64,000 bases of DNA, from assembly GCA_021498095.1 (NCBI GenBank), contig JAIZWK010000001.1, forward strand, positions 1,475,666-1,539,665, read 5' to 3'. Source of the DNA: Candidatus Harpocratesius repetitus. Its GTDB lineage: Archaea; Asgardarchaeota; Lokiarchaeia; Sigyniarchaeales; Promethearchaeaceae. Each line of letters starts with the position of its first letter. The first letter of the stretch is position 1. A model generated the notes under the pieces. It saw only the letters and a program-made list of their open reading frames with translations. It searched no databases and was not told the DNA's origin. A program made the position numbers and the translations under genes. This document shows, piece after piece, positions 1 to 64,000 of the stretch.

Positions 1-174
1 GCGAGTAAAAGCGTATGATTTTGCAATAAATTCTTCTTTTGCATTATTATCTAGTGCTTTTTTAATCTGCATGTAGAGATTTTTCTTAGATTGAATTACA
101 TGGCTTTTTAAATTAGTCTTTTGCAATTTTTGTATTAGTTCGATCTGATTTGATTTATCTAAACCACTCTTCAT
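1..174 (-). CDS. Partial hypothetical protein (N-terminal 58 residues)
   Basis: An open frame begins with ATG at 172-174 on the minus strand and runs off the left edge, giving 58 residues without a stop. It is rich in Lys, Gln and Asn (starts MKSGLDKSNQIELIQKLQ) and looks helical and charged. I recognise no family. The divergent gene at 375 leaves about 200 bases between the two, an AT-rich stretch that probably holds both promoters. Too little is visible to assign a function. Confidence 0.5.
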   Translation of the reverse strand, partial: MKSGLDKSNQIELIQKLQKTNLKSHVIQSKKNLYMQIKKALDNNAKEEFIAKSYAFTR

Positions 175-374
175 AATTCTCAAGTGAAAACTCTAAAAAT
201 GGGTATAAATTGACAGTTATGATCAAGAAAACATACTGATCATCTTGATTTTCACTCGCACAAATATTTAGGTGCTTGGTTCTTTGAATTATTTAGCTTT
301 TTTACCTTCTTGTATTTGAATTAAAAAAAGTGGGATAATCAAGATATTATAAAATATGATTCGAGGTAAGTGGA

Positions 375-1412
375 ATGATAGATAAGCAAAACAATCAAAA
401 TAACAACGCAATTCCTTTTGAATCTAAACCACCAAAAATCTCTTCAAGTGGGAATAATCACAACGTTCACCGAAGTAACGCTGATTTATTTGCAGTTATT
501 ATAATAATCATTATATCAGGAAGTGGATTTGTTGCTGGTTATTTTCAAAATCAATATGGCGAAGAGGTAAAATATTTTAATGATTTAGCAACGAAAGCGG
601 AACAAAACTCAGATCAAATGTATGATTTGATGCAATACTGGATAGAACATGACAGAGCGCTTTATGATAGTGCATCTAGGGCATTTGAAGAAGTATACGT
701 TAATTCACTCGAATGGCTCGATCTTCTTAATCCCGCTTTAAATATTAGCGGTGAACAGATGTACATCATAAATACTACTCATCTTATTCCTATTCAGACG
801 GCTCTATTTCGAGCGATAGGATATTTGAATGATTCTTTAGTTCATGATCTTTATATGAGTTTTACCTTTTTTGAACCCGGAGAAGATTATTATCTCGCTT
901 CTGAAATTGTGGAAGGATATGATTTTATTATTCCATATTCTGATTGGTCAAACAAAAATCTTTATTCTATTGAACCAATGGAACAATTTTTAAACACAAC
1001 TTTGGTTGATTGTGGATTTCCGCCTGAAACAAATGTGTTACAGAGGATCTTGAGTGATGCACCAGAATATGTTTTTCGTTTTGAAATAGGCAAACTCCAT
1101 GATTTGCTATTTGATATATTTTTAAATGAACGTGAAAAAGCATTTCTATACCGAGATCAATCCATTCTTGCAAAGGATTTATTAAATAAAGTTTCGTTAG
1201 GTGTTTCTGTAACCACAGTAGCAATTGTTTTATCAACAGCCATGTCAAACCGAATCGAACAAAAGAAATATTTTGCCACTGTGGATCAACTTAGGGCAGA
1301 TATTTATCATAATGAAGAAGTAATTTCAAGTAAAACGGATAGGATTGCTATTCCTGTCTTGATATTGGCAGTGGCAATTTCTTTAACAGGGTTAATCCTT
1401 GTATTTTTATAA
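375..1412 (+). CDS. Membrane-anchored protein of unknown function
   Basis: 345 residues, ATG start preceded by a GAGGT ribosome-binding site 8-12 bases upstream. A polar N-terminus is followed by a hydrophobic segment (about residues 38-56, with a run of six Ile). A mostly helical, acidic and aromatic soluble region of about 210 residues comes next, then two hydrophobic segments near the C-terminus (about 268-290 and 324-345, the protein ending within the last). The layout suggests a large loop held between transmembrane helices, perhaps an extracytoplasmic sensor, but I recognise no domain and see no catalytic motif. It stands alone upstream of the ferredoxin/hydrogenase pair with 71 bases between. 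Confidence 0.7.
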   Translation: MIDKQNNQNNNAIPFESKPPKISSSGNNHNVHRSNADLFAVIIIIIISGSGFVAGYFQNQYGEEVKYFNDLATKAEQNSDQMYDLMQYWIEHDRALYDSASRAFEEVYVNSLEWLDLLNPALNISGEQMYIINTTHLIPIQTALFRAIGYLNDSLVHDLYMSFTFFEPGEDYYLASEIVEGYDFIIPYSDWSNKNLYSIEPMEQFLNTTLVDCGFPPETNVLQRILSDAPEYVFRFEIGKLHDLLFDIFLNEREKAFLYRDQSILAKDLLNKVSLGVSVTTVAIVLSTAMSNRIEQKKYFATVDQLRADIYHNEEVISSKTDRIAIPVLILAVAISLTGLILVFL

Positions 1413-1483
1413 AATAATTGTCTATCTATGATTTTAATAATTACAAATCTTTTTTTATTTCTGCTTCTTTTTTAATGTAATTT

Positions 1484-1741
1484 ATGGCGAAAATTTCGTT
1501 AAAAATTTGCTGTGGAATGAATTGTTTGGCACATGGGGGACAAGAACTTCTTGACTTAGTGGAAGATTCTCCTACGTACACAGCATATGTTGAATTAGCA
1601 TGTGTTGAATGTTTAAATACATGTGGAGATCGCGGCTATAATTCACCAGTTGTGGAATTAAATGGTAAAATCTACTCAAATATGACTGCTGAAAAATTAA
1701 TGGAGCTGCTTGATCAATTGATCCAAACTAATAATAATTAA
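1484..1741 (+). CDS. Thioredoxin-fold [2Fe-2S] ferredoxin
   Basis: 85 residues. The cysteine pattern is C9-x4-C14 and C43-x3-C47, the spacing of the NuoE/thioredoxin-like [2Fe-2S] ferredoxin fold (CCGMNC and CLNTC motifs). Such small subunits pass electrons between NAD(P)H- or ferredoxin-linked modules and [FeFe] hydrogenases. The gene sits 59 bases upstream of the [FeFe]-hydrogenase-like gene on the same strand, so a shared transcript and direct electron transfer to that protein are likely. The extra Cys at positions 10 and 40 are not needed for the cluster. Fold and cluster type rest on motif spacing; the partner is inferred from position. Confidence 0.85.
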   Translation: MAKISLKICCGMNCLAHGGQELLDLVEDSPTYTAYVELACVECLNTCGDRGYNSPVVELNGKIYSNMTAEKLMELLDQLIQTNNN

Positions 1742-1800
1742 ATAATTGATTCAAAATCGATTATATTGTTAAAATTTAACTCTATCGGAGCTGCTTTCCT

Positions 1801-3465
1801 ATGCCTTTACCATCTTTGAATATTTTTGAAAAAATGCGGGGATTATATACCCCTGTAATAAATATTAGGCGTCACGTTCTCTCTGAAGTAGGAAGAATGG
1901 TTGTCGAAGGAAGACCTCCACATTACATTGAAGAAATACCTTATCGAGTAATTCCTAAATCAACACCAACTTATCGTGAATCTGTTTTCAAAGAAAGAGC
2001 AATTGTTAGAGAGCGGGTACGCTTAGCTTTTGGTATGGATTTAAAGGAATACGGGGCCCATGGACCAATTCATGATGATGAAGTTGTTGAATGCATGAAA
2101 CCTATTAAAATTCTTAAGCGGCCTATTGTTAATGTGATTAAAATCGGCTGCGAACGCTGTCCAGAAGAATCTTATTGGGTAACAAATCTCTGTCGCGGTT
2201 GTATTGCTCATCCTTGTGTAACTGTTTGTCCTAAAAATGCAGTTTCAATTCAAAATGGGCGTTCAGTTATCAATCAAGATTTGTGTATTCAATGTGGGAG
2301 ATGTGCACAAGTATGTCCATATAATGCTATTGCCTTCCGCGAACGACCTTGTGCTTCTGCTTGTGGTGTCAATGCTATCGGTTCAGATGAAGAAGGCTAT
2401 GCAAAAATTAATTACGAGAAATGTGTTTCATGCGGTCTTTGCATTGTTTCATGTCCATTTGGTGCAATAGCAGAAAAGTCCGAAATTGCCCAGATTATTT
2501 CATCCTTAAAAGCTGGAAAGAGGGTTTATGCTGAAATTGCTCCTGCTTTTGTTAATCAGTTTGGACCATTAGTCACTCCTCCTAAAATTGTTGCTTCTTT
2601 GAAAAAAATGGGTTTTAAAGATGTAGTTGAAGTAGCTGCAGGTGCAGATAGAGTTGTTTTACAAGAAGCTCATGAATTAATAGAACTCATAAAGAAGCGT
2701 AAATCATACAGAATAGAAACAAGTAAAAAGAAAAATCAGAATCTACCAGATAATTTAGAAAGTAATTTGAATATAGATTCGAAAGAAGTAGAAGATTCAG
2801 TGATAGATAGTACTGTAAACAAGACTTTTGTTGGAACAAGCTGTTGCACTTCTTGGACATTGGCTGCAGAAAAGAATTTTCCTGAAATCACCGCTGCAAA
2901 TATCAGTGAATCATTTGCACCAATGGTAGAAGCGGCTAAAATAATCAAAGAAAAAGACCATGAAGCCGTTGTAGTCTTTATCGGCCCTTGTATAGCAAAA
3001 AAAGAAGAGTGTTTTATTCCAAAAGTTGCTGAAGTTGTCGATTACGTAATGACTTTTGAAGAATTAGCAGCAGTTTTTCAAGCTTTTCATATTGATCCCA
3101 CCAAAGTACCTCCAGATAATGATCTTCAAGATGCATCTTCCCTTGGACGGGGATTTTCAGTTGCAGGAGGTGTTGCTGCAGCAGTAATTAAACAAACAAA
3201 AAAGATGCTTGAAGCGGATATTACCATTCCTCATGTATCAGTTGATACACTAAAAGAATGCATGGCATTGTTAAAAAAAGTAAAGCAGAATCGACTTGAT
3301 CCTGCTCCCCTTTTAGTGGAAGGTATGGCATGTCCTTATGGCTGTATAGGTGGACCTGGAACGTTAGCTCCCTTGAATCGGGCAAAACGCGCTGCCCAGA
3401 AATATGCAAAGGAAGCCATCCATGAATATCCATCCGATTTTTCTTCAGCTGAATCTGATACTTGA
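1801..3465 (+). CDS. [FeFe] hydrogenase-like protein with N-terminal [4Fe-4S] clusters
   Basis: 554 residues. The N-terminal third has many cysteines: C117/C120, C131/C134/C139/C143, C162/C165/C168/C172, C184/C188 and C208/C211/C214/C218, enough for several [4Fe-4S] clusters in ferredoxin-like arrangement. The H-cluster motifs follow: L1 TSCCTSW (C348, C349), L2 GPCIAKKEE (C397, K400) and L3 EGMACPYGC (C511, C515). All four H-cluster ligands, the proton-relay Cys and the conserved Lys are kept, so a true H2-active site is plausible rather than a Narf-like relative. The Pro of the classic TSCCP is replaced by Thr, and L2 reads GPC rather than MPC, which recalls group B enzymes. A Lys/Ser/Asn-rich linker (about 300-340) separates the two halves. 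The HydEFG maturases are not in the window. Subgroup assignment is uncertain. Confidence 0.85.
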   Translation: MPLPSLNIFEKMRGLYTPVINIRRHVLSEVGRMVVEGRPPHYIEEIPYRVIPKSTPTYRESVFKERAIVRERVRLAFGMDLKEYGAHGPIHDDEVVECMKPIKILKRPIVNVIKIGCERCPEESYWVTNLCRGCIAHPCVTVCPKNAVSIQNGRSVINQDLCIQCGRCAQVCPYNAIAFRERPCASACGVNAIGSDEEGYAKINYEKCVSCGLCIVSCPFGAIAEKSEIAQIISSLKAGKRVYAEIAPAFVNQFGPLVTPPKIVASLKKMGFKDVVEVAAGADRVVLQEAHELIELIKKRKSYRIETSKKKNQNLPDNLESNLNIDSKEVEDSVIDSTVNKTFVGTSCCTSWTLAAEKNFPEITAANISESFAPMVEAAKIIKEKDHEAVVVFIGPCIAKKEECFIPKVAEVVDYVMTFEELAAVFQAFHIDPTKVPPDNDLQDASSLGRGFSVAGGVAAAVIKQTKKMLEADITIPHVSVDTLKECMALLKKVKQNRLDPAPLLVEGMACPYGCIGGPGTLAPLNRAKRAAQKYAKEAIHEYPSDFSSAESDT

Positions 3466-3545
3466 TTGGAAAGAATTTTTTCGGATGTATATTAAAAGGC
3501 AGAATTTCGAAAAATTTTGAATTCATTCACTACTATTTTATCAGA

Positions 3546-6269
3546 TTATTTGGAACTGCCTGGATTTTGATTGTTTTTTGCCGATTTTATTGCATTCTGA
3601 ATCGTTTTTCGTAACTCTGTCATAGTAAATGGCTTTTGAAGAACTTCATTAAATCCATACTCTAGATATCGACTAAGAATTTTTTCATTTGAATATCCAC
3701 TTGCAACTATTGCAATAATATTCGGATCAATCTCTCTAAGGTATGGTAGTGTCTCTCTGCCTCCCATTCCTCCTGGAATTGTTAAATCCAAAATTACTAA
3801 TTGAAATGGCTTTTTTTCTATCCATGCTTCTTGAAAAAGTTTAATTGCTTCGTGTCCATCATTGGCAATACTAATTGTACAACCCCACTTTGTCAATATT
3901 TTACTCAGTGTGGTTCTAATGGCTAAATCATCTTCTAAAATTAGGATATTAAAAGCACAAAAATCTTCAGTTTCATTTTCAAAAATAGAATTCAGTGAAC
4001 TTGAAGCGCTACATGGTAAATAAAAATAAAAAATACTGCCTTTTCCTACTTCAGAAGTAAATCCGATGTGACCGTTATGCTTTTGGATGATAGAATAGCA
4101 CGTTGCTAATCCTAATCCATTTCCTCTGGGTTTTAATGTGAAATACGGAGTAAATATTTTTTCAAAATACTGAGGATCAATACCGATTCCTTCATCAATT
4201 ACTTCACATTTTAAATAATCACCTGCAGGATGTGGAATTTTTGACTTTTCAGTTATTGTCTCTTTATATGCTTTTATCGTAATATTTCCTCCAGATGGCA
4301 TAGCCTGTTGAGCATTAATTAAAAAATTATTCAAAACTTGTGAAATTTGGCTTGCATCAATTTCGACTAAAGGAAGGGGTGATTCCAATTCAATAGTTGC
4401 TTGGCAATTGCTTCCGTGCATAATAAAATCTACGACTTCTTGGATTAGGTTTTCCATATCTGTCAATTTAATTACCGGATCGCCCCCCTTTGAAAATGTT
4501 AGCAGTTGGTTTGTTATTCCACGTGCTCTGATGACGGATTTTTCAAGCATTGCTAATGTTTCTCTTAAAAAGGGGGTTAAATCTTCTTCCATCTGCAGTA
4601 AATTGATGTTTCCAAGTAAACCCATTAAAATGTTATTAAAATCATGAGCGATACCTCCAGCAATAATTGCAAGAGATTCGAGTTTTTGCTGCCGGAGGCG
4701 ATTCTCTTCTTCAAGTTTTTGCTCTGAGATATTTTCAAATATTATAAAAGCTGTGTTTTCATTTGCCATAATTAAATGAATAGAAATTTCTAGCTTTTCA
4801 CCGGTTTTTGTTTCCATCATAATACTTTTTGGACTTTTTTGAACTTTTTCTACTTCATTTGTACTTGAAAGTATATTTTTCCAGTATTGCTTAATTTTTT
4901 CTCGATAATCCTCATCAGAAATACTTAATTGAAACCAATCATCAGTTGAAGTGATTTCTGCTTTATCGTATCCAAATAATCGTTGAAATGCTTGATTGAT
5001 ATAAACAATTTTATTTGGTAAGACTACAGATACTATTGGAAAAGGTAATAAATCCGCAAGAGCGCGGAATTCCATAATTTGCTTTTGGATAGAATCGATC
5101 ATCGAATTAAAATTCTTTCGAAGTTGATGTAGTTCTTTTCCACCAGATGAAACTGCTATTGGTTCATAAATTCCTTTCCGAACATCATTTGTTTGTGTGA
5201 TAAAGGAATTTATTGAACGTGATATCGATTTTGCTGATATCAAAAAAAGTAATGTGAGTAAAAGCAAAGAAAGTACACTAATTCCAATAGAAATTAACAA
5301 TATTCTTTGAATTTCATTTTGAATTTCTGAATATGGTATTTGGATATATAAGGACCAATTGACGTTTGTTGCAGAGATAGGTTTACCAAATAGTAAAAAA
5401 AAGGAATTACTCTGATTATTATAATAATTTCCAACATAATGATTTTGGGAGTTCTCATAACAAAAATTAATCCAATCTTCATTAATTAGTGCATTTATTT
5501 CATGAGCACCTGTTACATTTATGAATTCTGAAAATGCCAAACCAATATAATTATTAGTATCGGTTGCAACAATACGCTGAGTGTGATCTGCATTTTCAAC
5601 AACAAATGCTGATCGACTAGAATTTGAACCAATTTGAGAAATATACGAACTAATCTGACTTAATGCAATATCTGTTCCCACCATTCCAATAACATTCCCC
5701 GATTCATTCAAAATTGGACAAACTAAAGATATCATCCATATTTGCATAAAATCTTTATCGAAATATGCTTTAGTAATTGCAAATTCTCTCTTTTTTAATG
5801 GAAGATCATACCAACTTTGATTAGCGTTTTGATATGCACTTTTTGGATAAACTCTGGTAGTGATTTTAGAATTATTACGAAAAGTTACAGTTAAATTACC
5901 AATTGATTTATAAGCAACATATACATTATGGATTTCTAGATTAATTTCTAAAATCTTCGCGAACCAATCAGGAAAAATATCTTCAGTTCCATTAATAATT
6001 GAAGGATTTAAAGCTAAATTTTTTGGAATTTTTCCGACTCGATTCAGAAGTTCATCAATTGATTTTGCATAATTATCTAAAACTTCATTGATTTCTTGCT
6101 CTTTTCCCTGCCACGTTAAATCTTGTACTCTATTTATGTAAAAAATTTGTGTTAATAAAGTAGTAACTAAAATTGGTAATAAACCAAAAATTACGAAACG
6201 CTCCATCAACGGAAGTCTAGAAAAAATACTATGAAAAGATGAACGTTCGCGAGGAAGTCTTTTTTTCAT
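3546..6269 (-). CDS. Hybrid sensor histidine kinase (Cache-HAMP-PAS-HisKA-HATPase-REC)
   Basis: 907 residues. Transmembrane helices at about 24-45 and 322-346 enclose an extracytoplasmic region of about 275 residues resembling a double Cache sensor. HAMP (about 347-400), PAS (about 405-515), HisKA with the phospho-acceptor H542 in AHDFNN, and HATPase_c follow (N-box NNFLINAQQAM, G1 DEGIGI, G2 GNGLGLA). The C-terminal receiver has acidic pair E779-D780, phospho-acceptor D828 (VILDLT) and K879 (LQKP). It senses an outside ligand and phosphorylates its own receiver. No output regulator lies next to it, so the partner is probably encoded elsewhere. This is a bacterial-type signalling protein and may have been acquired by transfer. 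It ends 80 bases from the convergent hydrogenase gene. Confidence 0.93.
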   Translation of the reverse strand: MKKRLPRERSSFHSIFSRLPLMERFVIFGLLPILVTTLLTQIFYINRVQDLTWQGKEQEINEVLDNYAKSIDELLNRVGKIPKNLALNPSIINGTEDIFPDWFAKILEINLEIHNVYVAYKSIGNLTVTFRNNSKITTRVYPKSAYQNANQSWYDLPLKKREFAITKAYFDKDFMQIWMISLVCPILNESGNVIGMVGTDIALSQISSYISQIGSNSSRSAFVVENADHTQRIVATDTNNYIGLAFSEFINVTGAHEINALINEDWINFCYENSQNHYVGNYYNNQSNSFFLLFGKPISATNVNWSLYIQIPYSEIQNEIQRILLISIGISVLSLLLLTLLFLISAKSISRSINSFITQTNDVRKGIYEPIAVSSGGKELHQLRKNFNSMIDSIQKQIMEFRALADLLPFPIVSVVLPNKIVYINQAFQRLFGYDKAEITSTDDWFQLSISDEDYREKIKQYWKNILSSTNEVEKVQKSPKSIMMETKTGEKLEISIHLIMANENTAFIIFENISEQKLEEENRLRQQKLESLAIIAGGIAHDFNNILMGLLGNINLLQMEEDLTPFLRETLAMLEKSVIRARGITNQLLTFSKGGDPVIKLTDMENLIQEVVDFIMHGSNCQATIELESPLPLVEIDASQISQVLNNFLINAQQAMPSGGNITIKAYKETITEKSKIPHPAGDYLKCEVIDEGIGIDPQYFEKIFTPYFTLKPRGNGLGLATCYSIIQKHNGHIGFTSEVGKGSIFYFYLPCSASSSLNSIFENETEDFCAFNILILEDDLAIRTTLSKILTKWGCTISIANDGHEAIKLFQEAWIEKKPFQLVILDLTIPGGMGGRETLPYLREIDPNIIAIVASGYSNEKILSRYLEYGFNEVLQKPFTMTELRKTIQNAIKSAKNNQNPGSSK

Positions 6270-6475
6270 TTAAATCACAAAAGTCATAAATTTTAATGTC
6301 GCTAAAATTGAATAATTTGGTTTCGCTTTTTTTCCCAAATCACCAATATAAATTAATAGATTTCTGCCTAAATAGTTATCATTCGTAAATTAATTAACAA
6401 AATTAACGATGTTTTCCTAATTTGCTTTTGTATTGAGAAGAAGAAAAAAAAAGAATTAAGCGCATTATAAAAGAA

Positions 6476-7786
6476 TTAAGCGCCTTTTTCAATATTTAAG
6501 ACCACACCAACAGATACGGTACGACCCATATCTCGTACTGCAATCCGACCAATTTCAGGGAAATCTTTGTATTTTTCAAGTGGGAATTTCTTGATTGGTT
6601 GGAGTTTAACAATAGCAGCATCGCCTTTCTTGATAAATTGAGGATTGTCTTCTAAAACTTGTCCGGTTTTTCCGTCAAGCTTTTTGGAAAGTTCCACAAA
6701 TTTACAAGCAATTTGGGCAGTGTGAGAGTGAATAACAGGAGTATATCCTAAAGCTAATGCTGTTGGATGCCAAATAACAATAATTTGAGCAGTCATGGTG
6801 TCTTTTGGAGTAACTACGGTGCATGGTGATTTTGCATCAGCAACAACACAACCTCGATAGACATCTTTCATGGTAATACCACGAATGTTGAATCCAACAT
6901 TGTCACCTGGTTCTGCTGATTGTAAAGCTTCGTGGTGCATTTCAATTGATCGCAATTCTCCTTTAAAGTTGGTTGGTGCTACTTCAACTTGCATTCCAAC
7001 TTTCATCATTCCAGTTTCGATTCGACCTACAGGTACAACTCCTGCACCTTTAATTTTGTAGACATCTTGAACAGGTAAGCGTAAAGGTTTGTCGATTGGT
7101 TTTTCTGGAACAGGTAATTGATCTAATGCTTCTACTAAGGTTGGACCTTTCCACCATTTCATGTTTTCAGAAGGTTCAGCTAAGTTATCTCCAACAAAAG
7201 CGGATACTGGTAAGAAGGTGACATCTTTTTCGGTGTTGTAGCCGACTACTTTTAATAAATTCTCAATTTCACCTTTTACTTCATTATAGCGCTCTTCAGA
7301 GTAATTTACAGAAGCATCATCCATTTTGTTAATGGCTAATATAATTTTCTTTACACCAAGAGTTTTGGCTAAGAATGCGTGTTCACGACCTTGACCGTTG
7401 TCAGAAATTGCTGCTGCAAATTCACTGGTTTTTGCAGAGAAAACTAAAATTGCTGCATCGGCTTGGCTGGCTCCAGTAATCATATTTTTAACGAAATCAG
7501 CGTGTCCTGGTGCATCAATAATAGTAAAGTATTTGGTTTTGGTCTCAAATTTGCGGAAAGCCAAATCAATGGTAATTCCACGTTTTCGTTCTTCGGCTAA
7601 TCGGTCCATGAAATAAGCAAATTTCCAAGATTCACGATCTAAGTCTTTTGCCATCTTTTCCATTTCACGGGCTTCACGATCAGAGACTGCACCGGTTTTA
7701 ATCAATAAATGGCCCATAAGCGTGGATTTTCCATTATCGATGTGGCCGATGATAACTAAGTTCATATGTGCTTTTTCTTTTGGCAT
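6476..7786 (-). CDS. tuf: Translation elongation factor 1-alpha
   Basis: GTPase that carries aminoacyl-tRNA to the ribosome. G1 reads GHIDNGKST, where most archaea have GHVDHGKST; switch II DAPGHADF, NKMDD (G4) and the C-terminal RIAVRDMGRTVSVG barrel signature are intact. About 436 residues is the normal archaeal length. Three ATGs lie at the front (7798, 7795, 7786). I chose 7786 (MPKEKAHMNLVIIGH) because family members begin just before this point; the ORF could start four residues earlier. The gene is alone on this strand, with a long AT-rich upstream region that carries a strong stem-loop (see 7824-7890). Identity is certain; the unusual Asn in G1 is directly visible. Confidence 0.97.
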   Translation of the reverse strand: MPKEKAHMNLVIIGHIDNGKSTLMGHLLIKTGAVSDREAREMEKMAKDLDRESWKFAYFMDRLAEERKRGITIDLAFRKFETKTKYFTIIDAPGHADFVKNMITGASQADAAILVFSAKTSEFAAAISDNGQGREHAFLAKTLGVKKIILAINKMDDASVNYSEERYNEVKGEIENLLKVVGYNTEKDVTFLPVSAFVGDNLAEPSENMKWWKGPTLVEALDQLPVPEKPIDKPLRLPVQDVYKIKGAGVVPVGRIETGMMKVGMQVEVAPTNFKGELRSIEMHHEALQSAEPGDNVGFNIRGITMKDVYRGCVVADAKSPCTVVTPKDTMTAQIIVIWHPTALALGYTPVIHSHTAQIACKFVELSKKLDGKTGQVLEDNPQFIKKGDAAIVKLQPIKKFPLEKYKDFPEIGRIAVRDMGRTVSVGVVLNIEKGA

Positions 7787-8503
7787 ATGTATCATCACAC
7801 AATGTGTAAGTTTTTACTTCACTAGAGGTGATTCTGAGGTGCTAAACTGCGGAACGAGTTCGATCGTTGTGCACGCAAAGGATTACCTCTTAGAGAGTAT
7901 GATAGAAAGTAGTGGAAAGTATTAAAGGATTTGTATCACAACATTAACATTTAATTTTAAACGGTAGCTTACTTAAGAAATCATGATAATAATAGGGAAA
8001 TTCGATAAAAGAAGCGAAAAATAAACATTAGATCAAAGAAATTTGCTTACTACAGAATAAAGATTGATTTATATTGCAATATAATCCAAGAAATGCAAAA
8101 TTGTATTGCGAAAATTTAATTGAAAATCATGGAAGACAACGCCAAAAAATTAGAATAGATGAAGAATAAACAAATTAAATATGGTAAGTTATGCACAATT
8201 ATTGTAATCTTTAAGCATTCCAATAATTATAATTGTTATGATGTTTGATATTAAGTATTATTCGAGATTGTTGTAAAGATGAGTCATTTAGAATTAAAAC
8301 AAGCTATATTGATCAATATTCAATAATTCAAATATGCTATAACTTGATTATCTGTCTAAACTATATGCCTATCGAAAACACTGATTTTCTGCCAATTGAG
8401 AGTGTGAAATTTGTGTGAAATCAATGTATGTGAATGAAATCCTAATAGTTTAGTTTATAAGTTATATAAAAAATTTTTAAGCGTATTATTTTTGTTCACT
8501 ATT
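7787..8503. other. Long intergenic region between divergent tuf and an 8.5-kb gene
   Basis: About 700 bases without a convincing gene. The part nearest tuf (7800-7900) is less AT-rich and contains the stem-loop listed separately. The rest (7920-8450) is very AT-rich, with stops in all frames and no tRNA-like motif that I can see. A TATA-like stretch (tatataaaaa, 8463-8472) lies about 32-40 bases ahead of the ATG at 8504 and probably serves the plus-strand gene. Confidence 0.5.
7824..7890 (+). ncRNA. Candidate structured RNA or tuf leader stem-loop
   Basis: An 11-bp stem is formed by 7824-7834 (AGAGGTGATTC) and 7880-7890 (GGATTACCTCT), with two G-U pairs on the plus strand. Inside it, TGCGGAACGA (7848-7857) pairs with TCGTTGTGCA (7864-7873), with one mismatch, around a GTTCGA loop. 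Unpaired strands on either side of the upper stem give an overall shape like a guide RNA with a pocket. An AGA follows the lower stem at 7892-7894, as an H/ACA RNA would need, but no clear K-turn is visible. The wobble pairs favour plus-strand transcription. On the minus strand it would lie in the tuf 5' leader and pair less well. Function unknown. Confidence 0.35.
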
Positions 8504-9142
8504 ATGATTCCTAATAATCAAGATGTCAGAAATAATAAGTCTTTTAAGATTTTTATAACACTTTTTATGTCTCCATTTGTTGGTGTGGGTATTTTTTTAA
8601 TTCTTCTGGTTTTTAATAAAATTCCTAACATGGAAATGGTTTCTACTGAGAGAATCCCGATAGCTTTTTTTACTGTCTTGTGGAATGGTTTTATTTTTAT
8701 ATTTATTTCAGCAATATTTCGAAAGAAAAGACCACCCATGGATTATAATCCTGAATTAAGTTATGAAGATAATCCAATGGACGATTCTTCGGTAGATTAT
8801 CGAGATAATGCTGATTGGGGTGAAGTTGATAATTATGATAGCATTGACAAATATGAAAAAGTTGATGATTATGATCGTATGTATGGAGATGAACAGCAGT
8901 ATATTCCTGAAGACCAAGTAAGGGCATTTACGAGAAGGAGTTCAGCGGAGCGAATATTTGCTACGATATTTCTCATACCTTTCATTGCAGTTGGGATATT
9001 TCTTATCTTAATTGTATTCAATGCTATTCCTTCAATGGGGGGCTTAGTTTTATTTGCACGAATTTTTGTTGGATTATTTGCGATTGCATGGAATAGTTTT
9101 GTTTGGTATTTTCTTGTATTATTATATCGGAAAAATCGATAG
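8504..9142 (+). CDS. Internally duplicated membrane protein with acidic linker
   Basis: 212 residues from ATG 8504; an upstream TTG at 8492 is at the expected transcription start and less likely to be used. Two copies of a two-helix unit are visible: PFVGVGIFLILLVFNKIP near the N-terminus and PFIAVGIFLILIVFNAIP near the C-terminus, each followed by a second helix ending in a WN..F..F..IFRK or WNSFVWYF..LLYRK stretch. The units are separated by about 75 hydrophilic residues very rich in Asp, Tyr and Glu. This gives four transmembrane helices with a cytoplasmic or surface acidic loop. I do not recognise the family. The duplication is directly visible; any role is unknown. Confidence 0.75.
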   Translation: MIPNNQDVRNNKSFKIFITLFMSPFVGVGIFLILLVFNKIPNMEMVSTERIPIAFFTVLWNGFIFIFISAIFRKKRPPMDYNPELSYEDNPMDDSSVDYRDNADWGEVDNYDSIDKYEKVDDYDRMYGDEQQYIPEDQVRAFTRRSSAERIFATIFLIPFIAVGIFLILIVFNAIPSMGGLVLFARIFVGLFAIAWNSFVWYFLVLLYRKNR

Positions 9143-9217
9143 ATTTTAACTATCTGGTGTTGATAAGTTTCATTTTTGTCTTATCACCATTATTATTATT
9201 ATTTTTTTGCGAATTTT

Positions 9218-10810
9218 GGCTATTTTTAATAACGAAGGATCAATTCACTGACACCTCGGTTTGATTTTTTTTCCCAAAATTTTCGTTTAATTGAAATAGT
9301 CGTTTAATTCCTGAATTATTCCATTCATAAAAAAGAATTTTTGGGCTAAATCGGTGTGGAACAATGGTAATTCCTAAGATTTCTGGGTTATTTCTTACGA
9401 TAATAAATGCCCGAAGTCGCTGTTCTAAACCCTCAGGTGTTTTAGGGCCTGTTAAATGCACACGAGTCTCAATCACACTATTTATATTCTCCGCTAGATT
9501 ATTTGATATAGACTTGTGCCAAAATAAGTCTTGTGTTTCCCTAAAAGCAGCTGCAACTGCGGGAAGCACATCTTTTGCCAGTTTGAGAGTTTTATGAAAA
9601 GGGTCAATTTTTGCATATCCCCGTTTTCCTCTGTCAAAAACTTTAAAAAGTCCTTTCCGCCTCTGCTTCATTTTTGGTTTTAGATTTTTTCTTTGTTTTC
9701 CTTGCCAGTTCTTCACTCCTTTTGGTCTTCCTCGTTTTTTTGATATTGACATGCTCAAATCATCTTCATTCACTAGGTAAAAGTATTCTCTCTTCCCCCG
9801 TTTTTTAAAAAAATCGGTTTTAACACCTATTTTGGTAGTTATTCGCTTTTTCTTTTCATAGTCTATATGCCAAATAACGGCTTTATCATAGGGTTTTTTA
9901 TGCTTATGAATTATTAAGGTAATTTTACGCATTAAATTCTTGCTCATTGTTTGTGTAGCACCCCATGCATCGGCAGTAACTACCTTTATCGGTAATTTTG
10001 TATTTCGATTCGCTTCTTCAAAGACTTCACGGATGTCTCTTTCATTCCTCGTTTTTGAAACCTTTATTCCGAGAATTTTGTGACTGGAATAGCCTGTAAA
10101 CATGATAATATAAAACGGTACACCGTTTATCCGAATGAAAGTTTCATCTGCTGCAACCGCAGTATCATTCGTTAATTCTACAACCAGATTTTTTAATCCC
10201 TGCAAATCTGAAATTGTTTTCTCAATTTTAGAACGTAAATAGCAGACAAAAGCATCAGAAACACCATATTTTTCGGCTATAGCACTCTGGCTGATTTTTC
10301 CTTTCATGATTTCTTTTGTCATCTTACCAAGCATGCCGTCAAGCACTTCTTTGACACCTCCAGATGTAGTCAAGGCAAATTGTCTGGCAGTATTGTGAGT
10401 TTTATTGAATGAACATGCAGGATTTTTGCACTGATAATATTGAACCCTTCTCCCTTTCCGTTTATGAGTGCCACATAGTCCAACGACAGCGGAGCGACAT
10501 TCTGGGCATAAAACAGGTATTATTTCCAGTAATTCCTCCCTTTCATCTTCGATATTGATGTACAATGGCTCGAATAATGGAGGATATTCTTTTTTAGGGC
10601 GTCCTACCATAAGATAACACATGATCAATGTGATTTAAACATTTCCAAAACATCGGTTTACGAACTGACTTGAAATAGATGCTTAAGGTAGTGTACGCTT
10701 TGCTCATAAATTTCAACTAAGTTGCCAAAAATAAATATTTGAAAGATAATTTGGGAATAATTTAAAAAATATGGCTTCTCTTAATTGATCCTTTATCCTT
10801 AAAAATAGTC
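9218..10810 (-). mobile_element. Complete insertion sequence (IS copy 1), 8-bp target duplication
   Basis: The element is bounded by terminal inverted repeats GGCTATTTTTAA (9218-9229) and TTAAAAATAGTC (10799-10810). Matching subterminal AAGGATCAATT (9235-9245) and AATTGATCCTT (10782-10792) extend the similarity to about 28 bases. The 8 bases CGAATTTT lie immediately outside both ends (9210-9217 and 10811-10818), a target-site duplication. It is 1,593 bp with one transposase on the minus strand. Eight-base duplications fit several families, IS6-like among them; I do not assign one. A shrunken relative lies at 17720-18564. Confidence 0.92.
9240..10622 (-). CDS. DDE transposase with N-terminal zinc ribbon
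   Basis: About 460 residues. Near the N-terminus CPEC (two Cys) and CKNPAC give a zinc ribbon, followed by a helix-turn-helix-like stretch (ISQSAIAEKYGVSDAFVCYL). The RNase-H-fold catalytic residues appear as D in AADETFI, D in VTADAWG and E in NLAENINSVIE. A basic insertion (KKRGRPKGVKNWQGKQRKN) lies between the second and third. The first ATG is at 10622, a second at 10610 (MVGRPKK); a TTG at 10628 is less likely. The gene fills its insertion sequence and is intact, so the element may still be active. A copy with the same 3' end but a large deletion is present about 8 kb away. Confidence 0.9.
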   Translation of the reverse strand: MCYLMVGRPKKEYPPLFEPLYINIEDEREELLEIIPVLCPECRSAVVGLCGTHKRKGRRVQYYQCKNPACSFNKTHNTARQFALTTSGGVKEVLDGMLGKMTKEIMKGKISQSAIAEKYGVSDAFVCYLRSKIEKTISDLQGLKNLVVELTNDTAVAADETFIRINGVPFYIIMFTGYSSHKILGIKVSKTRNERDIREVFEEANRNTKLPIKVVTADAWGATQTMSKNLMRKITLIIHKHKKPYDKAVIWHIDYEKKKRITTKIGVKTDFFKKRGKREYFYLVNEDDLSMSISKKRGRPKGVKNWQGKQRKNLKPKMKQRRKGLFKVFDRGKRGYAKIDPFHKTLKLAKDVLPAVAAAFRETQDLFWHKSISNNLAENINSVIETRVHLTGPKTPEGLEQRLRAFIIVRNNPEILGITIVPHRFSPKILFYEWNNSGIKRLFQLNENFGKKNQTEVSVN

Positions 10811-10908
10811 CGAATTTTCTTTATTTATTATTTTTTCTTTCTTAAAAATCAAGTATACGCATTAATCATAGAATTAGGAGGTTTTAGCAACCTCATGTGT
10901 TGATAAGT

Positions 10909-11610
10909 TTAATCAAATAGTTCATTTTCAACATTTTCATGCTTTGCATAAGTTATATATTCATCATGCCATGTTCTGAAAATTCTTTCTTCATTTTCCA
11001 GCTGTTGTAATAGTTGTCGAATTAAAGATTTATCGATAGGGGTAAACAGATCAACAATCTCATCGTATGAAGTTTGTCCTAAGCGGTGAATTATATTATA
11101 TAGAAGTTCTTTAATTACATTTAGTTGAGGTTTTTGGATTGATTTTATTTGAAATTGAATTTCAGGTGAGAAATAAGCATGCATTGCTTGGCGAATGAGA
11201 CTGGAGCGCGTGTAGAAATTTTGTTTGGCAAATGAGTCCCATTCTGCCAAGTCTTCTGAATCAACTCTAAAGGTAAAAGGAATTAATGAGAGATTTTTAT
11301 CTAATTTTTTATCTGAGTTATTATCTGAGTTTTTATCTGAGTTTTTGTTAAGATTCTTGCTCGAATTTTTTTTTTTGATATTATTTTCTTTATTTTTATC
11401 AAGAATTGAATTTTTTTTTAATTGAGTTTCAATTGATGAAATAAAACTTGAAATAGTAGATTCATGACTGTATATGGAATATGGATTGAGAAATAATGAA
11501 ATTGCATGAGTGATAATTTGTCCGATAGGTCGATTTTGAGTTCGGGCAAATGTTTCCCACAAAAATTTTTCATCTGGAGTAATTCTTATTCCAATAACAC
11601 GAGATGGCAC
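10909..11610 (-). CDS. Ribbon-helix-helix type DNA-binding protein with winged-helix tail
   Basis: About 233 residues from GTG 11610. The frame is open to a TTG/ATG-like start at 11700, but the extra 30 residues are hydrophobic and unlike the rest, while VPSRVIGIRITPDE is a natural start. Two similar segments are seen: RVIGIRITPDEKFLWETFARTQ and IPFTFRVDSEDLAEWDSFAKQ, each followed by a helix-turn-helix stretch (PIGQIITHAISLFL; TRSSLIRQAMHAYF). This is the look of duplicated ribbon-helix-helix domains. They are joined by a Lys/Asn/Asp/Ser low-complexity linker with repeated DKN and NSD units. The C-terminal 60 residues resemble a winged helix. Probably a transcription regulator; target unknown. 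It is divergent from the TPR gene at 11873. Confidence 0.6.
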   Translation of the reverse strand: MPSRVIGIRITPDEKFLWETFARTQNRPIGQIITHAISLFLNPYSIYSHESTISSFISSIETQLKKNSILDKNKENNIKKKNSSKNLNKNSDKNSDNNSDKKLDKNLSLIPFTFRVDSEDLAEWDSFAKQNFYTRSSLIRQAMHAYFSPEIQFQIKSIQKPQLNVIKELLYNIIHRLGQTSYDEIVDLFTPIDKSLIRQLLQQLENEERIFRTWHDEYITYAKHENVENELFD

Positions 11611-11872
11611 ATAATTAATAATATTACATTCAAATAAAATTTGGTAACCTTGAAAATCAAATGAAAAATAAAATAACATATATAATAAGATACTTATCAC
11701 ACTGACATTGGATAAAAATAATCTATATTTTGAGAAAAAACATTATAAAATAAATTTATGTTTAAAGCTTTTTAATGAAGAATAAACTATTCAACATGAA
11801 CAAATTACAAAAATGCCATAATTTTATTACATTTAAAGGATAAATATTATTAAAGGAAGGGAGCCGAACAAG

Positions 11873-13846
11873 ATGTGGGAATACTACGACATAGACAAAA
11901 TCCGACAATTGTTAAGTTTCGGGCGTTATAACGAGGCTCTCCAAAATATAATTTTATATAAGAGAAAAAAAGAATTGTCTATTCGAGAAAATATTGAAGT
12001 AGAATTACTTCATATTGAAATTCTTTTAAAAGCAGGATTTTTACAAGATATTAGTCCAAAATTAGAACAGTTGAGAAAAAGCAGTAAAATTGATTCCTTT
12101 CCTGAATTAAAAATAGAATGGCTAATTTTAGAAGCACAATTTCAACAACAGGTCGGTCATTTACAAAAAGCAGATAAAGCTCTGAGTGAAGCTCATGAAA
12201 TAACCATTACATACTTAAATCAAGCAAATAGTTCTGAAATTTTTCAAAAATTTATTCAAAAAATTCTTTTTCTTGAAGGTATTCAACATTGGTATGAAGG
12301 AAATATAAATGAAGCTGCTCAGAAATTAGAAGAAGTATTATCATTGATTCCCCATAAAAAAGGTTCAGATCAATATATTCAAGTTTTAACAAATTATGGA
12401 ATGATTTTGTGTGAAAAAGGGGATTATAAAGGCGGTATAGAGAATTTAAAACTTGCATTAGAACTAGAGCGTGATTTGGGTGATGATGTCTCCTTAGCGA
12501 ATATATTGGGACATTTAGGGAGAATATCGCATTTACAAGGGCATTTAGATGAAGCATTGAATTATTTACAGGAATCCATTTTTATTTGGGAAAATTTAGG
12601 TGATTTTTCCCAAATTCGTTTTAACTTAGTGAATATAGGAATAATATACCGGCAAAAAGGGGATTATCATCAAGCATTAAATTATATTAGGCGTAGTTTG
12701 GCCATTGCAGAAAGAATTGGTAATCCAAATGAATTATCTAGATTTTTACTCGAACTTTTACGAATATATTTAGAAATGGATGCAATTGAAAATGCAGAGA
12801 TTACCTTAGCACGTTTGTATAATTTACAATTACTAACAGCAAATAAAAAAATAGAGTTAAGGTATAGATTAGCTAATGCTTTAATTTTAAAGTATAAAGG
12901 TCGAGCAAAAGACTTATTTCAAGCACAAAATTTATTTTCATCTATTGTTAAAGAACCTATTGTTGAAGAAGAAATTTCACAAATAGCTTTATTAAATTTA
13001 TGTGAACTTCTTTTAGTAGAATTACGATTAAGAGACGATCACACAATTTACCAAGAATTAGATGATGTAATTGAAAAATTACTATATCAAGCTAAACATC
13101 AACATTCACATTTGCTGTATGCAGAAACTTATTTACTGAAAGCAAAACTAGCGTTACTAAAGTTAAATGTTTCAGAAGCTCGTAATTTTTTAAGTCAAGC
13201 ACAAAGCTATGCGGAAAATAGTGGTTTATATCGAATTGCAATGAAAATTAGTGAAGAACACGACAAGCTCATTGCTCAACAACAAATATGGAATTCTTAT
13301 CAAATAAATGAGGTTTCACTTCAGAAACGAGTCGAATTGGCCGAAATTGATAACTATTTACAGACAATAGTTCATCAAAAAGGGATTGATCTCCCTCAAA
13401 TGACAAATGATATTCCTGTTGCATTTATCTTATTAAATGATCATGGAAAAGTGCTGTATTTCAGATCTTTTACTTCATATTGGGAATTCGATAGGGAAAT
13501 GTTGGCAGGATTTTTATCTGCATTTGATACTATGAGTGGTGAAGTATTTTCTCAGACATTAGAACGTGCAAAATTTGGAGATTTTAATGTAATCATAAAT
13601 AAAATTACTCCATTTATGTTAGGTTATGTTTATCAAGGACCTTCATTTTACGCTCAAAAAAAGATTCACCAAATTTCTCAAGAATTTATTGAACATAAAG
13701 ATATTTTAATTGGCTTTTTTGAAGATAACCAAGATGTTGAGCCAAGCACCGCTTCACATATAAGATTTGTTGATCATCTTTGTGATAATATTCTGTTATC
13801 TGATTTTACTCCTATTTCTAAATCTCCCTCTTTTGTTGAAAATTAG
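11873..13846 (+). CDS. TPR-repeat protein with C-terminal longin/roadblock-like domain (copy 1)
   Basis: 657 residues, ATG preceded by AAAGGAAGGGAG. Residues about 1-480 are tetratricopeptide repeats (for example YIQVLTNYGMILCEKGDYKGG and ALNYIRRSLAIAERIGNP) forming a protein-binding solenoid. The last about 160 residues have a different character: IPVAFILLNDHGKVLYFRSF, then a helix (EMLAGFLSAFDTMSGEVF) and two more strands (FNVIINKITPFMLGYVYQG). That strand-strand-helix-strand order fits a longin or roadblock/LC7 platform, the fold that works with small GTPases. The next gene is a paralogue of the same length and design. I infer a scaffold in a GTPase-linked pathway; the TPR part is sure, the C-terminal fold is a pattern-based call. 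Confidence 0.8.
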   Translation: MWEYYDIDKIRQLLSFGRYNEALQNIILYKRKKELSIRENIEVELLHIEILLKAGFLQDISPKLEQLRKSSKIDSFPELKIEWLILEAQFQQQVGHLQKADKALSEAHEITITYLNQANSSEIFQKFIQKILFLEGIQHWYEGNINEAAQKLEEVLSLIPHKKGSDQYIQVLTNYGMILCEKGDYKGGIENLKLALELERDLGDDVSLANILGHLGRISHLQGHLDEALNYLQESIFIWENLGDFSQIRFNLVNIGIIYRQKGDYHQALNYIRRSLAIAERIGNPNELSRFLLELLRIYLEMDAIENAEITLARLYNLQLLTANKKIELRYRLANALILKYKGRAKDLFQAQNLFSSIVKEPIVEEEISQIALLNLCELLLVELRLRDDHTIYQELDDVIEKLLYQAKHQHSHLLYAETYLLKAKLALLKLNVSEARNFLSQAQSYAENSGLYRIAMKISEEHDKLIAQQQIWNSYQINEVSLQKRVELAEIDNYLQTIVHQKGIDLPQMTNDIPVAFILLNDHGKVLYFRSFTSYWEFDREMLAGFLSAFDTMSGEVFSQTLERAKFGDFNVIINKITPFMLGYVYQGPSFYAQKKIHQISQEFIEHKDILIGFFEDNQDVEPSTASHIRFVDHLCDNILLSDFTPISKSPSFVEN

Positions 13847-14028
13847 ATTTTAACTATATGAAATTACTCTAATTTTTATTTAATGATGCATTGAATTGCA
13901 AGTTAGACTATTTCATAAAAATAGTTATAGCATGATTGTAAAAGCATAAAATTATGCAATTTGTGACAAAAAAGTCTGTTTGAAGTGCTTTTTTGTTAGA
14001 GTATATCAATCCATTTCAGGTAGTGGTC

Positions 14029-16002
14029 ATGTCAAATATTCCTAAAAATTATCCAGAAAAAGCAAATGATAAAATAGAAAGGCTTTTGTGTGAAATGGAT
14101 GAACTTCTAAATAAAGGACAATTTCCAAAGGCACAAGAATTGATGAAAGAAATTGAAATTGTTCCTATTCTTTCAATGAAAAATAAGCTAAGAATTAAAC
14201 TTTCAAAAATTAAACTGCTAAGGTTTATTGAAGATTTTGAAGAAGGTATAAAAATTGCTAATGATGCCTATTCATCATCTATCGAATTTGGTGATTTCTA
14301 TTTAAGTCTTCAAATTGGTGTTGAATTTGCCAATATATTAGATAGAATGGGTGATTTCCAATCTAGCATGGATCTTTTAGAAGATCTTGAAATCTTAAAT
14401 CAAGCTCACTTTCAATCAAAACAACCTATTTTTCAGCAATTTCTTAGCGATATTCTTTTGGTTAGAACAACAATTTTCTGGCATATTGGGGATTTGAAAC
14501 AAGCATTAAGTTCAATTTTAAAATCTATTGAAATTCGGAAAAAATTCTCATCTGATTTCGAAATAGCAAATGCAATTGCATTAGGTGGAATGATTTACTG
14601 TGAAATTGGAGATATCGTAAATGGAATAAGCTTTTTAAAGGAGTCATTAGTTCTTCAACAAGAATTACATAATATTCATTATTTAGCTATTTTGTATAAT
14701 AATTTGGGTTGGGTTTTTCGACTTCAAGGGGATTTGATTAAAGCAAAACATTATTTAGAGGAAAGTATAAAAATTAGGAAAGATCTTGGAACTGAAATAA
14801 ATTTTCGAATTGAATCTGCTAATCTAGGTGTGGTTTTACATCAGATGGGAAAATTTCAAGAAGCTGAAGAATATCTTCATAATGCTCTTTTATTAGGAAA
14901 AAAAGTAGGAAATCCTGTAGAAATTGCAATATTTTTGTTTTATATTATTCATTTAATGTTGGATCAAAATCGAATTAATGAAGCTAAACAATTTATCGAT
15001 GAATTGCAAGTGTTAAGTGAAAAAACAGGAAATGAGAAAATTCATCAACGATTTTTGCTTTGTTATGCTTTATTTTTGAAGAAGAAACCGCGAATTAAAA
15101 ACGTATATCGAGCACAAAATATTTTCCGAGAAATTGCACATGATGCAATAGTAAAACACGAATTAACTGTAGAAGCTCTAATTAATCTTTGCGATTTATT
15201 GATCTTTGAATTAAAAATCTCAAATGATCCCGAAATTTTGGATGAAATTAACGGTTGTATTTCAAATCTCCTCGCTATTGCAAAAGAAATTCGGTCATAC
15301 TATTTATGGGCAGAAATTAACTTTCTGAAAGCAAAATTAGCATTAATGAATTTTGATATCGTAAAAGCTAGAAAAATGTTTAGCCAAGCTCAAATGCTTG
15401 CCCAAGAGCAAGGTTTAAGCCAACTTGCTATTAAAATTTCTAATGAACATGATTATTTACTTGAACAAGAACAGATATGGGAACAATTTAAAAATCACCC
15501 TCCTAAATTTGATCAGAGGCTTGAGCTAGCTCGATTAAATGAAAATTTGGAGAGAATAAAAAGACAAGGAATCATTAAAAATTCTCCCGTTTTACCCGAG
15601 CAACCAATTATGATTGTTATTATGAATGAAAATGGACCAACATTGTTTTCACATTCATTCGATCGAGAATTGGAATTTAATGAACAGCTGTTTGGTGGGA
15701 TATTAACGGCTTTTGAATCTTTTAGTTCTGAAATATTTAATGATATGTTGGAACGGGCGAAATTTGGCGAATATAAAATCCTCTTGAAGGCCATTTCTCC
15801 TTTTTTAATTTGTTATATTTATAAAGGTCAGTCTTACTATGCGCAGCAAAATTTTATTAAACTACTTGAATTAATTCAAAATAGCCAAAATATATGGAAT
15901 CTTCTAATTGAAGCAATAGAAAATGGAAATTTGGTTTCAACTCATAGAATTCCTCAACTTATTAAAGAAATCGAAAAAATATTTAATGGAATAATGAATT
16001 GA
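14029..16002 (+). CDS. TPR-repeat protein with C-terminal longin/roadblock-like domain (copy 2)
   Basis: 657 residues from ATG 14029 (MSNIPKNYPEKAND), preceded by CAGGTAGTGG; the TTG at 13993 is less likely. It is the same length as the upstream neighbour and clearly paralogous. TPR units fill the first 480 residues (YNNLGWVFRLQGDLIKAKHY, YCEIGDIVNGISFLKES). The C-terminal domain matches step by step: QPIMIVIMNENGPTLFSHSF, then a helix with FGGILTAFESFSSEIF, then LERAKFGEYKILLKAISPF. The shared phrase LERAKFG in both proteins marks recent common origin. The 182-base gap suggests separate promoters. Role inferred as for copy 1. Confidence 0.8.
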   Translation: MSNIPKNYPEKANDKIERLLCEMDELLNKGQFPKAQELMKEIEIVPILSMKNKLRIKLSKIKLLRFIEDFEEGIKIANDAYSSSIEFGDFYLSLQIGVEFANILDRMGDFQSSMDLLEDLEILNQAHFQSKQPIFQQFLSDILLVRTTIFWHIGDLKQALSSILKSIEIRKKFSSDFEIANAIALGGMIYCEIGDIVNGISFLKESLVLQQELHNIHYLAILYNNLGWVFRLQGDLIKAKHYLEESIKIRKDLGTEINFRIESANLGVVLHQMGKFQEAEEYLHNALLLGKKVGNPVEIAIFLFYIIHLMLDQNRINEAKQFIDELQVLSEKTGNEKIHQRFLLCYALFLKKKPRIKNVYRAQNIFREIAHDAIVKHELTVEALINLCDLLIFELKISNDPEILDEINGCISNLLAIAKEIRSYYLWAEINFLKAKLALMNFDIVKARKMFSQAQMLAQEQGLSQLAIKISNEHDYLLEQEQIWEQFKNHPPKFDQRLELARLNENLERIKRQGIIKNSPVLPEQPIMIVIMNENGPTLFSHSFDRELEFNEQLFGGILTAFESFSSEIFNDMLERAKFGEYKILLKAISPFLICYIYKGQSYYAQQNFIKLLELIQNSQNIWNLLIEAIENGNLVSTHRIPQLIKEIEKIFNGIMN

Positions 16003-16115
16003 AAAAATAACCCTAATATAATTAAATATTGTTAATGGTTGATATCTGGCTTTCTTAAAAAGACATAAAAAAAATAAAAGGTACATTAATATTCAACTTA
16101 CGAAGTGATTTCAAC

Positions 16116-16730
16116 ATGCGATTTTTCTGCCCTCAACTTATGGATAATCCTCAAGAAACGGATAAGGAAACATTTTTAGCACTTATGCTGAAAAAACGAC
16201 CAGAATATGCGGTTCTTTGGGATGTAACGGGAGATGATGTAATCGAATTTAATCGTCGCGTTTGGGTTACGCAGTATGTAGTTATACAAAGTCAGACAGT
16301 ATATTATTCTCAAGCTCGACATTATGCTACTCGAGCTAAAGCTTTATTCAGTATTGATAAAATAGTGTATGTTGAATCTGATGAAGAGTGGAGAGAATAT
16401 CTTCCTGCTGGCGAAAAATTCAAGAAAATTCGATTTTATGCTCCTGGAGTTGTAGGTGAACCCTCAGAAATTGCTTTAGAAGATTTTATTAATAAAATGC
16501 TTAAGATAAGACCACCTTTTGCTGTAATTTGGGATGTTACCTTGAAAGATGTTGAATATATTTCATCAAGAGTTTATGTTACCAGTTATATGCCTGTTAT
16601 TAATGATACAATATACTATTCATATGGTAAACATTTTGCATATCTTGCTCAGAAAAAATTTAACATTCCAAACAGGAAAAAAATATCAATTCAGCAACCA
16701 TCGTTTCTAGATGAGCCAATTAGCGCATAA
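16116..16730 (+). CDS. Protein of two tandem ~100-residue repeats, unknown function
   Basis: 204 residues from ATG 16116. The protein is an internal duplication. The first half reads MRFFCPQLMDNP...FLALMLKKRPEYAVLWDVTGDDV, then RVWVTQY, then VYYSQARHYATRAKALF. The second reads IRFYAPGVVGEP...FINKMLKIRPPFAVIWDVTLKDV, then RVYVTSY, then IYYSYGKHFAYLAQKKF. Conserved points are RP.(Y/F)AV.WDVT, RV.VT.Y and YYS...H(Y/F)A. No transmembrane segment or metal-binding cluster is visible. I do not recognise the family; the fixed H and Y residues could mark a binding site. It follows the TPR-longin pair on the same strand. Confidence 0.75.
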   Translation: MRFFCPQLMDNPQETDKETFLALMLKKRPEYAVLWDVTGDDVIEFNRRVWVTQYVVIQSQTVYYSQARHYATRAKALFSIDKIVYVESDEEWREYLPAGEKFKKIRFYAPGVVGEPSEIALEDFINKMLKIRPPFAVIWDVTLKDVEYISSRVYVTSYMPVINDTIYYSYGKHFAYLAQKKFNIPNRKKISIQQPSFLDEPISA

Positions 16731-16775
16731 AATTAAAAAAAATAAAAATTCATTTTTATAAAAACACAACATCCG

Positions 16776-17285
16776 TTATCTTAGGTCTTTTTCTTTTAAA
16801 ACACCGATTTTTCTTAAGTATTCTGTTATTATATGACAAATTTCTTCATCAAAAGATTCATATATTGCTTGATTGCTCTTTTTTTGTTCAAGTGGAATTT
16901 TAAATTTTTTATAAAACAAATTTAAACCTTTGATTGCTTCTTCTTCTAAATAGTTCTTTACCATATTGGGTCGAAAAAAAGTAGTCAATATCAATCCATT
17001 ACGTTGAATTATACTAAGTTCAATATTCAACCCCCCAATGAAGATTCTGTTGATTTGACCAACATTTTCTTTACCAAATAATGATAAAGCGGCGATAAAT
17101 TGAGAAATTAAATCCACACGAATTCCCGGATCGACTTGGAAATTGTACAATACATCACCTGATGATCGTGAGATAACAATACCAAGAACATACTTTTTTA
17201 AAATTTCTTTAATAATTTTACATTGCTCTTTTGGAATATTTGCTTTATATCGATCGAAAATTAAGATAGGTGTTGATTTTTCCAT
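16776..17285 (-). CDS. Longin/roadblock-like small protein, partner of a small GTPase
   Basis: 169 residues. The core reads YVLGIVISRSSGDVLYNFQV, a helix VDLISQFIAALSLFG, then INRIFIGGLNIELSIIQ and GLILTTFFRP. This strand-turn-strand-helix-strand-strand pattern is that of longin/roadblock (LC7-like) platforms, which in Asgard archaea are commonly encoded beside Ras-like GTPases and act as regulators or adaptors. Here the gene lies 24 bases downstream of a broken Rab-like GTPase on the same strand, so the two were very likely co-transcribed. The C-terminal about 50 residues are charged and helical. The fold is inferred from pattern; the GTPase link from position. With the GTPase broken it may be an orphan. 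Confidence 0.65.
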   Translation of the reverse strand: MEKSTPILIFDRYKANIPKEQCKIIKEILKKYVLGIVISRSSGDVLYNFQVDPGIRVDLISQFIAALSLFGKENVGQINRIFIGGLNIELSIIQRNGLILTTFFRPNMVKNYLEEEAIKGLNLFYKKFKIPLEQKKSNQAIYESFDEEICHIITEYLRKIGVLKEKDLR

Positions 17286-17309
17286 TATTTCTTCAATCCT
17301 TCTTCTTGT

Positions 17310-17702
17310 TTAAAAATTTCCACTGCAAGTGTTGATAAGTTTATAAAACATATCTTGGACATTCTCACCTGTCTTAGCTGAACATTCCATGAATAAGAAA
17401 CCATGTTTCATAGCAAAATCTAATCCTTCTTCTCTACTGACTTCTCTATCAAGATCTATTTTATTTCCTACTAATAGAGTGGGTATTTTTCCACAGTTAT
17501 CTTCTAATTCTTGCATCCATTTAGAAAGATTTTCGAAAGTTCGCCTATTACTCACATCGTAGCATAGAATTGCAGCACGTGCATCTCTGTAATAGATACC
17601 CCTTATTCGATCCTAGAGAAGATTGAATCTTCCATTTGTAATAATAACCATATTAAAATACCCATCTCCAAATTTCAAATGGATAATTAATAATGGATAT
17701 TT
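17310..17702 (-). pseudogene. Broken Rab/Ras-like small GTPase
   Basis: The C-terminal two thirds of a Rab-like GTPase are readable: GIYYRDARAAILCYDVSNRR, then the G4 motif VGNKIDLD and the G5 motif ECSAKTGENVQDMF, ending at 17310. Upstream in the same frame the sequence reads FGDGYFNMVIITNGRFNLL, then a TAG stop (17613-17615), then DRIRG. The DTAGQE switch II motif is missing, and no P-loop (GxxxxGKS) is found between here and the insertion-sequence remnant that starts at 17720. An 81-residue frame remains open but lacks nucleotide-binding G1-G3. I read it as a pseudogene damaged at its 5' end, probably in connection with the nearby insertion. Confidence 0.75.
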
Positions 17703-17719
17703 GCTTTTATAATTGTTTG

Positions 17720-18564
17720 GGCTATTTTTAATTACGAAGGATCAATTCACTAACACCTCGGTTTGATTTTTTTTCCCCCATTTTTCGATTAATTGAAATA
17801 TTCGCTTAATCTCTAAATCATTCGACTCATTAAAGAGAATTTTTGGGCTAAATCGATGTGGAACAATGGCTATTCCTAAGATTTCTGGTTTATTTGTGAT
17901 TGTAATATATACCTGAAGTTGCTGTTCTAAAACCTCAGGTGTTTTAAGACCAGTTTAATGCACGCGAATCTCAATCACACTAATTATATTCTCTGCAGGA
18001 TAAATCGATATGACTTTTGCCACACATAGTCTTGTATTTTCTTGATAGCAACTGTAACTGCGGAAAGCATATTTTTTGCTAGTTTGAGAGTTTTATAAAA
18101 AAAAACAATTTTTGCATATCCCTGCTTTTCTTTGTCAAAAGCTTTAAAATGGTACACGCTTTGCTTAAAAATTTCAGAATAATTGCCAATAAGTTTTTTT
18201 TGAATTAAGAGGTTATAGCAGAATTTAAAAAATTGAAGGAAATCCGAAAATCTTGCATCGGCTATCCACAAAACCCAAATCTATCCCAATTTTAAAATTG
18301 TCGAAAAATCGTTTAAGAAAAAAATATATAATTAAGTCAATAATTCAAAGAAAAATGATGGAAATGTGAAATTCTTGACCGCATTTAAGGGTTTAAAAGT
18401 GCCGACTCAAATAGTAATTGGATGCGCAGGAGTATTGTCGAAAATATTGGCCCAAAAGATAGAATTTGATTAAGATAAAAAAAATTGCTAGAGCCTCTTA
18501 AAATTTTGAAATAATTTAAAAAATAAGGCTTTTCTTAATTGATCCTTCATTCTTAAAAAGAGTC
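17720..18564 (-). mobile_element. Internally deleted relative of IS copy 1, with its own 8-bp target duplication
   Basis: The left end GGCTATTTTTAATTACGAAG (from 17720) and right end TTCTTAAAAAGAGTC (to 18564) match the ends of the complete element at 9218-10810. The 8 bases ATTGTTTG flank it on both sides (17712-17719 and 18565-18572). At 845 bp it keeps the 3' part of the transposase and the far end. About 1 kb of transposase is missing: the text jumps at about 18149 from the AAAGCTTTAAAA region (compare 9640-9650) to TACACGCTTTGCT (compare 10688-10700). A stretch at about 18190-18500 has no obvious match in the complete copy. It is non-autonomous and would need a transposase supplied in trans. 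Confidence 0.9.
17742..18149 (-). pseudogene. Transposase remnant inside the deleted element
   Basis: This corresponds to the C-terminal 130 or so codons of the DDE transposase of the complete copy (same 3' order: AATTCACT-ACACCTCGGTTTG..., then CGATGTGGAACAATGG, then AATCTCAATCACACTA). It has lost frame and carries many substitutions. A 95-residue open frame at 17984-18271 is a patchwork across the deletion junction, not a gene. No catalytic triad remains. Confidence 0.85.
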
Positions 18565-18699
18565 ATTGTTTGCTTTTTGTTTCCATTTTGTATTAAATAA
18601 TTCGCATTTGTTTTGATCATATAAAAAGGATCATGATAAATGTTAAGATATATAGAAAAAAGGAACATTAGTATTTAGGTAAAAATCATTTCACAATTG

Positions 18700-18936
18700 A
18701 TGATTTTATTAAAAATTGATCTTAAAATTCAAACTTTTTCAAATATTCCCAGATTTGATGAATATGAACCTCCAAGTGTGTCCACGATCAGTAAGCGTAT
18801 CAAATATATGAAGGAAAATGGAGTTATATTATATCCAACGACTGTAATTGAAGAAAAATATAAAAAAATGGATAACACTTTATTATCCTTAAATTACTTT
18901 ACTTTTATCGCTTCTCGGAGGATACCACTCTTATAA
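18700..18936 (+). pseudogene. Possible remnant of an Lrp/AsnC-like regulator
   Basis: A 78-residue frame from ATG 18700 contains PPSVSTISKRIKYMKENGVI, the shape of the recognition helix region of Lrp/AsnC regulators (PS.ST.SKRIK.LKE.GVI). After about 25 more residues the likeness stops, and the 3' end overlaps the convergent membrane-protein gene. The ligand-binding domain is absent. It may be a remnant or chance; I rate it low. Confidence 0.25.
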
Positions 18937-19760
18937 CCAGTAGGTGCTTTACCTTTATCTGCATACACAAATAATGCTGTGTTGAATACTTTTTCTGCTA
19001 CTTGAAAAACTAATGACACAATTATTGCATAAACCAAGAACGCACCCACAATTATAAGTATGGCGGTGATTCCTGATTGGTAAAAGAGAAACAGTAAAAT
19101 ACCTGCAATAATTATTCCTAAAAAGATAAAGAGGAATTGTAGTAATCCTAAACCATAATATCTAAGTATTGATTCACCCCAAGTTTTCTTTAATGTTTGA
19201 GTTGATTTTTTAATTGCTTTAAATGGTGAAAGGTTATAATAAACCATTGCAGGAACAACAAAGATTGTCAAGATACTCCATAACATACCTAAAATACCTC
19301 TTAAAATAGAGACTATGATTTGACCTGCTTTTCCTAGGCTTTGAGCGATATTATCTAAAAGATAAAAGAATAATCCTACAGTTGCAGAAAGTAAACTCCA
19401 CATAAAGATTGTTGGAATTCTTTTAATTGCAAATCCCAAACTTTCTCCGAATTTTGCATTTCCACCTTCAAAACGAACTTTTGCTGTATAAACTACGCAG
19501 ACATTAAAAAAAGTTGAAATAAATGCCAAACCTAAATATGTCAGAAATACAAAAATATATTCAGTAGTTCCAATTAAAGTAGAATAATCCGGATTTGTTG
19601 CTTCTAAAATCGGAATAATTATTGATGGAACTAACATTGCAATTGAATATAATAATGAGAAGAAACTGGCTAGCATAGGATAAAGAAGCAGTTCCTTATC
19701 TTTCTTAATTACACGGAAACTTAGTTTTGTAAATTCCCACGATCGGCTGAATACATTCAT
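18894..19760 (-). CDS. Multi-pass membrane protein, DUF6159-like
   Basis: 288 residues from ATG 19760 (MNVFSRSWEFTKLSFRVIKK), preferred over an ATG at 19826 because the family start is of the form SW.....S..V.K.DKELL..P and the extra 22 residues are basic and unlike it. Six or so hydrophobic helices are seen, with a conserved-looking cytoplasmic motif ALFVYADKGKAPTGY near the C-terminus. The order DKELLLYPMLASFFSLL, then VRFEGGNAKFGESLGFAIKR, matches what I remember of DUF6159 membrane proteins, whose function is unknown. It is divergent from the hydrogenase operon, which starts 281 bases away. Confidence 0.75.
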   Translation of the reverse strand: MNVFSRSWEFTKLSFRVIKKDKELLLYPMLASFFSLLYSIAMLVPSIIIPILEATNPDYSTLIGTTEYIFVFLTYLGLAFISTFFNVCVVYTAKVRFEGGNAKFGESLGFAIKRIPTIFMWSLLSATVGLFFYLLDNIAQSLGKAGQIIVSILRGILGMLWSILTIFVVPAMVYYNLSPFKAIKKSTQTLKKTWGESILRYYGLGLLQFLFIFLGIIIAGILLFLFYQSGITAILIIVGAFLVYAIIVSLVFQVAEKVFNTALFVYADKGKAPTGYKSGILREAIKVK

Positions 19761-19909
19761 GGTAATTATTAGGTTTGAAATATCATTTAAAAATCTTTTA
19801 GGCCTTAAAATTAGAATTCTTAGCATATTCTTTAATAAGTGATCAAGAATAAAGTAAGAAATTCGTCATTTTTCATAGAAATATGTTCTTTTTGCGTAAT
19901 TATTCATAT

Positions 19910-19961
19910 TGTGTAAAAGAATGAAAAAAAGGTATTTAATAGCATATTACCTTATTACACA
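19910..19961 (+). promoter_or_regulatory. Probable promoter/operator of the vhu-hdr operon
   Basis: A TATA-like box (GGTATTTAATAGC, 19931-19943) lies about 100 bases before the first gene. It is bracketed by TGTGTAA (19910-19916) and TTACACA (19955-19961), a 7-base inverted repeat, so a dimeric regulator could straddle the promoter. The transcription start would fall near 19965, giving a leader of about 75 bases. The box is seen; regulation is inferred. Confidence 0.4.
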
Positions 19962-20041
19962 GTACTAGCTGACTTTAGTGCCTTTAATTAGGGGTGTCTA
20001 AAGAGAGATATTCTTTTTTATCAGCAAAATGAGGTAGAATT

Positions 20042-21409
20042 ATGGCGAAAGTAGCTTTTATGCAACTCGCTTCATGTTGGGGCTGTCATCAGTCACTACT
20101 TGATGCACATCTGACCCTTTTGCATGTACTTCCCGAATTAGAATTTGTTTATTGGCCTGCAGTGGTTGATTTCAAACTAGATGATTTGAAAGGATACCCT
20201 GACAGTTCAGTAGATGTTGGATTCTTAGAAGGGTTTTGTCGGACTGAAGCAGATGTTGCCAATGCAAAATTAATGCGGCAAAAATGTAAAATTATTGTGG
20301 CAATGGGCTCCTGTGCTGTATTAGGGGGAGCACCAGGGATGGCAAATCTCTTTTCTCGAGAAGAGTTAGAAGCCCGAAAGTTTATGGATGAAGAATTTGT
20401 GGATAAAGGTTCAGTGGTTCCAACTGAACATGTTCCTAAAATATTAGATGCAATTCCTGATACACATGATGTTATTAAAGTTGATATCGATTTACCTGGT
20501 TGTCCACCTAAAACAGGTAATATAATTGGGCTCATTGCAGCAGTGTTGGGAGAAATTGATACGAAAGTGGATATTTCCAAAAGCATGTGTGATGTTTGTC
20601 CATTACAAAATTGCTTACTGGATGAAAATAAGTTATGTTATGGACCAATTACAGCTGCAGCTGATCCAATTGGAAGGATTGCGGAAGGATATCCTGTTTT
20701 GGGTGAATTTGGCCTAACTAATGCTGTACATCAAGCAAATGCTGAAAAACTATTTTCAAAAATCACAAGCAAACCCATGGATCATTCAGAAGTTCGCCAA
20801 TCTGTTGAAGCGCTTATGTTCATACTTGGTAGTAATCCTTTAGGATTTTTAGCTAAAAAAGCAGATCCTATACGAAAAGTCCGATTAGATCCTGAAAGTC
20901 TTTCCATGAAATCAGTTCTTGATAAAGAAATTGTTGATTTCACTGCTGATGGATATCCTGAAATTGTTAACCATATTATTGGGGCGGTTATGGCTGATCT
21001 CAAACAGAATCCAGAATATGATGATTCTGCAAAAACAGTTTGCAGTTCATGTGAAAGAAACTTAAAGGATAAAGAAGTTGTTCGTTATAAACGAGATTAT
21101 GAAGGTCTGCCTGATCAAGAAACTTGTTTCTTATTACAAGGGTATGTCTGTATGGGGCCGTTAACTACAACTGGGTGTGGTGCGACTTGTATTCGAGCAA
21201 ATTCACCTTGTTTGGGATGTTATGGTCCAGCTGCAAATGTTGATGATTATATCAGTAAAGCTACCAGCTATTTCCCATCAATTTGCACAGATACTCCAGA
21301 AAATATTACTGCATTCTTTAAAGATACTGCAGGATTATTTGGACGCTTCTGCATCCCAACCAGCAAACTTGGGCATAAAATATCTGATTCAAAAATGGAG
21401 GATAAATAG
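20042..21409 (+). CDS. vhuG: Group 3c [NiFe] hydrogenase small subunit, enlarged
   Basis: 455 residues against about 300 for typical MvhG/VhuG. The electron-transfer subunit next to the NiFe site. Proximal cluster ligands are C12 and C15 (CWGCHQSL), C91 (GSCAVLGG) and C154 (LPGCPPKTG). The usual C-terminal cluster region appears at the end: C334/C337, C362, C370 (GYVCMGP), then GCGATC and SPCLGCYGP. Between these lies an insertion of about 150 residues. Its first part (CDVCPLQNC at 183-191 and LCYGPITAAAD at 198-208) reads like a shortened duplicate of the same cluster motif, and its second part is helical without Cys. The gene heads the operon; hdrC follows after 17 bases. Family is certain; the role of the insertion is unknown. 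Confidence 0.93.
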   Translation: MAKVAFMQLASCWGCHQSLLDAHLTLLHVLPELEFVYWPAVVDFKLDDLKGYPDSSVDVGFLEGFCRTEADVANAKLMRQKCKIIVAMGSCAVLGGAPGMANLFSREELEARKFMDEEFVDKGSVVPTEHVPKILDAIPDTHDVIKVDIDLPGCPPKTGNIIGLIAAVLGEIDTKVDISKSMCDVCPLQNCLLDENKLCYGPITAAADPIGRIAEGYPVLGEFGLTNAVHQANAEKLFSKITSKPMDHSEVRQSVEALMFILGSNPLGFLAKKADPIRKVRLDPESLSMKSVLDKEIVDFTADGYPEIVNHIIGAVMADLKQNPEYDDSAKTVCSSCERNLKDKEVVRYKRDYEGLPDQETCFLLQGYVCMGPLTTTGCGATCIRANSPCLGCYGPAANVDDYISKATSYFPSICTDTPENITAFFKDTAGLFGRFCIPTSKLGHKISDSKMEDK

Positions 21410-21426
21410 ATAAAGGTGAAATTCTC

Positions 21427-21945
21427 ATGGTAAAAGTTGATCTTAATTTTAAACGCGCCGTCTTGGATAAATTGGTTGATGGTGACAAAATAAGCTATTG
21501 TTTTCAATGTGGAAAATGCAATGATGTGTGCCCGATTTCAGCACGTTGGGGTTCTAGATACAACCCTCGCGATATAGTTCTTTTTTCAGCATTAGGATAT
21601 AAAGAGGCATTAGTTAATGCAGTCGTCAAAGATCCCTTTATTCTATGGGGATGCACTACATGTGAGACATGTGATGAAAAATGCCCAGCAGAAATTCCAA
21701 TTACGGATATCATTTCTATGTTGAAAAATCTTGCTGTATCTCTTGGGGTAACTCCTGATTTTTATCCAAGTTCTGCCCTCCAAATAATGGAACATGGTAT
21801 GGCAATTCCAGTACAAGCTGCAGTTGAAAAACGAAGAGAAAAGTTAGGAATTGGTGTTGCTCCAGAAATTCCTGTTTCTGAAGTTCAGAAAATCATGCAG
21901 GCAACTGGGATTGAAAAACTCGTAAAAAAGGAGGAAACTGCATAA
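21427..21945 (+). CDS. hdrC: Heterodisulfide reductase subunit C
   Basis: 172 residues. Two [4Fe-4S] binding motifs are visible: CFQCGKCNDVCPI near residue 24 and CTTCETCDEKCP about 50 residues later, with the usual helical stretch between. HdrC relays electrons between HdrA and HdrB. It lies within the vhu operon, and its stop overlaps the hdrB start (TAATG, one base shared) with AAGGAGG (21928-21934) inside its 3' end as the hdrB ribosome-binding site. Tight translational coupling indicates a stoichiometric HdrBC pair. HdrA is not in the window. Confidence 0.93.
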   Translation: MVKVDLNFKRAVLDKLVDGDKISYCFQCGKCNDVCPISARWGSRYNPRDIVLFSALGYKEALVNAVVKDPFILWGCTTCETCDEKCPAEIPITDIISMLKNLAVSLGVTPDFYPSSALQIMEHGMAIPVQAAVEKRREKLGIGVAPEIPVSEVQKIMQATGIEKLVKKEETA

Positions 21946-22829
21946 TGATAGAATATTTATTATTTCCCGGATGTTTCATTCAAAATCGAATCCCATTTAT
22001 CGAAGCTTCAGCTAAATTTGTTTTTGAACAATTAGGAATTCAACAATCTGCTGGGAAATTTGGATGTTGTCCCAATCCTGTCGGATTAAGATTTGTGGAT
22101 GAAAAAACTTGGGCGGCTCTTGGCGCAAGGAATATTGTTGAAGCAGAAATGGAAGGAAAACCAATTATGTCTCTATGTAATGGTTGTTATCAATCATTAT
22201 CTGTTGTTGATCATGATTTAAAACACAACAGTAAACTCAAAGATGAAGTAAACGGTATTTTGGCAGAGATAGGAAAAGAATATCGTGGAACTGCAAGAAT
22301 TGAGCATTTTGTGAGGGTTTTACATGATGAAGCCGGTTTAGAACTCATTAAAAGTAAAATTACTCGTCCATTAACCGGATTAAAAGTTGCACTTCACCCT
22401 GGTTGCCATTATGCTCGACCATCTCATATTTTACACGGTGAAGATCCCTTCAATCTGACTTATCTTCGCGATTTAGTCGAAGCAACTGGTGCCACAGTGG
22501 TTGATTATCCACAAGAAAACTTATGTTGTGGTAATGGAGTCCGAAACTCAGATCCATACACTGCTAATACAATGCTGAAAGCAAAAATTGATGGTGCACT
22601 TTCAGCAGGTGCAGATTGTTTTGCTGTTAATTGTCCTGCATGCTTCCAGCAAATGGATGCTGAACAGCGTAATCTGAAAGAATTAGCAGAAGAAGGTCAA
22701 GAATATAAATTTCCCACATTCTATATCACAGAATTATTAGCAATGGCTATGGGAAAAAGTCCAAAAGAAATTGGTGTGAATTTTCACCGTAATAAAGGAA
22801 AAGAAGCATTAGGAAAGGTGGGATTATAA
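21945..22829 (+). CDS. hdrB: Heterodisulfide reductase subunit B
   Basis: 294 residues, the normal length. Two CCG domains each with the Cys set for a noncubane [4Fe-4S] cluster: GCCPNPVG with CNGCYQS, and HPGCHYARPS with LCCGNGVR and CPACFQQMD. HdrB is the catalytic subunit that reduces a disulfide (CoM-S-S-CoB in methanogens). Here no methanogenesis gene is present in the window, so the substrate is open. Overlaps of one base with hdrC before and vhuA after show one mRNA. The gene order hydrogenase small subunit-HdrC-HdrB-large subunit is an interleaving of the two complexes and argues for one physical assembly. Confidence 0.94.
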   Translation: MIEYLLFPGCFIQNRIPFIEASAKFVFEQLGIQQSAGKFGCCPNPVGLRFVDEKTWAALGARNIVEAEMEGKPIMSLCNGCYQSLSVVDHDLKHNSKLKDEVNGILAEIGKEYRGTARIEHFVRVLHDEAGLELIKSKITRPLTGLKVALHPGCHYARPSHILHGEDPFNLTYLRDLVEATGATVVDYPQENLCCGNGVRNSDPYTANTMLKAKIDGALSAGADCFAVNCPACFQQMDAEQRNLKELAEEGQEYKFPTFYITELLAMAMGKSPKEIGVNFHRNKGKEALGKVGL

Positions 22830-24166
22830 TGAGTCCAGATAAAGTTTATGAAGTTGAACCGGTTACTCGGTTAGAAGGTCACGGCGGATTAAGATTAGTG
22901 ATGTCTGAAGATGGAAAGAAAGTAAAAGATGTGCAATTTAATATCACCAGCACCCGATTTTTCGAAAAACTCTGCGAAGGTCGTTTTGCTGAACATGTTC
23001 CCAGAATCACCAATCGAATTTGTGGAATTTGTCCTGTTCCTCACCATTTAGCTGCTACCAAATCAGTAGAAAAAGCATGGGATGTAGAAATTCCATCAGC
23101 TGCATATAAATTGCGACAGCTATTTATTAATGCCAAACAATATAGTTCACATCTGCTTCATTTTTATGCATTGGCTGCTCCAGATTTTCTCTATGGTCCA
23201 TTTGCTCCAGCAGCAAAAAGAAATGTTGTTTCAATAATTAGAGATATGCCTGAAGTTGGTGCAATGGCATTGAAAATGATGGATTTTGGACAAAACATTT
23301 GCACTGCAATTGGAGGAAAAGCTGTTGGTCCAATAGCTGGAATTGTTGGAGGTATGCGCAATCCTCTTTCATCTGATCTACGAGATGGATTTATTGCACA
23401 AATTCCAGAGCAATTGGAATATGTTAAAAAGACAGTAGAAATTGCTAAAAAGGTTGTTACTGATTATTGGGATGTAATTGCAAATTTAGCTGTTACTGAG
23501 ACATATTATTGTGGTGTCGCAAAAAAGGTAAATGGTGAGCTTGTTCACGAGATTTATGATGGAGACTTGATTTTTGTTACCCCTGAAGGTGAGAAAAAGG
23601 TATATGATCCTCAGAATTATCTTGAAGTTATTGGAGAACATGTTCCTTCCCATTCATATGCGACTCATACCTATTATAAACCAGCCGGATATCCTGCAGG
23701 AATTTATCGAACGAATTCTTTAGCTATGATTAATGCATGTGATCGAATGGCAACACCTATAGCCGAAGATGCTCGAAAGGAAATGGTGAAAGCATGTTTA
23801 GGGGATGATGGAAAGGTGATCCACAACACATTCGCTTACCATTGGGCACGTATCGTGGAGACAGTCGAAGCTTTCGAGTTATGTGTTCAGTATCTGAAGG
23901 ATCCAGAAATTTTAAGTACTGATATTAAAACTCTTGACGTGCAACCAAAAGCAGGTCGTGGAGTGGGGATGGTGGATGCACCACGTGGTAATTTAATTTA
24001 TGACATGACTACGGATGCAGAAGGAATTTGTCGTAAGTTAAATATTCTTGTAGCCACCAATCACAACATTGCGGGTATTGAAAAGAGCGTGAAACACGCC
24101 GCCCAACAGATCTTTGAGCAAGATGTCTTATCTAAAATAAAATTACCCGATCCTTGGCTCAAATAA
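22829..24166 (+). CDS. vhuA: [NiFe] hydrogenase large subunit lacking the C-terminal Ni motif
   Basis: 445 residues. The N-terminal signature EPVTRLEGHGG and the L1 motif RICGIC (C65, C68, then PVPHH) are intact. The C-terminal L2 motif DPCxxCxxH, essential in every single-chain large subunit, is absent: the protein ends ...KIKLPDPWLK with a stop at 24166. Thirty-three bases on, a separate small gene (24200-24349) carries this motif with selenocysteine. That is the VhuA/VhuU split known from Methanococcus. The start overlaps hdrB by one base; AGGTGGGA is the ribosome-binding site. The subunit has no tail of its own to be trimmed by the maturation protease, since the tail is on VhuU. Confidence 0.95.
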   Translation: MSPDKVYEVEPVTRLEGHGGLRLVMSEDGKKVKDVQFNITSTRFFEKLCEGRFAEHVPRITNRICGICPVPHHLAATKSVEKAWDVEIPSAAYKLRQLFINAKQYSSHLLHFYALAAPDFLYGPFAPAAKRNVVSIIRDMPEVGAMALKMMDFGQNICTAIGGKAVGPIAGIVGGMRNPLSSDLRDGFIAQIPEQLEYVKKTVEIAKKVVTDYWDVIANLAVTETYYCGVAKKVNGELVHEIYDGDLIFVTPEGEKKVYDPQNYLEVIGEHVPSHSYATHTYYKPAGYPAGIYRTNSLAMINACDRMATPIAEDARKEMVKACLGDDGKVIHNTFAYHWARIVETVEAFELCVQYLKDPEILSTDIKTLDVQPKAGRGVGMVDAPRGNLIYDMTTDAEGICRKLNILVATNHNIAGIEKSVKHAAQQIFEQDVLSKIKLPDPWLK

Positions 24167-24199
24167 ATTCAGAATAAACTCATAAAATGAGGGAACATT

Positions 24200-24349
24200 A
24201 TGGTAGAAGTTACAGATAATATTCTCAATCTGCTCGAAATGGTAATTCGCTGCTATGATTGCTGACTTTCATGTGCAGCTCACATAACCATTGTCGATCC
24301 GGATGGCACTGAGCGTGTAATTCGGAAACTCGAAGTAGATTGCGGATAA
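24200..24349 (+). CDS. vhuU: Selenocysteine-containing small hydrogenase subunit (in-frame UGA)
   Basis: 49 residues if the TGA at 24263-24265 is read as selenocysteine (U22). ATG 24200 follows GAGGG (24189-24193) with ideal spacing. The first half reads VIRCYDCULSCAAH: compared with the usual R.YDPC.SCA.H of [NiFe] large subunits, Pro becomes Cys and the first Ni ligand Cys becomes U22; C25 and H28 are kept. Translation past UGA continues ITIVDPDGTERVI... to TAA at 24347. Cleavage after H28 would leave a 28-residue peptide, close to the mature VhuU of Methanococcus, and remove 21 residues. U22 and C25 would bind Ni together with C65 and C68 of VhuA. Ordinary gene callers stop at TGA. The motif match makes a chance stop very unlikely. 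Confidence 0.93.
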
Positions 24350-24357
24350 TTGGTTAA

Positions 24358-24425
24358 TCGCCCTACTCAATGCATTTTTCTCACAAACATGGGAGAAAAA
24401 GAAGAGTCTTGTCCAAGATGGGCGA
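24358..24425 (+). promoter_or_regulatory. Candidate SECIS element in the vhuU 3' UTR
   Basis: It begins 9 bases after the vhuU stop. Nested stems: TCGCCC (24358-24363) with GGGCGA (24420-24425); ACTC (24365-24368) with GAGT (24404-24407); TTTTTCTC (24375-24382) with GAGAAAAA (24393-24400). Between the last two, the 5' side holds AATGCA and the 3' side GAA; the apical loop ACAAACATGG has an AAA run. A 3' GA right after the upper helix, an ATG-like 5' strand and apical A residues recall the eukaryotic-type SECIS reported for Lokiarchaeota, although the exact AUGA core is not present. Position and structure fit; sequence core is only partial. Confidence 0.65.
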
Positions 24426-24439
24426 AAAAAACAAATTTC

Positions 24440-24459
24440 GGTTTAAAAACCTTTTTTTT
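24440..24459 (+). terminator. Probable terminator of the vhu-hdr operon
   Basis: GGTTT and AAACC (24440-24451) can form a short hairpin, followed at once by eight T residues. It lies 15 bases after the SECIS-like hairpin, so the whole hairpin would be included in the mRNA. Confidence 0.55.
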
Positions 24460-24546
24460 CATCTTTTTAAATTATTCGTTTAGTGAAGTTAAGTATTTTG
24501 AAAGTAAAGCTAATATGTTTCCTTTCCTTAACACGAATGACGAATC

Positions 24547-25209
24547 GTGATCAATTCATCTCCTAATCAAACTTTAGAGCACTGGAAAAAGGTGCTTCGT
24601 ATTATTACCAAAAAGATTTATATGCCATGTCAAAAACATAATGTGGAATGGATAATCACTGGTTCTACAGCTTCAGCTCTTCAAAATTGTCCCTTAAAAC
24701 CTGAAAACATTGATATTCTTGTTAAAAATCCTGAATCTGTTAATTTTATTTCTGATCAATTGATTTGCTTTGAAATGAAAGAGAAATCATTTTTAGATTC
24801 CACTCAATGGTTATCTTCTTGCGAAAACAGAGTGTTTATATTTGATAACAAAGAACGAAATGAAATGTGGCATATGGGTCGATGGATTATTGAAGATATG
24901 AAAGTTGAAGTTGCTTATATTCAATCACAAACGACATTAGATGAATCTCGAGAAGAAGGTTATATCTGGGAAAATGGGCCTGATATGTATCCGTATGTAA
25001 AGAAGATAATGTTTTATGATTTTCAGCTTAATGTTGTGCCATTAGAAATTCAGTTATCTTCGCTATTCTTTCGTGGAATGGTGGCTCGTATTACTAAAAT
25101 TGCAGTACACTTCCAACAATACGGCTATGATGAAAATCTTTTAAAATTGGCATTAAAAACATCCCAAAAGGCTCAATTTGATTCTATTTTGGCAAATATT
25201 CGCACTTAA
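24547..25209 (+). CDS. Nucleotidyltransferase-fold protein
   Basis: 220 residues, GTG start at 24547. The segment WIITGSTASALQN followed by ENIDILVKN resembles the GGxA/S...DxDI core of nucleotidyltransferase-like proteins (aminoglycoside adenylyltransferase or AbiEii type). Later KVEVAYIQ may supply the third acidic residue. There is no toxin/antitoxin partner next to it. It lies between the hydrogenase operon and an insertion sequence. Fold call is from the motif only; substrate unknown. Confidence 0.55.
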   Translation: MINSSPNQTLEHWKKVLRIITKKIYMPCQKHNVEWIITGSTASALQNCPLKPENIDILVKNPESVNFISDQLICFEMKEKSFLDSTQWLSSCENRVFIFDNKERNEMWHMGRWIIEDMKVEVAYIQSQTTLDESREEGYIWENGPDMYPYVKKIMFYDFQLNVVPLEIQLSSLFFRGMVARITKIAVHFQQYGYDENLLKLALKTSQKAQFDSILANIRT

Positions 25210-25256
25210 AATAGAATATAAAGTTTTCATCATTTTCATTATTTTTATCTTTTTTA

Positions 25257-27130
25257 GACACTGTTCAAAAAGATATATGACTTCCAAATTAACTTATTAA
25301 ATATAGAATATACTTTAGAATACTTAAGATCGCCTATTTTTTCCCCATTTCCCTCTTTAACGGCATATAATGGCGCCACGATGCGGATAGCGCCGTATAT
25401 GAAATCCCAATGTTGTCTTCATCGAAATTTCATGAGCAAAAAACAATGTTGTTCGCTTCTTAAGGGGAAATAACAAATCCAAATAGTTTCTGTTGTTTAA
25501 ATTTCCCCCCAATTGCTCAAAAGGAGATTGATCATTATGAATGCCTGTATATCGTGGTGTTGTATTATAATATAATCTGAAAAGTTCACACAACTGCGTA
25601 GTACCTTCAACTGTTTGGAATAATTTACTTAAATCAAGAAGAGGCCGAAAAATACCGAATATACGCTCAATCGTATTGCTGTTTTGGTAATTTGAGGCAA
25701 GATCATTTTTATTTTGTAAAGAAAAAATTTGAGGATTATTTTTAATCATTTTGTGAAGTTGAGATGCATATACATATGGTGATTTTTCTAGTCGAATCAT
25801 AAATTTTTGAAGATTAGATTTAAAGTTAATGGAATGATCTTTTAATAGATGATAAAATTCTTTTCCAAGTCGGCAAGATTGGAGATATATATTTTTAAGT
25901 TTTTTAAGTGATTTCACAATGCAAGAAAGTTCTTTAGATTTCTCATCTCTCGTTTTTCGAGCCTTCTTAAGTGTTTTAATAGTATCTTTTAGAGATTCTA
26001 CTCGCCTTTTGATTCGTTTTTCTAAAGCAATTAGTTTTTGATCCATAGTTTTGGTTCTTCCACTCTTTGAGTTTCGTTTAAATAATTTCAATTTTTGACG
26101 TTCTATACGATCTTTTGCCAATTTTCTTTCCCAATCGGCTTTTTGAGAAACTAACTTAGTTATTTTTCCACGAAGTTTTTCCAGAACTTTGGATATTCCA
26201 TCTCTTTTCTTTTTCTCCCGTTCACATGTGACCTTTATTTTCTTTATATGTCTCATTGATTCTCGATAAGCATGTACATGACAACCAAGATGTTGGGCAT
26301 GATGGAAGATTTCTGGAATTACAGTTTTATAAGCTTTATAGAGATCGCTAATAACAACTTTTATATTGCAGAATTTCTTGGAAATTGGTTTTAAAAACTT
26401 TGTAATCGATGCAGCTGTTCGATCGGGCGCATATTTTAGATCTAACAAATACTGAGAAAATTTCTCTGCTGCACCCAAAATAGAATAATTTCTTCCTTGA
26501 AACACCTCATCTGTTTCAGTAGTATTAACTTTGGTTCGGATTTCACAATCTAATTTTCGATTCATCGCTTTTGCTTTATTACCTGCTATATTTTGTATCA
26601 TCTTAATTTTATGTTTGGTCAGGTCTAATCCATAAATTAATTTGAGATGTTCCCTGATCTTATTAAGCGAAAGCCCTTTTAATTGAAGATCGGTAACAAT
26701 ACGACACAAAGTCGTTTCATCAACTGCTAAAATAGCAATAAAAACTCTTTGAGTTAATAAAATGAAAAAGTATTTAATTTTCGACATGTTAAATATTTTT
26801 GAGCGTAGCAATCTGGAAGCCTCGGTTTTCAGAAAATTATTGAAATTATTAGCACTTTTTCTTAATGCTCGCTCACTTTTGAACTTTTCACCTTGCCGAC
26901 AAAATTAAGAGACTCTTCGGAAACGTCCTTCCATGCATCTACGAGAAAAGCATTAATTATCTTGGAAATTACAGATTTTATCTTAGAATTCTTGTTTTGA
27001 TGTTGTTTTCTCGTTTATAGATTGTTTCAAACAATTGAATAGGAAAAAAATAGTCGAACTCAACGGTTCTTTGAATTTTGACTGTTTTCGAATAATGAAA
27101 TGAAAGTCACAGGTTTTCTTGAACAGTGTC
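25257..27130 (-). mobile_element. Second insertion sequence, 8-bp target duplication
   Basis: Terminal inverted repeats GACACTGTTCAA (25257-25268) and TTGAACAGTGTC (27119-27130) continue imperfectly for about 27 bases, both reaching a TGACTT. CTTTTTTA is repeated directly outside both ends (25249-25256 and 27131-27138), the target duplication. The element is 1,874 bp with one transposase on the minus strand and about 340 bases of noncoding DNA between the transposase start and the right end. The ends resemble IS6-family ends (GGCACTGTTGCAAA) more than those of copy 1, but the transposase is much longer than IS6 enzymes. Confidence 0.9.
25357..26787 (-). CDS. DDE transposase with long coiled-coil insertion
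   Basis: 476 residues from ATG 26787 (MSKIKYFFILLTQR); a TTG at 26811 is the upstream alternative. Catalytic residues appear as D in TETDEVFQG, D in VISDLYKAYK and E in NTIERIFGIF. Between the second and third about 200 residues are Lys/Arg/Glu-rich helix (KKIKVTCEREKKKRDGISKV and on), almost surely a coiled coil. The C-terminus ends in a Q-rich NQSPFEQLGG-like stretch common in transposases. The gene is intact. I do not assign an IS family with confidence. Confidence 0.85.
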   Translation of the reverse strand: MSKIKYFFILLTQRVFIAILAVDETTLCRIVTDLQLKGLSLNKIREHLKLIYGLDLTKHKIKMIQNIAGNKAKAMNRKLDCEIRTKVNTTETDEVFQGRNYSILGAAEKFSQYLLDLKYAPDRTAASITKFLKPISKKFCNIKVVISDLYKAYKTVIPEIFHHAQHLGCHVHAYRESMRHIKKIKVTCEREKKKRDGISKVLEKLRGKITKLVSQKADWERKLAKDRIERQKLKLFKRNSKSGRTKTMDQKLIALEKRIKRRVESLKDTIKTLKKARKTRDEKSKELSCIVKSLKKLKNIYLQSCRLGKEFYHLLKDHSINFKSNLQKFMIRLEKSPYVYASQLHKMIKNNPQIFSLQNKNDLASNYQNSNTIERIFGIFRPLLDLSKLFQTVEGTTQLCELFRLYYNTTPRYTGIHNDQSPFEQLGGNLNNRNYLDLLFPLKKRTTLFFAHEISMKTTLGFHIRRYPHRGAIICR

Positions 27131-27234
27131 CTTTTTTATTACTTAGCTTATAATAGTAATAACACAATCATTATGCTATAAAATAGTAATATCAGAAACC
27201 AAAAATATCAGAAATACGTAACTATAATTGGGCG

Positions 27235-28413
27235 ATGATGATTATAAAAAGAAACCAGAATTGGTATATTTTTTTAATCTCGATGTTATTAATTCCACAA
27301 ATCTGTCCCGTAACTGCAATTTCAGACTTGACAGAAGATGATTCACCAAAAATTGCATGGAAATATTGGAATTCTAAAGATCGGTTAAATAATGATTCAA
27401 ATTGGATTGAACATCCTGAATTAAAACAAGCACCCCCTTTAAATTCTGCTGGAATTCCCATTTTACTAGATGAAGCGGAAAATAGTTCTTTTACCTTTGG
27501 TGTTTTAGCTGATCGACAAGTCTATGTATATTTAGAAGTAGAAATTGGTGATTTGAATCTTTATATTCTATCGTCAACTGGAGAATTATTATATAATTCT
27601 TCAAATTATGCTGGGTATAATGAATTCATCACATTTACTCCGAATGAAAATGAGAATATTGTGATTAAAATAATTCATCCTATAGAGGATTCAACTGAAA
27701 TCGCACAAGGATTGCTGTATATACGGCAAAATATGGTATTTTCTGGAACTAAAATGCAATTTTTTATGAATGCAACCTCAGAAAATTATTCTACGCTATA
27801 CTTTCGAGTTGATCAAGATTTTGGAGGGATTTGTTTAGATTATCCTAATTCATTAGTTCTTCAAAATCTGACTATTTTTCATAGTATAAGATACTTGGAA
27901 AGAGACGATTTTTATTCGTTTTTGGTATATGAAGACACTTATGAACTTACTAATCCAACAGATTTAATAAATGTAAATAATCAAAAGTATACAGGTTTGC
28001 AAACATTAGAGTGGGCTTGCCAAAAATCAGCATTTTCTGAACCCATTCTTGATTTTGCGATAAATAATTCCCATAATTTTGCTAATGTATCTGGTCTACT
28101 TCCTTATAAACCAGAACTGGGTTTAGTTGAATTGGGTACAGGTTTTCCTGCAGGAACTTATTTGACTTTATCTGTAATACAAGGCTTTGGTACAGTAAAT
28201 ATAACAATATATCCTGTAAAAGGTGAAGAAATTTTACAAGAAGATCCTATTAATGATGACTCAACAGAAACTACAGGTACTACAAACAATCCTTCTAATC
28301 CTGTCATATCTGGAATTCCAGAACGAGCCTATATTATAGGTGGGATCAGCATAGTTGGTATTATTTTCTTTTCATGGAGCGCTTTTAAAAAGCGAAGATC
28401 TTTTTTCACTTAA
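27235..28413 (+). CDS. Secreted or surface protein with C-terminal membrane anchor
   Basis: 392 residues. ATG 27235 begins an N-terminal signal peptide (hydrophobic WYIFLISMLLIPQICPV, cleavage probable after TAIS or nearby). A long extracellular region of mostly beta character follows, with aromatic and Asn residues and NxS/T sites, then a Thr/Asn/Ser-rich stalk (EETTGTTNNPSNP style, about 345-360). A transmembrane helix (AYIIGGISIVGIIFFSW) and basic KKRRS tail end the protein. The segment VYLEVEIGDLNLYILSSTGE resembles bacterial prepeptidase C-terminal (PPC) beta domains. Topology is clear; function unknown. Confidence 0.75.
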   Translation: MMIIKRNQNWYIFLISMLLIPQICPVTAISDLTEDDSPKIAWKYWNSKDRLNNDSNWIEHPELKQAPPLNSAGIPILLDEAENSSFTFGVLADRQVYVYLEVEIGDLNLYILSSTGELLYNSSNYAGYNEFITFTPNENENIVIKIIHPIEDSTEIAQGLLYIRQNMVFSGTKMQFFMNATSENYSTLYFRVDQDFGGICLDYPNSLVLQNLTIFHSIRYLERDDFYSFLVYEDTYELTNPTDLINVNNQKYTGLQTLEWACQKSAFSEPILDFAINNSHNFANVSGLLPYKPELGLVELGTGFPAGTYLTLSVIQGFGTVNITIYPVKGEEILQEDPINDDSTETTGTTNNPSNPVISGIPERAYIIGGISIVGIIFFSWSAFKKRRSFFT

Positions 28414-28513
28414 AAGATCAAGATTAATAACACCATATTCAATCGTATTATTCTTGATCTTTTGCTCTCTTTGGATTCGTGCACTTTTTTTTGAATTGAA
28501 TATTATATAATAT

Positions 28514-29584
28514 ATGCAAAATTCATCCAAGCAGAAATCAAATCGTTCTTTTTCAAATAATACCCAAAATATCGTATTAAAAATCTTTAATCCAAGCAAA
28601 TGGGAAAGAACTGCTATTGTTCAATGTGTCATCCCATGGGATGGAGAATTAAAAAATCTTCAAGTATATACCGAAAATAATGAAGAAATTACTGCACAAA
28701 TTCAAGAGCAATCTCCAAATAGATGGCTTTTTAGATTTGTCGCTGAAAATATCCCTCCACTTTCAACAATCAATTACATTATAAAGCCTATGGATAGATC
28801 TGCAATATTTCTACCTCCTGATGAAGGATTACTTGATGGTAATGATTATTATTTAGAAAACGATATTATGCGCGTGGTTCTTGAAGAAGAAGGATATATA
28901 ACCATAATGCATCGAGAAGATAAATCAGATGATAGTGAGTCTGGTGAAAAAATATATGCAATGGGCGAAGAATTAACAGAGGGATCTATTTGGGCTGGTG
29001 AATCATTTTACAACTTTTTGCAAATGAACCAATTTTCAATAAATTCTATGGAGATAAGAGAGTTTAACGATTCAAAATTAATTGAAGCGAGCGATTTCGT
29101 TGGAAAAATTGAAGTAAAATATAAATATCAAAATACTAATGAAAGTATTATTCCTATAAAAATGCAATTCTCTATTCAAAAGGGTGAATCTCCTTATGTT
29201 AACTTTGTTTTCACCATTCCAGAAGAAATTTTGGTGAATTCATTTAAATTTACTGTATTAAATCCAATTCCATTTACTGCATGTGAATATTTATTGAAAG
29301 AAAATTATGCAATATTTTGGAATAAAGATCTTCAAAGAGGATTATTATTTTTACATGAAAACATCGAAAAAGTTATCGATCTGTCGAAAATTAATTCTGA
29401 GAACACCACCAATTCTAGAGTAATTTTTAATGTAGAAAGAGATTTCTTTAAAACTCTGAATGATAATTTTTCATATGCACTAATTCCTCTAAAACCTGAA
29501 GATTTTGATGATGGAATACCATCTGAAGATGTAATCCAAAAATTAGTCTTTGATTTCTATCATCCTTTTATTGTTGAAATCTAA
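28514..29584 (+). CDS. Stand-alone beta-domain resembling the C-terminus of GH38 mannosidases
   Basis: 356 residues. The opening IVLKIFNPSKWERTAIVQC and later YYLENDIMRVVLEEEGYITI follow the pattern of the C-terminal beta-sandwich of alpha-mannosidase (GH38), where N(P)(S)...ER..V and LEN...RV.....G.I are typical. The catalytic barrel with its Asp residues is missing, and no signal peptide is seen, so this may be a stand-alone carbohydrate-binding or scaffolding domain. It lies 100 bases after the surface protein and 89 before hypC. The family call is from pattern memory; catalytic activity is not expected. Confidence 0.55.
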   Translation: MQNSSKQKSNRSFSNNTQNIVLKIFNPSKWERTAIVQCVIPWDGELKNLQVYTENNEEITAQIQEQSPNRWLFRFVAENIPPLSTINYIIKPMDRSAIFLPPDEGLLDGNDYYLENDIMRVVLEEEGYITIMHREDKSDDSESGEKIYAMGEELTEGSIWAGESFYNFLQMNQFSINSMEIREFNDSKLIEASDFVGKIEVKYKYQNTNESIIPIKMQFSIQKGESPYVNFVFTIPEEILVNSFKFTVLNPIPFTACEYLLKENYAIFWNKDLQRGLLFLHENIEKVIDLSKINSENTTNSRVIFNVERDFFKTLNDNFSYALIPLKPEDFDDGIPSEDVIQKLVFDFYHPFIVEI

Positions 29585-29673
29585 TCAGTTGATCGTTAAT
29601 TGAGAGAAAAATTTCGGTCAGTATTTTTTCCCAATTTTTAATAGAGATCATATATAGTAACATTTGATATTAT

Positions 29674-29916
29674 ATGTGTTTAGCTATTCCCGGGAAAATT
29701 TTAACACTAGAAGGTACAAGTGCGCTTGCGGATTTTGATGGTACCCAAAAAAAGATAGTTACTGCCTTGTTACCCCGAGTAAAAGTGGGTGATTATGTAA
29801 TTGTCCATGCGGGCTATGCTATTGAAACAATCAGCCAAGAGGCCGCGGCGGAATCCATTGCGCTTTGGCGAAATATGATCTCTGATGGTCTTATAGATAA
29901 ATCAAATTATGTCTGA
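29674..29916 (+). CDS. hypC: Hydrogenase assembly chaperone HypC
   Basis: 80 residues, the normal size. Begins MCLAIPGKI, with the essential N-terminal Cys2, followed by the OB-like barrel (VGDYVIVHAGYAIETIS). HypC works with HypD to carry the Fe(CN)2CO unit to the large hydrogenase subunit; Cys2 contacts the iron. ATG 29674 follows a TATA-like CATATATAG (29649-29657). The convergent hypF ends about 100 bases away. Part of the scattered hyp cluster 29.6-36.8 kb. Confidence 0.96.
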   Translation: MCLAIPGKILTLEGTSALADFDGTQKKIVTALLPRVKVGDYVIVHAGYAIETISQEAAAESIALWRNMISDGLIDKSNYV

Positions 29917-30012
29917 TTTTAATTAATTCAGCTTGATTATATTTGATTTTATCTGATTTAAGTTGATTTTTATTGATTCTTTTTTATTAAATTCGATTTA
30001 AATTTACTAATT
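29917..30012. repeat. Degenerate short repeats between convergent hypC and hypF
   Basis: From about 29917 to 29975 the unit TTGATTTTA or variants (TGATTTTAATT, TTGATTATA, TTGATTTTA, CTGATTTAA, TTGATTTTTA, TTGATTC) recurs about seven times at 9-11 base spacing. T-rich runs at both strands fit two-way transcription termination. Purpose otherwise unknown. Confidence 0.35.
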
Positions 30013-32478
30013 TCATTTTTTTTGGTATTTTGCCGCAGCAATAGCTATTTGACCGATAGAAATTCCTGCATCTCCAGGTGGAACCATCCGATGCATCAAA
30101 AATTCCAGACCTGCTTTTAGTATTTCTTCATTTAATATGCGGGTAATAATTTCATTATAAGCAATTCCTCCGGTAAATCCTATTTTATTTATACCTTTGG
30201 ATACGGCTATTTTGATTGCCTTTCGAGCGAAAATACGAGCAATCATTTCAACCAGATATAGCGCAATTTTTCTTTTATCTGCTTCATGTAACTTATTTTT
30301 TTGACTCCAGACGAACAACATTGCATCGTAAATCATTTCATCTATATTTAATTTATTCCCATCCGTATATTTAGAAAGGTCTTGAAGAAAATCGAAATTC
30401 TTTGCATCCTCTCCGTTTATATCCCAAATGAAACCTTCTAAACGCATAGCAGGTTCTCCGCGGTATGTTCTTAAGTGACAAACATCGAATCCAGCGGCAA
30501 TGGCGTCAAGGCAGCGACCAAAACTGGAAGTAAGTGGTATTTTTTTGAAATCTTGAGTTTTATTCTTATTTGTTGGGTGAATTTGTTCAATTTGTTGAAA
30601 TATATATTTTGCTTCCATAGTTCCATGTGAAAGAAAATGTGAGAAAGGGAAACGGGATTCCCATGTATTTAAATTTTCAAGTTCTCCCCTTTTAGCAGCT
30701 ACATTCAGGATAAGCGACATTAACATTCGATCTGGGTATTTCGCGCAGAGATCTCCACCGATCATTGGAATTGGATTTATCCAAGCCATTCGAGAAACAG
30801 AAAGATAACCTCCAAGAAGTATTTCTCCCCCCCATGCAGTGCCATCTATGCCATATCCAATTCCATCAGCAGCAATTACGACTATCTCCTCATTAATGGA
30901 TAATTTGTGATCAACCATTAATGAAGCCAAATGTGCGTGATGATGTTGCACTGAAATTATTGAATTATTCAGTTTATTATGGTAAATTTTTGCTAATTTA
31001 GTGGATTGAAACAATGGATGAAGGTCATGAACAATGGTATGGATTTCATCTGGGTTTATTTGTAGTAAATTTTGCATATGTGAGAGAGCTTTATCTAAAA
31101 ATTCAAAAGTCGCCAAATTATTTACATTTCCTATATGTTGAGTGGGAAATATACGGTCTCCCCTTGAAATTGCTCCAGTGCTGTTTAATTCTGCACCAAC
31201 TGCTAAAATACTTCCTTTTTTTGTTGGAAACGGTAATTTAAAATATTCTGGGACATATCCTCTAGATCTTCTAATTAAAAGATGGTGGTTCATTACAGGT
31301 CGGATAACCGAGTCATCACAACGCTGATAAATTTCCCGGTTATGAAGATAAATTTCATCCGCAAGTATTCCTATCTCTTGGACTATTTCTTCATTTGCAG
31401 TAGCCATCGGATGTGAACTTACATTACCACTTGTGAAAATCAGAGGGATATTTCCTATTTTTTCAAATATATAATAATGAATTCCCATATAAGGAAGAAT
31501 TACTCCAATATTTGGCAAACCTGGGGCAATATTTTCGGGAAGATGATGATTCTGTGTACTTTTTGATAATTTAGGTAGTAATACGATTGGTCGTCGAAAA
31601 GATCTAAGTGCTTGTAAAGATGAAGATGAAACATTAAAATATTCGTGAATTGTTGATTCATCGGGAAACATGACTGCAAACGGTTTGAACTTGCGATCAC
31701 GCTTTCGTTCTCTTAGAGAAGCAATTGCATTTTGATCATCTGCACGACAAATTAAATTAACCCCGCCGATCCCTTTTAAAGCAATTATTTTCGAGTTTTT
31801 AATATGCTCCACAATTTCATCCATAATTTTATGTTGCGAGATCTTTAATATTGGAGTATTGGGAATATAATGATAATAGAATGGACCACATTCCGTACAA
31901 TTGAAAGTTTGTGCATGAAATCTTCGATTTTCTGGATCATTATATATTTTATTGCAAGAATCACAAAAAGGAAATATATCCACCGTGCTATTCTGCCTAT
32001 CATAGGGGAGTGAGCGCATAATTGTAAACCTAGGTCCGCATTCTGCACAAGCAATAAAAGGGTACTCATAAAATCTATTAGATAAGGAATTTTTGAATTC
32101 TTTTAAACAAGATGTACAAATAGCTATATCTGGAGGTAAAGTCAATCCTTTTCCTGTTCCGGGGTTGCTTGGGATAATTCTTAATTGTGAGTAATCAATA
32201 TTTGGATGTGGAACTGCCTCCATCAGTTTAATCTGTTCGATAAAAGCAATTGGTGGAATCTCTTTCTTAAGTTTTTGGAATAATTCTTCAAATTGAACAT
32301 TTTTATTCAATCGTTTTAAATGTAATGTAACCCCAAGATTACCAGTATTCTGAATCGTTCCTGCAATTGGATATTTAGAAAGAAAATTAAAAAGAAAGGG
32401 TCTAAATCCAACACCTTGCACTATACCTGAAATTACAATATCAACAAAATCTGCTTGTGAAAATGCTTTTGTGTTCAT
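30013..32478 (-). CDS. hypF: Carbamoyltransferase HypF
   Basis: 821 residues. An N-terminal acylphosphatase domain (GIVQGVGFRPFLF, about 11-98) is followed by two zinc fingers (CTSC...CAEC and CDSC...CTEC), a YrdC-like domain and the Kae1-like C-terminal half with QHHHAHLASLM and GIGYGIDGTAWGGE. It makes a carbamoyl-adenylate and passes the carbamoyl to the C-terminal Cys of HypE, the source of the CN ligands. hypE lies 16 bases upstream on the same strand, so they are co-transcribed. All key parts are intact. Confidence 0.97.
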   Translation of the reverse strand: MNTKAFSQADFVDIVISGIVQGVGFRPFLFNFLSKYPIAGTIQNTGNLGVTLHLKRLNKNVQFEELFQKLKKEIPPIAFIEQIKLMEAVPHPNIDYSQLRIIPSNPGTGKGLTLPPDIAICTSCLKEFKNSLSNRFYEYPFIACAECGPRFTIMRSLPYDRQNSTVDIFPFCDSCNKIYNDPENRRFHAQTFNCTECGPFYYHYIPNTPILKISQHKIMDEIVEHIKNSKIIALKGIGGVNLICRADDQNAIASLRERKRDRKFKPFAVMFPDESTIHEYFNVSSSSLQALRSFRRPIVLLPKLSKSTQNHHLPENIAPGLPNIGVILPYMGIHYYIFEKIGNIPLIFTSGNVSSHPMATANEEIVQEIGILADEIYLHNREIYQRCDDSVIRPVMNHHLLIRRSRGYVPEYFKLPFPTKKGSILAVGAELNSTGAISRGDRIFPTQHIGNVNNLATFEFLDKALSHMQNLLQINPDEIHTIVHDLHPLFQSTKLAKIYHNKLNNSIISVQHHHAHLASLMVDHKLSINEEIVVIAADGIGYGIDGTAWGGEILLGGYLSVSRMAWINPIPMIGGDLCAKYPDRMLMSLILNVAAKRGELENLNTWESRFPFSHFLSHGTMEAKYIFQQIEQIHPTNKNKTQDFKKIPLTSSFGRCLDAIAAGFDVCHLRTYRGEPAMRLEGFIWDINGEDAKNFDFLQDLSKYTDGNKLNIDEMIYDAMLFVWSQKNKLHEADKRKIALYLVEMIARIFARKAIKIAVSKGINKIGFTGGIAYNEIITRILNEEILKAGLEFLMHRMVPPGDAGISIGQIAIAAAKYQKK

Positions 32479-32494
32479 AGTATTCTATTCACAC

Positions 32495-33535
32495 TCAACA
32501 AATACGAGGTATTAGTTCGCCCATGGGTTTTTCAACAATACGTTTACCCCCTAATGGGGTTTCCATAATTACCATATCGGGTTTCTCTGCTTTAACCTCT
32601 CCAATCAATACAGCATCACGTCCTGAAGTTATTTGTTGTAATTTTGTAAGGACTTCTTCAGCGTATTCTGCTTCTACACAGAGGATTGCTTTTCCTTCAT
32701 TTGCGATTTCTAGTGGTTCTAAGCCAAGAATGTCTGCAATAGATTGAACTTCCCGTTTTACGGGGATTTTATTCTGTTCAATCCAAATACTTACATTCGA
32801 TTTATGTGCCCACTCATTTAATGCCGCTGCTAATCCTCCACGTGTAGGATCTTTCATGGCTTGAATACCTGAAGTTGTTTCAATAATGGGAAGAAGATCA
32901 ATAAGACAACGTTCATCTGATTCGAGGGGTGTTTCCAATGCAAAATTTTGCCGTTGTGCAATAAGGGCTGCTCCATGGTCCCCAATGCTGCCCGTAAGAA
33001 TTATTTTCGATCCTGGTTTGCAATTTGCATCAAAAATACGGCGATTTTTAGGTTTTATTCCAATTCCAGTTGTTGCAATAATAACATCTTTTAACGCACC
33101 TTTAGGTAATACTTTAGTGTCTCCAGCTATAATCGCAACATTTGCCTGTTTTGCAGTCTGATTAAATGACTTGATTATTTTATCCAGTAATCGAAATTCT
33201 GTTCCTTCTTCAATGAATATTGTTGATGTTATTGCTAATGGACGGGCACCCATCATTAATAAATCATTTACGGTGCCAGCCACAGATAAACTTCCCAAAT
33301 CTCCTCCGGGAAAGAACAGTGGTTCTACTGTGTGACCATCTGCTGTGATCACAATCTCTTCATCTGAATTTTCTAAAGGAATAGTAGCACCATCATCATA
33401 TGAATCTACACCAATTCCATTACCAATTTTCTTGATTAAGATTCGATCAGTGATAAAGTGAATGAGGTGGTCTTGCATAATCCCACCACCACCATGTCCG
33501 AGTTGAACAATCTCATCTAATTTATGTTTTTCCAA
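32495..33535 (-). CDS. hypE: Carbamoyl-dehydratase HypE
   Basis: 346 residues. The AIR-synthase-type fold shows the N-terminal GHGGGGIMQDHLI and ADGHTVEPLFFPGGD (ATP/Mg site) and ends with the signature PRIC, whose last Cys accepts the carbamoyl from HypF and is dehydrated to thiocyanate. The start is TTG 33535 (TTGGAAAAACATAAA), preceded by an AGGGTG element; no other start fits before GHGGGG. It is upstream of hypF with 16 bases between. Confidence 0.96.
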   Translation of the reverse strand: MEKHKLDEIVQLGHGGGGIMQDHLIHFITDRILIKKIGNGIGVDSYDDGATIPLENSDEEIVITADGHTVEPLFFPGGDLGSLSVAGTVNDLLMMGARPLAITSTIFIEEGTEFRLLDKIIKSFNQTAKQANVAIIAGDTKVLPKGALKDVIIATTGIGIKPKNRRIFDANCKPGSKIILTGSIGDHGAALIAQRQNFALETPLESDERCLIDLLPIIETTSGIQAMKDPTRGGLAAALNEWAHKSNVSIWIEQNKIPVKREVQSIADILGLEPLEIANEGKAILCVEAEYAEEVLTKLQQITSGRDAVLIGEVKAEKPDMVIMETPLGGKRIVEKPMGELIPRIC

Positions 33536-33655
33536 GTTTTTTACACCCTAAGTTAATGATAGAGATAAAGTTAACTCATGAAAAAATTTTTTGAATATCT
33601 TGTTTAATTATCGGATAACCGCATTTTTATTAATGGCATAACATTAAAATTAACT

Positions 33656-34273
33656 ATGGATATATCTGAAAAATATTCCCACATTCGCCAAGATTTATCT
33701 TCTATATTTGAGAACAAGCCCAAGTTTTTGTTATTAGGAATCGGAGAGAATAGGATGGGAGATGATGGTGCAGGACAGTATATTAGTTTTTATCTTGACA
33801 AGTTTAACAAATATTCCAAGATTGCAATAATAAATGGGGGTATTACTCCAGAAGAACGACTGGATGAAATTATTCAATTTCAACCCGAATTCATGTTGAT
33901 TTTAGATGTCATTGATTTACCTGCACCTGCAGGAACTGTAGATTTATTTGAAGAATCACGAATGCAAAACTATCTACCAATTTCATCCCATAGCATGCCA
34001 CTTCCTGTGTTTGTAGATAGATGTCGACAATATATTCCAGAGATTCAAATGAAATTATTAGGTATTAAGCCTTATTCTTTAGAATTTTTAGATCATTACT
34101 CTTTATTTAAAGAAGATATATATGATTTGGATGAAAAAGAAGCAAATCCAAATATTCCCTTTTATGATTTTAATTTAACTAAAGAAATGAAGGAAATATG
34201 TGATAATTTAGTGCAGATATTCGCTGAACTCTTTCAAGAATATTATGAAATAGATAATTCTGACAAAAGATAA
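33656..34273 (+). CDS. Hydrogenase maturation protease (M52/HycI family)
   Basis: 205 residues. GIGENRMGDDGAG is the family signature (usually GxGNxxxxDDGxG; here Glu in place of the usual Asn), with metal-binding Asp residues in GDDG, LDVIDLPAPAG, and a His in SSHSMPL. These enzymes cut the C-terminal tail of the large subunit after the Ni-binding His once nickel is in place. In this window the only tail that fits is on VhuU (21 residues after H28), because VhuA has none. It is divergent from hypE. Family is clear; the substrate is inferred. Confidence 0.9.
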   Translation: MDISEKYSHIRQDLSSIFENKPKFLLLGIGENRMGDDGAGQYISFYLDKFNKYSKIAIINGGITPEERLDEIIQFQPEFMLILDVIDLPAPAGTVDLFEESRMQNYLPISSHSMPLPVFVDRCRQYIPEIQMKLLGIKPYSLEFLDHYSLFKEDIYDLDEKEANPNIPFYDFNLTKEMKEICDNLVQIFAELFQEYYEIDNSDKR

Positions 34274-34350
34274 TTCAGAAATTAAAAATTTTTAAAAATA
34301 AATAATATAAAATCAAATAAACAAAAAAGAGAGATATGTAAGGTGATCAG

Positions 34351-35616
34351 ATGCGTAAAAGAGCCGAAAAGCCACCTCGGATAAGAAAACGTCATTTCCG
34401 TAGAGGATGGCAGCATACTCACGCGCAATTAAATCAACTGCTTATTAATTCTTTTTTATCTTCCAAAGAAAAACACAATTCTGCAGAATGGCATGAGAGC
34501 AATGGTCAAAAATATTTGGAAATTAAAGCATCTGATTATTATTCTCTTGGTCTTATTGAAGGAACGGAATTAGGTTCTAAAATTCGCGCTTTAAAAATTA
34601 TAATTAAGGCAATTGCTGCAAAAACCCGACATTCCGGCTATCATTATAATCGATTCTTAGAAATGGCGCACGAATATGAAAATTCTATTCCAGATGAATA
34701 TTTGAGGGACAGTGAAAAAATCGGTACTTTTATTGATGAAGTTCAAGGAATGGCTGACGCACTCAAAGGTATTACCTTTGAAGATGTTTTTTTACAGAAT
34801 TGCTTTATTGATATTGTTTATGGAGAATTGATTCCGTTCGGTGCGAAAATTCCTCAAGATTACGAATTTGGTTGTACATCCATTGGATTTTATCAAAATA
34901 AGCAAATGGTTGAGCAACCTTCTATTTTCATTGGTCAGAACTTTGATTTCAATCTTACTTTCAAACCAACCCTTTCTTTTGTGTTGCATAAGGTGGCTCA
35001 TCATCCACGCATTTTTAGCTTAAGAATGGGAGGCATGTTAGCATTACCAACTGGTTTGAATGAATGGGGACTCCGTACATGTATAAATGTTGTTAAATCT
35101 ACCGTTTCTGCAGGATATACTATTCCTTCTGGTGTTTTAGCCCGACTTGTATTCACATATTGTTTTGATACCGAATCTGCATATAACATGGCTTATCAAC
35201 AACCTGCTTCTAATGGTTACAACTTAATGATTGGTGATTTTCGGCAATTGGTAGTATGTGAAACACTACCTCAGGAACATAATCGGTATGATATTGAATC
35301 TTGGTTTGTTACCTCGAATACCTTTATTGATGCGAAATTTCAGCAATATTTACTATTACCAAATTATTCGAAGGAACGACAGCGCGTAGCAGAGCTAATG
35401 GCTGAAGAAAGTTATCAATCTGGTGTTCATATAAAAAGTATTATGGAAATTCTTAGTAAGAAACCAATAATTTGTCGAAATTCGCTTAATTTAGCAGAGT
35501 CGAGAACACTTGCTTTTATTTCTAATGATTATTTTGGATTGGGAAATCCAGTTGATCATCCATGGGGTTTTATCCCATTAGAGCCAAAAGATTCAAAAAA
35601 AAAAGAATTTCATTAA
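34351..35616 (+). CDS. Peptidase C45-like Ntn hydrolase (acyltransferase/amide hydrolase)
   Basis: 421 residues. The nucleophile is C175 in EFGCTSIGF, where members of the acyl-CoA:isopenicillin N acyltransferase / C45 family self-cleave just before the Cys to make the active enzyme. The following IFIGQNFDF and later TFSGVLARL-like core strands fit the Ntn fold. It lies 77 bases downstream of the maturation protease on the same strand. A Lys/Arg-rich N-terminus (MRKRAEKPPRIRKRHFRRGW) is unusual for the family and could bind nucleic acid or membrane. Natural substrate unknown; it is probably not linked to the hydrogenase. Confidence 0.7.
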   Translation: MRKRAEKPPRIRKRHFRRGWQHTHAQLNQLLINSFLSSKEKHNSAEWHESNGQKYLEIKASDYYSLGLIEGTELGSKIRALKIIIKAIAAKTRHSGYHYNRFLEMAHEYENSIPDEYLRDSEKIGTFIDEVQGMADALKGITFEDVFLQNCFIDIVYGELIPFGAKIPQDYEFGCTSIGFYQNKQMVEQPSIFIGQNFDFNLTFKPTLSFVLHKVAHHPRIFSLRMGGMLALPTGLNEWGLRTCINVVKSTVSAGYTIPSGVLARLVFTYCFDTESAYNMAYQQPASNGYNLMIGDFRQLVVCETLPQEHNRYDIESWFVTSNTFIDAKFQQYLLLPNYSKERQRVAELMAEESYQSGVHIKSIMEILSKKPIICRNSLNLAESRTLAFISNDYFGLGNPVDHPWGFIPLEPKDSKKKEFH

Positions 35617-35673
35617 AAATAAATTGTAAATTCCTTTAAATTTCTTGAGAATTCTCAATATATATTGATCGTG

Positions 35674-36795
35674 TTATAATTCTTTAAATGTAAATGCAAT
35701 TTTACATGCGCCTTCATGAGAAACCATACATGGACCGATCGGGTGTTGTGGAGTACAAGATTTCCCAAATAATGAACATGCTTTTGGTGGTATTTTTCCA
35801 ATTAATACCTCATTACATGAACATCCAGGTGGCATCTTAGGGTTACTTTCCACTTTAATTCCAAATTTACGCACTGCATCATATTCTTGATATTCTTTGC
35901 GTAGTTCATATCCACTTTGTGGTATTTTGCCTATACCCCTCCAAAAACTGTCTTTTACTTGAAAAACTTGAGATAAAAATTGCTGGGCTTTAATATTTCC
36001 TTCATATTTTACAACCCGTGTGTATGTATTTTCAACAGTTGCTCGATTTTCTAGAATTTGTTGAAGAATTCCATGGATTGATATGAGCATATCATTCACA
36101 CCAAATCCACTTATCACCATTGGGGAATGATACGTTGATGCATAATGAACAAAGGGTTTTGCCCCAATTATGGCACAAACATGACCTGGAAGAATAAATG
36201 CATCAATATTTAAATGTGGAATTGACAAGATAACATCCATAGCTGGTGGTACAAGTTTGTAAACACAAATAATACTAAAATTTTTAGGTGGTTTCATTGC
36301 AATTTCAAAAGCAATTAGTGGAGCAGTTGTTTCAAATCCAATTGCAAAAAACACTATTTCTTTAGATGGGTTCTGTCGAGCCATCTCTACAGCATCATGG
36401 GGGCTGTATACTACTTCTACTTGGGCACCTTGAGCTTTAAGTTCAAGAAGTGAATAATTTGATGAAGGAACCCTCATCATATCACCAAAAGTGGTTAAAA
36501 TAACGTTATCACGCTTACATAACTCCACAGCAATATCAATATCAGATGCAGGGCAAACACAAACGGGGCAGCCAGGACCAGAAATAACACGAATGTTAGA
36601 AGGAAGTAAACTGCGAAGCCCATTTTTTGCAATTGTATATTCATGCGTTCCGCAGATATGCATTATAGTGATAGATCGATTAAGTTTAGCTGCGTCTTCA
36701 TGAATTTTTTTTAAAATATCTCGACTTAAGCCGATATCGTCAACATCTGAGACATCTTTGGGTTGAACCATAAGATTATTAATTGCACGATACAT
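35674..36795 (-). CDS. hypD: Hydrogenase assembly protein HypD
   Basis: 373 residues. The N-terminal motif MHICGTHEYTIA and GPGCPVCVCP are diagnostic, and the C-terminal PPGCSCNEVLIGK with ACSLFGKSCTPQHPIGPCMV supplies the [4Fe-4S] ligands. HypD holds the iron and accepts CN and CO during cofactor assembly together with HypC. It is convergent with the C45 gene. Together with hypC, hypF, hypE it completes the iron-cofactor part of the pathway; hypA and hypB for nickel are not in the window. Confidence 0.97.
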   Translation of the reverse strand: MYRAINNLMVQPKDVSDVDDIGLSRDILKKIHEDAAKLNRSITIMHICGTHEYTIAKNGLRSLLPSNIRVISGPGCPVCVCPASDIDIAVELCKRDNVILTTFGDMMRVPSSNYSLLELKAQGAQVEVVYSPHDAVEMARQNPSKEIVFFAIGFETTAPLIAFEIAMKPPKNFSIICVYKLVPPAMDVILSIPHLNIDAFILPGHVCAIIGAKPFVHYASTYHSPMVISGFGVNDMLISIHGILQQILENRATVENTYTRVVKYEGNIKAQQFLSQVFQVKDSFWRGIGKIPQSGYELRKEYQEYDAVRKFGIKVESNPKMPPGCSCNEVLIGKIPPKACSLFGKSCTPQHPIGPCMVSHEGACKIAFTFKEL

Positions 36796-36871
36796 AAATC
36801 TCTTTGGAAAATTCTAAATTTATATATACTATCAGTAGAGAATTAAAAAAAAGGTCTCCCTAAGATAAAGA

Positions 36872-37420
36872 TTAATCTCCTATTTCTAAACCCATGCTAA
36901 GCGTTGTATAGAACTTTCCTTTAATATAAAGAACACGAGAAATTCGCCCTTCTTCTATAAATCCCATCTTTTTGTAGAGATTAATTGCTGCTGTATTATC
37001 TTCACGCACTTCTAAATTGATTTTTTTAACAATATTGCTATTATATGCCCATTCAATCAAATATTTCATTAAAGCTTCGCCAATTCCCAAACGCCAGTAT
37101 TTTTTCTTAACTGAGATTCCCAAATTTCCTGCATGTTTAGTTCGAGGTCTATTTCCACAATGAATATCTGCCAAAGCCACGATTTCATTCTCAATTAAGG
37201 CCACTACAAAGATATTATTCTGTGTTATATTTATTTTTGAAATAAATTTTCTTTCATCATCGACAGTTTTATCAAATTCGCCTGGTCCAAAAGTTAAATT
37301 GTCAGATTCTCCAGCTATCTGATTAACATATTCAAGTATCGCTTTAGCTTCATCTGGAATAGCAGGTCTAATAAGTAACGTCTTTCCATTTCTTAATTCT
37401 ACAGATTTTGATGGATACAT
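36872..37420 (-). CDS. GNAT-family N-acetyltransferase
   Basis: 182 residues. The GNAT core is visible: GNLGISVKKKYWRLGIGEAL is the acetyl-CoA-binding Q/RxxGxG/A segment, and IVKKINLEVREDNTAAINLYKKMGF is the typical motif B with N..A..LY.K.GF. Such enzymes acetylate protein N-termini or small amines; the substrate cannot be told. It lies 76 bases from hypD on the same strand, but gap and content suggest an independent gene. Confidence 0.9.
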   Translation of the reverse strand: MYPSKSVELRNGKTLLIRPAIPDEAKAILEYVNQIAGESDNLTFGPGEFDKTVDDERKFISKINITQNNIFVVALIENEIVALADIHCGNRPRTKHAGNLGISVKKKYWRLGIGEALMKYLIEWAYNSNIVKKINLEVREDNTAAINLYKKMGFIEEGRISRVLYIKGKFYTTLSMGLEIGD

Positions 37421-37499
37421 ACCTTTTTATAATAAAAATGACGAAAAAAACATTTCGTTTTGACTTCTTTTTTCTTTTCAAAGTAAGAAATTAACCAAA

Positions 37500-38807
37500 T
37501 TAAAGAGTTCTATCTTTAAATAGAAAATATTTAATTGCTGGAACAACAAATATTGTTTTATTTCTAATTTCATGGTTTTTAGTTTGTCTTAACATAATTG
37601 TCCTTTCTTCTTTCCATGATATGATAAATCCTTTATCAAGATTGAATTGTTTCATAAATTTTTCAATTCCTTTGGTGTGAATTTTCCCAAATTTAATCTC
37701 AAAGGGCAAAATTTCTTTATTTTTACTAATAATTACTGCATCTACTTCATTTTGTTGTGTATTTCGCCAGAAAAATTCTGCTTGAAGTAATTTCACTACC
37801 ATCCATTCAAATATCCTTGATTTTGATTGGATATCTTTACCAAAAACAAGATCAACAGAAACTATACTTGGATAATAGCGTTTTTTTTTTCTCTCGATCT
37901 TTCGTTGATCTCGGGAAAAATTGTATATTTTTCTGATTAGAAATGAATTTTCAAGATATGAAAGGTATTGGGAAATTGTTTGTCGTGATCTTCCCAAATC
38001 TGCAGCAAGATTGCTTGGTTCAATAATTTGGCCAGGATTATTATAAATTAACTTTAGTAATGATTCTAAAAGAGAAATATCTCGAATATTATAAGTGTAT
38101 GGTATTTCTTTAAAAAGTATTTTCTCCAATAAGCTCTCTTCTAAGTATTTTTTTATTATTTCTTTATCTTTAATTCCTACAAGTTCAGGAAATCCTTGTG
38201 TTTGTAAAAATTCTTGCCATAATGATTGCAATTCATGAATATATAAAGAAATTGGAGAATAATTATCCAATTGTTTCCCTTTAAACGTTAAGTATTCACT
38301 AAATGTTAATGGTTCAACTTTAAACAAGAATAATCGTCCTGCTAAAGTCTCTTTTGATGATTTTTGGATAAATAAAGATTCTGAACCAGAGAGGATTATT
38401 TTCATTTTTGGATAAAGATCATAGAATGTCTTAATTTGATTTTCCCAATTTTCCATTTTTTGAATCTCATCCAGAATCAAAATTATTTTTTCATTTCGGC
38501 AATTAACTTCTGTTAAATTTTCAAATTCAGAGATAATTAATTCTAACCTTTTGTTTTGAAATTCATCAAACGAGAAATACAATATATGCTGAGTCGAAAA
38601 CCCTTTAGAGATTTCATTTTGGATTATTTTCTTCATTATCATGGTTTTTCCGACACGACGAAGACCGATCAACGCAATTATCTGCTTCATTGGGAGATAT
38701 TTTTCAATTTCTTGAAATATATCTCTGTATTTAAAGTCAAGATTGAAATTGGATGGATCTTTCCACCAAGGATTTGCTCTAATCATATATTCTGAGATCT
38801 CAATCAT
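37500..38807 (-). CDS. AAA ATPase of the AAA_14/DUF4143 type
   Basis: 435 residues. The Walker A motif LRRVGKTMIMKK, Walker B ILILDEIQKM, and the sensor SGSESLFI with ETLAGRLFLFKV identify the family. The C-terminal half holds DUF4143 (a winged helix, GQIIEPSNLAADLGRSRQTI, then a nuclease-like VDAVIISKNKEILPFEIKFG with D...EIK). These ATPases are widespread in archaea and often mobile; their role is not settled. The upstream region carries a strong 23-base inverted repeat. Confidence 0.9.
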   Translation of the reverse strand: MIEISEYMIRANPWWKDPSNFNLDFKYRDIFQEIEKYLPMKQIIALIGLRRVGKTMIMKKIIQNEISKGFSTQHILYFSFDEFQNKRLELIISEFENLTEVNCRNEKIILILDEIQKMENWENQIKTFYDLYPKMKIILSGSESLFIQKSSKETLAGRLFLFKVEPLTFSEYLTFKGKQLDNYSPISLYIHELQSLWQEFLQTQGFPELVGIKDKEIIKKYLEESLLEKILFKEIPYTYNIRDISLLESLLKLIYNNPGQIIEPSNLAADLGRSRQTISQYLSYLENSFLIRKIYNFSRDQRKIERKKKRYYPSIVSVDLVFGKDIQSKSRIFEWMVVKLLQAEFFWRNTQQNEVDAVIISKNKEILPFEIKFGKIHTKGIEKFMKQFNLDKGFIISWKEERTIMLRQTKNHEIRNKTIFVVPAIKYFLFKDRTL

Positions 38808-38852
38808 TTTAATCGAACGGAATAATTCTTTGTTTAATCATTCTAATATTTG

Positions 38853-38936
38853 TGTTATTTATAGTTAACATAATTTCTAATTTTATGTTAATTATATCTA
38901 ACAAAAAATAAATAATTATGTTAATCATAAATAACA
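38853..38936. repeat. 23-base inverted repeat upstream of the AAA ATPase
   Basis: TGTTATTTATAGTTAACATAATT-type arms at 38853-38875 and 38914-38936 are reverse complements except for two bases. Between them are 38 bases with a third ATGTTAA core. It lies 46 bases ahead of the ATPase start, in the promoter region, and could be an operator or a cruciform. I see no other copy in the window. Confidence 0.55.
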
Positions 38937-39034
38937 TAAATTTCATAAATAAATAATTAAGTATTTTAAAAATCTTGCTCATTTTAAAGATTTAAAATTC
39001 AGAGGTTTTTGGAAAGAAAAATATGAAAAAAGAT

Positions 39035-40075
39035 TTAATCTTTGACTTTCATCTCTGACTTTGTTGGTTCTTCGTCTTCACAAGCATTATAACACGAATC
39101 TGCAAAGACGCATCGATATCCTTCCTGTTCTATCTCAATTGTGCAATGTTGACTGTATGGAGCAAGCTTATTACGAATAGTTTCCCTCAAAGTTGTTATC
39201 TCTTCTGGATTACACAATGTTGTAACTGCATGAAGCGTTATTATATGATTTTCTCCATCAAGCGACCAAATATGAAAATCATGAATATCTGAAACTAAAG
39301 GAATGGTTTTAAGCTTTGCAATTATTTCAGTAGATTCTTCGTCAAATGGGTTTTTCATTAAAATTATGCGAAATATCTCAATTAAATAACCCGCGGCTTG
39401 ATAAAGAATAAAAGCTGCCAAGATAAATGAAAGGATGGTATCGAGAAGGGGAATATATATAAACATCATAATTCCACCAGTAATTAGAACTGCAATCCAT
39501 CCAATCATATCTTCTAAAAGATGAAGTGTCACAATTTTTTCTGAATATCCATTTCGTTTTCGCAGGCGCCACATTGAAAAGAAATTTACCGCCACACCCA
39601 CAATTGCCATAATAAAAATTCCTGTTGGTAGAACTTCTTCAGGTGCGAATATACGTTTAATACCCTCTGTTATGCTGTATATAGAGCCTGCAATCAATGA
39701 GATTGCAGTAAATATTGTTCCTAATGTCTGAAAACGCTGGTATCCATAAGTATACTTACGATCGGGAGATTTTTTACTATATTTTGCCAAGCCGTATAAC
39801 AAGCCCAATGATAAACTATCTCCAAAATCATGAAAGGCATCTGTTATAATGGCAATACTGTTTGTGAACCAACCTCCAACAAATTCAAATAATGTGAAGA
39901 AAAGATTTAGGAAGAAGGGTAATCCTAATGAATCAACAGAATCTTGAGTATGTGAATGTCTGTGTGAATGTCCATGTGAATTTTTGTGCGAATGTTCGTG
40001 TGAGTGTTCATGTGAGTGTTTGCATGAATCTCCATTTAAATGTCCATGCTGCTCACTATGCAATTGTCTATTCAT
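39035..40075 (-). CDS. Zinc/cation exporter of the CDF family
   Basis: 346 residues. The N-terminus is a His-rich metal-sensing stretch of repeated HSHEHSH units (about residues 20-45). Six transmembrane helices follow, with the metal site motif TDAFHDFGDSLSLG (H and D residues in helix 2) and LHLLEDMIGWIAV (H and D in helix 5), both typical of CDF zinc transporters. The C-terminal domain has HDFHIWSLDG. A Cys-rich ending (CVFADSCYNACEDEE) is unusual and may bind metal too. It overlaps the ArsR-type gene by 8 bases, so they form one operon. Confidence 0.95.
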   Translation of the reverse strand: MNRQLHSEQHGHLNGDSCKHSHEHSHEHSHKNSHGHSHRHSHTQDSVDSLGLPFFLNLFFTLFEFVGGWFTNSIAIITDAFHDFGDSLSLGLLYGLAKYSKKSPDRKYTYGYQRFQTLGTIFTAISLIAGSIYSITEGIKRIFAPEEVLPTGIFIMAIVGVAVNFFSMWRLRKRNGYSEKIVTLHLLEDMIGWIAVLITGGIMMFIYIPLLDTILSFILAAFILYQAAGYLIEIFRIILMKNPFDEESTEIIAKLKTIPLVSDIHDFHIWSLDGENHIITLHAVTTLCNPEEITTLRETIRNKLAPYSQHCTIEIEQEGYRCVFADSCYNACEDEEPTKSEMKVKD

Positions 40076-40427
40076 TTTTTATCTCAATTCCTTGTAAAAT
40101 GTGAAGATGTTCTTCTAAACATGATAATGTTTTATCACAACCATCTCCTCCGCGGATGTGCTGAATAGCATCCGCTAATATGTGCAAAACATGAGTATCT
40201 GCCAACGAATAATATCGATGTTGTCCCTCTTTTCGGAATTTTACCAAATGATTCTCTTTCAAAATATTCAATTGGTATGTGATACCTGGAAGTGTTATTT
40301 CACCAATGTTCATTTGAATATCCTTAACAGATCTCTCTTTTGCAAAAAGAAGTAGCAAAATTTTAATCCTAGTTTCATCTCCAAGCACTGAAAAGAAAGA
40401 AGAAATGGTGCGAGAATAAATCTTCAT
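40068..40427 (-). CDS. ArsR/SmtB-type metal-responsive repressor
   Basis: 119 residues. A winged helix (VLGDETRIKILLLLF, then LPGITYQLNILKENHLVKFRKEGQHRYYSL) is flanked by a C-terminal helix. Possible metal ligands are H113-like (EEHLHIL), H in DTHVLHIL and C in GCDKTLSC. The protein would repress the exporter that overlaps its 3' end and release DNA on binding zinc. The AT-rich region ahead of the start (40430-40490) is the likely operator. Strong context; the ligand is inferred. Confidence 0.9.
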   Translation of the reverse strand: MKIYSRTISSFFSVLGDETRIKILLLLFAKERSVKDIQMNIGEITLPGITYQLNILKENHLVKFRKEGQHRYYSLADTHVLHILADAIQHIRGGDGCDKTLSCLEEHLHILQGIEIKNE

Positions 40428-40566
40428 GAGATTAAGTACGGACTTAACTATATATTTTTTATTGTTATTAAAAATTAAAAAAAATGTCTTCGAGCTAAAT
40501 TAAATGAATCTCAAAACTGAAAAATTATGAATTTTTATATTCTCATGGTGCACTAGGAAAATTAAG

Positions 40567-41193
40567 ATGGGTGTAATCAGCGTGGAAAATAAGATCGAAA
40601 CCGCAGATTTATCATTTGATTCGCATTTTAAAAAAATGAACTACTACTTAGCTTCGATTGGACTAATTATTGTAGTTGCTCTAATTGTAATCTTTATTGA
40701 TAGTCCTCAACTCCAAATTTGGTCTCTATTAGCAGGTGCAGCTGGATTAATCTATATTTCATCCCAAGTGATAAAATATGGAAGTTATGATCGAATTAAA
40801 TTTGGGAAAGCAGGAATTTTCTTAGAAAAATCTAAATCAGCCATGCCCAAAGATGTAATACTATTAGATGACATCGATAATTTTGAATTGTACATTCGGA
40901 AATCACGCATAAGCGCCAATGAGACTAATGAAAATAAAGAAAATGATGAAAATAAAGAAAAAATCAAAATCAATGAATCAAACGGAAAACAAAAAACACA
41001 AGATTTTAAATATTGGTTAGAAATTCTAATTGTAAAACGTTTGGGAGAACGAGTTCTAATCGATATGCAAAAATTCATATCAGGAACCTTTGAAAATATA
41101 ATGGAAACCGCACAATTGATTGAAAAATTTGTTAAAGAAAGATATCATCTAGATGTTGAAATTATCAAGACAAATTTTAATTCATTTCAATAG
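40567..41193 (+). CDS. Two-helix membrane protein with a PH-like cytoplasmic part
   Basis: 208 residues. Two adjacent transmembrane helices (YLASIGLIIVVALIVIFI and IWSLLAGAAGLIYISSQVI, about 27-70) are followed by a soluble part of mixed strands (YDRIKFGKAGIFLEKSKSAM, then VILLDDIDNFELYI, then FKYWLEILIVKRLGERVLI) interrupted by an Asn/Glu/Lys low-complexity run. It resembles bacterial-PH-type membrane proteins, but I cannot name the family. No operon partner. Confidence 0.65.
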   Translation: MGVISVENKIETADLSFDSHFKKMNYYLASIGLIIVVALIVIFIDSPQLQIWSLLAGAAGLIYISSQVIKYGSYDRIKFGKAGIFLEKSKSAMPKDVILLDDIDNFELYIRKSRISANETNENKENDENKEKIKINESNGKQKTQDFKYWLEILIVKRLGERVLIDMQKFISGTFENIMETAQLIEKFVKERYHLDVEIIKTNFNSFQ

Positions 41194-41447
41194 ATTGAGT
41201 AAAAAATCAAAGTTTTTGATTATTCAATCTGAAATTTTATAGATTTTATAGATTAAAATACTGTAAATTAATATTACAAACATTTCACTTTAGCATCATC
41301 ATATTAATTACTTCACTCGTTTGAACCATCCATTTTTTTATCTCTTATTCTATATTCTACTTCTTTTGCGCTTTTCTTCTTTATCTATCAAATCTTAATT
41401 TCACTTTTGAAAGCAAAAAATTTTTGAACTGTTTTTTCCACTAAAAC

Positions 41448-42668
41448 ATGAGTAAAATGAAGTTCCGAAAGTTACAAACGATGAACAAAGAATGTTCAGT
41501 GTTGGGATTTGGTTGCATGCGTTTACCCACAATTGGTGAAGGGGATGTAAGACATATTGACGAACCAAAAGCGATCAAGTTGATTCGCCAAGGAATTAAT
41601 CTGGGTATAAATTACATTGATACTGCGTGGCCTTATCATAATAAAGAAAGTGAGTCTGTAGTGGGAAAGGCACTGCAAGATGGATATAGAGAGAAAGTGG
41701 TGTTGGTTACTAAAGCTCCGATTTGGGAGTATAAAGAACCTGCAGATTTTGAGAAATATTTAAGAAAACAGTTGGAAAAATTGAACACTGATCATATCGA
41801 CATTTATCTGCTTCATGCTTTAAATAAAATGAGATTTCAGCGTGTTTTAGATTTAAATGTGTTGAAAGCAGCTGAAAAAGCTAAAAAAGAAGGTTTGATT
41901 AACTACATAGGGTTTTCTTTTCACGGAAATTATGAAGTATTTTGTGAGATATTAGATGCATATTCTTGGGATGTCTGCCAAATTCAGTTTAATTATATGG
42001 ATATCAATTCACAAGCTACTGAAAAAGGATTGCTGTATGCTGGAACTAAGAATATACCTGTAATTGTGATGGAACCATTATTAGGTGGAAAATTGGTTCG
42101 AGAAACTGAAGAAACTTTAGAAATTGTTGCTGATGCCCCAACTCATAGAACTCTCGCCGAATGGGCATTTCAGTTTGTCTGGAATTATCCTGAAGTAAAA
42201 GTTGTTCTAAGTGGGATGAACACTGAAGCACAACTCTTAGAGAATGTTCAAAGTGCGGAAAGTTCTTGCCCAAATTCTATGAATCCTATTGAATTCGAGG
42301 TTATTGAAAAGCTACGATGTGCCTATCAAAATCTTTTTGCTGTTCCGTGTACACGATGTGAATATTGCATGCCCTGTCCTTCAGGAGTAAATATTCCTAT
42401 GAATTTGCTGGTATTAAATGAAGCTGCATGGACGGGTTCAGCTGATTCTATGAAAGGTTGGTTTGATTCTTTTGCCCAAACGCCGGAAGAATTAGCTGAA
42501 AAACCGAATAATGGTGCGGCACAGTTATGTGTAGAATGCATGGCATGTATAGAAAAATGTCCCCAGGGTATTCAGATCCCTGAAGAATTAAAAAAAGTCG
42601 TTGCAATCTACAAAGAACAGAAAGATCCTTCATTAGTATTTAAATCTGAAAGAAATAAAAGAAATTGA
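41448..42668 (+). CDS. Aldo/keto reductase with C-terminal ferredoxin domain
   Basis: 406 residues. The NADPH-binding barrel shows GFGCMRLP, D and Y in NYIDTAWPYHNKESE, K in LVTKAP and H in IYLLHAL, the catalytic tetrad. The last about 90 residues add CTRCEYCMPCPSGVNIP and CVECMACIEKCPQGIQIP, two [4Fe-4S] clusters. This is a known archaeal and bacterial fusion that probably couples NAD(P)H and ferredoxin-type electron flow. Redox substrate unknown. It is followed by an IS4-type transposase gene, and no operon partner is seen. Confidence 0.92.
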   Translation: MSKMKFRKLQTMNKECSVLGFGCMRLPTIGEGDVRHIDEPKAIKLIRQGINLGINYIDTAWPYHNKESESVVGKALQDGYREKVVLVTKAPIWEYKEPADFEKYLRKQLEKLNTDHIDIYLLHALNKMRFQRVLDLNVLKAAEKAKKEGLINYIGFSFHGNYEVFCEILDAYSWDVCQIQFNYMDINSQATEKGLLYAGTKNIPVIVMEPLLGGKLVRETEETLEIVADAPTHRTLAEWAFQFVWNYPEVKVVLSGMNTEAQLLENVQSAESSCPNSMNPIEFEVIEKLRCAYQNLFAVPCTRCEYCMPCPSGVNIPMNLLVLNEAAWTGSADSMKGWFDSFAQTPEELAEKPNNGAAQLCVECMACIEKCPQGIQIPEELKKVVAIYKEQKDPSLVFKSERNKRN

Positions 42669-42859
42669 AAGCAAAATGACATGTAAAATTGTGCTAAATA
42701 TTCTAGAGCGAGTAATCTATTGAATCTTTTTTACTTTGAAGTCCAAAAAATTCTAAAACAATTCTCAACTATTCGACAAAAAAAATAAATAACAATTAAC
42801 CCATATTGTCTAGTATTTGCATCAACGAGAATAAAAGAAATGGATACTTGGATAATTTT

Positions 42860-44125
42860 ATGGCTCAAAATACCCAAGCCGTGTATCGAATTCCACAATT
42901 CGGTCCACGTTATCCAATTTTCAATAGGATTTCCTTCTTCAAAAATCTTGCGAAATCAGTTTGCAAAGCTGTTAACATTCCTGTCTCCCGACAAGGTCGA
43001 AAATGGTATTTAGATGATATTTTGGCAGTATTATGTTATTGTTGGATCCGTGGTGTCTCAGTACACCACGCTTGTGAAAAGTTAAACAGGTGGGCACAGA
43101 AATTTTTAGGTTTTCAACCTCGTGAGTATCATGATGGTCGTAGATCCCGTGCTTTTCCACACCAAACCACAATAAACGATTGGTTACGGACACAGACGCT
43201 TTTCAATGTAGTAGAGATCTATCGAATTGTATTTGAAAAGATGATTCGGTTGGTTTTCCTTAAAGATCGAAGAACCCATCCTGTCGTGTTAGAATTTGAC
43301 CTTACTTATCTCGGCTATTGGGGAAAACGTAGAGATTTAAAGATAAAAGGTAGTAGAATGGTAAAGGGAACCAGAATGATCCGTCATTATCATGGAGCGA
43401 TGATTCATGGACTGCATAAATCTCTTTTTGTAGGATGTCATCATGTGGCAAAAGGAGAATCAAAAATTCCATATATGCTTAATACTGCTGATTGGTTATT
43501 AAATTTGGGACTAGAAATCAAAGTTTGTGTGATTGATCGTGAATACTACCGTCAAAATATTTTAAAATCATTCAAAAATCGGGGAATTCCTGTAATCACA
43601 CCTGCAAAAAACTACAAACAACTTAAAAAAGCAAAAAAAGAGTATATTTTAGGAAATAAAGAGAGGATTCAAACCTTCACAATAAGAACTAAGAATAAAG
43701 CGAACCAAAAGCGAAAATTTACACGTTGCTGGGTTCATTTATTTCCTCGAGGAAAACAGAATTTAAATGATTTGAAATACGCCTATCGACAAGGACAATT
43801 AAGTTTAAATAAAACATGTGAACAATTATATGGCTTAATTACGACTATTGCACCACAATATCGCTCAAAGTCTTTCGTGTACCTAATCAAGCGATATTAC
43901 AAAATGAGATGGCAAATTGAGACTGCGTTTCGTGATGTAAACATTCACAAAGGACTTTGGCGGTTAAATAGAGATGGAACTCGACTCTTTGGTGAAATGG
44001 GCAAATATTTATTGTTCAATTATTGGCAGATTGAAAGAGATCAAATCTCCTCTAATCACCAAATGACGTTCCAAGAATATCGCGATTGGCTTATGGATGA
44101 ATTTTCTCATACTATTGACTTGTAA
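42860..44125 (+). CDS. IS4-superfamily-like DDE transposase
   Basis: 421 residues from ATG 42860 (MAQNTQAVYRIP); a TTG at 42806 is the other choice. Catalytic residues appear as D in LEFDLTYLG, D in CVIDREYYR and E in the YKMRWQIETAFRDV region, which has the Y..R...E order of the IS4 YREK box though the last Lys is not in place. I could not find matching inverted repeats or target duplications at 42670-42860 or 44126-44260, so only the gene, not the element, is delimited. The frame is complete. Confidence 0.8.
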   Translation: MAQNTQAVYRIPQFGPRYPIFNRISFFKNLAKSVCKAVNIPVSRQGRKWYLDDILAVLCYCWIRGVSVHHACEKLNRWAQKFLGFQPREYHDGRRSRAFPHQTTINDWLRTQTLFNVVEIYRIVFEKMIRLVFLKDRRTHPVVLEFDLTYLGYWGKRRDLKIKGSRMVKGTRMIRHYHGAMIHGLHKSLFVGCHHVAKGESKIPYMLNTADWLLNLGLEIKVCVIDREYYRQNILKSFKNRGIPVITPAKNYKQLKKAKKEYILGNKERIQTFTIRTKNKANQKRKFTRCWVHLFPRGKQNLNDLKYAYRQGQLSLNKTCEQLYGLITTIAPQYRSKSFVYLIKRYYKMRWQIETAFRDVNIHKGLWRLNRDGTRLFGEMGKYLLFNYWQIERDQISSNHQMTFQEYRDWLMDEFSHTIDL

Positions 44126-44507
44126 CGTGCTTAATATTTACCAAAACCAGATGGTGAATGAGATAAATGTAAAAAAAGTTATTTCATTGGGAACTCATTA
44201 AAAAAAGAATTATCAGAATTAAATCTCGAAGTGAATTTATTATAAAAATCCTTTTAGAAATTCTTTAAAAAAAATAACCAGAATGAATAATAAACCAAAT
44301 AAAGAAAACCGAGATGATGAATGATATGTAAATGAAAATATATTTTTAACTTTTTAATTATCAACGAAGAGATTATGCGAAATTTTTCAGTAAAAAGCAA
44401 AGAAAACGCGAGCGAGAAATTATCGCAAGTAGATATGAGTTTATTTGAAAAGATATATCAATTTTGGTATAAATCGTTAAAGGAATAATAAATATCTTAA
44501 TTTTAGA
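44126..44507. other. Intergenic region after the transposase
   Basis: About 380 AT-rich bases with no RNA-like structure that I recognise. It holds one short frame, 44375-44488 (listed separately). Part of it may be the right end of the transposon, whose ends I could not define. Confidence 0.4.
44375..44488 (+). CDS. Possible small protein of 37 residues
   Basis: ATG 44375 follows GAAGAGATT. It encodes MRNFSVKSKENASEKLSQVD and then a helical C-terminus with FEKIYQFWYKSLKE. No family is recognised. Codon use is ordinary for the window, but the length is short enough to be chance. Confidence 0.25.
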   Translation: MRNFSVKSKENASEKLSQVDMSLFEKIYQFWYKSLKE

Positions 44508-45398
44508 TTATACGGTGGGGAATCTTTTATAGATTAACCGTTTTAATAATTCTTTGAATTCTTGCTTATATCTTTCACGATCTACTTTTTTCATGCCATA
44601 ATTAATATGTTCATAATAACAACGAAGCAAATTGGAGATGCTATATCCACTTTTATTTAATACAGTAATAAAAGTAAATGAATGATTAGGAGGAAATGGA
44701 TCTTCAGTTCTAATTTCAATTACTGTTGTATCTTGTTCTATTTTATAAAATTGAAACCCTTCTTTAAGAAATTCTTTCCAACTGGGATTTAAATGAATAA
44801 CCACATTAAAATAATCTAAGTATTCTTTTTGTTTTGCAGAGAAAAATGCCAGTAGCATCTGTGTTTTGTTAATTTGAATGGGAATCCCTGGATTCTCATT
44901 TTCAACTGGAACCAAATCTAGAAATTCAATTATTTTCTTGACCATTTCTTTTTTTTTTTCAATAAGATCCATTTGCTGATGATCCGAAAACATAGCACTG
45001 ATGGTTGTTAAGGATTCCCAATTTTCGATAAAAAGTTGTTTTTCGGAAGGTGTATAAATCCGATTATACACATTTTTAAGAAAAGCTTTATTGTATTGTG
45101 AAATTGAATTCGTTGCATTTGTTTCAACTTCTGAAGGATTTCCTGGATCAATTAGGATTATTTGAGATCCATCGAAAAGAATGTTTCCTTCATGCAGATC
45201 ATGATGAACCGCTAACTTATGATTCAAAACTAATTGTGCATCGATTAATTGAGTCATAATTTTGTTTTTTTCTTCAACAGAAAGTTCTTTTATACTCGCA
45301 AACGCTTGATCAAGAGGCTTTCCATCAATCCAATCCATCACGATTCCAACAAATGATTTTTTGTTGAAGCGAATTTGAAATGGAAAATAAATTTTCAC
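44508..45398 (-). CDS. Protein-kinase-like C-lobe without N-lobe
   Basis: 296 residues, GTG start at 45398. The catalytic loop VHHDLHEGNILFDGSQIILIDPG has the H.D.....N of kinases and DPG in place of DFG, in the style of RIO/Bud32/lipopolysaccharide-type kinases. Hinge residues (GIVMDWIDGKPL) come right at the start, and the glycine-rich loop, catalytic Lys and alpha-C helix are absent. An in-frame TGA lies four codons upstream, and the upstream DNA is the start of the divergent 959-residue gene, so no N-lobe is available. It could be a truncated kinase or pseudogene, or bind its partner for the missing lobe. Confidence 0.6.
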   Translation of the reverse strand: MKIYFPFQIRFNKKSFVGIVMDWIDGKPLDQAFASIKELSVEEKNKIMTQLIDAQLVLNHKLAVHHDLHEGNILFDGSQIILIDPGNPSEVETNATNSISQYNKAFLKNVYNRIYTPSEKQLFIENWESLTTISAMFSDHQQMDLIEKKKEMVKKIIEFLDLVPVENENPGIPIQINKTQMLLAFFSAKQKEYLDYFNVVIHLNPSWKEFLKEGFQFYKIEQDTTVIEIRTEDPFPPNHSFTFITVLNKSGYSISNLLRCYYEHINYGMKKVDRERYKQEFKELLKRLIYKRFPTV

Positions 45399-45417
45399 TA
45401 TATTTCTTCAGGGTAAT

Positions 45418-48297
45418 ATGCGATCTTCCTTACGGGATGCACTGCGGGTTCAAGGTTATAAATTTAATCCCAAAGCTTTAACATCTATGAATTTTCCCAA
45501 CTGTCACCTCTCAGTTCGGGCACGAAATAAGGCACTCTTGGAAGCAATGGCATTGTTTGGGGAAAATTGGCAGGCGGTAATCCAACAAGACAGTAAATAT
45601 TATCAAGCTTTGTTCGGCGTGGGAGAAGGGACTGGCCGAACGATTGATGTGGTTTATACATTTGACTCTGGCAAAGTAATTTGCGTTTATGCGGATGGAA
45701 GAGCAATGGATTTGGATGTTGAAACTGGAGCTCGATGGATTGACAAAAAATATGTGACTGAACATCAATCTGAGATTATTAAGGTTTTAGTGATTGACCC
45801 TACCATCCAGAAACATTTAAAAGATTTCATCCCTAAGCAATCAATTTTAAATGTAAGGGTGAGTGAAAATATAGATACTTTCGTACTTGAGTTCGAGCTA
45901 ACGAAAAGAATTTTAGGCGATGATTTTGACCGCATTCATCATCGCCATCAATTATGGGCATCTCCATTAGCTCGTGAAGTAATAAATTTACCTTGGAACC
46001 CTACAACTTTCAATGTCAACTTTGCTAAATATCTCAAACATATTCAAAATGTCATTGCCCCAAAAGCAGAAGAAAATTACAATCTTATTCGTGAAACAAC
46101 AGAGCGTCGATATCCATACTTAGAATTATCCAATAATGAACCTTTGCCCGATAAATATTATGGAGATTATGTTATTAAAAATCGAGTTAATGGAATTTAT
46201 CCAATCTTCCCACTTGAAACGAAGGGATGGAAAATACGAGATACACTAGCTTATATGTATATCATAGAAAATTTAGAATTACAAAGCTTGTATGAAAATC
46301 TTCAACCAAAAGAGAAAGTTGAGGCTTATTTACGAGATTATGACGATTTTATAGAAGCTTTTGCTTTAGATGGTGCTATATCTATACAGCATGATGATCA
46401 TAAAATTCCAATTGAAGTTTTTAAAAATAAACACGTGCTTAATGCTATGGCGGCTAAAAAAGGAAAAATATTTTTAGTAAATCTCCGCTCGTCAAGTTAT
46501 AGTGTATTTAAAGCATATCAACATTCAATGGAACCTGCCTATGTTCATCAAGCTCTTAAAAATTTAAAGAATAACAAGTTAATTCTTCTAGAATATCAGA
46601 CTAATTTACTCGCTGCCATTCAATCTGTTTTTTCAGGATTGTCTATTCCTTTTCAAACTTTTCATGGAGTAGTCTCTACAAAATTTTTAGGAAGATTCCA
46701 AACAATAATTAATTATTTAAATGGAAAAAGTGATTCTAAAGCAAGTGATATATTTAAGTATATAAAGAAAATTGTGGAATACGCAAAATTAATGGAATCT
46801 CTTTCTATTTTACCTCCAGGAGAAATTGCTTCTAATATCTTTAACCGAAATCTGAAAACAATTCAAGGTATCGATGTTTATTCTTGGCTTGAACTACCTT
46901 GTGACATTAATCCCGAAATCTCAAATTGGGAGTATCTCCTCTCTTCATCGAGCAAAAAATCCATTATAAGTGATAATTTTAGAAAAATTTCATCTTTCGC
47001 CGATTTCTTAAGAAATTTATTAGCTGATTCATATGTTAAAAATTTACAAAATCTCCAAGCCAAATTTCAATTTATCGCAAAATACATGCCAAGTATAAAA
47101 TCTTGGGAATGGCGAAATGAGATTAGCACATCCACACAATTAGGAAATTCTTATTTTTTTAATTGGGTCAATCAATTTACTGAAAAAATGTTTAAAGAGA
47201 CAGATTTACTTCTTCTCGATCAAGTTTTTACTGATTTGAGTGAATTTAGAGGTAATCCAACTTCATTTGAAAAATTTAATATTTTACCCCTAGAAACCTT
47301 AGAAACACTCGATGCGCTTGTCCACACCTTCATTGATGAAATTTTTGATGGAAAAGTTGATTTCTTTGAAAATTGGGTGCAACGTATATCCCACCAATAT
47401 TACATGAATACTCCAAATCGACTTCCTCTTGATTATAAGTTTATCGATTTTGAAACTGTTTATTTTCAACTAAGCGCTCAAATAGCCTTAAAACCTGAAA
47501 TTTTATCCAGATATATACTGAAAAAAGATAATGGTCAAGAATTTTCGGTTTCTCTTAGATTTGACAGTTATTTCGAACAGAATATCGCGGATAAAATAAT
47601 GCAATATTTATCACCTTTTATAAAAAAGATTTTTGCTTCAGAGACTTTTATCAGACATTTGACTGGAAAGGATAAAAAAGAAATTGGCATGCATACATTA
47701 GATATTCAAATTCAGTTTCGAGACTTACTCGGTTTGATTTTCGAAGGTTTGGGATATAAAGAAAAAAATCCAAATGGAAAACCATATGCTGAAGAAAAAA
47801 ATGAATTATTGAAAATTCTATTGAAAAGCGGAATTGCTCCTATATATATTCCCTATAAATGGGGTGATTTTATTGATGTAGTAAAATATTATCATAATGA
47901 GAAAAAAAATGGCAAACCTATCGGTAATCTGGCTCCGTTACTGACCATGGAGCAATTGGAAATATATCTACGCACATTGGCTAATGGATTTGCTGCAGGT
48001 CTATCAGAAATCGAAAGTCTGTATTATGCAGGATCAAGTTCTACTATTACCATTAATAGTCAAGAAATTCCCTATTATCAATTATTAGGATTTAATAATG
48101 AAGAAGAAGGAAAAGCTTTAATGGAATTATTCGGTCTGGCTGGGGTGGATCATGATACTCCCCGCAACACTGCATTTGAAAATGGATTGCCCCGCGAAAA
48201 TATTTTCTTTGATTCCATTGGTGACGCTGTAAATCTTGGACATGATGGTAAACCGGTTTTCAAAATAGATGATGCCATGGATATGAGGCTTTGGTGA
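45418..48297 (+). CDS. Large orphan protein (959 residues)
   Basis: ATG 45418 follows TCAGGGTAAT. I recognise no family. The N-terminal 200 residues have mixed strands (TIDVVYTFDSGKVICVYAD, DTFVLEFELTKRILG); the middle is helical and rich in Lys, Asn, Leu and Ile. The C-terminal 200 residues contain repeating acidic and aromatic helices and end with FDSIGDAVNLGHDGKPVFKI. No transmembrane helix, signal peptide or cysteine cluster is seen. It is divergent from the kinase C-lobe, with only 19 bases between starts, so the two probably share control. Codon use matches neighbours. A conserved novel protein of Asgard archaea is possible, but I have no homologue to compare. Confidence 0.7.
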   Translation: MRSSLRDALRVQGYKFNPKALTSMNFPNCHLSVRARNKALLEAMALFGENWQAVIQQDSKYYQALFGVGEGTGRTIDVVYTFDSGKVICVYADGRAMDLDVETGARWIDKKYVTEHQSEIIKVLVIDPTIQKHLKDFIPKQSILNVRVSENIDTFVLEFELTKRILGDDFDRIHHRHQLWASPLAREVINLPWNPTTFNVNFAKYLKHIQNVIAPKAEENYNLIRETTERRYPYLELSNNEPLPDKYYGDYVIKNRVNGIYPIFPLETKGWKIRDTLAYMYIIENLELQSLYENLQPKEKVEAYLRDYDDFIEAFALDGAISIQHDDHKIPIEVFKNKHVLNAMAAKKGKIFLVNLRSSSYSVFKAYQHSMEPAYVHQALKNLKNNKLILLEYQTNLLAAIQSVFSGLSIPFQTFHGVVSTKFLGRFQTIINYLNGKSDSKASDIFKYIKKIVEYAKLMESLSILPPGEIASNIFNRNLKTIQGIDVYSWLELPCDINPEISNWEYLLSSSSKKSIISDNFRKISSFADFLRNLLADSYVKNLQNLQAKFQFIAKYMPSIKSWEWRNEISTSTQLGNSYFFNWVNQFTEKMFKETDLLLLDQVFTDLSEFRGNPTSFEKFNILPLETLETLDALVHTFIDEIFDGKVDFFENWVQRISHQYYMNTPNRLPLDYKFIDFETVYFQLSAQIALKPEILSRYILKKDNGQEFSVSLRFDSYFEQNIADKIMQYLSPFIKKIFASETFIRHLTGKDKKEIGMHTLDIQIQFRDLLGLIFEGLGYKEKNPNGKPYAEEKNELLKILLKSGIAPIYIPYKWGDFIDVVKYYHNEKKNGKPIGNLAPLLTMEQLEIYLRTLANGFAAGLSEIESLYYAGSSSTITINSQEIPYYQLLGFNNEEEGKALMELFGLAGVDHDTPRNTAFENGLPRENIFFDSIGDAVNLGHDGKPVFKIDDAMDMRLW

Positions 48298-48519
48298 TGG
48301 AATTACTTGCACTTGACGGATAAGTTTTTAGATTCAGGCACCTTGAATTTAGGATATGCTTGGATCAACTGGAAACTAGTAAAAATTGACTAGCAAAATT
48401 TTCATTATTATTGATCGAAATTATTAATTAATCCATCTTTTTTCCTCCTAAATTTAAATAAAATTCTTTTTTTTTGACTCAATCACCTAAACAATAAAAA
48501 AAAATCGGATCTAAAGAAA

Positions 48520-49635
48520 ATGAAAATTACAAAGGAGTTTTTAAAAAAGCCATCTTCCCTATATCTCACAAAGTATTATCGTGATCGGTTAAAATTTCGC
48601 CCAAATCGCAGTCCAGGATCACTACGTTTTCCATATACCGAATTGCCGCCTACCCATGCTCATTATCTACAAAAGCTCAAAGTTCTGTGGGAAGATCCCG
48701 ACTACGACTACGATTCCAGCGACCCTCCATACATGAAAACGAGCGGATATTTTGATTCTAAGCGGAATTTCAAGTATTTTAACAATCTGAATCTTGTGGG
48801 GCTCCATCGCGCGCCTTCATCGGATCTCCTTGCTCATTTGACCCGTTTTCCAGAACTTTTTCCTGAGACAGAGTTTATTTATTTAGAAGATCAATTTATT
48901 ACCGAATTTCCCGCATGGATTAACCGTTTGCCTAAACTAAGAAACCTTACCCTCGCTTTATATAACATTACATCGATTCCCGCCGATTTCTTTGCAACCC
49001 ATCCTCACTTGACTGCACTTTATCTATATATTCCGTGTGTGGTCGAATTACCCGATTGCTTCAACCTTGTGCCTGATTTCCGGTCGCTAATCCTTTACAA
49101 TACGAAAAACCTTCGCAGCTTGCCTGACAGCTTGTTCCACGCTCCCAAATTGGAACGCATTGAATTTTTTCCTCCAACACATGTAGGCATCAGCGTTCCG
49201 CAGTGGGAACAAATCCATCATCGTGATATTCGAATAGTATATTGTCTCTGCAGTAATGCTGTTGAAAATGACAAATATTGGAACCGTTTTCTTATTTTCA
49301 GTAATATTCTACGAGAATCTAAAAATTTAGATCGTATTGCACATCCTTTTGTACCAATTGCTGACTTTTTTTACTATCTGCATCCTAGCACGTGGTTTAC
49401 TCATGCCGAATATGAAATAAAATGTGAACTCGATCCCTTTAATCCTATGCCAAGTCCTTGTGACATAATTCGTACGGTTATTACGCGTGACCGCCGATTA
49501 GGGCGACCTATTACTCTTGACTTTATTGAACATGTAAATAAGTATACAGATATTTATGGTGATGATTGCCTTAAATATGACAGAAACCCAAAAATTAATT
49601 TAAAAGATAAATTGTTGAAAAATCAAAGAAAATAA
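48520..49635 (+). CDS. Leucine-rich-repeat protein
   Basis: 371 residues. About residues 75-240 are leucine-rich repeats (LVGLHRAPSSDLLAHLTRF, EFPAWINRLPKLRNLTLALY, SIPADFFATHPHLTALYLYI, RSLPDSLFHAPKLERIEFF), with the L..L.L.. N.L pattern and P-rich turns that recall bacterial LRRs. The base composition looks different from its neighbours: more G+C and many CGC, GCG and CCG codons, which suggests transfer. No signal peptide. Role likely protein binding. Confidence 0.75.
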   Translation: MKITKEFLKKPSSLYLTKYYRDRLKFRPNRSPGSLRFPYTELPPTHAHYLQKLKVLWEDPDYDYDSSDPPYMKTSGYFDSKRNFKYFNNLNLVGLHRAPSSDLLAHLTRFPELFPETEFIYLEDQFITEFPAWINRLPKLRNLTLALYNITSIPADFFATHPHLTALYLYIPCVVELPDCFNLVPDFRSLILYNTKNLRSLPDSLFHAPKLERIEFFPPTHVGISVPQWEQIHHRDIRIVYCLCSNAVENDKYWNRFLIFSNILRESKNLDRIAHPFVPIADFFYYLHPSTWFTHAEYEIKCELDPFNPMPSPCDIIRTVITRDRRLGRPITLDFIEHVNKYTDIYGDDCLKYDRNPKINLKDKLLKNQRK

Positions 49636-49768
49636 TGGGAGATGGGTGATTTTCCAGCTTAAGGATATCTCTGAGCTATTTGAACACCCGACCCCTTGGT
49701 TTTTTGCTGGAATCGAACTGATTCTCCATCCCAAACCAAGAATCATAGCCAATCTAGACTAATCTCCC
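49636..49768 (-). tRNA. tRNA-Pro(UGG) with two 29-nt introns
   Basis: On the minus strand the acceptor GGGAGAT (49762-49768) pairs fully with ATCTCCC (49637-49643), with A73 at 49636. D arm with GTC/GAT and an AGATTGGCTA loop, anticodon stem CTTGG (49736-49740) with CCAAG (49695-49699), T-stem GGGTG (49685-49689) with CACCC (49644-49648). The anticodon loop becomes TTTGGGA (anticodon TGG) only if 49701-49729 is removed at the canonical 37/38 position. The T-loop becomes TTCAAAT only if 49649-49677 is removed near position 60, with a boundary uncertain by a few bases. Both removals restore a perfect cloverleaf of normal length. CCA is not encoded. An AT-rich box (CTATATTA, 49804-49811) lies upstream. 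Confidence 0.9.
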
Positions 49769-50116
49769 AGTAATGCACCTTATCGTAAAGTATTTCGGAG
49801 ATACTATATTATCAGCTATTTTTCCTGTATTCATTAGGAAAAAATTTCATTTGATAATACTTTACTTCTTCAATTACTAAATATATAAATATCGCATATA
49901 ATAAAAAAATTACGAAAATGCCCCAGTTTGTTATATGGTACAATTATCTGCTTAAAAGATTTAATCGATAAACTCTAATATGATATTTTTAGAAGCCATT
50001 CCTCAAAAAGAAGGACAATAATGGTTTCATTAGAACGATTTAAAAAATTAAATATCCCATCTGCTTAAGAATAATATTCCATTTATGATCTTATCAAATA
50101 TTAAAGATGGCGGAAA
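49769..50116. other. Intergenic region between tRNA-Pro and the helicase gene
   Basis: About 350 bases, AT-rich, with several stops in every frame. It holds the tRNA-Pro promoter on its left and a probable helicase-gene promoter on its right. I see nothing else. Confidence 0.4.
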
Positions 50117-52609
50117 ATGGGTATGCGCGTTGATCCACAAAAAAAAGAAATTCATCTTTCTGTGAAAGATCTCATTTTCATTTCTAAACCACAAGTAGGG
50201 CGACCAGGAGGTTTTTTTATTTCCAGGAAATCACGCGCAATTAAAGGACAAGAATTACATCAGCAATTTCAATCTTTAGTTATGAAGTTAGATTCTTCTC
50301 CAGGTATTTCTGTCATAAATGAGAAATCTGTAAAGATATCAGTAATTCATAAGGGTTGGCGCTTTATTATAACTGGTAGAGCGGATTCAGTCCAAATAAT
50401 GCAAAAAAAGGTTGTTGTGCAGGAAATTAAATCAGTTATTAATTTCCAGAAATTCTCATTAAATTCACCGCTTTTTGTGGGATACCGTCAGCAATTACTT
50501 CTTTATGCTCATTATTTTAAGCAAGAGTATCCTTATCATGAAATTCTGCCTCAATTGGTTGTTATGGAAGTTGGAAGTGTTCAAATCAAGATTATTGATG
50601 TTCCATTCGAATCCCAAACTAAGTATTTAGAAAAACAATGTGATATTCTTCTCAATATGTGGAATGAAGGCGAGATAAAGAAAAAACAGATGCGTGGGCG
50701 CGAATCTTCAATTGTTTTTCCTTTTTCGACCTATAGACCGCATCAAAAAGAAATGATTGAGCAAATTGATTCTGCACTAAGCGATCGCAAATCCGTAATG
50801 TTGGTTGCGCCGACCGGTTTGGGGAAGACTGCAGGTTCTTTAATTCCAGCCCTTCGCCATACGATTGCAAATAACTTACGTTTGTTTATTGTAACTTCCA
50901 AAACCACCCAGCAGAAAATCTATGCTGACACGTTGCGGATTATGAGTAAACGAAAGGCTGAATTTCATGCCATTGTGCTAACAGCCAAAGAGAAGATGTG
51001 CATCAACGACACCTATTTGTGTGATTCTCATTTCTGTCCTTATATTTCGGATTATTCTGAAGAGAGGGTTACTGGTGCGGTTACACATTTATTAAAACAT
51101 TCTGTTTTAGAAGCACCATTTATTCGACGAATTGCAAAAAAAGAGCGTCTTTGTCCGTTTGAGCTGGCATTAGATGCTTCTTTAGAGTGTGATGTGATTG
51201 TAGGAGATTATAATTATGTATTTAATCCCCGTATTCGTCTGCAGAGATATTTTGATGATATTCACGATGATTGCCTGATCATTGTAGATGAAGCGCATAA
51301 TCTTCCTGATCGAGCTCGAGAGTATTATTCTCCTTCCTTATTGAAGGAAGAAATTGAAGAAATAATTGTTTTTATTCATGAGCAGCCAGTATCATTCGAG
51401 ACAAGAAAAGCACTTGAAGATCAATTGAAAGATATATTAGGTTATCTTCAAAAAATGCATTCAAGACTTAAACATGAATTATCTGGATTTAATCAGCGTG
51501 TGGTTCCTGTAAAGGTTGATAATAAGCGCTTTTCTAGTTGGGTTAAATCATTAGACAAATTAGTCTATCTGTATGTACAAGAATTGTCGAAAGACTCCGA
51601 TCATTCACTGCTACCTGATGATCCATTTTTAATATTCATTCGTTCATTCACTTTCTTTACTTCTTTATTATCTGAGCGTCAAAAACCCGAATTCCAACTA
51701 TTATATTATCCAAAAGAGTATCGACTTCAAATTTTCTGCATATCTGCACATCGTAAGTTGGCTCAACAAATGCAAGGATTTTATGCAGTGATTATGCAAT
51801 CTGCTACTTTAACACCATTTGAATATTATCAGAAAATGCTTGGTTTACCAAAAACAACAAAAAAAATTATTTATCCTTCTCCCTTTCCTCCAGAAAATAT
51901 GCTCATCTTGAATTATACAGGATTGTCAACTCGTTATGAACATCGAAAAAATTCACTACAAAAAATCGCAGAATTAATCATAACCACCGTGAATGTTCAT
52001 CCTGGGAACTATCTGGCATTTTTTCCTAGCTATTCTTATTTAGATCAAGTTTTTTCTCTGTTAGAAAATAGAAATCTACCAGTAGAAATAATAAAACAAG
52101 GAAGAAATATGACTGAACGTGAACGTAAAAAAACGTTAAAATTGCTTCAAAAACATGCTCAAAATCAATTAATGAGGCTTTCAACACAAAATCTTAAAAA
52201 AAATCCGAAGCATTTAAGAAAAAATAGGAGTAAATTCGGATTTCTACTTTGTGGGGTTCATGGAGGAATTTTCAGTGAAGGAGTCGATTATGAAGGAGAT
52301 ATGGGAATAGGTGTTTTTATCATCGGTCCTGGACTCCCTTCTTATAATTTCGAGCAAGAATTGATAAAAGATTATTTTCAAAAAACCATGCATAAAGGAT
52401 TTGAATACGCTTATCGAAATCCAGGGATGACTCGTGTAATACAGGCTGCAGGACGCATTATTCGTTCTTCACAAGATCGAGGTGTTATATTGTTGATCGG
52501 GGAACGATTTGCTACTCCATATTATGCTGAGTTATTTCCAAAAGAATGGAATATTCATAAAATAAAAGATTATAAAGCAATTCCTATCTATTTGAATAAT
52601 TTTTGGTGA
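50117..52609 (+). CDS. XPD/DinG-type helicase fused to a PD-(D/E)XK nuclease
   Basis: 830 residues. The N-terminal about 200 residues have a RecB/Cas4-like nuclease pattern: H48 in GQELHQQF, D90 in GRADSV, then E103 and K105 in VVQEIKS. The helicase has Walker A at about 231-238 (APTGLGKT), four Cys that fit an XPD-style [4Fe-4S] cluster (C295, C302, C307, C346), DEAH at 391-394, and the motif VI QAAGRIIRSSQDRG near the end. The expected activities are 5'-3' unwinding with DNA cleavage for repair or replication. The upstream gap holds no partner. Each domain is clear; the substrate is inferred. Confidence 0.9.
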   Translation: MGMRVDPQKKEIHLSVKDLIFISKPQVGRPGGFFISRKSRAIKGQELHQQFQSLVMKLDSSPGISVINEKSVKISVIHKGWRFIITGRADSVQIMQKKVVVQEIKSVINFQKFSLNSPLFVGYRQQLLLYAHYFKQEYPYHEILPQLVVMEVGSVQIKIIDVPFESQTKYLEKQCDILLNMWNEGEIKKKQMRGRESSIVFPFSTYRPHQKEMIEQIDSALSDRKSVMLVAPTGLGKTAGSLIPALRHTIANNLRLFIVTSKTTQQKIYADTLRIMSKRKAEFHAIVLTAKEKMCINDTYLCDSHFCPYISDYSEERVTGAVTHLLKHSVLEAPFIRRIAKKERLCPFELALDASLECDVIVGDYNYVFNPRIRLQRYFDDIHDDCLIIVDEAHNLPDRAREYYSPSLLKEEIEEIIVFIHEQPVSFETRKALEDQLKDILGYLQKMHSRLKHELSGFNQRVVPVKVDNKRFSSWVKSLDKLVYLYVQELSKDSDHSLLPDDPFLIFIRSFTFFTSLLSERQKPEFQLLYYPKEYRLQIFCISAHRKLAQQMQGFYAVIMQSATLTPFEYYQKMLGLPKTTKKIIYPSPFPPENMLILNYTGLSTRYEHRKNSLQKIAELIITTVNVHPGNYLAFFPSYSYLDQVFSLLENRNLPVEIIKQGRNMTERERKKTLKLLQKHAQNQLMRLSTQNLKKNPKHLRKNRSKFGFLLCGVHGGIFSEGVDYEGDMGIGVFIIGPGLPSYNFEQELIKDYFQKTMHKGFEYAYRNPGMTRVIQAAGRIIRSSQDRGVILLIGERFATPYYAELFPKEWNIHKIKDYKAIPIYLNNFW

Positions 52610-52710
52610 ATAAAAACACTGTATTAATATACCATATAAGGATATGATAAGTGATGTAAATAAATACTTAACCAAAAAAATTTATAAAATTCGATCTTTA
52701 TTTTTACAAT

Positions 52711-53229
52711 ATGGCTCTGCTAAGCAAATCCAAAAAATTAAAGATTCTATCACCTTTTCTATTACATTTCTGTATTATTTTATTATATTGGGCAATTTTA
52801 ATCTACTATATTCACTTTTTTTTCGAAAGTTTTTATAATATATTTATTTTACAAAAACACAATGAAACACAAAATTTAGTATTAAGATTGAGAATATTTT
52901 ATTTACTTCCGATGATTTTTCCATTAATTCTATTAAGATTGATAGTAGAAAAAGGACGGATCATGGAATCTGGCGATTTCTTTCCGATTTTGCCATTTAT
53001 GATATTTTGGGCAATTCTAAGTAGTGTGATTTACATTTTCTTTTTTGTTATGGTGATTATATCTCCTCCTAATGAATGTGATCGTTATGAACTAATGCCA
53101 TTCTTTTGGTTATTTAACAATTTGGCTTTTACAGCTGGAATATATTGGAGAATTCTCTATAAAGAGAAAAAATTTTACTCAAATCTAGTAAATGAGAATA
53201 CTTCAATAGCAGATTCTTCTTCTTCTTGA
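52711..53229 (+). CDS. Four-helix membrane protein, unknown
   Basis: 172 residues from ATG 52711. Hydrophobic helices at about 14-36 (LSPFLLHFCIILLYWAILIY), 63-80, 93-118 and 127-145, with a short charged tail. No family is recognised. It lies 101 bases after the helicase gene on the same strand. Confidence 0.55.
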   Translation: MALLSKSKKLKILSPFLLHFCIILLYWAILIYYIHFFFESFYNIFILQKHNETQNLVLRLRIFYLLPMIFPLILLRLIVEKGRIMESGDFFPILPFMIFWAILSSVIYIFFFVMVIISPPNECDRYELMPFFWLFNNLAFTAGIYWRILYKEKKFYSNLVNENTSIADSSSS

Positions 53230-53484
53230 GTTGAATTATAAGATTTAATACTACTACATAAAATGAATATAAAGAATATGATTTTTTTATTAATAAATTA
53301 AGTTATTTTGCTTCAAAATTGAATGGAATTTTAAGAATTTTATATTCTCTTTTAAGATTCTTAACAAATTGTTGGAAATTTTCTCTCTTGAGTGTTAATG
53401 ATACTATAACTACATTCTAGGGGAATTAATAAAAAAAATGTTTTTAGAACTGAAATCTTTTTCAAGAAAGCGGGCAATATAGTG

Positions 53485-54135
53485 ATGAGGTTTTATAGTA
53501 TGAAATCAATTAATCGAAAATTGTTACGAGTCTTAATATGGTTAGTAATGATTGTTTTTATTATTACCATCAGTTTAGCATGGGTATTTTACCCCGACCA
53601 GTATAAATTTTGGCAGTATTTCATCAGTGAATTTGGTGCTCGAGAAACTTTGCTGGGACATCCTAATATCACCTCAATGTATATTTTCGGATTAGGTATC
53701 ATGGGATGTGGTTTGATTGCATTTATTATGGCATTAATTTACTTCATTCGGAATGAAAAGAATATTTTACATGTTATCAAAGGATTGTCTTTACTTACAA
53801 TTGCGGTGGGAACATTAGGGATAATGAATCCATACGATTTAGTTCAGAATCATTTTATTCATCCGCTTGGTGCCACACTATTTGTCGTTGGGTTGGATTT
53901 GTATACCTTCTTTTGTCAATTCATGAGATTTAAGAATCGAAAAGTCACACTAGATACAGGAGAATCGAAGCCAATCACATTTGATAAGTATTTTGTCTTT
54001 TTGATTTTAGCTGCTTCGATCACTTTTTTGGTGTTGGCACTTCTTGGTGTAGACTCATGGTTACCACCAATGCAAAAAGTAATCTTGATTCTTTCCATGA
54101 TCGGAATAATGATTTTAGATTTGGATGATTTTTAA
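53485..54135 (+). CDS. Multi-pass membrane protein, DUF998-like
   Basis: 216 residues. ATG 53485 follows directly on a GTG (53482); an ATG at 53500 (MKSINRK) is a third choice. Six hydrophobic helices are seen. QYFISEFGAR near the start of a loop and HPLGATLFVVG midway resemble the DUF998/frag1-like integral membrane proteins I remember, which keep an S.LG or SE.G motif after helix 1. Function unknown. Alone on this strand. Confidence 0.55.
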   Translation: MRFYSMKSINRKLLRVLIWLVMIVFIITISLAWVFYPDQYKFWQYFISEFGARETLLGHPNITSMYIFGLGIMGCGLIAFIMALIYFIRNEKNILHVIKGLSLLTIAVGTLGIMNPYDLVQNHFIHPLGATLFVVGLDLYTFFCQFMRFKNRKVTLDTGESKPITFDKYFVFLILAASITFLVLALLGVDSWLPPMQKVILILSMIGIMILDLDDF

Positions 54136-54296
54136 AAAATAAAACTGTTGTTCTCTTTTTTTATTTTATTTTCCTATTGGGAATTACTACTTTTTATTGC
54201 TAATTACTTTTTTTCCTAATTGCTACTTTTTACAGATTTTTACATTTATTTATTCTTAAAGTTAACTTTTTGGTGAATGGTTCCTTAATCATTTTA

Positions 54297-55163
54297 ATGG
54301 ATAAGCTTAGTATAGAAGAATCGCACCCAGAGAATAAAAATCTAGCATCTGATATACTTTCGATTCATATCATCCAAGAATGGTTTGATGAATATTATCA
54401 ACATTTCCTTAATGGTAGCCCTCTAAATGCGGATGATCTTGATGCTATTCAACTCAAATATGCCCATTCTTATCGGGTGATGAATGAAATGGAAATAATT
54501 GCAACATCTTTAGCCAAATCAAATCGAATTAATTCTAATGATCTTGAGCAGGCTAAGATAATTGGATTATTGCATGATGTGGCGCGTTTTTCTCAATACA
54601 TCAAATATCATACTATGAATGATTCGCTTTCTGAAGATCACGGAGATTTAGGTGCAAACATCATTGAATTTGAGTCTCCTGTGAAAAATTATCCAGAATC
54701 CATTCAAAGAGAAATATGCATTGCTGTGAAATATCACAACAAAATTTCTATTCCCTCGGATTTACATGATAGAGAACTATTTTTTACAAAAATGATTCGA
54801 GACGCGGATAAATTAGATGTCTTTCACTTAGCATGTCCTATTTATCGTGATTATCCCCAAGAATTGGGTGAAAGACTGAAATTACATTTACCTTCAACAG
54901 GTCAACCATCTTCTACTGTTGTCTCATCATTCTTACAGCAAATTCCTATTCCATTTTCGGCGATACGGTCGATGACGGATTTTAAAATCCTGCAATTAGC
55001 TTGGGTGTTTGATTTTAATTTTGCTGTTTCATTAAAAATGTGCCAAGAAAGAAAGTATTTGGAGATGATTTATGCAACTTTACCAGAATTTTCAGAAAAA
55101 AAGGCAATATGGGAACAGATTCAAGAATATATTGCCAACTTTCAAGAAAACTCTCGTCGCTAA
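54297..55163 (+). CDS. HD-domain phosphohydrolase
   Basis: 288 residues from ATG 54297; a TTG at 54270 is a weaker start. The HD metal site is seen as H in KYAHSYRV, HD in GLLHDVARF, a second His set (DHGDLGANIIEF, VKYHNK) and D in RDADKLDVFH. These Mg/Mn-dependent enzymes hydrolyse nucleotides or cyclic nucleotides; the substrate cannot be told. No receiver or EAL/GGDEF gene nearby. Identity as HD protein is firm. Confidence 0.85.
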   Translation: MDKLSIEESHPENKNLASDILSIHIIQEWFDEYYQHFLNGSPLNADDLDAIQLKYAHSYRVMNEMEIIATSLAKSNRINSNDLEQAKIIGLLHDVARFSQYIKYHTMNDSLSEDHGDLGANIIEFESPVKNYPESIQREICIAVKYHNKISIPSDLHDRELFFTKMIRDADKLDVFHLACPIYRDYPQELGERLKLHLPSTGQPSSTVVSSFLQQIPIPFSAIRSMTDFKILQLAWVFDFNFAVSLKMCQERKYLEMIYATLPEFSEKKAIWEQIQEYIANFQENSRR

Positions 55164-55357
55164 TCCCAATTTTCAAAAGAATATTTTTTTAACTGTTTTA
55201 AAATTTCAAGGATTTCATAGATAATTAAATAAAATGTGTAGTTGTCTTATCTGTTCACTATCGACAAAAATCAAAGATTGACAAATGAAGCAAAAAATCT
55301 TTAGGGTGTGCATTTTCAAATATACGGAGTTTTTATATTTTCCTAAGGGAGAAAAAG

Positions 55358-56044
55358 GTGGTAAAGAAAAACGATAAGCTTTCATCAATTTTGATAAATA
55401 GTCGTAATTATGAAATATTTTTATTAAGTGAGTGGCACCAGCTGCATAATCATCAAAGAACTGCTCTGGAAGTGCGTTTTCCAATTAGGGTGTTTGGATC
55501 ATTTTTGAATGCTGAATCATGGAATTTATCTCGTGTTCTTCTCGATATTTTTAATTCTCAAGATATACCTGAACTTTCTGAATTGTTTGAATTGTCTAAT
55601 ATACGTATTGCATTCATATTTTTCCCAATTTCCACAAATTCTTCCATAAATCTTCAATTCAAGTATAGATTACAAAAATTTTTGGAACTACCTGTTTCTC
55701 AAAAATCTGTGCTTTTTCTCTCGCAAATTGACCAAAATATTGCACTAGCATCTCGTATTGTTTCAACAAAATTCAGAGAAATCGAATGGAAGAGATATAA
55801 GTTATCAAATTCAATAAAAAAATACCAGAATTTCTTTAATCATAATCGTCGTTTTATTCATTGGGAAAATCGTTTACTTTTCGGAGCGTTAGCGGCTAGA
55901 TATTTAGATGTTATTAAAATTTTTCCCCAACTTTGGATAGGATCTCGATATTATAGTGGTATCCCGCTTCATGTAGATATTGGAGAATTTGTTTTGAAGT
56001 ATGTCAAAAATGATCCAAACATCATGAAAAATCAGAAAACATAA
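55358..56044 (+). CDS. Hypothetical protein (228 residues)
   Basis: GTG start at 55358 after AAGGGAGAAAAA. The protein has no transmembrane helix, signal or motif that I recognise. FPIRVFGSFLNAESWN and RIAFIFFPISTNSS suggest alternating strands and helices; LQIDQNIALASRIVSTKFRE and on is helical and basic. It ends 9 bases before the 3' end of the convergent tRNA-Thr gene. Confidence 0.5.
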   Translation: MVKKNDKLSSILINSRNYEIFLLSEWHQLHNHQRTALEVRFPIRVFGSFLNAESWNLSRVLLDIFNSQDIPELSELFELSNIRIAFIFFPISTNSSINLQFKYRLQKFLELPVSQKSVLFLSQIDQNIALASRIVSTKFREIEWKRYKLSNSIKKYQNFFNHNRRFIHWENRLLFGALAARYLDVIKIFPQLWIGSRYYSGIPLHVDIGEFVLKYVKNDPNIMKNQKT

Positions 56045-56052
56045 AAGAATTA

Positions 56053-56142
56053 AGCCAGTGAAGGGGATTGAACCCTTGGCCTGCTGATTACAAGTCAGCC
56101 GCTTTAGCTACCAAAAGGCAATAGCCACTAAGCCACACTGGC
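56053..56142 (-). tRNA. tRNA-Thr(UGU) with a 17-nt D-loop intron
   Basis: On the minus strand, acceptor GCCAGTG (56136-56142) pairs with CACTGGC (56054-56060), discriminator U at 56053. T-arm AAGGG-TTCAATC-CCCTT, anticodon stem GCTGA/TCAGC with loop CTTGTAA (anticodon TGT), variable loop AGGCC. D-stem GCTT/AAGC. The D-loop is 25 bases (56105-56129) where eight are normal: AGTGG...CTA flanks a 17-base insert, with a GCTA repeat at the junctions. Removing 17 bases gives AGTGGCTA, a normal D-loop with A14, G18-G19 and A21. CCA is not encoded. Intron boundaries are ambiguous by up to 3 bases. Confidence 0.9.
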
Positions 56143-56321
56143 ATGCTTAAAATAAATTAGCTAAAATCAAGAATTCATAACATGCCCAACCATTAAAAAT
56201 TTTCGATATGAATGCTGAATGTGAAAGCGAAATGCAATAAGATGCCGGTCTTTTTAAAAGCAGAATGTTGATCAGTATAAAGCTTGAACTTATAAGAAAA
56301 GAATGAAATGAATTACTTAAG

Positions 56322-58544
56322 ATGATATGGTGGAATGAAAGAAATATTAATAGAATAACTGCTGAAAATCGAAAAAAATTAGTGTTTGTCTCTGGATTCG
56401 TCTTCTTTTTAATTTTTATGAGTTATATTGCCACTGTATCAACTGATTCAAATAAAATAATGGAATTTGAAACACCTCAAAGTATTTATAGTGCTTCTTC
56501 TCCAATTTCTGCTTCCGAGTTAATTGCCAGTATAAATCAATCGACTAATCCATGGGAAACGGTGGATTATGATATGGTTTTTGTCATTCCTCCAGAGCAT
56601 CCTGAATTTTTACCCATAGTGCAGGAATTTGCGGATTGGAAAGCGACTTTAGGATATCATGTATTAATTCTAGATAATTATACTTCTTATCTTGGTCGTG
56701 ATACTCCAGAGAAGCTTCGTAATGCACTAATTTCATTAGCTCAACAGTATTCAATTAAATGGTTGTTGTTGATGGGAGATACAGAGTTGATTCCCATTCG
56801 GTATATTTACAATCCTGATGGAATTATAGTTAATGATCACGAAGCTGTGGGAAATGCCTATTTAAAACCCACAGATTTTTATTATGCAGATTTAACTGGT
56901 GATTGGAATATTGACGGAGATCAATACTGGGGAGAAGATGGGATACATAATGATTACAATGGTTTACCTGAAGTTGATTATTTTCCTGAATTATATGTTG
57001 GGCGATTTCCTGTAGATAATGTCACTGAATTACAAGATCTTGTTACAAAAACGATGATTTATGAACAATCATTAAATCCTGGAGTTTGGATGCAGAGATA
57101 TTTGGCAATTTCTGGTATTTCTGATCCCGTCAGTCAATTTTCAGGAGATAGTGATGGTGAAGATGAAGCAATTTTGAATCAGTATATTTTAGATAATTTT
57201 GTTCAGGATCAAATGGATTGGCGCCATTTAGAAGAGCATACTTCAGCTTATACACCACCCAATGATAGTCGAATTGAACCATTATCAAAAGCAGCAGTGC
57301 TTGATGCAGTTAATCAAGGTCAATCGATTATTGCATATGCTGGACATGGAAGTCCCACTTCATTCTTTTCCGCTTCAGCACTTACTACAAGTGATATACC
57401 ATATTTGACGAATTTTAATAAAACATCATTTTTATATGCTGATGCTTGTTCTACAAATGCTTTTGATTTTGATTCGCCATTATCCTTAGGAGAAGCTTTT
57501 ATTAAAGCACCATCAGCTGGTGGGATCGGATATGTTGGATCTATGCGAATATCATGGTATTATCCTAACGATACAGCATTAGCACAAGATAATCGCGGTT
57601 TACTAAAGTTATTCATGCAGCAGATGTTTGAAAAACATATATATCAGCAAGGTAAAGCATTGTATGAATCGAAAGTGGCATATGTAAACAGCGATTGGTT
57701 CCAATTAGTGAATAAAACATCTGATTTTGAGTATTTTGAAATGGAACGGAAATCATTGTTTTCATACATGCTTTTGGGTGATCCATCTGTAGATATTTAC
57801 ACCGACCTTCCACACCACTTTAGTTCACTTATTGAAACAAATGCTGTTGAGTCTCCTTATGCTGGAGCGGTGTCTCCTATTACTATTACGGATGAAAATG
57901 GAGAACCAGTTCCCTATGGGCGGATAATCCTATTTCAATCCAATGGAATGTATAAAACTTTTATTGCCGATGAAAATGGCACCGCTCAAGTTATTTTTCC
58001 TTTTAATACTTCATCTATAGATTATCGCTTAGTTGGTCATAACATGCAGATGAAGAATGGAACAATTACATTAAAGGTGGATACGAAAATGCCTAAATTA
58101 GCATCAAATCTAAGTACAAATTCCAAGAAGGTTGAATATGGGAGATCGACTTCCTTTTTTGTAACTCCATCTGATTCAGAATCAGGTGTCCATGAAGTTT
58201 GGATTTTTATCAGTTCTGATAATTTTTCTTCTAAATCTTGGCAAAGTTATTTAATGCATCAAAATAAAGCGAATTTAAATGAGTATACATTATCTTTAGT
58301 TTTTACAAAGATATCTGTTTACCAAGCGGTGATTATTATTGTTGATCGTGTGGGAAATTGTTATTGCTCATATCCTGACCTGATTTTTAATATATCTGTG
58401 GAGAAACCTGTAATTTGGCAGTTGCTTGAAATATTAACATATGGAGGATTGTCTATTCCTATAATATTAGGTGTTATAGTATGGTTTAAATTGCATAAAA
58501 AACAACCATCTAGTTTGAATGATATCGTTATTTTAAAATCTTGA
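56322..58544 (+). CDS. Surface protease of the gingipain (C25) family
   Basis: 740 residues. An N-terminal hydrophobic stretch (VFVSGFVFFLIFMSYIA) acts as signal or anchor. The C25 catalytic domain follows, with H342 in AGHGSPTSF and C376 in DACSTNAFD, 34 residues apart as in gingipains. It also has Asp/Glu-rich calcium-like loops (DLTGDWNIDGDQYWGEDG). The C-terminus has beta (Ig-like) stretches from about 505 to 695 and a final transmembrane helix (ILTYGGLSIPIILGVIVWF) with a short cytoplasmic tail, so the enzyme faces outside. It probably degrades extracellular protein. Confidence 0.88.
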   Translation: MIWWNERNINRITAENRKKLVFVSGFVFFLIFMSYIATVSTDSNKIMEFETPQSIYSASSPISASELIASINQSTNPWETVDYDMVFVIPPEHPEFLPIVQEFADWKATLGYHVLILDNYTSYLGRDTPEKLRNALISLAQQYSIKWLLLMGDTELIPIRYIYNPDGIIVNDHEAVGNAYLKPTDFYYADLTGDWNIDGDQYWGEDGIHNDYNGLPEVDYFPELYVGRFPVDNVTELQDLVTKTMIYEQSLNPGVWMQRYLAISGISDPVSQFSGDSDGEDEAILNQYILDNFVQDQMDWRHLEEHTSAYTPPNDSRIEPLSKAAVLDAVNQGQSIIAYAGHGSPTSFFSASALTTSDIPYLTNFNKTSFLYADACSTNAFDFDSPLSLGEAFIKAPSAGGIGYVGSMRISWYYPNDTALAQDNRGLLKLFMQQMFEKHIYQQGKALYESKVAYVNSDWFQLVNKTSDFEYFEMERKSLFSYMLLGDPSVDIYTDLPHHFSSLIETNAVESPYAGAVSPITITDENGEPVPYGRIILFQSNGMYKTFIADENGTAQVIFPFNTSSIDYRLVGHNMQMKNGTITLKVDTKMPKLASNLSTNSKKVEYGRSTSFFVTPSDSESGVHEVWIFISSDNFSSKSWQSYLMHQNKANLNEYTLSLVFTKISVYQAVIIIVDRVGNCYCSYPDLIFNISVEKPVIWQLLEILTYGGLSIPIILGVIVWFKLHKKQPSSLNDIVILKS

Positions 58545-58706
58545 TTGATTATTGATAGATTAATTGATAGATTGGTTGATTTAGATCTCTTTTACTCTTA
58601 ATCTCTTTGATTTAATTTCAACATTCTTATCTTAATCACTAATGTAGATAAAAAGAATAAAGTAGAGTAACACATATTAATTTATTATATACTTGAGGTA
58701 AATACA

Positions 58707-59243
58707 TTGAATATCAAGAAATCTATTGTTGATTATCTTCTTTATGCAGTTGTAGTAGGACTTAGTCTTTATTTATATCTTCTGGTAAGTAATTTTTGGG
58801 GTATTTTTACCGTCTTTGCGGGAATTATCCTAATATTAGTTTATTTATTATTTACAACGCCTGGGATGCTAGTTAAAATAAAATATAGACGAATAATTCA
58901 ATTATTAAAAACACAACTTTCAATTACTGAATCAGAAATTCAAAACAAAATAACCATTGATAAGCTGAAACTTCATAAAGCCTTATATGAGATAGCAAAA
59001 GCATGGATGATTTCTCCCCTAGTTTTGTTAATTAAAAAGCAATATCTTTATGTTTCAGAGAAGGTAATGGATGAAATAGTTTCTATAGTCGAGGAATATA
59101 GGAATAATCTTCAACAACAATCAAAATCATCCAGTAAAATTATGCGTTCTCAGTTAATCTCCGAATTATCGCAGCAATATACTTTCATGACTCGACTGCA
59201 GATTGAGACCATAATTTCTCATTTAATTCGACAATTGGAATAA
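58707..59243 (+). CDS. Two-helix membrane protein with winged-helix-like tail
   Basis: 178 residues, TTG start at 58707 with GAGGT 8-9 bases upstream. Two transmembrane helices (YLLYAVVVGLSLYLYLLV and WGIFTVFAGIILILVYLLF) are followed by a helical cytoplasmic part with a winged-helix look (SITESEIQNKITIDKLKLHK, then LIKKQYLYVSEKVMDEI). Could be a membrane-linked regulator. Family not recognised. Confidence 0.55.
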   Translation: MNIKKSIVDYLLYAVVVGLSLYLYLLVSNFWGIFTVFAGIILILVYLLFTTPGMLVKIKYRRIIQLLKTQLSITESEIQNKITIDKLKLHKALYEIAKAWMISPLVLLIKKQYLYVSEKVMDEIVSIVEEYRNNLQQQSKSSSKIMRSQLISELSQQYTFMTRLQIETIISHLIRQLE

Positions 59244-59376
59244 AGAGAATTAGCTATAATTAGCTAAGAATTAAAAGGGTAATTTTTAAAAAGATTTTAT
59301 TATAAAATTATGTATTTTTGCTCGCAATATTCATTAATATTCTTAATATTTAATTTAAAAAAAGAAAATAGAACAT

Positions 59377-61149
59377 TTAATAGAATGATCGCTTAAGAAC
59401 TGGGATTTTTCTGCCTGATCCGAATGTCTTTTTATTTATTTTAATTGTTTGTGCAAGTTGGGCGCGTTTAAATTCTGCTCGGGTGTACATCTCTTCAATT
59501 CGGCGAACCAATTCAGGATCTTTTCCCATTGCAATTATTTCACGCGGGGAATATCCTTCATCTATTCGAAGTTGCAAAATTTCATCTAATAGAGGATAGG
59601 GTGGTAAATTATCTTCATCTTTTTGGTTTTCTTTCAGCTCTGCAGATGGTGGTTTTGTGATTATCGCTGATGGAATTATTTCTTCTTCACGATTAATCCA
59701 ACTTACAACTTTGTACAATTGAGTTTTGTACAAGTCTCCTGGCACATTCTTTCCTCCATTTGTATCACCATATAATGTGCAGTATCCTGTAGCGATTTCT
59801 GATTTGTTTCCAGTAGATACTAATAGTGCTTGATATTTATTTGCATAGTACATTAAAAAGAGTCCTCTCAGTCGTGATTGAAGATTTTGATCAGCTAAGT
59901 CTTCATAATATTCAGTTCCAGGAATTTCTAATATTTCATCAAATTGTTTGCGAAGAAAAGCGTGTGAATCTGTAATTGGGAGAATATAATATTTGATTCC
60001 AAGATTTTGACATAACAAAATAGAATCATCAATCGAACCTGAAGAAGAATATTTCGATGGCATCAGTAGTGCTGTCACCCGCTCTGATCCTATCGCTTTA
60101 GATGCTATATAGGCTGTAAAAGCTGAATCTATTCCACCACTAAGTCCAACCACAATCTGAGAAAATACACCAGTCTTTACAAAATAATCTCGTAAATTTA
60201 ATGTTAAAGCACTACAAATTTCTTCTTCTATTGAAAATAAATCTGAAATTGCATTTTCAGGTATAAGATCTGAGTTAAGATCTGGAAGAAGTAGATCGTT
60301 TAAAGTATTTTTATTAATAGAATTTAACAAAGAACGATGTTTGGGTAATTTTGATGCTGGAATATATGAAAAATCTTCTGTTTGAAGATTATAATCTAAA
60401 ACCATTAAAGACTCCCGACAAAAAGGAGCACGAAGAATGATTTCACCATTAGAATTGCAAACAAAGGATCTTCCGTCGAATACAAGTTCATCTTGACCTC
60501 CAACGGCGTTTAAATAAATGATTGGGATCTTATGTTTTGCTGCCTTTTCATTAATCAAAGTTTCCCTTGTTTTCTGTTTCTGAATATGATATGGTGATCC
60601 ATTTATTGAAACGATGAAATTTGCTCCATTTTGAACCAATTTCGAAGCCACATCAAGTTGATAGTCATGATCCCATAAATCTTCGCATATTGCGATACCT
60701 ATATTTAATTTGTGTAGAGTTATTGGAGTAAAATCTGTACCTGACCAAAAGTAGCGCTTTTCATCGAAAACATCATAAGTAGGTGTAAGACGTTTTGCGA
60801 TAGATGATTGAATTTTACCATCCGCTAAGATGTATGCATTATTTTGATATCTTGGATGATGATTAGGGTTTTTTTCCTGTCCAAATCCACCAAGAATAAT
60901 TGTAAGATCAGGAAAATTTTGAGCAATATTTGTCAGACTTTTTAATTCTGATTCTAAAAAATCCCGATCAAAAATTAAATCTTTAATTGGATAACCGGAT
61001 ATCGCCATTTCTGGAAAAATTATGATATCTACATGAGATTTCTGTGCATAATCACAAACAGAATTTATTTTCTCTTCATTTCCCTTTAAATCTCCCACAT
61101 TAAAATTCAATTGTGCTAAAAGAAAGCGACAGGATAAACCAGCAGTCAT
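59377..61149 (-). CDS. nadE: Glutamine-dependent NAD+ synthetase
   Basis: 590 residues. The N-terminal amidase (CN-hydrolase) has the triad E47 (FPEMAISG), K119 (AKRLTP) and C155 (AICEDLWD). The C-terminal ATP-pyrophosphatase synthetase has GLSGGIDSAFTA (about 333-344) and STGNKSEIATGY. It converts deamido-NAD to NAD with glutamine as nitrogen donor. Full length. The polB gene is 21 bases upstream on the same strand, so co-transcription is possible. Confidence 0.96.
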   Translation of the reverse strand: MTAGLSCRFLLAQLNFNVGDLKGNEEKINSVCDYAQKSHVDIIIFPEMAISGYPIKDLIFDRDFLESELKSLTNIAQNFPDLTIILGGFGQEKNPNHHPRYQNNAYILADGKIQSSIAKRLTPTYDVFDEKRYFWSGTDFTPITLHKLNIGIAICEDLWDHDYQLDVASKLVQNGANFIVSINGSPYHIQKQKTRETLINEKAAKHKIPIIYLNAVGGQDELVFDGRSFVCNSNGEIILRAPFCRESLMVLDYNLQTEDFSYIPASKLPKHRSLLNSINKNTLNDLLLPDLNSDLIPENAISDLFSIEEEICSALTLNLRDYFVKTGVFSQIVVGLSGGIDSAFTAYIASKAIGSERVTALLMPSKYSSSGSIDDSILLCQNLGIKYYILPITDSHAFLRKQFDEILEIPGTEYYEDLADQNLQSRLRGLFLMYYANKYQALLVSTGNKSEIATGYCTLYGDTNGGKNVPGDLYKTQLYKVVSWINREEEIIPSAIITKPPSAELKENQKDEDNLPPYPLLDEILQLRIDEGYSPREIIAMGKDPELVRRIEEMYTRAEFKRAQLAQTIKINKKTFGSGRKIPVLKRSFY

Positions 61150-61169
61150 AGATAGTAAAATGAAAAAAA

Positions 61170-63983
61170 TCAGAAAAAACTTTCGAGTTTCTTTATTCCT
61201 TGGATTTCTTCATAGTTAATTCCTAAAGGATCAAGAATTTGTTCAAAAGTGCTTCTGACGAGATCTTTATATTTTGAGATATCTAAATCTTCAATACTTG
61301 CTTGGCTTAATGGTTTTACTCCTTCTGAACTGCGAGTTTTTACATAACTGATAAAACTACCGCGTCCAAGGTTTGCTTGCTCTTTTCCAGTCATCATCTT
61401 TGCTGCTTTGACATGTTGCGGGGAAGTTTTTGTATAAGTATCGACTTCACGTCTTAAAACTACAGTAATAGCATAATCTTCAATATGAAATCCCCCTTTT
61501 TCAGGAGGTTTACCAATCGATTTAAGAGTAGATCGAACAATTTGAATTATTTTCTTACGTTTTTGCTGAAATGTTTTAAGATCCGTTATGGTAACTAATT
61601 CATCTTGCACCTCTTTAAAGCGTTTTTTAATAAATTCTGGAGTATTATATTTTTTTACCATTAATCCTTTAATATCTACTTTCTTTCCTCCCGTGCGAAC
61701 TCCAATATAATTTTTCTTTCGTTCTGATAAAGCCAAAAATTGATATGTTTTTTCTAGTTCAAGATCAAGATCTAAATCTTTTTTAGACCATTTAATTAAA
61801 TTCTTAACTTGATCTGAAGAAGGATTTAAGAGAAAAACCGAATCTGTATCTCCATATAAAACTTTTACTCCCATACTTTCAGATTTTTTGATGGTTTCAT
61901 GGATCGAATATCGTCCTAAAGCGGTTGTTGCTTCAGCAACTGGTCGAAAATAGAGATTAAACATGGGGCTACCAAAGACACCATATGCACCATTGATAAA
62001 TACCTTTAATGCACTCGCCATAACCATCGCGGTTTGTCGTTCTTTTTGGGAAACTGTTTTATCATTAGAAAGTGGCTTAAAATAATTAACTCGCACGTCC
62101 CTTAGATATCCGACCACTGAAGCAAAAATCCCCATCTTCTTGGTGCAAATCCAATAACCAATTTCTGGTAATCGGTTGTTTTTGCATTCTGGATGAAGAC
62201 AATTGATAGTTTCATATGAAAGATTACGAGTCTTAATTGTAGTGGGATATAGACTGGAAAAATCTAAAACTGCCACTTGAAAATGAATTCCAGGTATTGG
62301 ATCAATAACATAGGCTCCCTGAAATTTCTCTGTGTTTGTTCTATCAAAACCACCTCTTTCTTCTAATTCTGACATTCTGGGGACTAAACAGTTCAATCTA
62401 CGATGTTCAGCGAGTAACAATGATTTAATCCAAGCAGATATCTGTAATCTGAACAAATCTTGCATTGGTAATCGAGTAATTCGCATTAAAACTACTAATA
62501 AATTCCACATTAAATTATTGTTAAAAGTTGTCAATTCTAAAGTAAGTATGGAATCCATTAAATTATAATGAATTAAATTTGCTAAGTTCATATCTCCTAT
62601 TAGAATCCCTTCGTGTTTGACTTTTCCTTCGCCCAATAAGCTGCTGGCGATATCTTCCAAAGAGTTTTTTAAATACGCTCCACCGAAAGCATAGCCTTTA
62701 ATACTTCTGTTTGCGAAGAATTGGAATATATCCAAATGAATCCCTTGTTTATAGTCAGTATTTCTTGTAACCATTCCACCTCCACGAGATGTTAAAATGG
62801 GGTTAAGCGTTTCGTCAATTTTAAGTTTTCTGGCTCTGTGGTAAAGATAGGAATTATCAAAATTATCACCATTAAAGGTAATTATAATTGGATACTGCCA
62901 AATTTTCCGAAAGGTTTCCAGAATTAAATCTCTTTCTGATTGGTAAAAAATCACTTTTGTTTCTTCAGGGAAATTTTCATTATATGCTCCATCTGTTAAA
63001 TCTTCGCGATTCAAGCAATAAACCTCTTTAATTCCATCTGTATCAGCAAACGATACGCTGATTACTTTATATTTCGCTAGTGTAGGGTCAGGTAATCTTC
63101 CATCTTCAGATTCTTCTACTTCAATATCATAAGCCATCCGTTTCAGTGATGGAACAGAAGAAGAAAAAACTGGATGATAGACTTTTGCCATAGATTGAAT
63201 TTCTGGGGCTTCTTGCTTAAACACATTGTGTAATTTTGCATCTAAAGAAGGATCTAATTGAGGATCAAGAGGAATAATGATTCCATCTTTCATTTTATAA
63301 AGCATACCCGGAATAAGTTCTCTATCATAAATAAAATTATGATGATAACGAATATTTGCTTCCCAAGCTCCTTCAAGGAGTGCTTTAATTCCTTGTGTTC
63401 CACCAATATCTGTAGGTGTTTTTCCATATATTTTCGTTATTTCAATTTCTCTATCATCTAAAAGATCAAATTTCTTGACTGTTTCCATTCCGTCATATCC
63501 TGCAAAGGATATTAATTGTTGATTTTGTTCTAAACTCGAACGTGAATCTTTGTGATAACAATACGGCCGGTGATTTGTTGTATCAATCCAAATTTTAATC
63601 GAATCATCGCTGAAATCATAGAACTTAGCAAAAGCTTTATTAAGTTGACCATCATACTCTACTGTTAAAAGCATTCCTTTCTCGAAATTTGACACAATTT
63701 GATTTTCTTGCTGTAAAATTCTAAGGTGATAAGACTTTTGACTTTCATTAGGATTGCGAGGATATTTATCTCTGTAGAGATAATCTCCAAAATCAATTGA
63801 TTTCTTAGTATAAAAAACTTTACCTAGTTTTCTTTTGTTTTCAGATGATATTTTATCTTTTTTTTGTTTTTCCTTTTTTTTATGTATTTCCTGCTGCTCT
63901 CTTATTGGTTTAATAACTTCTTTAAATTCTTTCATTGTTGCTTTAATCATAATTGGGTTTTTTTCTTTAACTTCCTGATTCAC
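61170..63983 (-). CDS. polB: Family-B DNA polymerase
   Basis: 937 residues from GTG 63983; the frame stays open to the window edge, so the true start may be further right or at ATG 63950. The proofreading exonuclease shows AYDIEVEE (Exo I, near residue 282), TFNGDNFDNSY (Exo II) and YNLMDSILTLEL (Exo III). The polymerase shows DFSSLYPTT (motif A), the KVFINGAYGVFGS region (motif B) and YGDTDSVF (motif C, near residue 709). All key Asp residues are kept. A charged Lys-rich N-terminus is unusual for an archaeal PolB. This is a replicative-type polymerase. Confidence 0.95.
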   Translation of the reverse strand: MNQEVKEKNPIMIKATMKEFKEVIKPIREQQEIHKKKEKQKKDKISSENKRKLGKVFYTKKSIDFGDYLYRDKYPRNPNESQKSYHLRILQQENQIVSNFEKGMLLTVEYDGQLNKAFAKFYDFSDDSIKIWIDTTNHRPYCYHKDSRSSLEQNQQLISFAGYDGMETVKKFDLLDDREIEITKIYGKTPTDIGGTQGIKALLEGAWEANIRYHHNFIYDRELIPGMLYKMKDGIIIPLDPQLDPSLDAKLHNVFKQEAPEIQSMAKVYHPVFSSSVPSLKRMAYDIEVEESEDGRLPDPTLAKYKVISVSFADTDGIKEVYCLNREDLTDGAYNENFPEETKVIFYQSERDLILETFRKIWQYPIIITFNGDNFDNSYLYHRARKLKIDETLNPILTSRGGGMVTRNTDYKQGIHLDIFQFFANRSIKGYAFGGAYLKNSLEDIASSLLGEGKVKHEGILIGDMNLANLIHYNLMDSILTLELTTFNNNLMWNLLVVLMRITRLPMQDLFRLQISAWIKSLLLAEHRRLNCLVPRMSELEERGGFDRTNTEKFQGAYVIDPIPGIHFQVAVLDFSSLYPTTIKTRNLSYETINCLHPECKNNRLPEIGYWICTKKMGIFASVVGYLRDVRVNYFKPLSNDKTVSQKERQTAMVMASALKVFINGAYGVFGSPMFNLYFRPVAEATTALGRYSIHETIKKSESMGVKVLYGDTDSVFLLNPSSDQVKNLIKWSKKDLDLDLELEKTYQFLALSERKKNYIGVRTGGKKVDIKGLMVKKYNTPEFIKKRFKEVQDELVTITDLKTFQQKRKKIIQIVRSTLKSIGKPPEKGGFHIEDYAITVVLRREVDTYTKTSPQHVKAAKMMTGKEQANLGRGSFISYVKTRSSEGVKPLSQASIEDLDISKYKDLVRSTFEQILDPLGINYEEIQGIKKLESFF

Positions 63984-64000
63984 AATTATTTTCTTCTTTT

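Follow-up and report, generated by a model that had tools for sequence, protein, structure and literature searches.

VhuU, a UGA-containing hydrogenase mini-gene of Candidatus Harpocratesius repetitus, and the three-way-junction architecture of its putative SECIS element

The gene for the hydrogenase large subunit VhuA of Candidatus Harpocratesius repetitus raises the question of how the nickel site of this enzyme is completed. Translation of the gene confirms the claim of the initial annotation of this locus that the protein lacks a DPCxxCxxH nickel motif at its C-terminus. It ends in KLPDPWLK and keeps the N-terminal RICGIC motif (Cys65, Cys68). The closest solved chain, 9sfi_g (E 7e-113), belongs to a split enzyme. 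The VhuA copy present in our window (the whole 64-kb stretch of DNA that was analysed) is the only one in the single-contig genome, which likewise holds a single VhuU.

A large subunit without its nickel motif and a small UGA-containing cistron

The genes are arranged in the order vhuG-hdrC-hdrB-vhuA-vhuU, and hypC, hypE and the gene for an M52 protease lie 5-10 kb downstream (Table 1). The features that mark a group 3c enzyme, a VhuG small subunit and HdrBC genes in the cluster, are both found here. We are highly confident of the explanation developed below taken as a whole, namely that the locus would encode a [NiFeSe] hydrogenase of group 3c (Vhu/Mvh-type) that is split and is linked to subunits of heterodisulfide reductase, like that of other Lokiarchaeia.

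Table 1. Features of the hydrogenase locus (positions are those of the window)
Feature	Position	Strand	Basis
VhuG-like small subunit, long C-terminal extension	20042..21409	+	NCBIfam NF045875 VhuG, 231.7 bits; Pfam Oxidored_q6
HdrC-like subunit	21427..21945	+	TIGR03290 CoB_CoM_SS_C, 93.3 bits
HdrB-like subunit	21945..22829	+	TIGR03288, 258.4 bits
VhuA large subunit, 445 aa	22829..24166	+	NF041785 VhuA, 433.9 bits, full model length covered
GAGGG ribosome-binding site, 6 nt upstream of ATG	24189..24193	+	sequence directly
vhuU, 49 codons + TAA, UGA as putative Sec at residue 22	24200..24349	+	frame, relatives, pN/pS, NCBIfam
Nickel motif RCYDC-U-LSCAAH (Sec22, Cys25, His28)	24248..24283	+	translation
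UGA codon, predicted to be read as selenocysteine	24263..24265	+	TGA aligned in all Sec relatives
C-terminal tail, 21 residues, predicted removal after His28	24284..24346	+	processing inferred from hydrogenase maturation
SECIS three-way junction (putative)	24358..24425	+	top-scoring descriptor match on either strand of the 64 kb; covariation in relatives
SECIS P1 closing stem	24358-24363/24420-24425	+	
SECIS core AUGCA opposite GA	24370-24374, 24401-24402	+	
SECIS P2 kink-turn hairpin	24375-24382/24393-24400	+	AAA in loop
SECIS P3 third hairpin	24406-24410/24415-24419	+	
Terminator-like GGTTT/AAACC, then eight T	24440..24459	+	sequence directly
HypC maturation chaperone	29674..29916	+	TIGR00074, 82.2 bits, over cut-off
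HypE	32495..33535	-	TIGR02124, 381.9 bits, over cut-off
M52-type hydrogenase maturation protease	33656..34273	+	TIGR00072, 61.2 bits (over cut-off); HycI, 74.9 bits (under cut-off); Pfam PF01750

Two further reading frames of the window, both on the minus strand, were noted by eye. An 81-codon frame (17310-17555), possibly truncated or frame-shifted, looks like the second half of a small GTPase of the Ras/Rab kind, with NKID and SAK motifs, and a transposase-looking frame of 484 amino acids (25357-26811) lies directly past the hydrogenase cluster.

The small frame behind vhuA starts with an ATG at 24200, contains an in-frame TGA at 24263-24265 and ends with a TAA at 24347-24349; it reads MVEVTDNILNLLEMVIRCYDC-UGA-LSCAAH, followed by the 21-residue tail. 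The extent of the frame, the UGA in the place of the first nickel Cys, the spacing of Cys25 and His28, the presence of a ribosome-binding site and the length of the tail are all as the initial annotation had given them. The defining traits of VhuU are present, since we find a separate short cistron with the pattern R..D.UxxCxxH and a UGA at the first nickel position, together with a partner large subunit that lacks the C-terminal motif. The NCBIfam VhuU model NF041786 recognizes the protein (E 6e-15) with 54.7 bits, under its curated cut-off of 70, so that routine annotation would tend to miss vhuU, in agreement with the earlier claim that standard annotation overlooks it; judged by this score, the protein is a homolog outside the methanogen equivalog. 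The gene itself puts the annotation right, as VhuA appears inactive for as long as vhuU is not read past its UGA.

The initial annotation had pointed to related Asgard genomes as the place to look for the same frame, and there it is conserved. TGA-bearing VhuU frames were matched in more than 50 related genomes (E 1e-11 to 1e-28); the same frame is present in most of 59 relatives and in most of the sampled Lokiarchaeota and Thorarchaeota genomes. A VhuU profile matches 199 of 228 genomes across the phylum, a count that includes fused Cys versions. Close relatives have no sense codon in this place and the genome has no second vhuA; the two together were what the initial annotation had named as fatal to its claim. 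One might suspect a Cys codon that was misread as TGA during sequencing or assembly, given that the genome (one contig of 4.36 Mb, 93.6% complete, with a contamination estimate of 4.5%) is probably a metagenome assembly. However, about a hundred independent assemblies have TGA at this very codon, which refutes the idea; we consider its probability negligible.

Past the UGA, pN/pS amounts to 0.42 in frame, whereas the two alternative frames give 1.0 and 1.3; upstream of it, the in-frame value is 0.10. VhuU shares 84-92% of its residues with the proteins of the closest relatives, from which it is separated by few amino acid changes and many silent ones. These data also bear on the proposal that vhuU encodes a leader peptide with a regulatory role, or is a relic, and that its UGA is a true stop. 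The tiny size of the frame would suit such a role, but coding evolution runs on to the distal stop codon and the VhuA of this genome has no other source of a nickel motif, which makes this proposal highly improbable. In several relatives vhuU sits after hdrC and hdrB, apart from vhuA; as other genes can come between the two, vhuU is an independent cistron rather than a readthrough extension.

Two peculiarities were seen in the collected loci. The vhuU of one relative (genome G010, locus L014) carries an extra in-frame TAA in its tail (VVDE-TAA), so that the copy is broken or the sequence is in error. For several Thorarchaeota vhuA copies (L178-L189), nothing recognisable as vhuU turned up in the next 1.5 kb or so downstream.

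Selenocysteine machinery and the proposed assembly of the nickel site

The initial annotation had made its claim dependent on selenocysteine (Sec) machinery elsewhere in the genome, whose complete absence would have refuted it. The machinery is present: the genome encodes tRNA-Sec (59.8 bits, anticodon UCA), SepSecS (443 bits), SelB (247 bits, over its cut-off) and a SelD with an in-frame UGA of its own (HGUSCK). PSTK stands apart in this list, with a best match in the genome search that is weak (94.8 bits versus a cut-off of 290.5). A second hydrogenase-type selenoprotein gene, VhuD, contains two in-frame UGAs (C1:3155960-3156328; locus L270). Homology, the Sec machinery, the single VhuA and a SECIS-like element thus all support the claim of a VhuA/VhuU pair split at a selenocysteine.

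Mariotti reportedly described VhuU/FrhA as an Asgard selenoprotein in 2016. The split selenoprotein is, as the initial annotation had expected, largely known for this group of organisms: VhuU has been reported in Asgard archaea (PMC11227280; PMC11291895), where it occurs in about 68% of the Sec-using genomes (PMC11227280). The VhuU/FrhA selenoprotein is treated by Huang 2024 (PMC11227280), and in Atabeyarchaeia and Freyarchaeia it measures about 50 amino acids (PMC11291895). The present gene shares with the published ones the family and the organism group, with a putative eSECIS-like element in the 3' UTR (PMC11227280; PMC11291895), and it is an ordinary member of the known Asgard VhuU family.

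In VhuA/VhuU of Methanococcus, an F420-non-reducing [NiFeSe] hydrogenase (NF041785/NF041786), and in the solved split enzyme PDB 9sfi/9t1s, a separate small Sec subunit likewise completes the large subunit, with the same UxxCxxH spacing. However, the motif of 9sfi is RAYDPX compared with RCYDCU in the window, the putative SECIS element of the window is of the Asgard and not the methanogen type, and the scores lie under the NCBI equivalog cut-offs. The small chain 9sfi_M comprises 27 residues versus the 28 predicted here, has an X at the Sec position and ends within one residue of the position matching His28, which supports a mature VhuU peptide of 28 residues.

For Sec insertion itself, protease trimming, assembly and enzyme activity we infer the following scheme. 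VhuA would contribute the two N-terminal nickel cysteines, and the separate 49-codon vhuU would contribute Sec22 and Cys25. The UGA at 24263 would be decoded as Sec by archaeal/eukaryal-type machinery, directed by a SECIS element positioned 9-76 nt past the stop codon. Trimming of VhuU after His28 is probably the task of the candidate M52 protease; the resulting 28-residue peptide would then dock onto VhuA.

RNA architecture behind the vhuU stop codon

The initial annotation contained no SECIS element, so that the one described here is new relative to it. It reads TCGCCC-tactca-ATGca-TTTTTCTC-acaaacatgg-GAGAAAAA-GA-aga-GTCTT-gtcc-AAGAT-GGGCGA (24358-24425). Asgard eSECIS-like elements of types I and II possess a kink-turn core, an upper stem and an apical loop, next to which there are a lower stem and an internal loop (Huang 2024, PMC11227280); they are recognized by GA opposite a [G/A]A core, an upper stem of 7-15 bp and a loop of 8-20 nt. 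A review ascribes one apical loop to the Lokiarchaeota SECIS (PMC9499178). The element of the window resembles the Asgard model (PMC11227280) in having a predicted kink-turn core, an upper stem of 8 bp, a loop (10 nt) containing AAA, and a lower stem; its core is atypical and can be drawn as AUGC opposite AA, or as AUG(C)A opposite GA with a bulged base. The model lacks, however, the extra hairpin kept here 3' of the core, which turns the element into a three-way junction. No mention of this third hairpin or of the junction was found in PMC11227280, PMC11291895 or PMC9499178, and in the literature compared, which leaves out Mariotti 2016, the three-way-junction SECIS and the clade-wide DCU motif (see below) both appear undescribed.

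A descriptor scan of both strands of the 64-kb window gave the SECIS a score of 44.8, with the runner-up at 25.6. In 20 simulated 64 kb sequences this score was never attained, although the best of them came close (44.0) and the descriptor had been shaped after the family was seen. No Rfam SECIS family matched the vhuU 3' UTR, even at E 10. By minimum free energy, the fold of positions 24350-24440 taken in isolation does not stand out (z -1.35), so that the case for the SECIS rests on comparison and not on energy.

Among the relatives, nearly all collected 3' UTRs contain the P3 hairpin 3' of the core (e.g., CCC-UUGCAU-GGG), and the P1 closing stem brackets the core hairpin and P3 to form the three-way junction. 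In most relatives the vhuU stop codon, UGA, coincides with the UGA in the AUGA core, and the last codons form the 5' strand of P1. We rejected this overlap as a novelty, as for Lokiarchaeia it is already stated in PMC11227280, which cites Mariotti 2016. In contrast, vhuU of the window ends in UAA, and its SECIS, displaced downstream, has an AUGC core; in its genus and the neighbouring genus the vhuU stop is UAA or UAG and the SECIS lies further downstream.

Because combined 3' UTR alignments misplaced the closing stem, we analysed the groups apart. In the lokiarchaeal vhuU set (26 distinct sequences), 97% of the cells are paired, both sides have changed in 14 of the 20 pairs, none of 500 shuffles scored as high and slid controls reached at most 47%; this alignment was padded by hand around the proposed stems and therefore leans towards them. 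The 19 thorarchaeal vhuU sequences were aligned by MAFFT unaided: the paired fraction is 84.7%, the covariation score exceeds that of all 500 shuffles, slid controls stay at or below 45.5%, and RNAalifold arrives at the same three helices without being supplied with a structure. For lokiarchaeal selD (18 sequences, MAFFT) the paired fraction is 96.9%, with double changes in 11 of 16 pairs. Covariation in these three sets supports the three-way junction as a predicted fold.

The junction was also seen in messages other than vhuU, those of selD and vhuD (3' UTRs L210-L239 and L270-L289). The vhuD 3' UTRs parse alike, with P1 pairs such as CTCGATGG/CCATCGAG, CCGAAT/ATTCGG and ATGTGTTT/GAACACAT, which were fitted one by one and carry no shuffle control. 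The VhuD message of the same genome has a canonical AUGA SECIS within such a junction.

The AUGC core allows the reading that the gene is degenerating in this genome, with a mutated SECIS, a UGA that mostly terminates translation and a hydrogenase that is inactive or poorly made. This core does differ from the AUGA of the relatives L002-L004, and also from that of the same-genus relative. It can be read as a single bulged C within the AUGAA/GA geometry of L010, or as a C that faces A in the second pair of the kink-turn. The same geometry, with A for C, exists in relatives such as L010. Furthermore, all three helices are intact despite a complete change of sequence, and the differences from the closest VhuU proteins are, as described above, mainly silent. 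We regard degeneration as very improbable.

This architecture bears on the question of how eukaryote-like SECIS elements could function in archaea that lack SBP2. A lokiarchaeal vhuU SECIS was silent in Methanococcus maripaludis (PMC11881835), and the junction gives reason to revisit this result and to ask whether the construct held it whole.

The cysteine preceding selenocysteine

The solved split enzyme has a proline in front of Sec (DPU), and VhuU of the window carries DCU instead. This motif, to which the initial annotation had drawn attention, is real, but the notion that it is peculiar to this genome had to be abandoned: Cys directly precedes Sec in 70 of the 74 distinct Sec copies of Asgard VhuU and is thus the rule in this family. 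Its codon is TGC in 92 and TGT in 53 cases (redundant set, 152 loci); with both codons in use, it is the amino acid that is conserved and not the bases. The exceptions are DPU in L081 and L082, both from the family of the window's organism, DFU in L085 and DNU in L087. The RC ahead of the motif is usual without being universal (RN, RA, RS and RI occur), and DP is found in the fused Cys enzymes of the same phylum and in the solved methanogen enzymes.

A Cys-Sec pair is found in thioredoxin reductase. By analogy, the conserved pair at the nickel site could, as a speculation, form a reversible Se-S bond. Combining this with the RNA data, we tentatively propose, while considering it rather less probable than its negation, that the working SECIS of Asgard archaea may be a P1-P2-P3 junction that vhuU, selD and hdrA-vhuD messages have in common and that often closes over the stop codon, that P1 and P3 may be needed for recoding, and that the vicinal Cys-Sec pair might protect the enzyme through such a bond. 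As a difference at a [NiFeSe] active site, the Cys beside Sec is simple and open to testing.

Three genomes contain separate small vhuU-like genes of the Cys type (L084, L094 and L098) with the sequence DCCLSCSAF, which indicates that the Cys before the nickel residue is independent of Sec. In these genes, Phe replaces the final His at the position where the protease would cut.
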